From the NCBI GenBank assembly GCA_002691385.1, contig NZHT01000001.1, positions 1 to 45,570 of the forward strand: a stretch of 45,570 bases of DNA. Reading direction: 5' to 3'. The stretch comes from Flammeovirgaceae bacterium (lineage in GTDB: Bacteria; Bacteroidota; Bacteroidia; Cytophagales; Cyclobacteriaceae). The notes below the pieces were generated by a model. That model did no database searches. It was not told the DNA's origin and was given only the letters and a program-made list of their open reading frames with translations. Shown one piece after another: positions 1-45,570 of the stretch. A program made the translations under genes and the position numbers. The number at the start of each line of letters is the position of its first letter. Within the stretch, counting starts at the first letter, position 1.

Positions 1-207
1 TACTCTCGTTTTTCGAACAGTCTTTTCTGGCTGTTGCTCATGAAAATTGAGGATAGATTTAAGTTGATTCCATTGATGCTCTGGATCATGGTATTCAATA
101 GATTTTGCAAGTACCTCTTTGGCGCTCAGCAGACCTTGAGCATGAGCAAAGATTAAGCCTATCCAAAAAGTAAAGAAGATGATTAGAGACCTTATAAAAC
201 TTTTCAT
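1..207 (-). CDS. Secreted protein, N-terminal part (gene runs off the window)
   Basis: An open frame of 69 codons starts at the ATG whose complement is at 205-207 and continues past base 1, so only the N-terminus is visible. The first 23 residues are a signal peptide: MKSF, a hydrophobic run, then a cut site after AHA. The mature part begins QGLLSAKEVLAKSIEYHD and includes KSIEYHDPEHQW. That phrase resembles the start of secreted Bacteroidota proteins of the DUF6503 type, whose function is unknown; this match is from memory and the rest of the protein is missing. The gene is divergent from the SDR gene and shares a 145-base AT-rich intergenic region with it. Confidence 0.6.
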   Translation of the reverse strand, partial: MKSFIRSLIIFFTFWIGLIFAHAQGLLSAKEVLAKSIEYHDPEHQWNQLKSILNFHEQQPEKTVRKTRV

Positions 208-352
208 AACCAAATTTAAATGTTATACTATAAGTTATAAAAAATACTTAGTATCTCAATTTATAATATTTTGATAGATTCATTTATTTGTAAATATCTT
301 AAATTACTTTAAAACATTATTTAATAGTCTACATATGAATTACTCGGAGGGA

Positions 353-1264
353 ATGTTTAAGGATGACATCTTTAAAGGAAAGATAATAATTGTTACCGGA
401 GGAGGCACCGGATTAGGTAAATCCATGGCCACTTATTTTTCCAAGTTGGGAGCAAGTGTAATGATTTGCAGTCGAAAAATAGAGGTACTAGAAAAGGCAG
501 CGCAGGAAATTCATGAGCTAAGTGGAAATAAGGTGCTACCCCTAGTGTGTGATGTAAGAGATTATGATCAAGTTGAACAAGTAATTAAAACAACCCAAGA
601 AATGTTGGGGCCAATTAACGTTCTTCTAAACAATGCGGCAGGAAACTTTGTGAGTCCTACTGAAAGATTGTCTCATCGAGCTTTTGATACGGTAGTAGAT
701 ATTGTATTAAAGGGCAGTTATAATTTTACATTATGTATGGGCAAGGAGTGGATAGCGCAGAAAAATACAGGAACCATTTTAAATATTGTGACCACTTATG
801 CGTGGACAGGGTCAGGCTATGTAGTCCCAAGCGCAGCTGCTAAAGCAGGGATTTTGGCCATGACTAGATCTTTAGCAGTGGAATGGGCTAAGTATGGTAT
901 CAGAAGCAATGCGATAGCTCCAGGTCCTTTTCCTACTGAGGGAGCATGGAGTCGTTTGATGCCTGGTAAATTAAGAGAGAAGTATGATCCAGCCACCAAG
1001 GTACCTGTGGGAAGGGTAGGAGAGCATCAAGAATTGGCCAATTTAGCAGCTTATTTGATTTCAGATTTTTCTGCATATGTCAATGGTGAAGTGGTGACTA
1101 TCGATGGGGGAGAGTGGCTCAAAGGAGCAGGAGAATTTAATCAATTGGATCAAATTCCAGAGGAGCTTTGGGATGCCATGGAAATGGCTCGGAATAAATC
1201 AGCATCTAAACTCAAAATAACTTGGAATTATATCAAAGGGATGTATAAAATCAGAAAATTATGA
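353..1264 (+). CDS. SDR oxidoreductase, 2,4-dienoyl-CoA reductase-like
   Basis: A short-chain dehydrogenase with an N-terminal Rossmann fold: the nucleotide motif TGGGTGLG lies near the start, and NNAAG follows further on. In place of the usual YxxxK active site it has VVPSAAAKAGILAMTRSLA. This closely matches the VVPSASAKAG segment of mitochondrial 2,4-dienoyl-CoA reductase (DECR1), including PGP after the active-site lysine. The likely role is NADPH-dependent reduction of 2,4-dienoyl-CoA in beta-oxidation of unsaturated fatty acids; specificity is inferred from this segment. I chose the ATG at 353 (MFKDDIFKGK, 303 residues) because family members usually start there. An in-frame ATG at 335 would add six residues. 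It is monocistronic and convergent with the methyltransferase gene, 8 bases away. Confidence 0.85.
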   Translation: MFKDDIFKGKIIIVTGGGTGLGKSMATYFSKLGASVMICSRKIEVLEKAAQEIHELSGNKVLPLVCDVRDYDQVEQVIKTTQEMLGPINVLLNNAAGNFVSPTERLSHRAFDTVVDIVLKGSYNFTLCMGKEWIAQKNTGTILNIVTTYAWTGSGYVVPSAAAKAGILAMTRSLAVEWAKYGIRSNAIAPGPFPTEGAWSRLMPGKLREKYDPATKVPVGRVGEHQELANLAAYLISDFSAYVNGEVVTIDGGEWLKGAGEFNQLDQIPEELWDAMEMARNKSASKLKITWNYIKGMYKIRKL

Positions 1265-1272
1265 GCATCTTT

Positions 1273-1998
1273 TTAAACAAGTTTCATCTTCATTAGAATC
1301 TTCATGAGGGCATAATAAATAATACTTATTATCATTGAATACAACCATAGGTTAGGTTTTAGAGACCAATTACTCGTGGTGATTCCTATTTCAATGAAAT
1401 TAAATAACCAGAACAATGAAAATAGGGCGACAATACCATTTTTTTCGTTGAGTAGTATTTTTTTCCAATTAAAATTAGAGTTTGCAGATTTCCAAATAGC
1501 AAAATTGGGCCAAAATGCGGGTCTTGATGAAGCCCAGTCGAGGTAGGTGTCTCCGAATTTATTAATCAAAAATGCTTCTTCTGCAAACATGATGCGTTCA
1601 TAGTAAATCCAATAAATCAAGATAAAGGAGATCGTAAACCATAAATCTTGTATGAGAAGGCATAGGCCCAACCACATAAAGAAATTTCCTAAATAGAGAG
1701 GATGTCTTACAATGGAGTAAATGCCCTTAGTATTTAACACATTGGCCAGTTGTTCTTCTGTATTTCTTCCCGAAGTTAGATCTGCCGTATAACCTACTGT
1801 AATCAATCGGATAAATTGACCGAATAAGGCTACGAATAAGCAACTTAAGGCATAATAATGGTGGGTCATAAAGGCATTTGGTCCTTTAAGCTTCAGAATA
1901 AAAATGAGCAATGCTAGCGATAATATGATTAAAGGAAGGGTTCCTCTGTGTTTGAATAACAGATTACCTTGTTTATTAAGTTCTTTGGCTAAAGACAT
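1273..1998 (-). CDS. Integral-membrane methyltransferase, isoprenylcysteine methyltransferase (ICMT/PEMT) family
   Basis: A 241-residue protein with about five or six hydrophobic segments. It carries the family signature GIYSIVRHPLYLGNFFMWLG, the GxYxxxRHPxYxG pattern that binds S-adenosylmethionine in ICMT and phospholipid methyltransferases. A second conserved patch, EEAFLINKFGDTYLDW, follows. It probably methylates a lipid or lipidated substrate at the inner membrane. Bacterial members act on various lipids and the substrate cannot be told from sequence. It stands alone: the TolC gene upstream on the same strand ends 73 bases away, so co-transcription with the export operon is possible but not evident. 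Confidence 0.8.
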   Translation of the reverse strand: MSLAKELNKQGNLLFKHRGTLPLIILSLALLIFILKLKGPNAFMTHHYYALSCLFVALFGQFIRLITVGYTADLTSGRNTEEQLANVLNTKGIYSIVRHPLYLGNFFMWLGLCLLIQDLWFTISFILIYWIYYERIMFAEEAFLINKFGDTYLDWASSRPAFWPNFAIWKSANSNFNWKKILLNEKNGIVALFSLFWLFNFIEIGITTSNWSLKPNLWLYSMIISIIYYALMKILMKMKLV

Positions 1999-2062
1999 AT
2001 TTTAGATATTAAACTGCTTAAAGTTAATGAGAAAGCATGACAGGAGTTCAAACAATTCTATC

Positions 2063-2081
2063 AGAAGATTCTTAATCTTCT
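2063..2081 (-). terminator. Hairpin over the stop codon of the TolC gene
   Basis: A perfect 8-bp stem (AGAAGATT paired with AATCTTCT) with a 3-base loop that contains part of the TAA stop of the minus-strand TolC gene. It sits exactly at the 3' end of the three-gene export operon. No U-run follows it, so it is not a classical intrinsic terminator. It may instead protect the 3' end or assist Rho. Called from sequence alone. Confidence 0.3.
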
Positions 2082-3511
2082 TGATACAGCAATTCATCAT
2101 TAGAAAAATCATAAAGCGTTAATCTTCGCAATTCGAAGTAAGCTTTCCAGTAACTTCGAAGTGCTTCCAAATAGCTCCGCTTGGCTTCATCTTTTTCAGT
2201 CAGTGCAATATTTAAATTGGTTATATCTATTTTCCCAATTAAGTATTGATTCTGAGAAACATTGTATCTTTCCTGTGCAACTAAATCAGATTTTTCAGAA
2301 ATTTCTATTTGTGATTTCAACACTTCAAATCGGGCGACAAGTGTGGTTATTTCTTGAAGAAAACTTCGCTGATCTTGAGTGATTACATAAGATTCTAATT
2401 TTTTATTGGCCAAGGCAGTTTTCAAACTGGCTTTATTTCGGCCCCAATCTATTATGGGGATATTGAACTGAATGTTTAGTCTTTGCTGATTATTAGGCTC
2501 TTCAAAAGAATTTACGAAATTTTGGCCAGTTCCTGTCATGCCATAAGAGGCTGTCATGTCCAGTCGGTAGCGATTGTTTTTGGCTTTAGCGATTTGTTTA
2601 TCTGCTTCCAATTGTCTTCGTTCAAATGCTATAAAATCAGATCTATTGGCAGATGCATAATTGATAGCTTCATCTATGTTAACTTTTAAATCAGGAATTT
2701 GGTTGGGAATGATTAGAGAGAAGGATTCATCGAGACCTATAAAAGTTTTAATCTCCAATTCAGAGGATTGTAAATCCAATTTGGCCTGTGCCAATTGCTG
2801 CTTAGACCGGAGGAGTTGAAGCTCTACTTGTAAAAGTTTGTCTCTTGAGGTTGTTCCAATATTATATCTGCCTTTTTCTATGTTATAAATTGTATCATTT
2901 CTGACAAGATTAAAACTAGCAATATCATATCCAATTTGTGCATCTAGATAATCAAAAAAAAGTTCCACGGTTAAACTGGATATATATTCCATTTCTTCTA
3001 CATAGGAACGTTTAGATTCTTCATATCTCAGGGGTTCAGTCATTTTATCCCATTTCAACTGGTTGAATCCGATGATGGGTTGATCAATCCTAATATTGAT
3101 TAATGTACTGTTCCAGGAGCTAAAATTTTGTGGAATATTTTTCCATCGGTAAACATCAGAATTGATAGAAACCTGTCCTCCTGAAATAGCTAGTGGTTGT
3201 TGAAGGCTTAGATTAGCAGAAGTAAAAGTTTGTTCTTGCTCTTGGAACTCTATGGTACCATCGTCCAAGCGATTTTGGTTAAAGTCTCTATTATAACCAG
3301 GAGAATTACCTTGTAGTCTGAGTTGAGGATTATAATTGGATTGATAATATTTATATTGCCAATATCTATTTTCTTTCCTAGTTTCGGCTTCTTTGGATCG
3401 GGTAGATTGTATTTTTACTTTCTCAATGAGGTCCTCGAGTGAGTAGTTTATTTGTCCGTAGGATGATAGCCATCCAAAAGTAATCCATAATGTGACTAGA
3501 TATTTATTCAT
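2072..3511 (-). CDS. TolC-family outer-membrane efflux protein
   Basis: A 479-residue protein with a signal peptide (MNKYLVTLWITFGWLSSYGQ) and the TolC/OEP repeat pattern: long alpha-helical hairpins rich in Q, E and K with two beta-barrel segments. Landmarks include a central NIGTTSRDKLLQVELQLL and a C-terminal NQYLIGKIDITNLNIAL, the usual helix-capping motifs of OEP repeats 1 and 2. It forms the outer-membrane exit channel of the transporter encoded just upstream. The start overlaps the end of the permease gene by 8 bases, so the two are translationally coupled. It is one of two TolC paralogues in the window; the other (20895-22244) belongs to the RND operon. Confidence 0.9.
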   Translation of the reverse strand: MNKYLVTLWITFGWLSSYGQINYSLEDLIEKVKIQSTRSKEAETRKENRYWQYKYYQSNYNPQLRLQGNSPGYNRDFNQNRLDDGTIEFQEQEQTFTSANLSLQQPLAISGGQVSINSDVYRWKNIPQNFSSWNSTLINIRIDQPIIGFNQLKWDKMTEPLRYEESKRSYVEEMEYISSLTVELFFDYLDAQIGYDIASFNLVRNDTIYNIEKGRYNIGTTSRDKLLQVELQLLRSKQQLAQAKLDLQSSELEIKTFIGLDESFSLIIPNQIPDLKVNIDEAINYASANRSDFIAFERRQLEADKQIAKAKNNRYRLDMTASYGMTGTGQNFVNSFEEPNNQQRLNIQFNIPIIDWGRNKASLKTALANKKLESYVITQDQRSFLQEITTLVARFEVLKSQIEISEKSDLVAQERYNVSQNQYLIGKIDITNLNIALTEKDEAKRSYLEALRSYWKAYFELRRLTLYDFSNDELLYQED

Positions 3512-4850
3512 ATCTCAACGAAGTTATAGGGTTTTGCTTGGCTGCCTTTCTTGCAGGGGCAATACCGAAAATTAAACCAATCAATGTAGCAACACCAAAA
3601 GATATTACAATGGATCCAAAAGATATTATTGTGGGAATTTCAGCAAAGGTACTGACACCATAGGCCATCAAAACACCTATAAAAATGCCAATAATGCCTC
3701 CCGTAGCACTGATCATGATGGCTTCAAACATAAATTGAAAAACGATATCTTTCTTTTTTGCTCCAATAGACAGTCTTAGTCCGATCTCTTTAATTCGTTC
3801 CAATACGGAAGCTAGCATTATATTCATGATACCTATACCACCGACGAGGAGAGAGATTCCAGCTATAGCTCCTAAAACATAATTAAAAATATCATTGGTG
3901 CGTTGTTGTTGCTTTAGTAATAACTCGGGAATTTCGATCTCATAATCCACGACATCAAAATGTTTTCGTGCGAGCATTCGTGCTATGATATCGGCAGTAG
4001 CTGATAATTTTTCTGTTTCTGCTACTTGCAATACCAAACGATCCAACTGATGGTAATTGTTTGTGGCAATCTCATCATCATCTCCTTTTTCAATAATTGC
4101 TTTAGTGATGAGATCTCTGTTTTCATATCTGATCAATACGGTCTTAAGAGGTACATATACATCCATATTATAATCTCGTATGCCCAATCGCTTAATACTA
4201 TTTTTAGAAATAATCCTTTGCTCGAGAACTCCTATTACGGTAAGCCACTGGTTGCCACATTTTATTTTTTTTCCTATTGGGTTTTCTGAAGGGAAAAATT
4301 TAGCTTTTATAGACTTGCCAATGATGCAGACGGGCATCCCATTAATTAAATTTTGGTCGTTGAACATAGTGCCTTCCTCAAGTTCAAAATTAAAGAGTTT
4401 GAAATAGGGGGGGGTAACACCTACGAGTTTAGCAGATCTTCGAATTCCGTTATTCATGATGTAGGTATCCTTTACAATTTCTGGACTAATGGCTTGAATC
4501 CCAGGTAGTATTTGAGCAATAGAATTTTTGTCCCTTAATGTGAGTCCAGGAGAGTACTTTTTTTTTTCTTTACTGAAAGGGTCATTTTCAGAAATTTGTT
4601 CCTCTATTTGTGCAATAATAGGTTTGATCACAATATTGTTTAAACCTACCAATTTTATTTGATCAATAATCTCTTTTTGAGCGCCATTACCAATAGCAAG
4701 CATTGCAATTACTGCTGCTACTCCAAAAATAATTCCTAAGCCCGTTAATATAGATCTTACACGGTTGGAAAGAACAGCTTCAAAGGCAATAGTGAGATTG
4801 GCTATCATGCGTTCTTTTTCCGGAAAATCGTTTTTTATAGGAGGCTTCAT
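3504..4850 (-). CDS. MacB-like ABC transporter permease (FtsX/MacB_PCD)
   Basis: 448 residues with one N-terminal membrane helix (RSILTGLGIIFGVAAVIAM), a large periplasmic MacB_PCD domain, and three C-terminal helices in an FtsX domain with the coupling motif ERIKEIGLRLSIGAKKKDI. No Walker A or B motif is present, so it needs a separate ATPase. By MacAB-TolC analogy it powers substrate movement from periplasm to outside rather than across the inner membrane. A later ATG at 4806-4808 (MIANLTIAFEA) is an alternative start that fits the family better, but the longer frame is open. Two homopolymers interrupt the coding sequence: a run of eight C and a run of ten A (coding strand). Confidence 0.88.
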   Translation of the reverse strand: MKPPIKNDFPEKERMIANLTIAFEAVLSNRVRSILTGLGIIFGVAAVIAMLAIGNGAQKEIIDQIKLVGLNNIVIKPIIAQIEEQISENDPFSKEKKKYSPGLTLRDKNSIAQILPGIQAISPEIVKDTYIMNNGIRRSAKLVGVTPPYFKLFNFELEEGTMFNDQNLINGMPVCIIGKSIKAKFFPSENPIGKKIKCGNQWLTVIGVLEQRIISKNSIKRLGIRDYNMDVYVPLKTVLIRYENRDLITKAIIEKGDDDEIATNNYHQLDRLVLQVAETEKLSATADIIARMLARKHFDVVDYEIEIPELLLKQQQRTNDIFNYVLGAIAGISLLVGGIGIMNIMLASVLERIKEIGLRLSIGAKKKDIVFQFMFEAIMISATGGIIGIFIGVLMAYGVSTFAEIPTIISFGSIVISFGVATLIGLIFGIAPARKAAKQNPITSLRYE

Positions 4851-4865
4851 TATAAAAAAAAATAA

Positions 4866-6152
4866 TTATGATTTTGAATCTAGCTGTTTAGAAACTTTTG
4901 ATGTTAACACAGATAATCGAATGATATCTTGATTTTCCGCTTCTTTAACTTTACTTAAATAGACTTCATCTCCTAAGGTTAGACCTTCAATTATGATGGC
5001 TTCATCGCTATTTGTATCTCCAATGATTACTTCCTTTTTTATTATTTTAATACCTTGTTTTTGGTAAACGTATGTTATTGAGTCTTGATAATTGTAAAGA
5101 CATTCAAGAGGTATAAATAAGGCATCTTGATGTATTTTCGTGATGATTTTGTTAGAGGTGGTCATGGATGGCTTGATTAATTCATCTGTAGATAATAGTT
5201 CAATGCTCACTTTAAATACTTTGGCATCAGAGTTAGGTTTTTGTTCTCCAACATTGGCTACTCTGATTACTTTTCCTTGAATGCTTTTTTCGGGGAAAGC
5301 ATCTAAACCTATTTCAACTAGTTGATTTTTTTTAATTTTTCGTATATCTACTTCATTTACGTAGGTTTGAGATAACATCACAGACAAGTCTGGAAGTGTA
5401 GCAACTGTTGGATTCCAGGCGCTAATTTGCATACCAGGTTTTACTGTGCCTTCAAAATCTTTATAATAAATTAGCATCCCATCTTCAGGGGCATAAATCA
5501 TAAATTTTTGTGTCAATTCTTTTAATCCTTTAAGTTCTAGGCCTTGCTTTTTCAGTGAGGCCGTCACTTCGGTCATTTTAGCAATATTTTGCTTTTGCTT
5601 AATGAAATAGTTTTCTTTCGCTTGCTGATATGCTCTGGTTGCTTTTTCGACCTCAATTTTTGCTTTCTTGATCGTGGCAGGAGGTTCAAATTGGGATTGT
5701 TCTAAGGTCATTTCACGCTCCTCTATTTCATAGGATAGATTGATAAGGTCATCTCTAGACTGGCGCATTTGAAGGGTAGTATCTAGTTGGGTCTGAACGA
5801 ATTGTGATTGAATTTTGTCATACTCAATTTGATATTCACTCAGCTTGTTAGTGAGTTCTGATGCATCCAATCGAGCGACATAATCACCCTTTTTTACATA
5901 GGTTCCTTCCTCAATCATATCTTGAATTGTGACTTGCCAGATACGATGGGCTCTTAAGCCTTTAGGCCCTTGGATTTCTACTGAATACTTCGCTTCCAAT
6001 TCTCCTGTTGTAATAACATCAACAATAAAGACACCTTTTTTAACTTCTACGAGTATATTGTCACTGTTTTTTGAGGGCCTGCTGAGTAAGAAAAGGCCAG
6101 ATACAATTAAAATTGAAATGATAATACTAATACGGATATTTTTTTTATTCAT
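4866..6152 (-). CDS. Periplasmic adaptor protein, MacA/HlyD family
   Basis: 428 residues with an N-terminal membrane anchor (ISIIISILIVSGLFLL), a barrel-sandwich/lipoyl half (VKKGDYVARLDASELTNKL), a long coiled-coil hairpin from about residue 100 to 210, then the second lipoyl half (IYAPEDGMLIYYKDFEG) and a beta-barrel domain. The adaptor bridges the inner-membrane permease and the TolC channel. It is the first gene of a three-gene minus-strand operon, 15 bases before the permease. No ATPase gene lies within or beside this operon, although related Bacteroidota clusters often carry one. Confidence 0.88.
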   Translation of the reverse strand: MNKKNIRISIIISILIVSGLFLLSRPSKNSDNILVEVKKGVFIVDVITTGELEAKYSVEIQGPKGLRAHRIWQVTIQDMIEEGTYVKKGDYVARLDASELTNKLSEYQIEYDKIQSQFVQTQLDTTLQMRQSRDDLINLSYEIEEREMTLEQSQFEPPATIKKAKIEVEKATRAYQQAKENYFIKQKQNIAKMTEVTASLKKQGLELKGLKELTQKFMIYAPEDGMLIYYKDFEGTVKPGMQISAWNPTVATLPDLSVMLSQTYVNEVDIRKIKKNQLVEIGLDAFPEKSIQGKVIRVANVGEQKPNSDAKVFKVSIELLSTDELIKPSMTTSNKIITKIHQDALFIPLECLYNYQDSITYVYQKQGIKIIKKEVIIGDTNSDEAIIIEGLTLGDEVYLSKVKEAENQDIIRLSVLTSKVSKQLDSKS

Positions 6153-6205
6153 TTTTGGATATTTAATTCATATTTCGAAAAGATTAAATTTATATTTCTA
6201 ATAAA

Positions 6206-8044
6206 TTAATTCAAGCCATTTATCCAGAAAGACCTTAATTTATTTTCTTGCGGATCAGATTCATTTGAAATTATTAATTCATTGGGATATTTGTATTGAT
6301 AAGTTTCTGCCTTCGCCTTTCTTTTTATGATTTTAGTTTTACCTTTTATTTCTCGAATCAATTCGATCTTAACTTTTGAGCCATCAATTGTATTTTCTTG
6401 AAAATCTAAAAGCAGATTTCTCCAAGTGCTAAGGTTCAGTTCGTTACCATTTAGTTTATAAAAAACATCGTTTTCTTTAAAACCAATTTGAGTTCCAAAA
6501 GCATCAAGGTGATCGGTATCCAAAGCAATGATTTGATTGTTTTCGTTTAAACCCAATTTGAAATTGCCCCAATAGGCTAATCTCTTTTCACCACCTTCGC
6601 GTACTGATATTCCCGCGTAGGAGAGGTATTTTTCTACAGGCAAAGGTTCATTACCTTGAACATAACGACTGAAAAATGCACCAACTTCTGGATAAGTCAT
6701 TGTGGTGATGACATCGATGAATTCGCTATCTTTAAAGGCATTTTCTTTGCCATATTTTTGAGATAATTGTTTGAGAAGACCAATTAAATTTAATTTACCT
6801 TCAGAATACTTGATTAGGGCTAGGTCTAAGCACATTCCTATCAAGGCACCCTTTTCATAGACATTTCTATACATATCCTTAAACTCAGGATCAAGGATCT
6901 TTTGACTCATTTGAGTAAATGAAACCAGAGGATAGGCTGAGGCATTTGTGATTTTTTCTGCAATCTCTTTTAAAAAGGTTTCACTATCATAGAGCCCTTG
7001 CTGCACTTGCATATTTATAGAATTATATTCGGTCACCCCCTCATAAAGCCATAGGTGCTGTGACATCTCAGGATTGATATAATTAAAATTATGGATTTGT
7101 TCAGAATGAATACCTAGTGGGGTAATGATATGAAAAAATTCGTGTGCAGCTACGTCTCTTACAAATTGTGGTAATTGATCAGCCACTGATTCCGGGAGCG
7201 TATAAAAAGAGGAGTAAGAATGCTCCAATGCACCCATGCCTTTTGATAAACTTTGGTAGTCCATGAGGTATATAAGATAGGCATATTTTTTTACCGGCAA
7301 GATTCCTCCAAGATAATTACTTTGTGCTACTATTAAGTCTTCAATATTCCCCATGATTTCGTGTGCACTTACGACTTTTTGTGGTGAAAATACTGAAATG
7401 AGAATCTCAGCACCTGCTATATTTTTGGTTAATGTATCAGGTTGATTGTACATAATAGGACCATCTACTAAAAAATGATAATTTGCAGCGAAATATAGAT
7501 CAAGTGTATCGTTTAGGATGTTCTTTTCCAATGCGGTAGCACCAAAAGTATCTTTTGAATGGAGGATACGGAGTTCAAAGGGAATATTTTTATAGCCATC
7601 AATGTATCCAATGATGCCAAAATTGTTGAGTACAAAAACATTTCTTTCGGCTTCAAAACTAGTACCGCCAGGCTCAAAAATAAAATTTTCATCATAGCCT
7701 TTCATGCGGTCAAAAGTATCATCAATCCAATATTCAACACGACTAGGCTTCCCTAAAATGAGCCACTTATTCACTGAAATTTTAGATATTGCAAGTGGAT
7801 CACCTAGGTGATTAAAAGCATCAAATTTATGTATAAATCTCCCAAAATCTGAAATTCGGTAAGTTCCAGGTACAATCTTTGGCAAATGAAATTCTACCGT
7901 ATCCTCTTGTATGTCAGGTAAGTTAATCACTACTTTCAACCGATCTTTTTTCGAATCGGTGAGATTTAGATTGATTCGGTAAGAATCTTGGGCTACAGTA
8001 TAGAAAATTTGAATCGAGGCGAATACAAAGAAAATTATTTTCAT
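6206..8044 (-). CDS. Secreted M61-family (glycyl aminopeptidase-like) metallopeptidase with PDZ domain
   Basis: 612 residues with a signal peptide (MKIIFFVFASIQIFYTVAQ). The zinc site HEFFH lies near residue 301, and the glutamate ligand is in LWLYEGVTEY some 50 residues later, both in the M61 arrangement. The N-terminal half is the M61 beta-rich domain (DTVEFHLPKIVPGTYRISDF). A PDZ-like domain near the C-terminus (TQIGFKENDVFYKLNG) probably binds peptide ends. It likely works in the periplasm or outside the cell, cleaving peptides. It is on the same strand as the adaptor operon, 53 bases upstream of it, but a functional link is not evident. Confidence 0.88.
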   Translation of the reverse strand: MKIIFFVFASIQIFYTVAQDSYRINLNLTDSKKDRLKVVINLPDIQEDTVEFHLPKIVPGTYRISDFGRFIHKFDAFNHLGDPLAISKISVNKWLILGKPSRVEYWIDDTFDRMKGYDENFIFEPGGTSFEAERNVFVLNNFGIIGYIDGYKNIPFELRILHSKDTFGATALEKNILNDTLDLYFAANYHFLVDGPIMYNQPDTLTKNIAGAEILISVFSPQKVVSAHEIMGNIEDLIVAQSNYLGGILPVKKYAYLIYLMDYQSLSKGMGALEHSYSSFYTLPESVADQLPQFVRDVAAHEFFHIITPLGIHSEQIHNFNYINPEMSQHLWLYEGVTEYNSINMQVQQGLYDSETFLKEIAEKITNASAYPLVSFTQMSQKILDPEFKDMYRNVYEKGALIGMCLDLALIKYSEGKLNLIGLLKQLSQKYGKENAFKDSEFIDVITTMTYPEVGAFFSRYVQGNEPLPVEKYLSYAGISVREGGEKRLAYWGNFKLGLNENNQIIALDTDHLDAFGTQIGFKENDVFYKLNGNELNLSTWRNLLLDFQENTIDGSKVKIELIREIKGKTKIIKRKAKAETYQYKYPNELIISNESDPQENKLRSFWINGLN

Positions 8045-8063
8045 ATCAAAAAAACAAAGGTCT

Positions 8064-8135
8064 AATGTAGTTTAGATTGACCATTTAGCTTTTGTTTTGA
8101 TCAAAAAATTTATGAATGGTAAGTTAAACTACGTT
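8064..8135. repeat. Imperfect inverted repeat with an inner palindrome between typA and the M61 gene
   Basis: The left arm at 8064-8082 and right arm at 8118-8135 share the perfect 8-mer TAAACTAC and GGT ends in inverted orientation, about 15 of 18 positions matching. Between them lies the perfect 12-mer palindrome TTTTGATCAAAA at 8095-8106. It fills most of the 111-base gap. No U-run follows on either strand, so it is not an obvious intrinsic terminator. It could be an mRNA structure at the typA 3' end or a protein-binding site near the M61 promoter. Confidence 0.4.
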
Positions 8136-8155
8136 AAAATTGACGGTAAACTTAA

Positions 8156-9952
8156 TTATGTCTCTTTTCTTTTGCGTTCATGCTCTGTCAAATAGATTTT
8201 TCTTAATCTTATTGACTTAGGAGTAACTTCTACATATTCATCTTTTTGAATGTATTCTAAAGCTTCCTCTAGACTCAATTTTTTGGGAGGTGGTAACTTG
8301 ACATTTGTATCTGTACCTGAGGTACGCATATTGGTCAATTTTTTCCCTTTTTGGACATTCACGACTAGGTCATTGCTTCTACTGTGTTCACCGATGACTT
8401 GACCCATATAAAGATCTACACCTGGATCTATAAAAAAAGAACCACGATCTAATAATTTATCTAATGCAAAGGGCGTTGCGGGTCCATTTTCAATCGAAAT
8501 AAGTGATCCATTGATTCGTCCAGGAATTTCACCCTTAAAAGGCTGGTATTCTTTGAATCGATGGTTCATCACAGCTTCTCCCGAGGTAGCGGTGAGCATA
8601 TTGTTTCTAAGCCCAATCAATCCTCTGGCTGGGATGTCAAATTCTAAGTGTTGAATGCTTCCTTTGGGTTCCATAATATTGAGTTCACCTTTTTTCTGTG
8701 AAGCCAGTTCGATTACTTTACCCGATAGAACATCTGGTACATCGACTACAAGATGCTCGATAGGTTCCATTTTCACACCATTCACTTCTTTGAATATTAC
8801 TTGAGGCTGTCCAATTTGAAATTCATATCCTTCTCTACGCATGGTCTCTATGAGGACTGAAAGGTGCAAAACACCTCTGCCAAAGACTAAAAACTTATCT
8901 TCTGTGTCTGTTTCTTCAACCCTTAATGCTAAATTTTTTTCTATTTCTTTCATGAGACGCTCTCTAAGATGTCGTGAGGTGACAAACTTGCCTTCTTTTC
9001 CAAAGAAGGGTGAATTATTTATGGAAAACATCATGCTCATGGTAGGTTCATCAATAGTAATTCTTTCGATCACTTCTGGATGGTTAAAATCCGTTATAGT
9101 ATCTCCGATTTCAAAGTCTTCTATACCAGTAACGGCACAAATGTCACCACACTGAACTTCAAAAACTTTATTTTTACCCAAGCCTTCAAAAACATGAAGT
9201 TCTTTGACTTTGACACGCTTTATGCTGCCATCCCGTTTGCTTAGGCCTGCTTGCATGTTTTCTTTGATCGTGCCTTGTGAAATTCGACCGATGGCAATTC
9301 GACCTGTAAAAGATGAAAAGTCTAGGGAGGTAATTTGCATTTTAAGAACACCTTCCTTGATAGGTGCCTGAGGAATGATCTCGATTATTTTGTCAAGTAG
9401 AGGGGTGATGTCGGTCGTGGGCTCTTTCCAATCATTACTCATCCAACCGTGTTTTGAAGAGCCGTACAAAGCATGAAAATCTAATTGGTCTTCTGTTGCA
9501 TCCAATGAATACATCAATTCAAAAACTTGTTCATGTACTTCATCAGGTTTACAATTTTCCTTGTCAACTTTATTGACCACAACGATTGGCTTTAATCCTA
9601 AATTCAAGGCCTTACTCAAAACAAACCTTGTTTGTGGCATAGGGCCTTCAAAGGCATCCACTAATAAAATTACGCCATCAGCCATTTTAAGAACGCGCTC
9701 CACTTCTCCTCCAAAATCAGAGTGACCTGGGGTATCAATAATATTGATTTTTATACCTTTATATTTTATCGAGACATTTTTTGAAAGAATAGTAATTCCT
9801 CTTTCACGTTCTAGGTCATTACTGTCTAAAATTAAATCAGTTTTTTCTTCGGTTTCTCGTAGTAGCTGAGAGTAATAAATGATTTTATCAACCAAAGTGG
9901 TTTTCCCGTGGTCAACATGTGCGATTATTGCAATGTTTCGTATTTCTTGCAT
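8156..9952 (-). CDS. typA: Ribosome-associated translational GTPase TypA/BipA
   Basis: 598 residues, close to the usual 600-610. GTPase motifs are all present: G1 AHVDHGKTT, G2 region RERGITI, G3 DTPGH, G4 NKVD. The C-terminal part has the BipA-type domains, with ARGLIGLRNNMLTATSGEA typical of TypA rather than EF-G or LepA. It binds the ribosome and supports 50S assembly and growth under stress and cold. It is transcribed alone, with metG divergent across 131 bases. The ATG (MQEIRNIAIIAHVDHGK) leaves the standard N-terminus. Confidence 0.97.
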   Translation of the reverse strand: MQEIRNIAIIAHVDHGKTTLVDKIIYYSQLLRETEEKTDLILDSNDLERERGITILSKNVSIKYKGIKINIIDTPGHSDFGGEVERVLKMADGVILLVDAFEGPMPQTRFVLSKALNLGLKPIVVVNKVDKENCKPDEVHEQVFELMYSLDATEDQLDFHALYGSSKHGWMSNDWKEPTTDITPLLDKIIEIIPQAPIKEGVLKMQITSLDFSSFTGRIAIGRISQGTIKENMQAGLSKRDGSIKRVKVKELHVFEGLGKNKVFEVQCGDICAVTGIEDFEIGDTITDFNHPEVIERITIDEPTMSMMFSINNSPFFGKEGKFVTSRHLRERLMKEIEKNLALRVEETDTEDKFLVFGRGVLHLSVLIETMRREGYEFQIGQPQVIFKEVNGVKMEPIEHLVVDVPDVLSGKVIELASQKKGELNIMEPKGSIQHLEFDIPARGLIGLRNNMLTATSGEAVMNHRFKEYQPFKGEIPGRINGSLISIENGPATPFALDKLLDRGSFFIDPGVDLYMGQVIGEHSRSNDLVVNVQKGKKLTNMRTSGTDTNVKLPPPKKLSLEEALEYIQKDEYVEVTPKSIRLRKIYLTEHERKRKET

Positions 9953-10055
9953 GGCGTATTTTAATCAGCCGCAATATTAGCTTATTTATGAATGAAAATA
10001 CTTATAGAATTTTTAAATAAAGATTAATTGCGTACTTAAGTGATTTTGCATCCTT

Positions 10056-10063
10056 TATATTTG
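10056..10063 (+). promoter_or_regulatory. Bacteroidota -7 box upstream of metG
   Basis: TATATTTG matches the Bacteroidota -7 consensus TAnnTTTG exactly. It lies 20 bases before the metG ATG, which would give a transcription start near 10069 and a leader of about 15 bases. The -33 element is weak: the nearest TTG (10028-10030) is 25 bases upstream, longer than the usual spacing. Confidence 0.4.
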
Positions 10064-10083
10064 CTAATGAGACATGATTTTAG

Positions 10084-12135
10084 ATGACTGAAAAAAAATT
10101 TAATAGATTTACTGTTACTGCTGCATTACCTTATGCCAACGGACCTGTACATATAGGACATTTGGCTGGTGTATATGTACCTGCTGATATTTATGTTAGG
10201 TATTTAAGGTGTTTGGGTAGAGATGTTGCATTTATTGGAGGTTCAGATGAACATGGAGTAGCCATTACTTTGAAGGCACGAAAGGAAGGTAAAACTCCGC
10301 AACAAATTGTAGATCGATATCATGAAATCATAAAAAAATCGTTTACATCCTTCGGAATTAGTTTTGATATTTATTCTCGGACCAGTTCACCAAAACATCA
10401 TGAAATGGCTTCAGCCTACTTTGATAAACTTTACAAAAATGGGGTTTTTGAAGAAAAAGAGAGTTGGAATTTTTATGATGAAAAAGCAGATCAATTCTTG
10501 GCTGATCGCTATATCAAAGGTACATGCCCGGTGTGCTCATTTTCCGAAGCTTATGGTGATCAATGTGAGCATTGTGGCTCTACTTTGAGCCCCAACGAAC
10601 TGATTCATCCCAAATCTATGCTTTCTGGTGAAGAGCCGATTATGAAGGCTACTAAGCATTGGTATTTCCCACTAGACAAATATGAAAATTTTTTAAGAGA
10701 ATATATTTTACAAGATCACACAGAATGGAAACCGAATGTTTCCGGTCAATGCAAAAGCTGGTTAGATGGGGGTTTGAGAGCTAGACCCATGACTCGAGAT
10801 TTGGGCTGGGGGATCAAGGTACCCATCAAGGGTGCTACAGGGAAAGTACTTTATGTTTGGTTTGATGCCCCAATAGGTTATATATCTGCGACCCAAGAGT
10901 GGGCAGCAGCAAAAGGTAAAAATTGGGAGGATTATTGGAAAAAAGAAGATACCAAGCTGGTTCATTTTATTGGTAAAGACAATATTGTCTTTCATTGTAT
11001 TATTTTTCCATCAATATTGCAGGCTGAGGGAAGCTATATTTTACCAGATAATGTTCCTGCCAACGAATTTTTAAACTTGGAAGGAAATAAAATTTCTACT
11101 TCACGTAATTGGGCTGTTTGGCTTCATGAATATTTGGAAGATTTTCCTGATAAGCAAGACGTCCTAAGGTATGTACTTACCGCCAATGCACCCGAGACCA
11201 AAGACAATGATTTTACTTGGAAAGATTTTCAAACTAGAAATAACAGTGAGTTGGTGGCTATATACGGTAATTTTGTGAACCGAGCCGTCGTGCTGACCCA
11301 TAAGTTTTTTAAAGGAGAAGTCCCCGAACGTCAAAATCTACAAAAAATTGATAAAGATACGTTGGAGGCCTTGAGTACTTTTCCAGATCGAATAGCTAGT
11401 GCCTTGGAGCGTTTTAAATTTAGAGAAGCTTTGAATCACCTTATGGATTTAGCTCGTTTGGGCAATAAATACCTAGCAGAAACGGAGCCTTGGAAACTGA
11501 TTAAAACAGATCTAGAACGAGTTTCAACCATTTTAAATGTGAGTTTACAAATGGTTACTTCACTTGGGCTGCTGTCGAAACCTTTTTTACCCAATACTTA
11601 TCACAAATTAAGTAGAATTTTAAATTTTGGAGATTTGAAATGGCAGGATGCAGGTCGTTCAGACAATTTAAAAAAAACGACGGTACTGGGTCCTGCTCTA
11701 TTGCTATTTGAAAAGATAGAAGATGATGTCATTGAAGCTCAGATAAAAAAACTTATGGATACTAAAGACGAAAATCAAGAAACAGCCGTGCAAATATACC
11801 CTATCAAAGAGAAGATCAATTATGATGATTTTATGAAAATGGATCTTAGAGTAGGAGAGATATTGACTGCAGAACCAGTTCCTAAATCGAATAAATTGCT
11901 CAAATTCACCGTTGACACTGGGCTAGACCAGCGGACCATTGTGAGTGGCGTGGCTAAATATTTTAGTCCTCAGGAGATGGTCGGAAAGAAGGTAACGGTG
12001 CTTTTGAACCTAGCACCTCGAAAGATCATGGGGATTATTTCACAGGGCATGCTCCTTTTTGCCGAAAACGAAGATGGAAGCCTTAAATCAGTTGCACCGG
12101 ATACTAATGCAACTAATGGTGCAGGGATTAGTTAA
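10084..12135 (+). CDS. metG: Methionyl-tRNA synthetase
   Basis: 683 residues. Class I aminoacyl-tRNA synthetase signatures are a HIGH motif in [13 protein letters not shown] near residue 20 and a KMSKS variant, KISTSRNW, near residue 337. A zinc knuckle with two CxxC pairs (CPVC and CEHC) lies near residues 155-175. The last 110 or so residues form the EMAP-II-like tRNA-binding domain ([20 protein letters not shown]) that promotes dimerisation and tRNA binding. It charges tRNA-Met for initiation and elongation. It has its own promoter and no coupled neighbour. Confidence 0.98.
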
Positions 12136-12506
12136 GATGGCATATAATTTGAGTTTAATGTTTTTAAGGGAATTGCATCTAAATTTTTTGAATAAAATTG
12201 GTACCAATGCATGAATTATCATCTAAAATACTTTGGCTAACTTTTTATTTAGATCTTGGTGAATTATTCTTATCCGTCAGCATGGCTTGTGTCTAATTCA
12301 ATTTTATTTAATGAATTTTAGCTAAGATTGAGTATAGATTTTATATGAGAATAAAATCTGTGAATTCTGTACTTTTATGTGTCAATGTCTCCCAATGAGT
12401 GAATGATGAAATATGCTTAAACCTATTTGTAATTTTTGTCTTATGTTTTGTGAAAATTTTTATACTTTGGTATTTTTTCGATGTCCATGATAATAGCAAC
12501 CGAACA
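12136..12506. other. Intergenic region without a recognisable gene
   Basis: 371 AT-rich bases between two convergent genes (metG and the thiamine-binding protein gene). I see no open frame with coding character and no clear intrinsic terminator. The only structure noted is the perfect 12-mer palindrome ATTGGTACCAAT at 12197-12208. Confidence 0.5.
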
Positions 12507-12800
12507 TCAAAGATTTAACTTCTTCTCTTCAAAGGTCACATTTTGATTTTTTCGGTAGTGAATTCGGTAATAAACCAAGCATTCATCTGCTCCTGCTTCC
12601 AATACAGCCTTCTGTGCAATTTCAGAGATCATCATAAGGTCTTCGTATCTACCTTCCATCACGGTTTCAAAAGGAGTTATTTGGTATTTTACACCACTCT
12701 GTTGGATGATATCAATAGCATGGTCAATCAAGGCATAGGTGTCGTGAGAAGTGCTTTTTGGAACAATTTGAATGCCTAGGGTAATGAGATGATCTGTCAT
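12507..12800 (-). CDS. Thiamine-binding protein, MTH1187/YkoF family (DUF77)
   Basis: 97 residues, matching the family length of about 100. Features of the family are the N-terminal strand IQIVPKS, the helix YALIDHAIDIIQQSGVKYQ, and the strand ITPFETVMEGRYEDLMMI. Characterised members are small ferredoxin-like folds that bind thiamine or a related metabolite in the cytoplasm; the role here is inferred from family. The start codon overlaps a TAA stop (TAATG) of a broken upstream frame at 12800-12934, which hints that an intact coupled gene once lay upstream. Confidence 0.85.
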   Translation of the reverse strand: MTDHLITLGIQIVPKSTSHDTYALIDHAIDIIQQSGVKYQITPFETVMEGRYEDLMMISEIAQKAVLEAGADECLVYYRIHYRKNQNVTFEEKKLNL

Positions 12801-13045
12801 TAGACAAAAATACTAAATTGCTTTGGAAATGATCCAGTCTCCCGTCTAACCAACCTAAAAATTAAATCTCTAGTAAGCTCAGTAATCTCTAAAACTTCTT
12901 CAGCGAAGGTATAAACCAGAATATCTCTTAGCTTTCATAGAATTGATTTTAATTTTCGCATATCAATACTTCCTGTGGATACAAACTCTTCTTTGAAAGT
13001 ACTTTTCCCAGTCACTTGAAAAGAGCCTTCAGTACCCCCTACCGA
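12800..13045 (-). pseudogene. Possible degenerate gene between pth and the thiamine-binding protein gene
   Basis: One minus-strand frame reads as two protein-like pieces split by an in-frame TGA at 12935-12937. The first, about 35 residues, contains GSFQVTGKSTFKEEFVSTGS, then IDMRKLKS. The second, 44 residues, reads KLRDILVYTFAEEVLEITEL and ends PKQFSIFV. There is no ATG upstream before a stop at 13046-13048. The last stop overlaps the next gene's start as TAATG. The first piece loosely recalls the repeating strands of DUF2807/GIN-type secreted proteins, but this is weak. It may be a decayed gene, or chance frames in a 313-base gap. Confidence 0.3.
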
Positions 13046-13113
13046 TTATAATATTTTTTTTACCTATCAGCTAGGGATTGGAGGAATTAATTAGATATTT
13101 TAGTCAAATAAAA

Positions 13114-13674
13114 TTATCCATTGAATTGATTCATGGCATTTTCAATACCTTGGGTACAAAAAGTCAAGAGACTATCAATAGCGGAATCTATTTCTGATAC
13201 AAGCGTTTCGATTTCTTTCTGGCTAAAGGTTGACAAGACATAGTCTATTTGCCTACCTGGATTAAAATTATCTCCAACTCCAAATCTCAGTCTTGGATAA
13301 TCTTGTCCACCTATTAATTCTTCAATGTTTTTTAGACCATTGTGTCCACCAGCAGATCCTTTGGGCCTCATCCTTAATTTTCCATAAGGAAGGGCTAAAT
13401 CATCGGTAATAACTAAGGTATTAGGTTTAGTTACCTTCAGGTCTTGCATCCAATAGTGAACTGCACGACCACTTAGATTCATAAAAGTAGTGGGTTTGAG
13501 TAGGTAAATACTTCTTCCCCTATATTTTAAAAGAGTCCAATTCCCATATCTACCCTGTTGAAATGCAATTTTTTTTTGCTCGGCTAACCGATCTAAAATT
13601 AAAAAACCAATATTGTGTCGGGTGAGCTCATATTCTACACCTGGATTACCTAGTCCAATTATTAAATATTTCAT
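13114..13674 (-). CDS. pth: Peptidyl-tRNA hydrolase
   Basis: 186 residues with the complete Pth signature: LIIGLGNPGVEYELTRHNIG at the N-terminus, containing the catalytic His of TRHNIG, then KPTTFMNLSG, TDDLALPYGKLRMRPKGSAGGHNGL and RLRFGVG. It recycles peptidyl-tRNAs that drop off ribosomes and is essential in most bacteria. It follows rplY on the same strand, but 165 bases with a terminator separate them, so it probably has its own promoter. Confidence 0.97.
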   Translation of the reverse strand: MKYLIIGLGNPGVEYELTRHNIGFLILDRLAEQKKIAFQQGRYGNWTLLKYRGRSIYLLKPTTFMNLSGRAVHYWMQDLKVTKPNTLVITDDLALPYGKLRMRPKGSAGGHNGLKNIEELIGGQDYPRLRFGVGDNFNPGRQIDYVLSTFSQKEIETLVSEIDSAIDSLLTFCTQGIENAMNQFNG

Positions 13675-13721
13675 TAATATATTATAAGACCCATTTTGAA
13701 TTTCATGATCTATATTTTATC

Positions 13722-13751
13722 GGTAGCATTCAATCTATTAAAGATGCTATC
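13722..13751 (+). terminator. Plus-strand hairpin followed by a U-run
   Basis: GGTAGCAT (13722-13729) pairs with ATGCTATC (13744-13751), 8 pairs including one G-U, with a 14-base loop. CTTTTTTGTTTT follows on the plus strand. It has the form of a plus-strand intrinsic terminator, yet both flanking genes are on the minus strand. It may stop antisense transcription, or its minus-strand copy may be part of the pth leader. Confidence 0.3.
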
Positions 13752-13781
13752 TTTTTTGTTTTATAAATTTATTCATAAAAG

Positions 13782-13812
13782 AAAAAAACCCACTTTAATG
13801 ATGGGTTTTTTT
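13782..13812 (-). terminator. Intrinsic terminator of the prs-rplY operon
   Basis: An 11-bp perfect stem, AAAAAAACCCA with TGGGTTTTTTT, around a 9-base loop, 28 bases past the rplY stop. The A- and T-rich arms make it look bidirectional. On the minus strand it ends in a run of seven T after a GGG core, the classical form. It separates rplY from pth. Confidence 0.8.
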
Positions 13813-13839
13813 CAATGTAAATTATTATTGAGTCAATAA

Positions 13840-14505
13840 TTAATGTTCAGCATTGTCAGATGCCCTGCCTTCTGTAGCTTCTGTAGCTTCTGCGGCTTCT
13901 GCGGCTTCTGCGGCTTCTGCGGCTTCTGCGGCTTCTTCTTCTTCTTCAGTTATACCTTTCATTACTCTAGGTACATTAACTGAACAAATAGATACCATTG
14001 GCTTGGTCAACACCTCATATTTTTGTGGCGCCAAATCTCCTACTTTAATCGTCTTACCTAATTCAAGCTTCGAAATATCCACATCAATGCTCTCAGGCAT
14101 ATCTTGAGGAAGTGACTTAATCATTAACCTTGGCATTTTCATAGTCAATTTTCCTCCAGTTTGTATTCCAGGGGCAATACCTCTAGTGATTACTGGGATA
14201 CTCATTTTGATAGGTTTGTCATCAAAAAGCTCTAAAAAATCTGCGTGAAGGATAACTTCACTCACTGGGTGAAATTGAATATCTTGGAGGATGGATTTTT
14301 TAATTTCTCCTTCAATATTTAGTTCAACAAAACGTGCTTCTGGGGTGTATACCACATCACGAAAAAGGATCATGGGAGCAGAAAAATGAATCTGCTCTTT
14401 ACCACCATATACTACACAAGGAACAAAACTTTCACCTCTTAACTTTTTGGAGTCAGTTTTGCCAAGATTTGCTCTTTTATACCCTATAATCTCAACTGTT
14501 TTCAT
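13840..14505 (-). CDS. rplY: 50S ribosomal protein L25 (general stress protein Ctc type)
   Basis: 221 residues: an N-terminal L25 5S-rRNA-binding domain (GYKRANLGKTDSKKLRGESFVPCVVYGG) followed by the TL5/Ctc C-terminal beta domain (FHPVSEVILHADFLELFDDK). It binds 5S rRNA in the central protuberance of the large subunit. The last 35 or so residues are a low-complexity acidic tail of EAA repeats encoded by a 9-bp tandem repeat, ending ATEGRASDNAEH. It follows prs by 19 bases in the same operon and is closed by the terminator at 13782-13812. Confidence 0.95.
   Translation of the reverse strand: MKTVEIIGYKRANLGKTDSKKLRGESFVPCVVYGGKEQIHFSAPMILFRDVVYTPEARFVELNIEGEIKKSILQDIQFHPVSEVILHADFLELFDDKPIKMSIPVITRGIAPGIQTGGKLTMKMPRLMIKSLPQDMPESIDVDISKLELGKTIKVGDLAPQKYEVLTKPMVSICSVNVPRVMKGITEEEEEAAEAAEAAEAAEAAEATEATEGRASDNAEH
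13870..13932 (-). repeat. 9-bp tandem repeat encoding the L25 tail
   Basis: Seven head-to-tail copies of a 9-mer (plus-strand unit TTCTGCGGC in the five copies at 13888-13932, TTCTGTAGC in the two at 13870-13887), followed by five TTC triplets. In the rplY frame it encodes E5 then EAA or EAT units. The five inner copies are identical at DNA level, so copy number should vary by slippage without changing frame. Confidence 0.9.
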
Positions 14506-14524
14506 ATGTTTATTAATAAATTAA

Positions 14525-15451
14525 TTAAATAAAAAGTTCACTTATTGATTCATGACTATGTACTCGGCGCACTGCTTTGGCAAATAGGCCGGCTACACTC
14601 AATATCTTTATCTTGTCATTTTTTTGCTTTTGAGGAATAGAATCAGAAATGACTACCTCTTCTAGTACCGATGCTGAAATCGTTTCATGAGCTTTTCCAG
14701 AGAGTATGCCATGAGCACAAACAGCTCTCACAGACTTAGCTCCTTTTTCTTTTATCAATCCTGCCGCCTTGCTTATGGTACCAGCAGTATCAATCATATC
14801 ATCTACCAAAACCACATTTTTTCCTTCAACATCACCAATAACTTGCATAGAGGCCACTTCATTGGCTCGCTTTCGTTGTTTGTCACAAATTACGATTTCT
14901 GCATTAAAAAATTTGGCATAAACTCTTGCTCGAGCACTTCCTCCAACATCTGGGGAAGCAAATACAATATTTTCTAAGTTTTTAGACTTAAGATAAGGTA
15001 CGAATATAGCACTTGCATCTAGGTGATCCACAGGGATATCAAAAAAGCCTTGAATTTGCCCTGCATGCAAATCCATGGTCATGAGTCGATCTGCTCCAGA
15101 TGCCGAAAGAAGATTTGCAATCAGTTTTGCGGCAATGGAAACACGAGCTTTATCTTTTCGATCTTGTCTTGCATAGCCAAAGTAAGGCACTACAACAGTT
15201 ACATATTTGGCACTTGCTCGACGTGCTGCATCGATCATCAAAAGCAATTCTAAGATATTATCTCCAGGAGGGTTGGTGGACTGAAATAAAAAAACATCAC
15301 AACCTCTTATAGACTCATCATAACTTACATGAATTTCACCGTCACTAAATTTTTGAGAGGTAATTGCTCCTAGGGGATTGTCATAAGCGACAGCTATCTT
15401 TTCAGCCAATGCTTGCGTCCCTTTTCCAGCAAAAAATTTAACAATGGTCAT
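14525..15451 (-). CDS. prs: Ribose-phosphate pyrophosphokinase (PRPP synthetase)
   Basis: 308 residues, a normal class I length. Motifs include the N-terminal KFFAGKGTQALAEKIA, the flexible-loop and ATP-site region YFGYARQDRK, the metal-binding MDLHAGQIQGFFDIPVDHL, and the PRPP loop VVLVDDMIDTAGT. It makes PRPP from ribose 5-phosphate and ATP for purine, pyrimidine, NAD, His and Trp synthesis. It lies 54 bases downstream of tRNA-Gln and 19 upstream of rplY, an order seen in many Bacteroidota. Together with purL upstream this makes a purine-flavoured block on the minus strand. Confidence 0.97.
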   Translation of the reverse strand: MTIVKFFAGKGTQALAEKIAVAYDNPLGAITSQKFSDGEIHVSYDESIRGCDVFLFQSTNPPGDNILELLLMIDAARRASAKYVTVVVPYFGYARQDRKDKARVSIAAKLIANLLSASGADRLMTMDLHAGQIQGFFDIPVDHLDASAIFVPYLKSKNLENIVFASPDVGGSARARVYAKFFNAEIVICDKQRKRANEVASMQVIGDVEGKNVVLVDDMIDTAGTISKAAGLIKEKGAKSVRAVCAHGILSGKAHETISASVLEEVVISDSIPQKQKNDKIKILSVAGLFAKAVRRVHSHESISELFI

Positions 15452-15505
15452 GTTTTTTGTATCATCTCTTTCTTTTTTATAAGTAAAGAGGTCAAGCGAT
15501 TAAAG

Positions 15506-15578
15506 TTGGCCTACTAGGGCTCGAACCTAGACTCTTCTGAACCAAAATCAGACGTGTTGCCAGTTACACCATAGGCCA
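15506..15578 (-). tRNA. tRNA-Gln (anticodon TTG)
   Basis: The reverse complement folds as a full cloverleaf of 73 bases: acceptor TGGCCTA/TAGGCCA with discriminator A, D stem GTGT/ACAC, anticodon stem TCTGA/TCAGA around loop TTTTGGT, and T stem CTAGG/CCTAG with loop TTCGAGC. Loop positions 34-36 are TTG, which reads CAA (Gln) and by wobble CAG. CCA is not encoded. It lies between purL and prs on the same strand and has a -7 box 10 bases upstream. Confidence 0.95.
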
Positions 15579-15587
15579 ATAAGACTG

Positions 15588-15595
15588 CAAAAATA
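15588..15595 (-). promoter_or_regulatory. -7 box of the tRNA-Gln/prs/rplY transcript
   Basis: On the minus strand the sequence is TATTTTTG, an exact TAnnTTTG match, ending 9 bases before the 5' end of tRNA-Gln. This is the right spacing for a start just ahead of the tRNA. With no terminator before prs, the same transcript may continue into prs and rplY. Confidence 0.45.
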
Positions 15596-15647
15596 GAATT
15601 TATTTATTAGAACTAAAAAGTCATATTTGTATATTAATTATTTTTTA

Positions 15648-18600
15648 TCATTCTTTCACTTTTTGGGCTGCCCATTTTCTAGCGTTTACAAAAGGTTCTA
15701 TCCACGGACTTACTTGATGAGCTATTTTATTTTGATAATGACCCCAATTCCAAGGGAAGAGTGATCGCTCTAAATGTGGCATCATCGCCAGGTGCCTACC
15801 GTTTTTAGAAGATAGTGCAGCCGCTCCGAAAGAACTACCATTTGGATTACCGGGAAATTCATCATAACTGTATTTCATAGGGATATCATAAGTGTTTTCA
15901 TTATTATTTAGTTCAAACCGACCTTCTCCGTGTGCTATCCAAATACCTAAAGTACACCCAGACAAAGAATTTAAAAGAATAGAATCAGTGGGCTGAATGG
16001 TTACATTGACAAAAGCAGACTCAAACTTACCTGAAAGGTTATGATGTAATAGTGGATGATCAATATCGGTTGGATATATTTTCTTCAATTCCATCATCAA
16101 TTGACAGCCATTGCAAACACCTAGACTGAGTGTATCCTCACGACTGTAAAAATCGTCAATAGTTTTTTTAGCCTTTGGGTTGTATAAAAATGAACCTGCC
16201 CAGCCCTTTGCAGAGCCTAGCACATCAGAATTTGAAAAACCTCCTACAAAGACTATAAAAATAATGTCGGTTAAATCTTCTCGGCCACTGATAAGATCGG
16301 TCATGTGAACATCCTTGACATCGAATCCTGCCATCCAAAGTGCGTATGCCATTTCACGGTCTCCATTGACTCCTTTTTCTCTGATTATGGCAGCACGAAG
16401 ACCCGATGATGATTTTCTATTTAAATTAAGCCCATAACTGCTAAACGTACCCTCAAAATCTTTGGGGTAACTATATGTTAATGGCTGTTGAGTATAGTTA
16501 TAGAATCTGAGTTTGGCCAGTTTAGGCAATGTTTGTTTAGTGTCAAGTAGGAAGGAAGTGTGACTCCATTGGTTCCTATAATCATCGATATTTAGATCAA
16601 GAATAAGATCTGCATGGGTGATCTTCATTTGACGAGGGGCAATGGGTCTTCCGATAGGATAAAAAATAACAGAAGAAGCCGAGAGTACTGTAAGAGCGGG
16701 AGCTTTTACTTGTAATATAATGGCCGATTTTTCAGCAAAAAGAAGTTTAACAATATTTGATTCGGGCATGTTGGATAAATCAATTTCCATACCGCCAATT
16801 TGATTTGGAAAATTCATTTCCAGAAGTGTCGTAATCAATCCACCTGACGCAACATCATGACCTGACAAAACAAGATCGTCATTTATGAGTTGCTGTACAA
16901 AATCAAAGGTCAATTTAAAAGTAGCCGCATTGACATCTGGAGTGTGATCTCCAAGTGTATTTCGGGTCTGTCCCCAACTGCTACCTCCCAATTCAAACGT
17001 TCCTCCTGAAAAGTCAATATAAACTAATGTTGAATTTGCAGTAGGTTGAAGTGAAGGTAAAATAACCTTTCTGATATCGCTAACCTCAGCACCTGCACTA
17101 ACTATTACCGTACCTGGTGCCATTACTTTTTGACCATCAGGATATTTCTGAGTCATAGACATAGAATCTTTTCCTGTAGGTATGTTGATACCTAGTTCGG
17201 AGACGAACTCACTAATTTCTTTAACTGCCTTGTATAACCGGCTGTCTTCTCCTTTATTTTTAGCAGGCCACATCCAATTTGCACTTAGGGATACTCCTTT
17301 TAAGCCATGCGTTAAAGGGGCAAATACAAGGTTGGTCAATGCCTCTGCAACCGATAATCGTGACCCTGCGCCTGGATCGATTAAGGCCGCTACTGGCGCA
17401 TGACCAATAGAGGTTCCAGCCCCTTTGTGACTCTTAAAATCCAGGGCCATGACTCCAACATTATTTAAAGGAATTTGAATCTCACCTAATGTTTGCTGTA
17501 TTGCGACTTTTCCTGAAACCGATCGATCTACTTTGTTGGTCAACCAATCTTTGCTGGCCACGGCTTCTAGTTTAAAAACGTTTCGGATCATTTCTTCCAA
17601 CTGAGAAGAAACATAAACATTTTTTTTAAAAGTCCTATTAAGCGTATAACCTTTGATAATGGTAGTAGGAGAGGTACCAAAAAGATGTTCTAATTTAAGG
17701 TCAAAAGCTTTTGTTTTTTTTCGGTTTATAAAAATTAATCGGTGATCTGAAGAGGTATTGCCGACTTCATAATAAGGTGCTCTTTCTCGAGAGGCGACTT
17801 GCTTAAGGTATTCGATATCTTCTTTTTCGATGACGAGACCCATTCTTTCTTGAGATTCATTACTTAAGATTTCTTTATCAGAAAGGGTAGGGTCGCCCAG
17901 CGGAAGCTTTTCTACGTATATTTTTCCACCTGTATCTTCTACCAGCTCAGAGAGACAATTTAGATGACCTCCGGCACCATGATCGTGTATGGAGATGATG
18001 GGATTGTCTTCGAGTTCAGTCATGGCTCGAATCACATTACCAACACGTTTTTGCATTTCCGGATTTGACCGCTGAACTGCGTTGAGTTCTAAGGTATTTT
18101 TAAATGCTCCTGTTTCCACTGAAGAGACAGCTCCACCTCCCATGCCAATACGATAATTATCACCTCCTAAAACAACAATTTTTTTATCAGATGAAACTGT
18201 TCTTTTAAGTGCTTCTTTTCGTTTTCCAAATCCGATGCCACCTGCCAACATAATTACTTTATCAAACGCATGAATCTCATCATTTTCTTCGTGTTCGAAG
18301 GTCAGTACCGATCCACAAATCAAGGGCTGACCAAATTTGTTACCAAAATCACTGGCACCGTTGGAGGCCTTGATCAGCAATTCTTCAGGGGATTGATAGA
18401 GCCATTTCCTGGCTTTAATTTTCTTCTCCCAGTCGCGACCCTTTTCTGATCTCGAATAAGCTGTCATGTAAACGGCAGTACCTGCTAAAGGCAAGCTCCC
18501 CTGACCACCGGCAAGTCGATCTCTTATTTCACCCCCTGCTCCAGTTGCGGCACCATTGAAAGGTTCTATCGTAGTGGGAAAATTATGAGTTTCTGCTTTC

Positions 18601-19331
18601 AAGGAAATAACTGAGTCGAAATCTTTGGTTCTGAAATAATCAGGCTTGTTTTGTAATTTGGGAGCAAATTGTTCAATTCGAGGCCCTTGAATAAATGCGA
18701 CATTATCCTTGTAAGCTGATACGATGAAGTTAGGATGATCTTTGGAGGTTTTCTTTATCCATTGAAACAACGTTTTTTCTTTTGCTTCACCGTCGATAAT
18801 AAAATCTCCATTAAAAATTTTATGTCTACAATGTTCTGAGTTCACTTGCGAAAAGCCATAAATTTCTGAATCAGAAAGTGATCTGCCGATTTCTTCTGAT
18901 ACACCTATCAGGAAGTTAATTTCCTTTTCACTTAATGCCAGTCCTTCTGAATTATTAAAAGAATGAATGTCCTCAACTGTGGTGATGGGATCAGGTTTTT
19001 GATCTAATGAGAAAACAGATTGACTCAAGACGGAATATTTTTGCTCAAGCATGGGATCAAAATCTATCTTATCTTTTTCAAAAACTTCAACACGGAAAAT
19101 GCCTTTGATATTGCAATTTTGAGTTATCTCTACCGCGTTGGTACTCCATGGCGAAATCATTTCTTTTCTAGGCCCCTTGAAGGGACCTGAAATTTTATCA
19201 TTTTTTAAATACTTAGCACTGGAGAATAACCATGATAATTTATCTAAGTCTTCAGTTTTGAGATGAGAATGACTGCCTACCGACAAGTATTCAGTTTTAG
19301 ATTTTTTAAAAAAATAGATGATGTCGCTCAT
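15648..19331 (-). CDS. purL: Phosphoribosylformylglycinamidine synthase (single-chain FGAR amidotransferase)
   Basis: 1227 residues, the large single-chain form. It has an N-terminal PurS-like/linker region, two AIRS-type ATP-binding halves (GFSQVNSEHCRHKIFNG, then AETHNFPT and GAATGAGGEIRDR), and a C-terminal class I glutaminase with nucleophile Cys in LGVCNGCQLMMEL near residue 1074 and the His of MMPHLERSLFPWNWG. It catalyses step four of purine synthesis, FGAR plus glutamine and ATP to FGAM. A 37-codon open frame starts 150 bases upstream on the same strand. The stop is 69 bases before tRNA-Gln. Confidence 0.97.
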   Translation of the reverse strand: MSDIIYFFKKSKTEYLSVGSHSHLKTEDLDKLSWLFSSAKYLKNDKISGPFKGPRKEMISPWSTNAVEITQNCNIKGIFRVEVFEKDKIDFDPMLEQKYSVLSQSVFSLDQKPDPITTVEDIHSFNNSEGLALSEKEINFLIGVSEEIGRSLSDSEIYGFSQVNSEHCRHKIFNGDFIIDGEAKEKTLFQWIKKTSKDHPNFIVSAYKDNVAFIQGPRIEQFAPKLQNKPDYFRTKDFDSVISLKAETHNFPTTIEPFNGAATGAGGEIRDRLAGGQGSLPLAGTAVYMTAYSRSEKGRDWEKKIKARKWLYQSPEELLIKASNGASDFGNKFGQPLICGSVLTFEHEENDEIHAFDKVIMLAGGIGFGKRKEALKRTVSSDKKIVVLGGDNYRIGMGGGAVSSVETGAFKNTLELNAVQRSNPEMQKRVGNVIRAMTELEDNPIISIHDHGAGGHLNCLSELVEDTGGKIYVEKLPLGDPTLSDKEILSNESQERMGLVIEKEDIEYLKQVASRERAPYYEVGNTSSDHRLIFINRKKTKAFDLKLEHLFGTSPTTIIKGYTLNRTFKKNVYVSSQLEEMIRNVFKLEAVASKDWLTNKVDRSVSGKVAIQQTLGEIQIPLNNVGVMALDFKSHKGAGTSIGHAPVAALIDPGAGSRLSVAEALTNLVFAPLTHGLKGVSLSANWMWPAKNKGEDSRLYKAVKEISEFVSELGINIPTGKDSMSMTQKYPDGQKVMAPGTVIVSAGAEVSDIRKVILPSLQPTANSTLVYIDFSGGTFELGGSSWGQTRNTLGDHTPDVNAATFKLTFDFVQQLINDDLVLSGHDVASGGLITTLLEMNFPNQIGGMEIDLSNMPESNIVKLLFAEKSAIILQVKAPALTVLSASSVIFYPIGRPIAPRQMKITHADLILDLNIDDYRNQWSHTSFLLDTKQTLPKLAKLRFYNYTQQPLTYSYPKDFEGTFSSYGLNLNRKSSSGLRAAIIREKGVNGDREMAYALWMAGFDVKDVHMTDLISGREDLTDIIFIVFVGGFSNSDVLGSAKGWAGSFLYNPKAKKTIDDFYSREDTLSLGVCNGCQLMMELKKIYPTDIDHPLLHHNLSGKFESAFVNVTIQPTDSILLNSLSGCTLGIWIAHGEGRFELNNNENTYDIPMKYSYDEFPGNPNGSSFGAAALSSKNGRHLAMMPHLERSLFPWNWGHYQNKIAHQVSPWIEPFVNARKWAAQKVKE

Positions 19332-19367
19332 AAAAGGTGGTAAAATTAGTTTAAAATTTGGGCTTTG

Positions 19368-19481
19368 CTATGCCTTTTTATGAGGATTCGTTTCGAGATT
19401 TTGAATATATCTTAAAACAGCTGTTTGAGCAGGTGTTTTATGGTGCTTTTCTTTAGGTACCGAATAGGTTTCAATGGTCAT
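19368..19481 (-). CDS. Possible 37-residue protein upstream of purL
   Basis: An ATG-to-TAG frame of 37 codons reading MTIETYSVPKEKHHKTPAQT, then AVLRYIQNLETNPHKKA. The composition (amphipathic helix AVLRYIQNLE, no odd codons) looks protein-like, and it ends 36 bases before the purL ATG on the same strand. It could be a real small protein, a leader peptide for purL, or the end of a decayed gene. I do not recognise the family. Confidence 0.35.
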   Translation of the reverse strand: MTIETYSVPKEKHHKTPAQTAVLRYIQNLETNPHKKA

Positions 19482-20233
19482 TACAGGATTAATTTAATTA
19501 ATGTGAATAAGGAGAATCTTCAGTAACTAAAAAAATATTTACAAGGTAGGAGTTGGCCAAGATAAATTTTTTTAATGTGTTTCTTCACAATGACAAATTT
19601 CTAAAATAGATCTATAAGTTGTAAACTCTGTTGAGGTCGCATGAGTGGAAAGTTCCTTGTGAATGAACTGACTGATTGAATTGTCTATCGATCTTACATA
19701 TTTGAGGCTACTCATGAAACATAAAAATTCTTAAAATGTTGAGTCAGATAATAGGAAAGAAGTCGTTTAGGCTAGCAAGTGCTGATGAGATACCTCAGAG
19801 ATTTATAAAAACTGTTGGGGGGATTAATGTTAATTGGTTGGTATGCGTTGGAAAATAGATAGCTAAAAGGAGTGAGAATCGACCTCCTAAGCTAAATCAT
19901 GCGGTGTAGAATTTTGTAATTTGTTCTTGTTAACAAACATTGAAATGATATTGAATTAATCCTTTGGGCTTATTTTTTTTGTGACTCCTTATTATCTCCG
20001 TGAATGATGAGATCAAAAGCGTGGCGATCTTGACCAAAATCAAGGGAAACGAAGAATTTTAAAATCACTATTATCTTAAGCTGTATTTTCAAACTGTATT
20101 TTTTTAATTTCAGAGGACATTTAGTTTATATTTTACAATCTAGCGGCAAAGTAGATTAAGTTTTAGTAAAAACTGTAGAAACTTTTAATATTATAATAGT
20201 TTTTTAAGTTTTTATGAATCATTTTTGTAATCA
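19482..20233. other. Long region without a confident gene
   Basis: About 750 bases of low coding density. Two short frames have some protein-like character. One is on the plus strand at 19736-19858, 40 residues beginning MLSQIIGKKSFRLASADEIP. The other is on the minus strand around 19974-20080 and reads VSLDFGQDRHAFDLIIHGDN with no ATG upstream. Neither matches a family I know. No tRNA, repeat array or transposase remnant is visible. It may hold decayed genes, a small RNA, or regulatory sequence for the TetR gene that follows. Confidence 0.4.
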
Positions 20234-20884
20234 ATGATAAGTGAAGATTTACATATAATGACTGCCAAGGTCGTTTCTGTCGCTGAGGATCTTTTTATGC
20301 GACTTGGTATCCGAAGCATCACTATGGATGAGGTGGCACGCACCTTGTCGATGTCAAAAAAAACCTTGTATCAATATTTTGAAAATAAGGATCAGTTAGT
20401 ATCTGCCACAATGATTGCGCACATCGAGCGAGAAAAGGAAGCTTTCAAAAGAATTCATGAGGCTTCTCGAAATGCCATAGAGGAGATTCATGGATTGGCT
20501 GAAATAATGCGCAAAAATTTGGGGCAATTGAACCCATCGACACTGTTTGATATCCAAAGATTTCATCCTCATGCGTGGGAAACCTTCTTGGATTTTAAGG
20601 ATAAATGCATTCAAGGTCATACAGCAAAGAATATTATTCGTGGAATAAATGAGGGTTATTACAGGTCTGAGATTGATGCGAATATTATGGCAACATTGCG
20701 AGTAGAACAAGTGAGCTTGATGTTTAAGCCCAGTGTATTTTCAAGCGTTGATTTTGATTTCAAACAAGTTCAATTACAGGTGCTCGATCATTTTATCCAT
20801 GGACTATTAACGGAAAAAGGGAGAAAATTATATGGGCAATTTTACCAAGAAGTGAGGAGTACAAAAAAAAATGAAACTTTATAA
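20234..20884 (+). CDS. TetR/AcrR-family transcriptional regulator of the RND operon
   Basis: 216 residues. The N-terminal TetR helix-turn-helix is clear: AEDLFMRLGIRSITMDEVAR, then LSMSKKTLYQYFENKDQLVS. The C-terminal half is a ligand-binding domain with no recognisable specificity. It is the first gene of an efflux operon: the TolC gene follows 10 bases on. By analogy with AcrR it probably represses the operon until an effector binds. The ATG at 20234 is used; an internal ATG at 20258 is possible. No inverted repeat is obvious in the 100 bases before it. Confidence 0.88.
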   Translation: MISEDLHIMTAKVVSVAEDLFMRLGIRSITMDEVARTLSMSKKTLYQYFENKDQLVSATMIAHIEREKEAFKRIHEASRNAIEEIHGLAEIMRKNLGQLNPSTLFDIQRFHPHAWETFLDFKDKCIQGHTAKNIIRGINEGYYRSEIDANIMATLRVEQVSLMFKPSVFSSVDFDFKQVQLQVLDHFIHGLLTEKGRKLYGQFYQEVRSTKKNETL

Positions 20885-20894
20885 TTTAATAGGA

Positions 20895-22244
20895 ATGAAA
20901 AAATTATTTTTATGCTTTTTTGGTTTTTTACTTATCTGTGTTTCATCTGTTTTTTCTCAGGAAGCTCAGGAAATGACCATTGAGCAATGTTTGGAATTTG
21001 CTCTTGGAAATAATGAATCAATTCAAATTTCTGAACTTAGTATCAAGGACGCAGAAGCTGAAATTCGAGGAATAGTTGCTTTGGGGTTACCCCAAGCAAC
21101 TATTCTAGGCGGAGTAAATTATAACTATGAAGTCCAAACTAGTTTAGTAGATGCTAGTAATTTTGATCAGAGCCTTGCCCCAGGAACGCTAACAGAAATT
21201 CAATTCGGCTTACCTTTTGATGGAAATGTAAGTATGGGCGTGAGTCAGCTTATTTTTGATGGTGCTTATTTTGTAGGTATCGAGGCGTCAAAAACTTTCA
21301 AGGAGTTATCCACTAAAGAAAATGAACGTACTAAAATCGAAGTAGTGGAAGCGGTGACCAAATCGTATTATAATGTATTGATCAATCAAGCACAACTTTA
21401 TTTACTTGGCCAAAACTTTAGTAGGTTGGATACTTTACTTCGAGAAATGACTCAAATGTATCAAAATGGATTTGCCGAACAGATTGATGTAGATAGAATT
21501 AAGGTGAGTTATAATAATGTGAAGGTCAATTTGGAAACACAAATCCAACTATCAGGTATCAGTCAAAAGTTGTTGAAATTTCAAATGGGTATGCCATTGG
21601 ATGCCTCCATAGTATTGACTACTTCCTTGAAAGATGTTAATCTTGACATACCAGAGATATCTACTTCTTTTGATTACAATGATCGAATTGAGTATTCTTT
21701 GCTAGAGACCAATAGAAATTTAGCTTTGCTGGACAAAAAAAATTATCAATCCAATTATCTGCCTAAAATTTATGGCAATTTTAATTATGGATACAACAAT
21801 TCGAGAGGCCTAAGTAGTGATTTATTTGGTAACAGCTGGTATAATTTTGGAACCGTGGGGGCCACTATTTCTATCCCCTTGTTTGAAGGGTTATCTAAAA
21901 AAATAAAAATTCAACAATCCAAAATAAAAATTGAGCAATTGGATTACCAGAAAAGTTTTTTACAAAAAAACATCGATATTGAAATCGCTCAGCAGATGAT
22001 CAGCTTAGAGAGTAATCTAAAAATCTTGGATGTGCAACGTCAAAATCAAGAACTTGCAGCCAACATTTTCCGCATCACAAAAATTAAATTTCAAGAAGGG
22101 ATGGGTTCAAATTTAGAATTAACCAATGCGGACAATGAATACAAGGCAGCCCAAACCAATTATTTGTCCACATTGTATAAATCTATTTTATCTAAAATTG
22201 ATCTATTAAAAGCGACAGGAACTTTATATAATACGAAATCATAA
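20895..22244 (+). CDS. TolC-family outer-membrane channel of the RND pump
   Basis: 449 residues from the ATG at 20895, chosen because it starts a proper signal peptide (MKKLFLCFFGFLLICVSSVFSQ). An upstream ATG at 20871 would add eight polar residues and overlap the TetR gene. OEP features include MTIEQCLEFALGNNESIQ at the mature N-terminus, the helical MYQNGFAEQIDVDRIKV and the C-terminal KFQEGMGSNLELTNADNEY. It is the outer-membrane duct for the adaptor and pump encoded directly after it, 4 bases away. Confidence 0.92.
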   Translation: MKKLFLCFFGFLLICVSSVFSQEAQEMTIEQCLEFALGNNESIQISELSIKDAEAEIRGIVALGLPQATILGGVNYNYEVQTSLVDASNFDQSLAPGTLTEIQFGLPFDGNVSMGVSQLIFDGAYFVGIEASKTFKELSTKENERTKIEVVEAVTKSYYNVLINQAQLYLLGQNFSRLDTLLREMTQMYQNGFAEQIDVDRIKVSYNNVKVNLETQIQLSGISQKLLKFQMGMPLDASIVLTTSLKDVNLDIPEISTSFDYNDRIEYSLLETNRNLALLDKKNYQSNYLPKIYGNFNYGYNNSRGLSSDLFGNSWYNFGTVGATISIPLFEGLSKKIKIQQSKIKIEQLDYQKSFLQKNIDIEIAQQMISLESNLKILDVQRQNQELAANIFRITKIKFQEGMGSNLELTNADNEYKAAQTNYLSTLYKSILSKIDLLKATGTLYNTKS

Positions 22245-22248
22245 TTAA

Positions 22249-23397
22249 ATGAAACTACTAATAACAAATTTATTACTGCTAGGTATCTGTATGATCATTT
22301 ATTCATGTGAAAACACATTGGGTAAAGAGGATAAAAGGGAAAGGATGGAATTACTCAAATTACAACTTAAGGAAATAAATAATGAGATGATTGCATTGGA
22401 AAAAGATCTTAAGCTTTCGGGAGTCGAACATGAGCTATCTCCGAGTAGGATATTGGTAACTGCCCTTTCCTTGAAAACAACAAAATTTCATCATGAGACA
22501 GAAATAAGGGCATCGGTAGCTTCTCGGAAAAACGTATTGCTCGCTGCCGAATCGATGGGTAAGATTGAAAAAATTTATGTTTCAGAAGGACAAAAAGTAA
22601 AGAAAGGTCAATTGCTAGTAACGCTCAACTCACAAGTCCTTCAAAACAGTCTTGAAGAAATCAAGACACAATTAGAATTGGCTACAGTCCTTTTCGAAAA
22701 GCAAGCTAATCTTTGGAATCAAAATATAGGTACAGAGATTCAATATTTACAGGCAAAAAACAATAGAGAATCTTTGGACCATAGATTGGGAACTTTAAAA
22801 TCACAATTGAGGATGTCAAGAATATATGCACCTTTTGATGGTGTAGTCGATAAAATTGTGGCCAAGGTTGGAGAGTTTTCTCAACCTGGATTGCCCATGG
22901 TAAGGATAATCAATCCTGAATCAAACTATTTGAAAGCTGATATCTCTGAGTCTTTATTGGGTAAGTTTTCTATTGGAGATACGGTTCAAATTTATTTTCC
23001 AAACCAAAACCAAAATCAATCCTCGGTGATTTCTGCTATCGGACAGGTGATCAATGATCAAAATAGAACCTTCGAATTGGAGGTTGTGATGCCCGAATGT
23101 GACTTTCCGGTAAGGCCCAATCAAGTAGTTGTTATACGTTTGGTAGATTATTTAAATGATCGTGCGATGGTAGTACCCACTAAATTGATCCAAACGGACA
23201 ATCAAGGAAGCTTTATTTATGTTTTAGAGGGTAAGTCTGATGACAAAAAAGCAAGTAAAGCCTATGTAAATATAGGGTATTCATTTGATGATCATACCGA
23301 AATACTGTCGGGTTTAGTTGAGAATCAAATGATTGTAGAAAAAGGCTACAGAGCACTTACACAAGGGACATTGGTTGAGATAACAGTTGATAAATAA
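22249..23397 (+). CDS. RND efflux periplasmic adaptor (HlyD/AcrA family), lipoprotein
   Basis: 382 residues. A lipoprotein signal ends at a Cys (LGICMIIYSC, followed by ENTL), so it should be tethered to the inner membrane by lipid. A heptad-rich helix (residues 30-60) precedes the barrel-sandwich halves EKIYVSEGQKVKKGQLLVTL and RIYAPFDGVVDKIVAKVGEF, which flank a hairpin. A beta-barrel and membrane-proximal domain follow. It links the inner-membrane pump to TolC. Its stop is one base before the pump's ATG. Confidence 0.92.
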   Translation: MKLLITNLLLLGICMIIYSCENTLGKEDKRERMELLKLQLKEINNEMIALEKDLKLSGVEHELSPSRILVTALSLKTTKFHHETEIRASVASRKNVLLAAESMGKIEKIYVSEGQKVKKGQLLVTLNSQVLQNSLEEIKTQLELATVLFEKQANLWNQNIGTEIQYLQAKNNRESLDHRLGTLKSQLRMSRIYAPFDGVVDKIVAKVGEFSQPGLPMVRIINPESNYLKADISESLLGKFSIGDTVQIYFPNQNQNQSSVISAIGQVINDQNRTFELEVVMPECDFPVRPNQVVVIRLVDYLNDRAMVVPTKLIQTDNQGSFIYVLEGKSDDKKASKAYVNIGYSFDDHTEILSGLVENQMIVEKGYRALTQGTLVEITVDK

Positions 23398-23398
23398 A

Positions 23399-26300
23399 AT
23401 GGGAAAAGATTCACAGAGGTCTCAGAATAATAATCCAGAGAGTAGGGATAAGCAATTTGGACTGACCACCCTTGCACTAAAAAATAAAACTACTGTTTTT
23501 GTGCTTACGTTTCTAGTGATTTTTATGGGGGTCTCCACTTATTTGGGATTACCTAAGGAAAGTTTTCCGGAAATAGAACAACCCATAGTTTATATCGGTA
23601 CCCCACATCCAGGTAATCCTCCTATAGATGTGGAAAATCTAGTTACGCGACCTATAGAAAAAGAGTTGAATACGATTTCGGATGTAGAGAATATTACTTC
23701 TACTTCAGTACAGGATTATTCTACTATCATGGTTGAATTTACTACAACAACTGAAATTCAAGATGCACTTACCAAAGTCAAAGATGCAGTAGATCGTGCG
23801 AAGCCTGAACTTCCTACGGATCTTCAGCAAGATCCAAATATTTTTGAAATGAATTTTTCTGAATTTCCGGTAATGAACATTAATCTTTCCGGTAATTTCA
23901 GTATTGAAGAGCTCAATAATTATGCTGAACTGCTCGAAGAAGACATTGAAAAACTTCCAGAGATATCGAAGGTAGATGTCCGAGGAGTGAATGAAAAAGA
24001 AGTAAGAATAAATATTGATCCCTACCAAATGGAAGCTAGAATGGTGGGCTTCGGAGATATTGAGAAAGCTATCAGAAGTGAAAATCTCACCCTTTCCGCA
24101 GGAAACATGGAAGCGAGAGAAATAAGGAGATCGATTAGAATTGTTGGAGAATTTGATCAATTTGAAGACCTACTTGAGGTAGTAATCAAAAGTGAGAAAG
24201 GGAATATTGTTTATCTCAAAGACATTGCTGACGTCACTTTTGAATATAAGGAGAAAGAAAGTTTTGCTCGACTCTATACTCAATCAGTGGTCATGCTAGA
24301 TGTTGTTAAAAAAAGTGGTGAAAATTTATTGACGGCCACAGAAAAAATCAATGAAATTATTGAAGAGGCTCAAAGGGATAAATTCCCTGAGGGACTGATC
24401 ATTATTAAAACAAATGATCAGTCTGAACGGACTCGAATGATGGTCGATAGCTTGGAGAATAATATCATTTCTGGAGTTATTTTAGTGGTTCTAGTCTTGC
24501 TGTTTTTTTTAGGAGTTCGCAACGCATTATTTGTGGGTATTGCCATTCCGCTCTCAATGTTCATTTCTTTTATCATTTTAGGAATGCTCGGATTTACCAT
24601 CAATATGATGGTTTTATTTTCTCTAATTATGGCCTTAGGAATGCTAGTCGACAATGGCATTGTAGTAGTTGAAAATGTTTATCGATTAAGAGAAAGAGGA
24701 TTTAATGCTTTTGAAGCTACAAAGATAGGTGTGGGGGAGGTAGCCCTACCCGTAATAGCTTCAACGGCAACTACTTTAGCTGCATTTTTACCACTTGCGT
24801 TTTGGCCTGGTTTATTTGGGGCATTTATGAAATATTTGCCCATTACTTTGATTGTTACTTTGAGCTCTTCGTTATTCGTTGCCTTGGTGATCAATCCAGT
24901 TCTCATCCTTGTTTTTATGCAACTGGATAAGGGAGATAAGCCCAATCACAAACGGATTTTTCTTATTTTTTTAATAGTTGCATTTTTTGCTATTTCGCTA
25001 TTGCTGCTGGACTACACCGTCATGGGTAATTTGCTTATAATTTTTGGGTTCATTTATTTATTAAAAACCTATTTATTGGCTCCTTGGTCGAGGAAGTTTC
25101 AAAATAAATTTTTGCCTTGGTTGGAAAGTAAATATAGTGTTTTATTGAAATTCTCTTTATCAGGTCGTTGGCCTTATGTATTCTTTTTAGGTACTTCAGG
25201 CTTATTGATATTATCCTTTTTGTTGATGAATATTTTCCCTCCTAATGTAGTTTTTTTCCCAAAGACAGATCCAAAATATATCAATGTATTTATTGAGTTT
25301 CCAGTTGGAACGGATGTAACAACTACAAATAACTTTTCCCAAAGGATAGAAAGTAGGGTAATTAAGCTAATGGAACCTTATGGAGCCTTGGTAGAATCAG
25401 TGGTTTCCAATGTAGGAGAAGGAACATCAGACCCCAATGATCCTTCGGCTTTTGGTCAAAAAGACACACCAAATAAATCACGATTAACCATTAATTTTCA
25501 AGAATTTCAATTTAGAAATGGCATATCTACGGCTCAAATTATGGATGAGCTTCGGGAGGATTTGACAGGTTATCCTGGGGTACAGATTACCGTGGATCAA
25601 AATTCAGATGGACCACCGACGGGTAAACCCATTAGTATTGAAATTACAGGAGACAATTTTGATGAGTTGGTGCAAATCTCCGAAAATATGGAAAATTTTA
25701 TAAATGAAACGGGGATCAAAGGAATTGAAAAATTGAAAATTAATTTAGAGACTGGTAAACCTGAAATGATTGTAGATATAGACCGAGATAAAGCCCGCAG
25801 GTTTGGATTATCTACCAGTGCGATAGGTAGTGAAATTCGTACAGCTTTATTTGGTAAGGAGATTTCCAAATTTAAGCAAGGGGAAGAAGATTATGCCATT
25901 CAATTAAGGCTCATGGACAAGTACCGCTACGATGTGGACGCCTTGATGAATAAAAGTATTGTTTTTAGAGATCCTACTGACGGAAAAATGCATATCGTCC
26001 CTATTTCTTCTGTGGCTAAGGCTGCACTAAGTACTACTTATGGATCGATAAGGAGAAAAGATTTGAGTAGGGTGATTACCTTGAGTTCCAATGTTGAAAG
26101 CGGTTATAATCCAACAATGGTCAATGATGAGATTAAAAAAGCACTTCAGAAATTTGAAATGCCATATGGATATGCATTCAAATTTGGAGGAGAACAAGAG
26201 AAGCAGGCAGAAGAGATGGCGTTTCTAAGTAATGCTTTGTTGCTGGCTATTTTCATGATTTTCCTCATTATTGTTTCTCAGTTTAATAAAGTGACGACGC

Positions 26301-26815
26301 CTTTTATCATTATGATCTCTGTTATTTTAAGTACAATAGGTGTATTCATGGGTTTGATTATCTTTCAAATGGAATTTGTGGTTATCATGACAATGATTGG
26401 AATTATTTCTTTAGCAGGAATTGTAGTCAATAATGCCATTGTACTGATTGATTTCATTGAAGTGATTAGAAAACGTAAACGTATTGAATTAGGGCTTAAA
26501 AATCTAGAAATACCTCATATTGTTGAAGCCATAGCAGAGGCTGGAGCTACTCGTCTCCGTCCGGTTTTACTAACAGCAATTACTACGATTCTGGGTTTGA
26601 TTCCTCTAGCAGTGGGCATTAACATTGATTTTATGAAATTTTTAAGTGAATATGATGCTGATTTTTATCTAGGTGGAGACAATGTAGCTTTTTGGGGGCC
26701 AATGTCTTGGACCATTATCTTCGGATTGACCTTTGCTACTTTTTTGACTTTGATTATTGTCCCTGTGATGTATTTGTTTTTTGCCCGCATCAATCGTCTC
26801 CTCGGACTCAGTTGA
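23399..26815 (+). CDS. RND-family inner-membrane efflux transporter (AcrB/MdtBC-like)
   Basis: 1138 residues from the ATG at 23399 (MGKDSQRSQ); an in-frame TTG at 23387 would overlap the adaptor. It has the RND plan of 12 helices and two large periplasmic loops. TM1 is FVLTFLVIFMGVSTYLGLPK, followed by ESFPEIEQP. TM4 carries GMLVDNGIVVVENVYR, in which the second Asp of the AcrB proton relay (DD) is Asn. TM10 has GIVVNNAIVLIDF. The proton motive force drives export of hydrophobic compounds. A segment at about residues 505-560 adds two extra hydrophobic stretches between TM6 and the second half. Substrate cannot be told. Confidence 0.95.
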   Translation: MGKDSQRSQNNNPESRDKQFGLTTLALKNKTTVFVLTFLVIFMGVSTYLGLPKESFPEIEQPIVYIGTPHPGNPPIDVENLVTRPIEKELNTISDVENITSTSVQDYSTIMVEFTTTTEIQDALTKVKDAVDRAKPELPTDLQQDPNIFEMNFSEFPVMNINLSGNFSIEELNNYAELLEEDIEKLPEISKVDVRGVNEKEVRINIDPYQMEARMVGFGDIEKAIRSENLTLSAGNMEAREIRRSIRIVGEFDQFEDLLEVVIKSEKGNIVYLKDIADVTFEYKEKESFARLYTQSVVMLDVVKKSGENLLTATEKINEIIEEAQRDKFPEGLIIIKTNDQSERTRMMVDSLENNIISGVILVVLVLLFFLGVRNALFVGIAIPLSMFISFIILGMLGFTINMMVLFSLIMALGMLVDNGIVVVENVYRLRERGFNAFEATKIGVGEVALPVIASTATTLAAFLPLAFWPGLFGAFMKYLPITLIVTLSSSLFVALVINPVLILVFMQLDKGDKPNHKRIFLIFLIVAFFAISLLLLDYTVMGNLLIIFGFIYLLKTYLLAPWSRKFQNKFLPWLESKYSVLLKFSLSGRWPYVFFLGTSGLLILSFLLMNIFPPNVVFFPKTDPKYINVFIEFPVGTDVTTTNNFSQRIESRVIKLMEPYGALVESVVSNVGEGTSDPNDPSAFGQKDTPNKSRLTINFQEFQFRNGISTAQIMDELREDLTGYPGVQITVDQNSDGPPTGKPISIEITGDNFDELVQISENMENFINETGIKGIEKLKINLETGKPEMIVDIDRDKARRFGLSTSAIGSEIRTALFGKEISKFKQGEEDYAIQLRLMDKYRYDVDALMNKSIVFRDPTDGKMHIVPISSVAKAALSTTYGSIRRKDLSRVITLSSNVESGYNPTMVNDEIKKALQKFEMPYGYAFKFGGEQEKQAEEMAFLSNALLLAIFMIFLIIVSQFNKVTTPFIIMISVILSTIGVFMGLIIFQMEFVVIMTMIGIISLAGIVVNNAIVLIDFIEVIRKRKRIELGLKNLEIPHIVEAIAEAGATRLRPVLLTAITTILGLIPLAVGINIDFMKFLSEYDADFYLGGDNVAFWGPMSWTIIFGLTFATFLTLIIVPVMYLFFARINRLLGLS

Positions 26816-26847
26816 TTTAAATAAATCACATTTTAGTTGTAATCTGC

Positions 26848-28086
26848 ATGTCCCGAATCGTTATTCTTTGTGCCGTTCTATTGGTGTATTTTCTTATTGA
26901 ATACTATGTATTTCAGGTGGTTCAGTTGCTTACCGAAAAATCAGCATCATGGACAACACGACTAATTTGGTCAAGTTATTGGCTGTGGGTTGTTTTGATG
27001 ATTGGAGGATTTACTCTATACACGCAATTAGATACAAAAGTATATGCAAGCCTTCGGGTATTGATAAGTGCTTTCTTTTTTATCAATCTGATCTGTAAAT
27101 TATTTGTTTCCTTGGTGCTATTGGGTGATGACGTACGCCGTTTAGTCAGCTACCTTAGTCAGTTTGTGACCAGCACAGAGAATCCACAGATCGTCGGAAG
27201 AACAGCATTTATAGGTAAAGCTGCTTTAATTATTGGTGTACTACCGATGATGAGTCTTTCTTTTGGAATCTTATCAGGTGCCCACGACTATCGTGTTAGA
27301 CGAAAAGACATTTACTCACCTTATCTACCAAAGGCTTTCGATGGGATCAGACTGGTTCAAATCTCTGATATCCATACCGGTAGTTTTTTTAATAAAACCG
27401 CGGTTAGGGGGGGAGTAGATTTGATCAATCAAGAGCGGGGGGATATGGTGTTATTTACGGGAGATTTTGTTAACAATCAAAGTGATGAAGCCAAACCTTA
27501 CTTGGATCTTTTCGCTAAGGTCAAAGCTCCTTTAGGGGTTCATGCGGTCATGGGAAACCATGATTATGGAGATTACCATCGTTGGGATTCGATGATAGAA
27601 AAACAACAGAATACTAAGAATTTGCATCAGATGCATAGATACATGGGGTGGAACATTATGTTGAATGAAAACAAAATCATCACTGCAGATGGCGAATCCA
27701 TCGCCTTACTAGGACTTGAAAATTGGGGAGCAGGACGGTTTTCAAAATACGGAGACATGTCCAAAACTTATATGGGTACCGAAGAGATTCCTTACAAGAT
27801 ATTGATGTCCCACGATCCGAGCCATTGGGATGCTCAAGTGCTTTCTGAATATCCTGACATAGATTTGATGCTGGCAGGACATACCCATGGGATGCAATTT
27901 GGGGTGGAGATAGGAGATTTTCGTTGGAGCCCTTCTCAATATGTGTACAAGCAATGGGCGGATCTTTATCAAAAGGGGACTCAAAGTCTTTACGTTAATC
28001 GGGGCTTTGGCTTTTTGGGCTATCCTGGTCGGATTGGTATTCTACCTGAGATTACGGTATTGACCTTAAAAAGGAGTACTTCGTGA
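26848..28086 (+). CDS. Membrane-anchored metallophosphoesterase (YkuE-like)
   Basis: 412 residues. The first 150 hold about four membrane helices (VILCAVLLVYFLIEYYVFQV and others). A calcineurin-like phosphoesterase domain follows, with all metal-site motifs: QISDIHTGSF, FTGDFVNN, VMGNHDYGDY, SHDP and LAGHTHGMQFG. Known relatives include YkuE and UDP-2,3-diacylglucosamine pyrophosphatases; substrate is unknown here. It starts 32 bases after the pump gene, so it is probably read through from the RND operon. Confidence 0.9.
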   Translation: MSRIVILCAVLLVYFLIEYYVFQVVQLLTEKSASWTTRLIWSSYWLWVVLMIGGFTLYTQLDTKVYASLRVLISAFFFINLICKLFVSLVLLGDDVRRLVSYLSQFVTSTENPQIVGRTAFIGKAALIIGVLPMMSLSFGILSGAHDYRVRRKDIYSPYLPKAFDGIRLVQISDIHTGSFFNKTAVRGGVDLINQERGDMVLFTGDFVNNQSDEAKPYLDLFAKVKAPLGVHAVMGNHDYGDYHRWDSMIEKQQNTKNLHQMHRYMGWNIMLNENKIITADGESIALLGLENWGAGRFSKYGDMSKTYMGTEEIPYKILMSHDPSHWDAQVLSEYPDIDLMLAGHTHGMQFGVEIGDFRWSPSQYVYKQWADLYQKGTQSLYVNRGFGFLGYPGRIGILPEITVLTLKRSTS

Positions 28087-28099
28087 CGAATAAGATTCG
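28087..28099 (+). terminator. Weak hairpin and T-rich tract after the phosphoesterase gene
   Basis: A 5-bp stem CGAAT/ATTCG with a 3-base loop begins right after the stop and is followed within a few bases by GTTGTTTTTTAG and another T-run. The stem is short for an intrinsic terminator, but the position between two operons makes it plausible. Confidence 0.3.
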
Positions 28100-28137
28100 G
28101 TCGTTGTTTTTTAGTTGTTTTTTTATTTATTTTGTTA

Positions 28138-28157
28138 TTGACTAGTCGGTCAGTCAA
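28138..28157. promoter_or_regulatory. TetR-type operator just upstream of the second TetR gene
   Basis: TTGACTAGTCGGTCAGTCAA is an inverted repeat with perfect TTGACT/AGTCAA ends. Its core, read on the other strand as TGACCGACTAGTCA, resembles operator sequences reported for several TetR-family regulators (from memory). It ends 4 bases before the ATG at 28162. A near-match to the -7 box (TATTTTG, 28128-28134) lies just ahead, so repressor binding would cover the transcription start. The gene most likely regulates itself and the five genes after it. Confidence 0.75.
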
Positions 28158-28161
28158 AAAA

Positions 28162-28737
28162 ATGAGTCCTAAAACAAAAGACCAATTTGAGCAAATTAGA
28201 AAGGAGTCCAAAGCCAAGATTTTGGATGCAGCCCTCAAGCTTTTTGGTACGCAAGGATATCAAAACACTAGCATATCAGAGATTATGAAACTGGCTGGGG
28301 TCTCAAAGGGCTTGATGTATCATTATTTTTCTAATAAAGAGGAATTGATCAAGCAACTACTTTTGGATGTCTTTAAAGAGACAGATAAACTTCTTTTTGT
28401 GGCCTCTAAGGCTACATCAAGTGAAGCGTTTGAGAATATGTTAAGGGTATTTTTTAAATCTTTAAGAGATGATTTTGAGAAATTGACATTATGGATTAAT
28501 CTAGGAATGCAATTAGATAAGTTTGATTTCGCAAGAGATTTGTGCAATACAAAGATGAATGAATCGATCTTTTTCATTGAAAAATTATTGGTTGAATTGA
28601 AATGGCCAGACCCCACTGGAGAAGCCAAAATATTGGTGGCTCTTTTGGATGGTATTTCTATTCAATATCTTTGGTTCAAGCAGGATTATCCCTTGGATGA
28701 ATTAGAAAAAGTTTTGCTCAATAAATATTGTAAATAA
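28162..28737 (+). CDS. TetR/AcrR-family regulator heading the Lol-like operon
   Basis: 191 residues from the ATG at 28162 (MSPKTKDQFEQIRKESKAKI). A longer frame from a TTG at 28132 would run through the operator and is rejected. The TetR helix-turn-helix is textbook: AALKLFGTQGYQNTSISEIM, then KLAGVSKGLMYHYFSNKEEL. The effector domain is 130 residues and unclassified. Its TAA overlaps the ATG of the LolA-like gene (TAATG), so the regulator is the first cistron of the operon it presumably controls. Confidence 0.9.
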   Translation: MSPKTKDQFEQIRKESKAKILDAALKLFGTQGYQNTSISEIMKLAGVSKGLMYHYFSNKEELIKQLLLDVFKETDKLLFVASKATSSEAFENMLRVFFKSLRDDFEKLTLWINLGMQLDKFDFARDLCNTKMNESIFFIEKLLVELKWPDPTGEAKILVALLDGISIQYLWFKQDYPLDELEKVLLNKYCK

Positions 28738-29480
28738 TGAAGAATCTATTAGTCATTATTTTGTTTGCAGTCAAATCACATTTGTTAACTGCTCAAACCG
28801 CCACTCAAGTCATTACCAAGGCAGATGAAAAAATGCAAGGGAAAACGAACAGAGGTACCATGACCATGAAAATAGTCCGACCCAAATGGACCCGTGAGAT
28901 TACCATGAAAGTTTGGGGCAAGGGAGTAGATTACAGTTTAGTACTAATTACTGAGCCTGCTCGAGATGAGGGAACGGGTACCTTGAAACGTGATAAAGAG
29001 CTTTGGAGTTGGCAACCAAGTATAGATCGGATTATCAAGATGCCACCCTCTATGATGATGCAAAGTTGGATGGGGTCGGATTTTACTAATGATGATCTGG
29101 TCAATCAATCCTCTATGGTGGTGGATTATAGCCACGAATTCATAGGAGATACGACCATCGGCTTATATGATTGTTGGAAAATTGTGATGTACCCCCAAGA
29201 GGATGCAGCCGTGGTGTGGGGAAAGTTAGAGGCTTACATAAGTAAAGTTGATTATTTTCAGTTGATTATAAAATATTACGATGAAGATGAATTCCTAATC
29301 AATACAATGACCTTATATGATATTAGGGAAATGGGTGGACGCGTTATACCTACCAAAATGGAAATGATTCCAGCGGAAAATCCAGATCAGAAAACGGTGA
29401 TCATTTATCGCGATTTTGAATACGATATTGATTTGAAGGAAAGTTTCTTTTCGGTACAAAATTTAAAAACCATTAGGTAA
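28737..29480 (+). CDS. Outer membrane lipoprotein-sorting protein (LolA-like, PF17131 type)
   Basis: 247 residues with a signal peptide ending near LLTAQ. The mature part matches the LolA_like family often named outer membrane lipoprotein-sorting protein: TMTMKIVRPKWTREITMKVW, GTGTLKRDKELWSWQPSIDR and MQSWMGSDFTNDDLVNQS. The fold is an open beta-barrel that can hold an acyl chain. By analogy with LolA it is a periplasmic carrier for lipids or lipidated molecules, here fed by the FtsX-type exporter encoded next. It directly abuts the first permease gene. Confidence 0.88.
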   Translation: MKNLLVIILFAVKSHLLTAQTATQVITKADEKMQGKTNRGTMTMKIVRPKWTREITMKVWGKGVDYSLVLITEPARDEGTGTLKRDKELWSWQPSIDRIIKMPPSMMMQSWMGSDFTNDDLVNQSSMVVDYSHEFIGDTTIGLYDCWKIVMYPQEDAAVVWGKLEAYISKVDYFQLIIKYYDEDEFLINTMTLYDIREMGGRVIPTKMEMIPAENPDQKTVIIYRDFEYDIDLKESFFSVQNLKTIR

Positions 29481-30695
29481 ATGATATTATATATCAAATT
29501 GGCTTGGAGGAATGTTTGGAGGAGTAAAAAGCGGACATGGATTACGGCTTCTTCTATTGCATTTTCTGTATTTTTCGCATGCCTAATGCAATCCTCCCAA
29601 TTGGGTAGCTATGACAATATGATTGATAATTCTGCCCGATTTTTTACAGGACACTTAGGGATCCATCAAGTTGACTTTTGGGAGGATCAAATTATTGACA
29701 ATAGTTTTGATCAACAAGAGTTGATTCAATTGGATTTATCCAACTCAGATATTTTGATAGGAGTTCCTCGCCTGAGTTCTTTTGCTTTGGCCTCATATGG
29801 TGATAAGACTAAAGGGGCAGCACTTTTTGGAGTATCACTACCGTTAGAAGCCGAATTTTCTTATTTAAAAAGAAAACTTATTGAAGGAGATTATAACAAT
29901 AAGGGAGGCGTGTTGATGGCCGAGGGTTTGGCTGCTAATTTAAATTTAAGGGTGGGCGACACATTGGTGCTCATGGGGCAGGGATATCATGGGGTAAACG
30001 CGGCTGGAAAATATCCAGTGTCTGGTATTTTGAAATTTCCAATTCCGACTTTGAATCAGGGTGCCATTTATCTTCCCCTCGAAACCCTACAAGAATTCTT
30101 ATCTGCTCCAAATATGATTTCCAGCTATTCTATATTGCTAAAAGATTCACAGGATACTGAATTGATGAGATCACACATGGAAACTATTTTGAAAGATAAA
30201 GAGCTTGGTTTGATGACTTGGCAGGAAATGCTGCCTGATTTAGTTTCCTCAATTGAATTAGATTATTATGGGGGGTGGGTTATTTTGATCATTCTCTATG
30301 TGGTTATTGGCTTTGGAATTTTTGGAACCTTTTTGATGATGATTAAAGAGCGTACCTATGAATTGGGAATTCTAAACGCGATTGGGATGAACAAATACCG
30401 TATACAAGCCATGGTGGCCATAGAAATATTTTTATTAATTTTTCTGGGAGTACTTATGGGCTTGCTCATGGCCACACCCATTATTTTATATTTTTGGTCA
30501 AATCCTATATTGCTTTCGGGGGATGCTGCATTGGCGATGGAGAAATTTGGTTATGAGCCCATCATTCCATTTGCCCTGAACTTCAAAATATTCTATAATC
30601 AAGGCATAAGCATTTTTGTCATAGCCCTGTTTTTGGCTATTTATCCGATGCTAGCAATCAAACAATTGAAAATCATTAAAGCACTTAATGAATGA
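29481..30695 (+). CDS. LolC/E-like ABC permease, first of a pair (FtsX domain)
   Basis: 404 residues with the four-helix MacB/LolC plan: one helix at the N-terminus (YIKLAWRNVWRSKKRTWITA leads into it), a periplasmic MacB_PCD domain of about 220 residues, then three C-terminal helices with the coupling motif KERTYELGILNAIGMNKYRI. It begins directly after the stop of the LolA-like gene, and its TGA overlaps the next ATG (ATGA). It probably pairs with the second permease as a heterodimer, like LolC and LolE, to lift a lipid substrate from the inner membrane to the periplasmic carrier. Confidence 0.88.
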   Translation: MILYIKLAWRNVWRSKKRTWITASSIAFSVFFACLMQSSQLGSYDNMIDNSARFFTGHLGIHQVDFWEDQIIDNSFDQQELIQLDLSNSDILIGVPRLSSFALASYGDKTKGAALFGVSLPLEAEFSYLKRKLIEGDYNNKGGVLMAEGLAANLNLRVGDTLVLMGQGYHGVNAAGKYPVSGILKFPIPTLNQGAIYLPLETLQEFLSAPNMISSYSILLKDSQDTELMRSHMETILKDKELGLMTWQEMLPDLVSSIELDYYGGWVILIILYVVIGFGIFGTFLMMIKERTYELGILNAIGMNKYRIQAMVAIEIFLLIFLGVLMGLLMATPIILYFWSNPILLSGDAALAMEKFGYEPIIPFALNFKIFYNQGISIFVIALFLAIYPMLAIKQLKIIKALNE

Positions 30696-31909
30696 TTCTA
30701 TCACTTGCATGGAAAAATATTTGGAGATCTAAAAGGAGAAGTTTTGTCGTGATGTCGGCAGTAGCTATTGGAGTGTGGTCTATTATTTTTATGGTATCAT
30801 TTTACAACAGTATGATGGGGGCCATCTCACGGAATTCCTTACAGCATGATTACTCTCATATCCAAATTCATCATGAGGGTTACCTGTCAGATCCAGGTCT
30901 GGATTTCCAAGTAAAAAACCCCTCGAAGCTGCTGGAATTTCCCTCTCAAATATCTGATATCAAAGCGGCCTCAGGTCGTCTCATTGTAAACGGTATGGTA
31001 GCGAGTCCGAAAACAAATTTGGGGATACAGGTGTATGCGATTGATCCTGCAGATGAAGCTGCCGTGACAGACCTTCCAAGCTTTTTAATAGCAGGGGACT
31101 ATTTCACAAATATTAAGCGAAACCCCATTCTATTGAGCCAAAAGTTGGCCGAAAAGCTTAAAGTCAAAGTGAGATCCAAAGTGGTCATTACAGTTCAGGA
31201 TTTGGAGGCGAATATACGGGCTGGTGCTTTTCGGGTATCGGGTATTTTTCATTCTAAGTCTCCTCGAATTAATAACGGTGTGGTCTATTTACGGGACCAA
31301 GATCTGTCCAAATTAATTAATTCAACAGATACCTCCTTCAATGAATTTGCTTTTTTACTTAAGGACAATGAATCGCTCATACAGACTAAAAAGAAGATGG
31401 AAATGAAGACTAAGAATTTGGTGAGAACCTATCGAGAGATTGCTCCAGAATTTGATATGATTGAGGAAGGTTCGGCTATATCCAAACAGGTCATCACTGT
31501 GATTGTGATGCTCGCTTTGCTATTTGGGATTATCAATACGATGTTGATGGCTGTTCTTGAGCGTACCAAAGAAATAGGAATGCTTAGAGCGATTGGTATG
31601 TTTAAGCGTAAGATATTTTTAATGATTGTTTTGGAGACCTTTATGATTTCATTGGTTTCGGCCCCTGTTGGTTTAATGGCGGGTTTTCTTACCAATGTGT
31701 ATTTTGAAAAGAATGGAGGTATGGATTTATCTCAATATGCAGGTGCCTTGGAGCAATATGGTGGGGATGCTATTTTTTATCCCGAGATCGCGCAATCCAC
31801 TTATTTCTTTTTGATGTTGGTCGTTATAATGACCGCTTTGATGGGTGCGATTTATCCTGCGATCAAAGCAGTTAATTTAAAACCTTTAGAAGCGATTAGA
31901 AAAGTATAA
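30692..31909 (+). CDS. LolC/E-like ABC permease, second of a pair (FtsX domain)
   Basis: 405 residues of the same architecture as its upstream neighbour: N-terminal ILSLAWKNIWRSKRRSFVVM, a periplasmic domain, and a C-terminal FtsX domain with LERTKEIGMLRAIGMFKRKI. The matching N-terminal phrase WKNIWRSKRR versus WRNVWRSKKR points to an ancient duplication. The gene overlaps the first permease by 4 bases and lies 2 bases before the ATPase ATG, which favours a fixed subunit ratio. Confidence 0.88.
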   Translation: MILSLAWKNIWRSKRRSFVVMSAVAIGVWSIIFMVSFYNSMMGAISRNSLQHDYSHIQIHHEGYLSDPGLDFQVKNPSKLLEFPSQISDIKAASGRLIVNGMVASPKTNLGIQVYAIDPADEAAVTDLPSFLIAGDYFTNIKRNPILLSQKLAEKLKVKVRSKVVITVQDLEANIRAGAFRVSGIFHSKSPRINNGVVYLRDQDLSKLINSTDTSFNEFAFLLKDNESLIQTKKKMEMKTKNLVRTYREIAPEFDMIEEGSAISKQVITVIVMLALLFGIINTMLMAVLERTKEIGMLRAIGMFKRKIFLMIVLETFMISLVSAPVGLMAGFLTNVYFEKNGGMDLSQYAGALEQYGGDAIFYPEIAQSTYFFLMLVVIMTALMGAIYPAIKAVNLKPLEAIRKV

Positions 31910-31911
31910 TT

Positions 31912-32595
31912 ATGAAAGTAATTGAATTAAAGAGTCTGAGTAAAATTTATAATCCCGATACCATCCCTGTGAGGGCGATAAATGACGTTTCCCTATCAGT
32001 TGAGGAGGGTGAATTTACGGCGATTGTGGGTCCCTCAGGCTGTGGTAAAACGACCTTGCTCAATATGATTGGCGGATTAGATGCGAGGTCTGAAGGATCA
32101 GTGGAAGTAGGTGGAGTTTCTATTCAGGACATGAGTGAATCTCAGCTTACCACCTTTCGAATGCAGCATATTGGCTTTGTATTTCAAGCGTATAATTTGA
32201 TTCCCGTATTGACGGCTAAGGAAAATATTGAGTTTATCATGGTATTACAAAATATGGATGCTAAAACCATGCAAGAACGTTCTGATGACCTGCTGGATCG
32301 CATGGGTATCAAGGATCAAAGAGACCGTAGGCCTTCTGAATTATCAGGTGGACAACAGCAACGTGTGGCAGTCGCCAGGGCATTGGCCTCACGTCCTAAA
32401 TTTGTACTGGCAGATGAACCTACTGCTAATTTAGATTCAGGGTCCACTGAGGCTTTGTTGGATATCATGGCCAAACTCAATGAAGAAGAAAATATCACTT
32501 TTATATTTTCTACGCATGATCAAAGGGTGATTGATAGAGCTAAGCGGGTGATTACGTTAGAAGATGGTGTGATTGTTTCGGATGAGCATCGCTAG
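31912..32595 (+). CDS. LolD/MacB-type ABC transporter ATPase
   Basis: 227 residues, the size of LolD. Walker A GPSGCGKTT is near residue 39, the Q-loop lies in FVFQAYNLIPVLTAKENI, the signature LSGGQQQRVAVARAL near residue 144, Walker B with catalytic Glu in FVLADEPTANLD, and the H-loop in STHDQR. It hydrolyses ATP to drive the two adjacent permeases. It overlaps the beta-barrel gene by 14 bases. It might also serve the ATPase-less MacB-like permease at 3504-4850, but nothing in the sequence shows that. Confidence 0.94.
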   Translation: MKVIELKSLSKIYNPDTIPVRAINDVSLSVEEGEFTAIVGPSGCGKTTLLNMIGGLDARSEGSVEVGGVSIQDMSESQLTTFRMQHIGFVFQAYNLIPVLTAKENIEFIMVLQNMDAKTMQERSDDLLDRMGIKDQRDRRPSELSGGQQQRVAVARALASRPKFVLADEPTANLDSGSTEALLDIMAKLNEEENITFIFSTHDQRVIDRAKRVITLEDGVIVSDEHR

Positions 32596-33715
32596 ATTTT
32601 GGTTTTTTTTAGTTCTTGGACTTCCATTATCATTGTGTGCCCAAGATTCAAATAAAAAGTGGCGTTTAGACGGGTACATTAAGGAAATGATTTATTTGAC
32701 GGCATTGCAGGATGTGGACTCCCTCACGTTCGATAATTTGATTCACAATCGGCTCAATTTTTTTTGGTATCCTACCGAAAAGCTCACCTTAAATACGGAA
32801 GTTCGGACACGAATGTTCCATGGCGACGCTGTGAAAACGATTCCATCTTACGGCAATTTCATTGATGTAAACAATGATTTTTTTGACTTTTCTTATACCG
32901 AAGACTTTGATCAGATGGTTTTTCATATCATGATCGATCGATTGTATCTACAGTGGAACGATGCTTCATGGCAATTGAAAGCTGGACGTCAAAGGATTAA
33001 TTGGGGCGTTAATCTTGCCTGGAATCCGAATGATATTTTCAATGCTTATTCTCTTTATGATTTTGACTACGAAGAGCGTCCCGGTACTGATGCCCTCCGT
33101 TTTCAGAAATTCATTGGCTATGCGGGAGGCTATGAGATTGCCATTAAGATTGCGGATAACTGGGATGAATTTACGGCAGCAGCAATGTATAAGTGGAATG
33201 TGAAAGGCTTTGACCTACAAGCTCTTGGAGGGATCATGAAAAACAATCTAACCGCTGGGGTAGGTTGGGCTGGAAATTTAGGATTGGCAGGGTTTAAAGG
33301 AGAGTCGAGTTATTTTTATACTTTAAAACAGAATGATCAAAATGCATGGTTGACTTCTTTATCATTGGATTATTCTTTGCCTAATTCCTGGTACTTTAAT
33401 GCTTCTATTTTTTATAATTCTTATGCTAATCAGCAGGATAACGTATTTTTATCCAATTCTGCAAATGCAGATGTTCGATCGCTGACTCCATATAAGTGGA
33501 ATGCCTTTTTACAAACCAGCTATACCTTTCATCCCTTGTTTTCTGGTAGTTTGCTGACTTTGGGATATCCAGGTAATTCAGGTCTTTTCATTAATCCCAC
33601 GTTTACTTTCTCTCCTTTAAATAACTTTGACTTAGACCTAATAGGACAAATTTTCATAAATAAAATTAGTCAAAACACCTCTTTAGCCTACTTAAGGTTG
33701 AAGTATTCTTTTTGA
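32582..33715 (+). CDS. Outer-membrane beta-barrel protein of the Lol-like operon
   Basis: 377 residues from the ATG at 32582, which starts a signal peptide (MSIARFWFFLVLGLPLSLCA). The rest is alternating-residue beta-strand sequence rich in Tyr, Trp and Asn, ending in a strand with terminal Phe (SLAYLRLKYSF), as expected for a BAM-inserted barrel. The phrase WQLKAGRQRINWGVNLAWNP recalls DUF1302-type barrels, found next to lipid exporters in Proteobacteria; this is a weak resemblance. It is last in the operon and overlaps the ATPase by 14 bases, so it likely serves as outer-membrane receptor or channel for the exported molecule. Confidence 0.8.
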   Translation: MSIARFWFFLVLGLPLSLCAQDSNKKWRLDGYIKEMIYLTALQDVDSLTFDNLIHNRLNFFWYPTEKLTLNTEVRTRMFHGDAVKTIPSYGNFIDVNNDFFDFSYTEDFDQMVFHIMIDRLYLQWNDASWQLKAGRQRINWGVNLAWNPNDIFNAYSLYDFDYEERPGTDALRFQKFIGYAGGYEIAIKIADNWDEFTAAAMYKWNVKGFDLQALGGIMKNNLTAGVGWAGNLGLAGFKGESSYFYTLKQNDQNAWLTSLSLDYSLPNSWYFNASIFYNSYANQQDNVFLSNSANADVRSLTPYKWNAFLQTSYTFHPLFSGSLLTLGYPGNSGLFINPTFTFSPLNNFDLDLIGQIFINKISQNTSLAYLRLKYSF

Positions 33716-33817
33716 TCATTTAACATTTTAGAATTCAATTTCAGGTCAAGCATGTTATATTAGCAAATATTTTTTTTGATATTTCATTTTATTAGGTACT
33801 GAATTAATTGTTGATTT

Positions 33818-35143
33818 ATGACCATTGCATCAAAACTTCTTCAAGTAAAGCAATTTTTAGAGGTTGATTTATGGAAAGTTAAACTATCTGCACTCAATAG
33901 CCAAAGAAGGTTTGCATATCGAAATCTTCGCATTTTTATAATTTCGTTAGTAGAGTTTGACCGTAACAGTATCTCTGAGAAAGCTTCGAGTCTTACATAC
34001 TTTTCACTTCTTTCCATTGTACCGCTTCTTTCCATTGCTTTTGGCATTTCCAAGGGTTTTGGTTTAGAGAAGTATTTGGAAAGAGAGTTGAATCATCTTT
34101 TTTCTGGTCAGGAAGAAATTTTGGAAATGAGTTTAGAATTTACAAAAAGAATGCTTAATACCGTCAATGGAGGTGTTGTTATTGGGTTGTCCTTGGTTTT
34201 TATTTTGTATGCTGTGCTGCGACTTTTGTATAGTGTTGAATGGACTTTTAATGAGATATGGCATACTAAAAGCCGCAGTTGGCAGCGAAAAGTGAGCGAT
34301 TATTTAGCCATGGTGTTGTTGGCTCCTCTATTACTTATTTTATCTGGAAGTGTTACAGTTTATATTACTAGTGAGGTCAAGAGTTTAGCTGAGATGGAAG
34401 TTTTAGGACTGATTAGACCTTTTATTTTATTCATACTTAAGTTAATTCCCTATGGAATTATATGTCTGCTGTTGACGCTGGTATATATCATCTTGCCCAA
34501 TATCAAAGTGAAATTTATTCCTGCTGCTGTATCAGGAATATTGACAGGAATTTTATTTCAACTAACACAATTGGCATGGATCAATGGCCAATCTTACTTG
34601 TCCAATTACAGTGTCGTTTACGGGACTCTGGTGATACTTCCCCTTTTTATGATTTACCTTCAAATCAGTTGGACTTTGGTACTCTTTGGTGCAGAGTATG
34701 CCTATGCGAGACAACATGTGGATACGTGGAAATATAAGTATGAGCGTATGAAAATGAGTTCGAATCACAAAAAGAAGTTGGTTCTACTTATTTTTTATCA
34801 CATGATTGAAAATTTTAAATCAGAAGATGAAAAACCTTTAAGTGTGAGTGAAATTTCAACTTTGGTAGATGTCCCCTTTAGATTTATACGTGAAATATGT
34901 TTGGAACTGGAGCAATGCGAACTAATTAGTCAAGTACAAGATGAAGATTTTATTAGATATCAACCAGCTTTGGATATAAATCAGATCGACATGCACCTAG
35001 TTATGACTAAGTTGGATGCCAATGGTTATGAAGGGTTTAAACTTAATGAAGATCAAAAACTTGATGAGATTGAGGATCTGATGAATTCCTTGGACAATAC
35101 AATCAAAAACTCAAAGGCTAATTTGTATCTTAAGGATTTATGA
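33818..35143 (+). CDS. YihY/BrkB-family membrane protein with a C-terminal winged-helix-like extension
   Basis: 441 residues. The first 310 or so match the YihY family, with about six helices and landmarks SSLTYFSLLSIVPLLSIAFG, NEIWHTKSRSWQRKVSDYLA, YIILPNIKVKFIPAAVSGIL and YGTLVILPLFMIYLQ. The family (formerly misnamed ribonuclease BN) has no settled function. The last 120 residues are soluble and include ISTLVDVPFRFIREICLELE, then a wing-like segment, suggesting a helix-turn-helix domain facing the cytoplasm. Its 3' end overlaps the convergent DUF4442 gene by 6 bases. Confidence 0.88.
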   Translation: MTIASKLLQVKQFLEVDLWKVKLSALNSQRRFAYRNLRIFIISLVEFDRNSISEKASSLTYFSLLSIVPLLSIAFGISKGFGLEKYLERELNHLFSGQEEILEMSLEFTKRMLNTVNGGVVIGLSLVFILYAVLRLLYSVEWTFNEIWHTKSRSWQRKVSDYLAMVLLAPLLLILSGSVTVYITSEVKSLAEMEVLGLIRPFILFILKLIPYGIICLLLTLVYIILPNIKVKFIPAAVSGILTGILFQLTQLAWINGQSYLSNYSVVYGTLVILPLFMIYLQISWTLVLFGAEYAYARQHVDTWKYKYERMKMSSNHKKKLVLLIFYHMIENFKSEDEKPLSVSEISTLVDVPFRFIREICLELEQCELISQVQDEDFIRYQPALDINQIDMHLVMTKLDANGYEGFKLNEDQKLDEIEDLMNSLDNTIKNSKANLYLKDL

Positions 35144-35635
35144 TTGTCTTTGCTTAAAGGACCAAGTAAAAGTAAATTCGGATACTAAAGTCCCATCACT
35201 CATTTTACCTATTGTTTTGAGTGATAGGGTTTGGGCTTTTTTTGAAGCTACAGCTTGAGCTACCGTATCGTAAGTTTGACCTTGATGCACACAAGTGAAA
35301 AACACTTTTCCAGTCGCTTTTTTACGAAATTTTGCCTTCATATCTACTATGATAAGGGCGATGGAGGGTTGATGACCTTGAATAGCTACCATACAAGAGG
35401 CGGCGGTAGATAATTCTGCGGCCATACTTTGTACGGCAAAATAAACGGATTTGAAAGGATTCTTATTGATCCATTTAAAGGGAACACTGGTGATACAATG
35501 CTTTTCGGTTAAATCTATAATTTTCATTCCCGCCAACCAACCTATCGGTAAGTTGAAAAGTAAATAGAGTCTAAATTTGAAAGCACTACTTACTTGGCTT
35601 TTAAGTTTCTGTCCTTTTGGGTTGAGTGCAAACAT
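35138..35635 (-). CDS. DUF4442 hotdog-fold protein (possible acyl-CoA thioesterase)
   Basis: 165 residues matching the DUF4442 family of hotdog-fold proteins: LPIGWLAGMKIIDLTEKHCI, then the central helix SVYFAVQSMAAELSTAASCM, and C-terminal strands. Hotdog relatives hydrolyse acyl-CoA thioesters, but activity is not proven for this subfamily. The gene starts 3 bases after the SSS transporter stop on the same strand, so the two form an operon. Confidence 0.8.
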   Translation of the reverse strand: MFALNPKGQKLKSQVSSAFKFRLYLLFNLPIGWLAGMKIIDLTEKHCITSVPFKWINKNPFKSVYFAVQSMAAELSTAASCMVAIQGHQPSIALIIVDMKAKFRKKATGKVFFTCVHQGQTYDTVAQAVASKKAQTLSLKTIGKMSDGTLVSEFTFTWSFKQRQS

Positions 35636-35638
35636 AGT

Positions 35639-37252
35639 TTACCAAAATATGGCATAGAGAACAGCTGTGAGAATACAAATGACAAATGCAGATATATTGA
35701 ATATTGGACTTGTTGTGAATAGTCCCTTTTCTAATTTAATTCCTTTAGGATCGTCTTTGCCTTTTCCTCTCTGATAACTGATGATGATGATGAGAATCAT
35801 AGTGAATATAGCTGTTAATCCCATTTGATTCATGAAAGGTATTCCGGGAATGAGTTTAAGCACAATGGCAATAGGAATAGAAAGTATGGAACCCCATATC
35901 GCAGCTTGGTTGGTAGTTTTCTTCCAAAACAAACCCAATAAGAAGACGGCTAAAATTCCAGGGCTGACAATACCTGTATACTCTTGTATAAACTGGAAGG
36001 CTTGATCAATACCACCTAATAGGGGTGCCATGATGCAAGCAATGATCAGTGCAACGCCAGCTGCTAATCGACCTGTATTGACTAACTGACGATCAGAGGT
36101 ATTTCTATTAATGTATGGCTTATAGATGTCCATGGTAAAAATAGTAGAAGTTGAATTCAGCATAGAAGCTAAAGATGAAACGACTGCTGCCGTCAAGGCT
36201 GCAAAAGCGATACCTTTTAACCCAGTTGGTAAAAGTTGCAATAACCAAGGATAGGCTTTATCAGAAGCACCTATACTAGGTAGATTTAATTGCCCCGAAG
36301 CCCCGAGTCTAGTCATGACTTCAGGATCATTGACCATTACAAAAGCAGCAATACCCGGCAACACCACAATAAAGGGAATGATCATTTTTAAGAAGGCTGC
36401 CAAAGCTATGCCCTTCTGAGCTTCTCCAAGAGATTTAGCAGCTAATGTACGTTGTATGATGTATTGATTGAATCCCCAATAATAAATATTGGCGACCCAC
36501 ATACCACCGATGAGAACCCAAATACCAGGAAGATTCTTGTATTGATCGTTAGATCGATCTAAAATCATATGAAATTTTTCCGGAGCGGCCTCTAATACGA
36601 GATTGAATCCTACTAAAAATCCTGCTCCATTAGAGAGTACATCTAATGCGAGATAGGTAGTTGCTAATCCTCCGATCACTAAGAAAACTACTTGAATCAC
36701 GTCAGTCCATGCTACTGCCGAAAGTCCACCATATAATGAGTAGACGGCTGCAAATAGGCCCAACCCAAAAACAGCATAAATTCTAGGTATTTCCATGATC
36801 GTTTCAAAAGCCAAGGCCCCTAAATATAATACTGAACTGAGGTTGACAAATATGTAAAGAGCGATCCAAAATACTGCCAAGATCGTTTTGAGATTGGTAC
36901 TGAATCTTTTTTCAACAAATTCTGGAATTGTGTATAGGTTTTTTTTTATGAAGATGGGTAAAAAGTATTTCCCAACAATGAGTAGGGTGATGGCTGCCAT
37001 CCACTCGTAAGATGCAATTGCGAGGCCAAGAGCAAAACCTGATCCTGACATACCGATGAACTGCTCAGCAGATATATTAGCTGCAATTAGGGAGGCTCCT
37101 ATGGCCCACCAGGGTAATGCCTTACCTGCCAAAAAATAGTCTTCAGCATTTTTTTGATGTCCTTTTTTATCCCTTGAGACAAACAGTCCAATACCTACAA
37201 TTAAAAGGCAATAAGATACAAAAACGAGAAGGTCAATTGTAGAAAATTCCAT
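35639..37252 (-). CDS. Sodium:solute symporter (SSS family, SGLT-like)
   Basis: 537 residues with 13 or 14 helices. The N-terminal ADYFLAGKALPWWAIGASLI followed by AANISAEQFIGMSGSGFALG, and AVYSLYGGLSAVAWTDVIQ in the middle, are diagnostic of the SGLT branch of PF00474, as is the nearby GFNQYIIQRTLAAKSL. It couples sodium entry to uptake of a solute, often a sugar or inositol in this branch; the exact substrate is unknown. It is the first gene of a two-gene operon with the DUF4442 protein. Confidence 0.92.
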   Translation of the reverse strand: MEFSTIDLLVFVSYCLLIVGIGLFVSRDKKGHQKNAEDYFLAGKALPWWAIGASLIAANISAEQFIGMSGSGFALGLAIASYEWMAAITLLIVGKYFLPIFIKKNLYTIPEFVEKRFSTNLKTILAVFWIALYIFVNLSSVLYLGALAFETIMEIPRIYAVFGLGLFAAVYSLYGGLSAVAWTDVIQVVFLVIGGLATTYLALDVLSNGAGFLVGFNLVLEAAPEKFHMILDRSNDQYKNLPGIWVLIGGMWVANIYYWGFNQYIIQRTLAAKSLGEAQKGIALAAFLKMIIPFIVVLPGIAAFVMVNDPEVMTRLGASGQLNLPSIGASDKAYPWLLQLLPTGLKGIAFAALTAAVVSSLASMLNSTSTIFTMDIYKPYINRNTSDRQLVNTGRLAAGVALIIACIMAPLLGGIDQAFQFIQEYTGIVSPGILAVFLLGLFWKKTTNQAAIWGSILSIPIAIVLKLIPGIPFMNQMGLTAIFTMILIIIISYQRGKGKDDPKGIKLEKGLFTTSPIFNISAFVICILTAVLYAIFW

Positions 37253-37405
37253 TTTGATGTTTTAAAAGAATTGCATATTAACAAAAATAGTAGAGACGAC
37301 CAATGAAATCGAGTCTAAAGTCTATACAAAATAAAAGGTAAAAATATTTTCAAGATATTCTAACGTGCTAATTTTGCCTGAAGTATTATTATGTTAAGTC
37401 ATCTC

Positions 37406-37585
37406 TTAGTAAAATGCATTATATGGGATGAAATCGAATTTCTCTATGACATTTATTAAAAGATCATCAGTTCTTGGATGGCCAAGAAATATGTATTTAA
37501 GAGTGTCTGTTTGAGCTGTTGATGAGAGGCAGCATGGAAACAGTGAAATAACCAAAGTAATAAACGATAAAATCTTAGTTATCAT
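37406..37585 (-). pseudogene. N-terminal remnant of a secreted protein (possible metallophosphatase)
   Basis: An ATG-to-TAA frame of 59 residues with a clear signal peptide (MITKILSFITLVISLFPCCL, cut near STA), followed by QTDTLKYIFLGHPRTDDLLI and EKFDFIPYNAFY. The mature part looks like the first strand and helix of a secreted Bacteroidota phosphoesterase, in which LGGD would follow about here. Instead it stops, and I find no continuation in other frames of the next 150 bases. It is best read as a truncated gene, though a real 59-residue exported peptide is possible. The flanking 150-170 bases on either side hold nothing recognisable. Confidence 0.4.
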
Positions 37586-37756
37586 TATTTATATAGGCCT
37601 AATAATTAAGTGATCTTATTAATTAAGAGCGCTAAGCGATTCTATTATGTTGATGATATCAAGTATTCCTTTACGGCTTCAATAGTTTTTCAATAAAGAT
37701 ATTTTAAATTTTTGAAAAATTAATAATTTAATAAATTAGTAAACCTTAGAAAAGCG

Positions 37757-38134
37757 TTAAAATGGCAAATCGTCATCTTCAGAGAAACTTTCTCCTATGG
37801 CTTCTGTAGGAGGATTGGAATCTGTTATAGCTGATTCTGAATAATTGACATCAGAACTTACTGCTGAGAGCCTCCAAGCTTGGAGGGTATTGAAATACTT
37901 GTCATTCCCTGAAGGATCTGTCCATTTTCTTCCTTTTAAATTGAATTCTACTTTTAGGGTATCTCCCAAATTAAATTCTTCCAAGAGATCACATTTATCT
38001 TGTATCAAATCGAATTTCAGTAGTTCAGGATATTGTGGATTTTCCACATATTCAACAACAAATTCGCGTTTACGAAACGAATCATTGATTTTTGTTGTTT
38101 CATATTTTTCTATCAATTTACCTTGAAGTTCCAT
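37757..38134 (-). CDS. DUF3127 protein with an SSB-like acidic C-terminal tail
   Basis: 125 residues. The first 85 match DUF3127, a Bacteroidota family predicted to be an OB-fold-like beta barrel (MELQGKLIEKYETTKINDSF, then KREFVVEYVE and TLQAWRL). A Ser/Pro/Asn-rich linker follows, and the protein ends EDDDLPF. This tip is the same design as the C-terminus of single-stranded DNA-binding protein (DDDIPF in E. coli), which recruits repair and replication proteins. Its role is unknown; the tail suggests work at DNA. It is monocistronic and divergent from the small membrane protein at 38188. Confidence 0.85.
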   Translation of the reverse strand: MELQGKLIEKYETTKINDSFRKREFVVEYVENPQYPELLKFDLIQDKCDLLEEFNLGDTLKVEFNLKGRKWTDPSGNDKYFNTLQAWRLSAVSSDVNYSESAITDSNPPTEAIGESFSEDDDLPF

Positions 38135-38187
38135 TTTTTTTTATTTAAAATTATTTAAAGTTCAAATTTGTAATTAGTTTTTTGATA

Positions 38188-38343
38188 ATGAAAAGATCTA
38201 AACAAATATTTTTTATAGTGGCGGGAATATTTTTGCTTTTGATGGTGTTAATAGGTTACGACATATCTCAACGTACAACTCCGCCTTGGGCTAAAAAGAA
38301 TTTAAAACATGACAATAAAAACATCAAAATCAAGCGGCAATAA
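38188..38343 (+). CDS. Small one-helix membrane protein (51 residues)
   Basis: ATG-to-TAA frame of 51 residues: a short basic N-terminus (MKRSKQ), one membrane helix (IFFIVAGIFLLLMVLIG), then YDISQRTTPPWAKKNLKHD and a basic tail. The helix followed by a (Y)D-S-RTT-P motif recurs in tiny Bacteroidota membrane proteins, as I recall. It overlaps the DUF2452 gene by 35 bases in another frame, so the two are probably co-translated. Function unknown. Confidence 0.65.
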   Translation: MKRSKQIFFIVAGIFLLLMVLIGYDISQRTTPPWAKKNLKHDNKNIKIKRQ

Positions 38344-38776
38344 GATAGATTTAACGACTATAGATCTTGAAAAAGGGCGTGATATGATCACCAATTTTCC
38401 AGGTCTGATCCAATTTGCCCATAGTGTTGGAAGCGCTTTGATTAAGCCAGAAGATAAAGGAAGAATTAAAGGAAATGCAGTAGCGGCTATGCACGATCAA
38501 ACGGATCGACAGTTCCATCAAATTTATGATCAAATGCAAACTTTGATTAATCAAGCTAATTTGTTGAAAGAGCGAGTTACAATTTCTGAACGTATCTACC
38601 AAGCAGATATTGGATTTACACCTGTGATAAACAAAATTTACTATTTGTACAAACGAAAAAATGAAGGTGATGTATTGTCTATGGTAGGGCCGAAAGATTG
38701 GGGTAAAAAAATGCCTTTTGAAGATTATATTGCAGAAGTTAGATTGATGTCAGATCATACTTGGGAGGTCATTTAG
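38309..38776 (+). CDS. DUF2452 protein
   Basis: 155 residues. Landmarks of DUF2452 are NFPGLIQFAHSVGSALIKPE near the N-terminus, a helix QIYDQMQTLINQANLLKERV, then FTPVINKIYYLYKR and a C-terminal KKMPFEDYIAEVRLMSDHTW. It appears cytoplasmic and without catalytic motifs; the function of the family is unknown. The start lies inside the upstream small gene; the ATG at 38309 is the first in frame. Confidence 0.82.
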   Translation: MTIKTSKSSGNKIDLTTIDLEKGRDMITNFPGLIQFAHSVGSALIKPEDKGRIKGNAVAAMHDQTDRQFHQIYDQMQTLINQANLLKERVTISERIYQADIGFTPVINKIYYLYKRKNEGDVLSMVGPKDWGKKMPFEDYIAEVRLMSDHTWEVI

Positions 38777-38953
38777 TACAGTTTATTTTTGAATAAGCAC
38801 CGATAGGTGAAAACCCATTTTTTTTGAATTTTCGTTATTTTGGATAAGAAACTGGTTGCTTTCACGGTCCGGTATTCAAAAAATTAGAAATAGCTTAAGT
38901 CTAAAGTCTATTAAAGTTATTTAAATCCTGAAGAGCTCATTAACATTAGGATG

Positions 38954-39631
38954 CTAATTAAATTTTTCATTCACCAGCAAATTGTCTGCTACTTTCTTTG
39001 AAATCGAGTATTGTTTGTCTTTAATTTTTATCTTGATAGACCTGTCATAAGCTATTTTGTCAATGAGACCTATTTCTGTTTTGATGGAGATGCCTAAATC
39101 TTCAAGATAGTTGAGAAAATCTTTCGAGGTATCGCTCACTGCGAGAACAATACAATTTTTCCCTATATCGACGGCGGACAAGTTTTTAGTTATTCTTTGC
39201 GGTATTTTACCATGCTTGTCGGGAATTGGATCACCATGAGGGTCAAAGTTAGGATAGCCTAATAATTTATCAATTTTCCCCACTAATTTTTCAGATTTTA
39301 TGTGCTCTAATTGCTCAGCAACTTCATGAATCTCTATCCAGTCAAAGTCTAATTTTGTAAACAAAAAGGTTTCCCATAAACGATGTTTGCGAACAATTTT
39401 TAAACCATTTTGTTCACCTGAAGGGGTTAAAGTAATCTTTTTATATTTTTCATGATTGATTAAATTTTTTTCTTTAAGTCTTTTTAGCATTTCGTTAACA
39501 GTAGAAGATTTGAGTTTTAAATATGAAGCTAATTCATTTGTGCCTACATCTTTTTTTTCTTCAACACCGGGAGCAAGAAAAGAAAGATAAATCAGTGCTT
39601 TTAAATAATTTTCTTCTGTTAACGAGATCAT
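38954..39631 (-). CDS. Metal-dependent regulator, DtxR/MntR family
   Basis: 225 residues: an N-terminal winged helix (LTEENYLKALIYLSFLAPGV, then ELASYLKLKSSTVNEMLKRL), a dimerisation and metal domain with HEVAEQLEH, and a C-terminal SH3/FeoA-like domain. At the N-terminal metal position (Asp8 in B. subtilis MntR, Met10 in DtxR) the aligned residue appears to be Asn, so manganese versus iron cannot be decided. It is divergent from the TonB receptor gene with a palindrome between them, and probably represses that receptor and itself when metal is plentiful. Confidence 0.9.
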   Translation of the reverse strand: MISLTEENYLKALIYLSFLAPGVEEKKDVGTNELASYLKLKSSTVNEMLKRLKEKNLINHEKYKKITLTPSGEQNGLKIVRKHRLWETFLFTKLDFDWIEIHEVAEQLEHIKSEKLVGKIDKLLGYPNFDPHGDPIPDKHGKIPQRITKNLSAVDIGKNCIVLAVSDTSKDFLNYLEDLGISIKTEIGLIDKIAYDRSIKIKIKDKQYSISKKVADNLLVNEKFN

Positions 39632-39635
39632 TCAG

Positions 39636-39643
39636 CAAATTTA
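39636..39643 (-). promoter_or_regulatory. Possible -7 box of the DtxR/MntR gene
   Basis: On the minus strand the bases read TAAATTTG, an exact TAnnTTTG match, only 4 bases before the regulator's ATG. If used, transcription would begin at or next to the start codon, giving a leaderless mRNA. It may be a chance match. Confidence 0.25.
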
Positions 39644-39663
39644 TAAAAATAAGATGAAATTAT

Positions 39664-39683
39664 TAGTTAGGTAATACTAACTA
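39664..39683. promoter_or_regulatory. DtxR/MntR-type operator between regulator and TonB receptor
   Basis: TAGTTAG, six bases (GTAATA), CTAACTA: a perfect 7-bp inverted repeat 20 bases long. It resembles the DtxR/IdeR box (TTAGGTTAG with its mirror CTAACCTAA). It fills the space directly upstream of the TonB receptor's -7 box, so a bound dimer would block polymerase. It is also within 33 bases of the regulator's own start, allowing autoregulation. Confidence 0.7.
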
Positions 39684-39686
39684 TTA

Positions 39687-39694
39687 TAGTTTTG
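39687..39694 (+). promoter_or_regulatory. -7 box of the TonB receptor gene
   Basis: TAGTTTTG matches TAnnTTTG. It ends 18 bases before the receptor ATG, predicting a start near 39700. A weak -33 element, TTAG at 39663-39666, lies 20 bases upstream, inside the operator. Confidence 0.5.
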
Positions 39695-39712
39695 TAAAGC
39701 TAAATTTCACTA

Positions 39713-41995
39713 ATGAATTTAATTTTAATTAACGTACTTTTTTGCTTTTTGTTAATGAGGTTAGATGTGTGTGCTCAAACAGCATCTCTCCAAGGGAAGA
39801 TTACTTTCAATAATAGCCCTGAACCCTTCGTAAATGTATTTATAAATAACTTTTCTATCGGGGCAAGTAGCAATATAGAGGGTAACTATTTTATAGATGA
39901 CATACCTTCAGGAACTAGTACTGTAGAGGTTTCGGCAATAGGTTTCATATCTCAAAAACACGAATTAACATTTGAAGAAGGAGTGTCCATAAATTTTGAT
40001 TTTACTTTGGAAGTAGCTGATGATCGTCTAAACGAAATTGTTATTTCCGGAACATTGATGCCTGTAATTAAGCTTGAAAGTCCGGTGGCCATAGAGGTTT
40101 ACAATAAACAATTTTTCAAGAAAAATCCTAATCCTTCAATTTTTGAATCTTTACAAAATATAAACGGGATTCGTCCACAGCTTAATTGTAATGTTTGTAA
40201 TACTGGAGATATTCATATAAATGGTTTGGAGGGTCCATACACCTTCGTGCTTATAGACGGTATGCCCATTGTTAGTGGCCTCTCCACGGTTTATGGTCTG
40301 ACAGGTATTCCCCAATCTTTGGTAGAGAGGGTAGAGATACTAAAAGGTCCTGCATCGACGTTATACGGTTCAGAGGCAGTGGGAGGGATTATAAACATCA
40401 TAACTAAACAGCCAATAAATGCCTTACGTTTTTCTTTGGACAGCTTTGGTAGCTCGTGGGGTGAATTGAACAGTGATATCGGTTTGCGTTATAATCTTAG
40501 CTCAAAAGTACGAGGTTTATTGGGGATCAATCACTTTGTCTATCAAAATCCTATTGATAATAATGGCGATGGATTTACTGATTTAACACTACAAAATAGA
40601 ATTTCATTGTTCAATAAGATAGATTTTCTTCGTGATGGTAAACCTATTTTCAACATGGCCGCCCGTTATATCTATGAAGAAAGATGGGGTGGAGAGATGA
40701 ATTGGAAACCATCTTATAGGGGGAGTGATTTGATATATGCTGAAAGCATTTACACTAAGAGATGGGAGACTTTTGGTACTTATAAATTACCTATAGACTC
40801 AGATGTGAAGTTTCAGTTTAGTGGAAACGGTCATATACAAAATTCCTACTACGGAGTTACCCCTTACAAGGCAGATCAATATATTGGTTTTGGACAATTA
40901 ACATGGAATACTCTCATTGGAAATAAGCATTCTATTCTCTTTGGTGGAGCCTACCGGTATACCTTTTATGATGATAATACGTTTGCTACATTATCTGAAG
41001 ATGGGTTTAACAACAATCCATCGAATTTACATCTGCCAGGCATCTTTTTACAAGATGAGATAAATTTAAATGAATGGCATAAATTATTATTGGGGATCCG
41101 CTATGATTATAATAGCATACACGGGAACGTTTTTTCTCCACGGGCTAACTATAAATGGAGTTCGGAGGAAAAAAATGAAAGCATCCGAATTAGTTTAGGT
41201 AACGGATTTCGTGTAGCCAATGTATTTACAGAAGATCACGCAGCCTTAACTGGTGCAAGATCTGTAGAATTTAATGATGATTTAAAACCGGAAACTTCTT
41301 GGAATATTAATCTAAATTATGTTAAGAATATCATTTTTAAGGAGTCAATTCTTACATTAGATGGAAACTTGTTTTACAACTATTTCGCTAATCGTATTCT
41401 TCCAGATTATGAGTCAAATCCAAACAAAATAATTTATTCAAATTTGGATGGTAAATCTGTTTCGAAAGGAATTTCACTTAATATGGATTTTATGTTACAA
41501 AACGGGTTAAGTCTGCTAGCAGGAGCTACTTTTATGGACGTTTCGGTTACTGAGAAACAGATAGAGACGAAACAATTATTGACAGAACGATTCAGCGGCG
41601 TTTGGAGTATTACTTATCAAGTTAAATCTCTAGGATTGACCATAGACTATACAGGAAATGTTTATGGACCTATGCGATTACCTTTACTAGGACCATTGGA
41701 TCCAAGAGATGAGTATTCGCAGTGTTTTAGCATACAAAACCTACAGGTAACCAAGAAAATTCAAAATACCATGGAATTATATTTGGGAGTCAAAAATTTA
41801 TTAAACTTTACACCTCCATCAAACAGTATTGCTCGTGCTTTTGATCCTTTTGATAAGGAAGTGCAATTTGACAATGAGGGACAAGTGATTCCTTCAATTA
41901 ACAATCCCAATGGGCTTACGTTTGATCCTAGCTATGTTTTCACATCGAATCAAGGGATACGTCTATTTTTAGGTTTAAATTTTGTTATTTACTGA
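39713..41995 (+). CDS. TonB-dependent outer-membrane receptor (metal-regulated)
   Basis: 760 residues: signal peptide (to about VCAQ), a carboxypeptidase-regulatory-like domain (LQGKITFNNSPEPFVNVFIN), a plug domain with HINGLEGPYTFVLIDGMPIV, then VERVEILKGPASTLYGSEAV, and a 22-strand barrel. The plug contains the tight cysteine pair LNCNVCNTGDI, a local CxxC near residue 160. It imports a ligand across the outer membrane using TonB energy. Control by a DtxR-type regulator points to a metal chelate such as a siderophore, haem or a manganese complex; this is inferred. No transport partner gene follows. Confidence 0.92.
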   Translation: MNLILINVLFCFLLMRLDVCAQTASLQGKITFNNSPEPFVNVFINNFSIGASSNIEGNYFIDDIPSGTSTVEVSAIGFISQKHELTFEEGVSINFDFTLEVADDRLNEIVISGTLMPVIKLESPVAIEVYNKQFFKKNPNPSIFESLQNINGIRPQLNCNVCNTGDIHINGLEGPYTFVLIDGMPIVSGLSTVYGLTGIPQSLVERVEILKGPASTLYGSEAVGGIINIITKQPINALRFSLDSFGSSWGELNSDIGLRYNLSSKVRGLLGINHFVYQNPIDNNGDGFTDLTLQNRISLFNKIDFLRDGKPIFNMAARYIYEERWGGEMNWKPSYRGSDLIYAESIYTKRWETFGTYKLPIDSDVKFQFSGNGHIQNSYYGVTPYKADQYIGFGQLTWNTLIGNKHSILFGGAYRYTFYDDNTFATLSEDGFNNNPSNLHLPGIFLQDEINLNEWHKLLLGIRYDYNSIHGNVFSPRANYKWSSEEKNESIRISLGNGFRVANVFTEDHAALTGARSVEFNDDLKPETSWNINLNYVKNIIFKESILTLDGNLFYNYFANRILPDYESNPNKIIYSNLDGKSVSKGISLNMDFMLQNGLSLLAGATFMDVSVTEKQIETKQLLTERFSGVWSITYQVKSLGLTIDYTGNVYGPMRLPLLGPLDPRDEYSQCFSIQNLQVTKKIQNTMELYLGVKNLLNFTPPSNSIARAFDPFDKEVQFDNEGQVIPSINNPNGLTFDPSYVFTSNQGIRLFLGLNFVIY

Positions 41996-42399
41996 TTTTG
42001 CTCTTTTTAACGTTAAATGCTAGTTAGAATTAATATCTCGACTTTTTTTTAGAAAACTATATCTCTAGTTTGAATCAATTTTTTCCATGTAGATCGAAAA
42101 TAAAATAGAGCATTTAATTTAATTGTTGAGAACTATAATCAAATGTTTTAATTAATTAAACTGCATAATTTCACTGCTTGATATGGTTAGGGAATTATTT
42201 CTGCAAAAAATCAGTTTTCGAATTGATTATAGATTTTTTACGGACGTATTTTCTTTCGAAAATAAAAATGTTTTTATAGCTTACCAGCGTTTAGCAAGTA
42301 TCAAATTATTTAGATACAGGATTAAATTAAAGTTATCGCTAATTGATTAACAAAAAGAGTAAAAGTATTAAAAATTATGAATTTAATGTTAGAAGCCTG
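41996..42399. other. AT-rich intergenic region before pntA
   Basis: About 400 bases without a gene that I can support. It contains the perfect 14-mer palindrome TTTAATTAATTAAA at 42147-42160 and a small hairpin (ATTTTC/GAAAAT) near 42250-42265. No clear TAnnTTTG box was found, although the pntA promoter should lie here. Confidence 0.5.
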
Positions 42400-43482
42400 A
42401 TGGTACACATTGGCATACTGAAAAGTTCGAAACAAACGCCCTTAGGTGTAACTCCCGACAGCCTTAAAAAATGGCCAACAGATACTACAAGCTTTATGAT
42501 TGAGAAAGATGCTGGTCTATTAGCTGATATTTCTGATGATGAATTTCTTTTAACAGGTGCTCAGATAGTTTCTAGGACAGAAGTGATTGAGCAATCAAAT
42601 CTTCTAGTGATTTCAGATGCTTTGACGGAAAAAGATTTAACGATGTTACCGGTTGATACAGTAATTGTTGGCCTCCTGAATCCTCACAGCAATAAGGACT
42701 TTACTACCGAGCTCAAAAAGAGGAATCAAAAGGCGTTTGCACTAGAGCTGCTTCCTAGGACTTCGATAGCCCAGTCCATGGATGTGTTGTCTGCGATGGC
42801 TTCTTTGGCGGGTTATAAGTCGGTAATTTTAGCAGCTAATTACTTTGTGGGTTATTTTCCCATGCTGACTACAGCGGCAGGTACCGTACCTCCTGCAAAA
42901 GTTCTGGTATTGGGTGCTGGGGTAGCGGGTTTGCAGGCCATTGCCACAGCGAAACGTTTAGGAGCAGTGGTTGAGGCTTTTGATGTCCGAAAAGTAGTCA
43001 AAGAAGAGGTTGAAAGCTTGGGAGCTAAGTTTATCATGGTTGAAGGGATGCAAAATGATATGGACACAGGAGGCTATGCTACTGCACAAAAGGAAGAAGA
43101 ATTGACTGCTCAGCGCAAGCTAATTCATCAAAAAGTGATTAAGGCCGATATTGTTATAACTACAGCTAGTATACCGGGAAAGTCTGCACCCAGATTGATT
43201 GAAGGAACTACTGTGGATGGAATGAAGCCAGGTTCTGTCATAATAGATTTAGCTGCCGCAAGTGGGGGTAATTGTGAATTAACGAAGAATGAGGAAGCAA
43301 TCAATCATTCAGGGGTAAATATCATAGGAGATTCTCAATTGGCTTATACCCTTACACATGAAGCTAGTAAGTTGTTCAGCGTTAATATTTTTAATTTTAT
43401 CAATCATTTGATGAAGGGGGGCTTAGAGGCTATCGACTTTGAGGATGAGATTGTGAAATCAACTTTTATTGGAAATAATTAA
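42400..43482 (+). CDS. pntA: Proton-translocating NAD(P)+ transhydrogenase subunit alpha, NAD(H)-binding part
   Basis: 360 residues from the ATG at 42400 (MVHIGILKSSKQTPLGVTPD), the usual start. A TTG at 42343 would add 19 unrelated residues. This is the hydrophilic dI domain, with the Rossmann motif VLVLGAGVAGLQAIATAKRL and the mobile-loop/active-site region TTASIPGKSAPRLI. Together with the two genes downstream it forms the membrane enzyme that uses the proton gradient to make NADPH from NADH. The gene is 19 bases before the second alpha gene. The split alpha subunit is normal for many bacteria. Confidence 0.95.
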   Translation: MVHIGILKSSKQTPLGVTPDSLKKWPTDTTSFMIEKDAGLLADISDDEFLLTGAQIVSRTEVIEQSNLLVISDALTEKDLTMLPVDTVIVGLLNPHSNKDFTTELKKRNQKAFALELLPRTSIAQSMDVLSAMASLAGYKSVILAANYFVGYFPMLTTAAGTVPPAKVLVLGAGVAGLQAIATAKRLGAVVEAFDVRKVVKEEVESLGAKFIMVEGMQNDMDTGGYATAQKEEELTAQRKLIHQKVIKADIVITTASIPGKSAPRLIEGTTVDGMKPGSVIIDLAAASGGNCELTKNEEAINHSGVNIIGDSQLAYTLTHEASKLFSVNIFNFINHLMKGGLEAIDFEDEIVKSTFIGNN

Positions 43483-43501
43483 AAAAACCTAAACTTATAT
43501 T

Positions 43502-43807
43502 ATGGATTTAATCATTCAAATTTTAACAAACCAATTGACGATTTTATTTGCCTTAATCATGGCTGTTTTTTTGGGTTTTGAACTGATCTCGAAAGTGCCG
43601 ACAGTTTTACACACGCCCTTGATGTCAGGAGCCAATGCGATCAGTGGAGTCATAATTATAGGTTCAATTGTATTGGTTCGTAGCAGTGGTTCGGAGGACT
43701 ATGTATCACTTGGCTTGGGAAGTTTAGCCATTTTATTGGGGACCATTAATGTTGTTGGTGGCCATGCCGTCACCAATCGTATGCTTCAAATGTTTCGTAA
43801 AAAATAA
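43502..43807 (+). CDS. NAD(P)+ transhydrogenase subunit alpha, membrane part
   Basis: 101 residues with three helices. Matches the C-terminal membrane domain of alpha: TILFALIMAVFLGFELISKV, PTVLHTPLMSGANAISGVII and VVGGHAVTNRMLQMF. In E. coli this is fused to the soluble alpha domain; here it is a separate gene, as in Rhodospirillum (pntA2 or pntAB). It lies 22 bases before the beta gene. Confidence 0.95.
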   Translation: MDLIIQILTNQLTILFALIMAVFLGFELISKVPTVLHTPLMSGANAISGVIIIGSIVLVRSSGSEDYVSLGLGSLAILLGTINVVGGHAVTNRMLQMFRKK

Positions 43808-43829
43808 ATTAACTTTAATATAACGTGTG

Positions 43830-45215
43830 ATGACCGCATTGATCAACTTAGTCTATCTCATTTGTGTTTCTTTATTCATAGTTGGATTGCAGCGGTTGAG
43901 TAGCCCGAAAACAGCAAGCTCCGGTAATTTAATCGCGGCGTTGGGAATGGGCCTTGGAATACTGATTGCCCTTTTAGCGCCGATGGAGTCTGGAGATGGT
44001 AATTATCTTTTCATTGTGGGTGCTTTGGTATTGGGGGGAGGCATCGGCTTGTTGGTAGCTGGCAAAGTATTGATGACTAAAATGCCAGAGATGGTCTCTC
44101 TATTCAATGGACTTGGTGGGGCTTGTGCCTTATTAATTTCTATTGCTGAGTTATTGAATTTTCATGATGTAAAAATATTTCAATTAGCACCTTATCTGAC
44201 TACTTTAGTGGCCTTGGTGATTGGTTCTATAGCTTTTACCGGAAGCTTAGTTGCTTATGGAAAATTATCAGGAAGCATCAAAGATAGTTGGAAATTACCC
44301 AGAGCTAATATGGTTAATATTATTTTGCTCTTGACATTGATAGTAGCATCGGCCTATCAACTGCAAATGTTGGACACCATGGAGTTAGTTTACTTAATCA
44401 TGATTTTATCACTAATATACGGGATCACGTTTGTATTAAATGTTGGGGGTGCGGATATGCCTGTGATTATCTCTATACTTAATGCATTGACAGGTGTTTC
44501 GGCGGCTTTAGCAGGTATCATTTATGATAATATGATCATGCTTATGGGAGGTATTCTTGTAGGCTCTTCGGGAGGTATTCTGACTATATTGATGTGCCAA
44601 GCGATGAATAGGTCTATTTTTAATGTCTTGGCAGGAGATTTTGGAGGGGCAGGAGGTAGTGTAGCTCAAGTTGGAGATCAATCGGTAAAGGAAGTGAATA
44701 TTATGGATGCCGGTATTATGTTGCGATATTCAACAAATGTGGTTATTGTACCAGGTTATGGTATGGCAGTAGCACAAGCACAAAAAATTTGTAAAGAACT
44801 TGAAGATTTACTCGAGGAGGTAGAGGTAAATGTACGATACGCTATCCATCCCGTAGCTGGGCGAATGCCGGGGCATATGAATGTGTTATTGGCAGAAGCA
44901 GATGTTGACTACGCTAAATTATTAGATTTGGAGGATGCCAACAAATTTTTGAAAGAAACAGATGTTACTATTGTAGTGGGTGCCAATGATGTGGTGAATC
45001 CTTCTGCTTTAGATGATCCAGGGAGTCCGATTTTTGGTATGCCTATTTTAGATATCTTAAAAGGCAAGCACGTCATTGTACTGAAGCGAGGTATGAGTTC
45101 AGGTTATTCAGGTATAGAAAATCCCTTATTCTTTCATGATAAAACCAGTATGTTGTTTGGAGATGCGAAAAAATCACTTAATAGTCTTTTGGATGAATTA
45201 AAGACTATTGTTTAA
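43830..45215 (+). CDS. pntB: NAD(P)+ transhydrogenase subunit beta
   Basis: 461 residues from the ATG at 43830 (MTALINLVYLICVSLFIVGL); a GTG one codon earlier is possible. The first 270 residues carry about nine helices, with IGSIAFTGSLVAYGKLSG and LVGSSGGILTILMCQAMNRS. The C-terminal dIII domain binds NADP(H), with VIVPGYGMAVAQAQ, RYAIHPVAGRMPGHMNVLL and GANDVVNPSA. It completes the three-gene pnt operon. Confidence 0.97.
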   Translation: MTALINLVYLICVSLFIVGLQRLSSPKTASSGNLIAALGMGLGILIALLAPMESGDGNYLFIVGALVLGGGIGLLVAGKVLMTKMPEMVSLFNGLGGACALLISIAELLNFHDVKIFQLAPYLTTLVALVIGSIAFTGSLVAYGKLSGSIKDSWKLPRANMVNIILLLTLIVASAYQLQMLDTMELVYLIMILSLIYGITFVLNVGGADMPVIISILNALTGVSAALAGIIYDNMIMLMGGILVGSSGGILTILMCQAMNRSIFNVLAGDFGGAGGSVAQVGDQSVKEVNIMDAGIMLRYSTNVVIVPGYGMAVAQAQKICKELEDLLEEVEVNVRYAIHPVAGRMPGHMNVLLAEADVDYAKLLDLEDANKFLKETDVTIVVGANDVVNPSALDDPGSPIFGMPILDILKGKHVIVLKRGMSSGYSGIENPLFFHDKTSMLFGDAKKSLNSLLDELKTIV

Positions 45216-45314
45216 TTCTAAATAATATTTATTTGAAGTCCCTTAGCTTAGCATTTATTCAACTGAGATAATATTCTAGACAATAGATATTTATCGAAAT
45301 CATTCCAAATAAAT

Positions 45315-45570
45315 ATGAAAAAATTAGGTTTTATAGTGGATAAGGTCTTGTGGAATCTGAAGCCAGCCATGCTCATTGAAGCAGCTATTAAAAGTGGTGA
45401 GGGACAATTGACCAATACAGGAGCACTTAGTGTCAGTACGGGCACTTTTACAGGAAGATCACCCAAAGATCGATTTATCGTGAAAGATGAGATTACCAAA
45501 AATAGCGTTTGGTGGGGTCCCATAAATAATGCTATTTCGCCCATTGATTTTGATCATATATACGATCGGA
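45315..45570 (+). CDS. pckA: Phosphoenolpyruvate carboxykinase (ATP), N-terminal part
   Basis: The ATG at 45315 opens an 85-codon frame that runs off the window. It reads [20 protein letters not shown], then [20 protein letters not shown] and [10 protein letters not shown]. The phrase [17 protein letters not shown] is diagnostic of ATP-dependent PEPCK, which converts oxaloacetate and ATP to phosphoenolpyruvate in gluconeogenesis. The upstream 99 bases separate it from pntB; no clear promoter box is seen. Confidence 0.93.

What the first reader, a model, noticed from the sequence alone, without database searches (positions are those of the whole stretch)
37757..38134. DUF3127 protein ending in an SSB-like tip (EDDDLPF)
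The acidic linker and LPF tip copy the SSB C-terminus that recruits RecQ, RecO, PriA and others. With an OB-like fold predicted, this unknown Bacteroidota family may be a second single-strand DNA-binding or repair-recruiting protein.
Basis: partly seen in the sequence, partly recalled or inferred. Interest (0 to 1): 0.5.

Follow-up and report, generated by a model that had tools for sequence, protein, structure and literature searches.

The report
Second SSB-like protein in Bacteroidota
A small protein that cellular genome annotation leaves as "function unknown" looks like a second single-stranded-DNA-binding protein, kept by many bacteria of the Bacteroidota beside their usual one and carrying the same partner-recruiting tail tip; phage annotators already call its relatives by that name, but no laboratory test was found.

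Summary
The ORF at 37757-38134 (-) encodes 125 aa ending SEDDDLPF and carries a full DUF3127 domain (PF11325, E=1.7e-25). The tip is not chance: all 78 complete close relatives end [LVI]PF, as do 18 of 22 distinct weaker phylum matches ([LIVMA]PF) and 21 of 25 viral copies, against 0 of 1677 other ORFs. A canonical SSB is present too, in this genome and in 169 of 171 phylum genomes with DUF3127. In 12 of 29 viral records an ERF annealing gene lies close by. Added here: nearly always one copy per genome, in two alternative subtypes, and one lineage without the tip although a genome in it keeps its SSB tip. DNA binding, partners and cellular role are inferred, not shown.

The parts
37757..38134 (-). 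DUF3127 gene, 125 aa: SSB-like OB protein with acidic LPF tip
   Evidence: ORF; PF11325 E=1.7e-25; PHROG 4932 SSB E=7.7e-34 over the whole length
37853..38134 (-). OB-fold domain, residues 1-94
   Evidence: AlphaFold2 strands 2-15, 21-29, 37-44, helix 45-53, strands 59-72, 78-91; VIA-align Z 11.9, rmsd 3.1, 95 aligned, to an SSB
37781..37852 (-). Variable, probably disordered linker, residues 95-118
   Evidence: pLDDT under 50 in most of 94-116; mean modal residue frequency 0.31 for residues 93-116
37760..37780 (-). C-terminal tip EDDDLPF, residues 119-125
   Evidence: Conserved in the family; same last five residues DDLPF as the genome's canonical SSB

Best explanation
[quoted passage not shown] A compact OB domain would bind ssDNA through conserved aromatic and basic residues. 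A disordered linker carries an acidic LPF tip that would dock into the same pockets that partner enzymes use for the SSB C-terminal tip. Because nearly every genome sampled also keeps canonical SSB, it most likely handles a specialised pool of ssDNA, recombination or repair intermediates being my first guess, and phages have taken it up as the SSB of their recombination and replication modules. Shown by computation: gene, fold prediction, sequence relationship to SSB, tip conservation, coexistence with SSB, phage gene context. Inferred: DNA binding, oligomeric state, partner recruitment, biological role.
For: Whole-length match to PHROG 4932, single strand DNA binding protein, E=7.7e-34, and a weaker one to PHROG 44 SSB, 1.9e-5; six other family members, both subtypes and one tip-less, also match 4932, and this genome's canonical SSB matches it weakly at 0.0028. 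Solved SSBs are found by phmmer, best Deinococcus SSB E=1.3e-4 for the whole chain. A DUF3127-only profile finds canonical Bacteroidota SSBs at E down to 1.3e-7 at full length and 5.8e-5 with the tail cut off, in a small ORF set. AlphaFold2 model in OB order; the 50 best Foldseek rows are SSBs except two PriB rows, E 1.0e-5 to 1.6e-4; VIA-align best Z 11.9, rmsd 3.1, 95 aligned. Tip in 78 of 78 complete close relatives, 30 of 30 and 20 of 20 phylum sets that overlap by 8 genomes, 21 of 25 viral copies. Positions 20, 71 and 87 are aromatic in at least 172, 166 and 172 of 173 distinct sequences; W71 aligns with the RKW tryptophan of SSBs, by position E. coli Trp-88, one of four base-stacking residues named in PMC3991886 (passages seen). 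Phage context: ERF in 12 of 29 records, erf-exonuclease-DUF3127 in phage P12024L, RecE-like exonuclease and DNA polymerase processivity factor nearby in two contigs; canonical phage ssb genes overlap exonuclease or erf genes in the same way in several listed records (H95, H103, H117, H126).
Against: No experiment on any DUF3127 protein was found; one paper in the library uses the name and none the accession. Confidence of the model is moderate (pLDDT 74, pTM 0.54). Sequence links to canonical SSB are partly thin: neither single stretch of the best phmmer match is significant alone (0.084 and 76), only 5 of 31 SSBs are found by the tail-less profile, and the profile-profile comparison gives probability 53% over 62 columns. 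PF00436 does not match. No conserved DNA-repair neighbour was seen in chromosomes. The tip is absent in all four f12 genomes examined and in phage Freya_1, so it is not indispensable everywhere. 125 of 296 phylum genomes have no match.
Confidence: 0.8

Rival explanations
1. PriB-like restart factor: an OB dimer descended from SSB that acts with PriA at stalled forks rather than coating ssDNA.
For: PriB structures are among the close matches (Foldseek ranks 19 and 39; VIA-align Z 11.2, rmsd 2.5, 84 aligned).
Against: The conserved acidic LPF tip is an SSB hallmark; PriB lacks it (recalled). Family profiles name SSB, not PriB. Several phage copies sit with annealing proteins and exonucleases.
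Confidence: 0.07
2. Tip-bearing adaptor or competitor: the OB domain has lost DNA binding, and the tip modulates access of partners to SSB.
For: Tip residues P124 and F125 are as invariant as any core residue in the 45-row alignment.
Against: Aromatics at candidate stacking positions and the Arg at 69 are strongly kept; no canonical SSB was recognised in the DUF3127 viral records (0 of 29), so the protein may serve alone there, although many of those records are fragments; in f12 the core persists without the tip.
Confidence: 0.08
3. OB domain for another ligand (RNA, protein) with an LPF tip arising by chance or for a different docking partner.
For: OB folds bind many ligands (general knowledge); no assay was found.
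Against: Tip conservation across the phylum against 0 of 1677 background ORFs; SSB hits by sequence and structure.
Confidence: 0.05

Closest known systems
PHROG 4932 / PF11325 DUF3127 (phage single strand DNA binding protein; for example Flavobacterium phage mymlan6-1 gp36)
   Same: Same family: whole-length match including the tip; the RefSeq record cites PF11325 for its SSB name.
   Different: This copy is a chromosomal gene in a cell with its own SSB, not part of a phage replication module.
Canonical bacterial SSB (PF00436)
   Same: OB fold, disordered linker, acidic LPF tip; the genome's own SSB also ends DDLPF.
   Different: PF00436 is not reported for this protein with E up to 10; the OB domain here ends near residue 92 and its motifs differ.
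Competence SSB, SsbB, of Streptococcus pneumoniae
   Same: An alternative SSB beside the housekeeping one; its C-terminal tail was tested by truncation (PMC3128108, abstract seen).
   Different: SsbB is described there as expressed only in competence; no expression data were seen here.
DdrB of Deinococcus
   Same: Lineage-specific 'SSB-like protein' (PMC3575483, start of abstract seen in the search listing).
   Different: Relationship by sequence or structure was not tested here.
PriB
   Same: SSB-like OB fold.
   Different: No SSB-type tip (recalled).

Membership tests
DUF3127 (PF11325) | Profile match above the curated cut-off | tested here: met
   89.5 bits against 27, residues 2-89
PHROG 4932 single strand DNA binding protein | Whole-length profile match | tested here: met
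   E=7.7e-34, residues 1-125 on profile 1-117 of 117
Canonical SSB (PF00436) | Profile match above cut-off | tested here: not met
   No PF00436 row with E up to 10; NCBIfam SSB models match only far below cut-off (18.6 bits against 254)
SSB superfamily (wider sense) | SSB-type OB fold | tested here: met
   Predicted model; SSBs lead both fold comparisons; prediction only
SSB superfamily (wider sense) | Disordered linker plus acidic hydrophobic-Pro-Phe tip | tested here: met
SSB superfamily (wider sense) | ssDNA binding | not testable with these tools
   Needs purified protein
SSB superfamily (wider sense) | Homotetramer or two-domain dimer | not testable with these tools
   Only single chains could be modelled
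PriB | Close match to PriB fold | tested here: inconclusive
   PriB rows are tied with SSB rows in VIA-align (Z 11.2 against 11.9)

The most novel reading that the evidence does not exclude
Many Bacteroidota run a two-SSB system: housekeeping SSB plus, nearly always, one DUF3127 protein per genome, of either of two alternative subtypes, both bearing the same tip. The second protein would hand ssDNA to annealing and recombination enzymes and compete with SSB for the same docking pockets, and phages would have captured it repeatedly as a ready-made recombination SSB. The f12 family would be a natural experiment in which the second SSB works without recruiting partners.
Probability: 0.35. Interest if true: 0.6.

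Novelty: new member of a known kind. Interest (0 to 1): 0.45.

Why it matters
The SSB tail tip is a main organiser of bacterial genome maintenance. If a phylum as large as Bacteroidota widely has a second protein with the same tip, then models of RecO, RecQ, PriA and RecG recruitment in gut and marine Bacteroidota are incomplete, and a DUF could be renamed with a clear, cheap test. It might also give a host-matched SSB for recombineering with Bacteroidota annealing proteins.

Tried and rejected
PF03837 (RecT) was sought in 29 viral and phage records: 0 of 29, so a neighbour in L116 that I first read by eye as RecT is not claimed; PHROGs leaves it unknown. In phage Freya_1, not among those 29, a RecT-like annotation does lie near the gene.

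A conserved chromosomal operon was sought in 100 loci. The commonest immediate neighbour, in the window a DUF2452 gene (the link between the window gene and the cluster is by eye), lies divergently at position -1 in 22 loci; four other clusters reach position -1 or +1 in 10 to 13 loci each. Clusters were named by eye only; DinB-like and AddA-like genes appear in 6 and 7 loci at varying positions. No repair operon is conserved.

0 of 29 DUF3127 viral records hold PF00436, but many are fragments, and only 2187 of 50,697 phage records match the SSB query used, so this is weak evidence of replacement. No base rate for ERF in other phages was measured.

DUF3127 hits in genomes labelled Desulfobacter, SAR324, Methylococcales, Rickettsiales and PVC were not pursued as transfers: four of the five are metagenome bins and contamination is likely. 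Of 14 named control genomes one has a hit, Bacteroides ihuae.

The iterated profile also drew in canonical SSBs; two such extra hits, in L054 and L069, were counted there (80 of 80) and are removed (78 of 78). In the divergent set one split gene (G077) is counted twice: 19 of 23 end [LIVMA]PF as printed, 18 of 22 distinct; L190, cut off at a contig end, gave no row. Eight of the 20 family representatives repeat genomes of the 30-locus set. The subtype pattern misses some type II sequences, so subtype statements rest on the tree and on reading the sequences.

A literature search on essentiality in Bacteroides listed one paper, on pneumococcus, not opened.

Full report
What is there. The ORF at 37757-38134 on the minus strand encodes 125 aa ending SEDDDLPF. 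It matches PF11325, DUF3127, over residues 2-89 (E=1.7e-25). Its genome, of which the window is contig 66, has one DUF3127 gene and one canonical SSB gene, PF00436; that SSB ends ESDDLPF, so the two proteins share their last five residues.

Is the tip more than chance. Of 78 complete relatives from genome contigs, 78 end in PF: 75 LPF, 2 VPF, 1 IPF (the other two of the 80 loci are cut off by contig ends). Of the 30 highest-scoring phylum matches, 30 end [LVMA]PF; of 20 family representatives, 20 (8 of these repeat genomes of the previous set); of 23 weaker matches, 19 end [LIVMA]PF and 21 end PF, or 18 and 20 of 22 when a split gene is counted once. Of 25 complete viral copies, 21 end [LIVM]PF; the other four carry DLPW or DVPF followed by one to nine more residues. 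All 31 canonical SSBs collected end DLPF. Background: 0 of 1677 other ORFs end [LIVMA]PF. Conservation drops in the linker and returns at the tip. One lineage, family f12, has no tip in 4 of 4 genomes: the reading frame simply ends in an acidic stretch; in the one f12 genome whose SSB was collected (G006, L162) the SSB still ends DDDLPF. Phage Freya_1 also lacks it.

Fold and kinship. AlphaFold2 on an alignment of 50 window, cellular and viral sequences gives mean pLDDT 74, block means of 78-89 over residues 1-90, with strands 2-15, 21-29, 37-44, helix 45-53, strands 59-72 and 78-91. Foldseek's 50 best solved structures are SSBs apart from two PriB chains, E 1.0e-5 to 1.6e-4. VIA-align 2 puts an SSB first, Z 11.9 (rmsd 3.1, 95 aligned), with PriB tied at 11.2. 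By sequence, PHROG 4932 'single strand DNA binding protein' matches the whole protein at 7.7e-34, and it also matches six further family members scanned, including a type II and a tip-less one. phmmer finds solved SSBs, best 1.3e-4 for the whole chain, though neither of its two stretches is significant alone. A DUF3127-only profile finds Bacteroidota SSBs at down to 1.3e-7 (6 of the 12 rows shown are below 1e-4), or 5 of 31 SSBs at best 5.8e-5 without the tail; these E-values are for the small ORF set searched. Against this, PF00436 itself does not match and the tail-less profile-profile comparison is weak, probability 53%. I therefore place it in the SSB superfamily in the wider sense, not in PF00436.

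Likely DNA-binding residues. Over 173 distinct sequences, positions 20, 71, 80, 81 and 87 are aromatic in at least 172, 166, 168, 164 and 172, and position 69 is Arg in 164. W71 aligns with the tryptophan of the RKW motif in SSBs, by position E. coli Trp-88; [quoted passage not shown] That these residues bind ssDNA here is inference.

How the tip should work. PMC10164576 (passages seen, including part of the abstract) describes the E. coli tip DFDDDIPF as highly conserved and docked in electrostatically similar pockets of many partners; in its RecG model, Arg residues are placed to read the terminal Phe carboxylate and the Asp side chains. SEDDDLPF has the same make-up, so I infer docking into the same partner pockets.

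Distribution. In a sample of 296 genomes of the phylum, 171 have DUF3127 and 293 have PF00436; of the 171, all but G024 and G220 also have PF00436. Four of the 171 show two matches (G045, G077, G232, G290), and G077's two are halves of one split gene. Of 29 genomes behind window-like loci, 28 have exactly one copy; four of the 29 carry non-Bacteroidota labels that may reflect contamination. The tree of 117 rows (short alignment, many forks unresolved, a few genomes entered twice) separates a type II clade of 20 rows (support 100/100) from the window-like type I. Within the window's own family f1, the window genome has type I, while 5 of 5 other f1 genomes whose loci were read have type II: G146, G186 and G049 by the tree, G273 and G111 by their sequences (L086, L098); two further f1 genomes were not read. 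One copy per genome of either type suggests that the subtypes replace each other. The window genome is about 90% complete, so a missing second copy cannot be excluded.

Phage context. 122 of 50,697 phage records match, 79 of them Flavobacterium phages. RefSeq names several of them 'single strand DNA binding protein', in one case citing PF11325. In Nonlabens phage P12024L the order is erf, YqaJ-type exonuclease, DUF3127, with the last two genes overlapping. In phage 11b, erf lies about 0.5 kb upstream. In phages Gundel_1, mymlan6-1 and Freya_1 the neighbours include a NinG endonuclease, a helicase and primase, and a RecT-like and a NinB gene respectively; in Fpv5 and FL-1 most neighbours are unnamed. 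Of 29 records (26 viral contigs and 3 named phages), 12 have ERF, each within about 2.3 kb of DUF3127 by my reading of the coordinates; 0 have PF00436 and 0 have RecT PF03837. Two contigs have a RecE-like exonuclease and a DNA polymerase processivity factor within about 4.5 kb. All 33 viral rows fall outside the type II clade.

Known or new. In the held library 'DUF3127' occurs in one paper, on Pantoea phage AAS23, whose gp25 is called SSB and is said to contain a DUF3127 domain (PMC8004638, passages seen); 'PF11325' occurs in none. The identity as an SSB-like protein is thus already implied in phage annotation. What I did not find described is the cellular protein as a second, tip-bearing SSB of Bacteroidota. 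The nearest functional analogue I know is pneumococcal SsbB, an alternative SSB whose tail was deliberately truncated (PMC3128108, abstract seen); there the truncated protein still fulfilled the ssDNA reservoir function, a caution against reading too much into the tip.

Verdict. It is a new member of a known kind rather than a new kind.

Noticed in passing
38309-38776 +: DUF2452 gene (PF10504, E=8.3e-14), divergent from the DUF3127 gene; what looks like the same gene recurs at position -1 in 22 of 100 loci, function unknown.
   Followed up: partly
L177, L181, L220, L221: Four f12 genomes with DUF3127 but without the PF tip; the SSB of one of them (G006, L162) keeps its tip.
   Followed up: partly
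L085, L086, L087, L098, L099: Genomes of the window's own family carry the other DUF3127 subtype (type II).
   Followed up: partly
L054:3365-3820 and L069:3236-3772: In two loci the canonical SSB gene lies about 4 kb from DUF3127.
   Followed up: no
L062:7989-8366: DUF3127 near the end of a contig of Desulfobacter latus; transfer or contamination not resolved.
   Followed up: no
38954-39631 -: Iron-dependent repressor family regulator with a FeoA domain.
   Followed up: no
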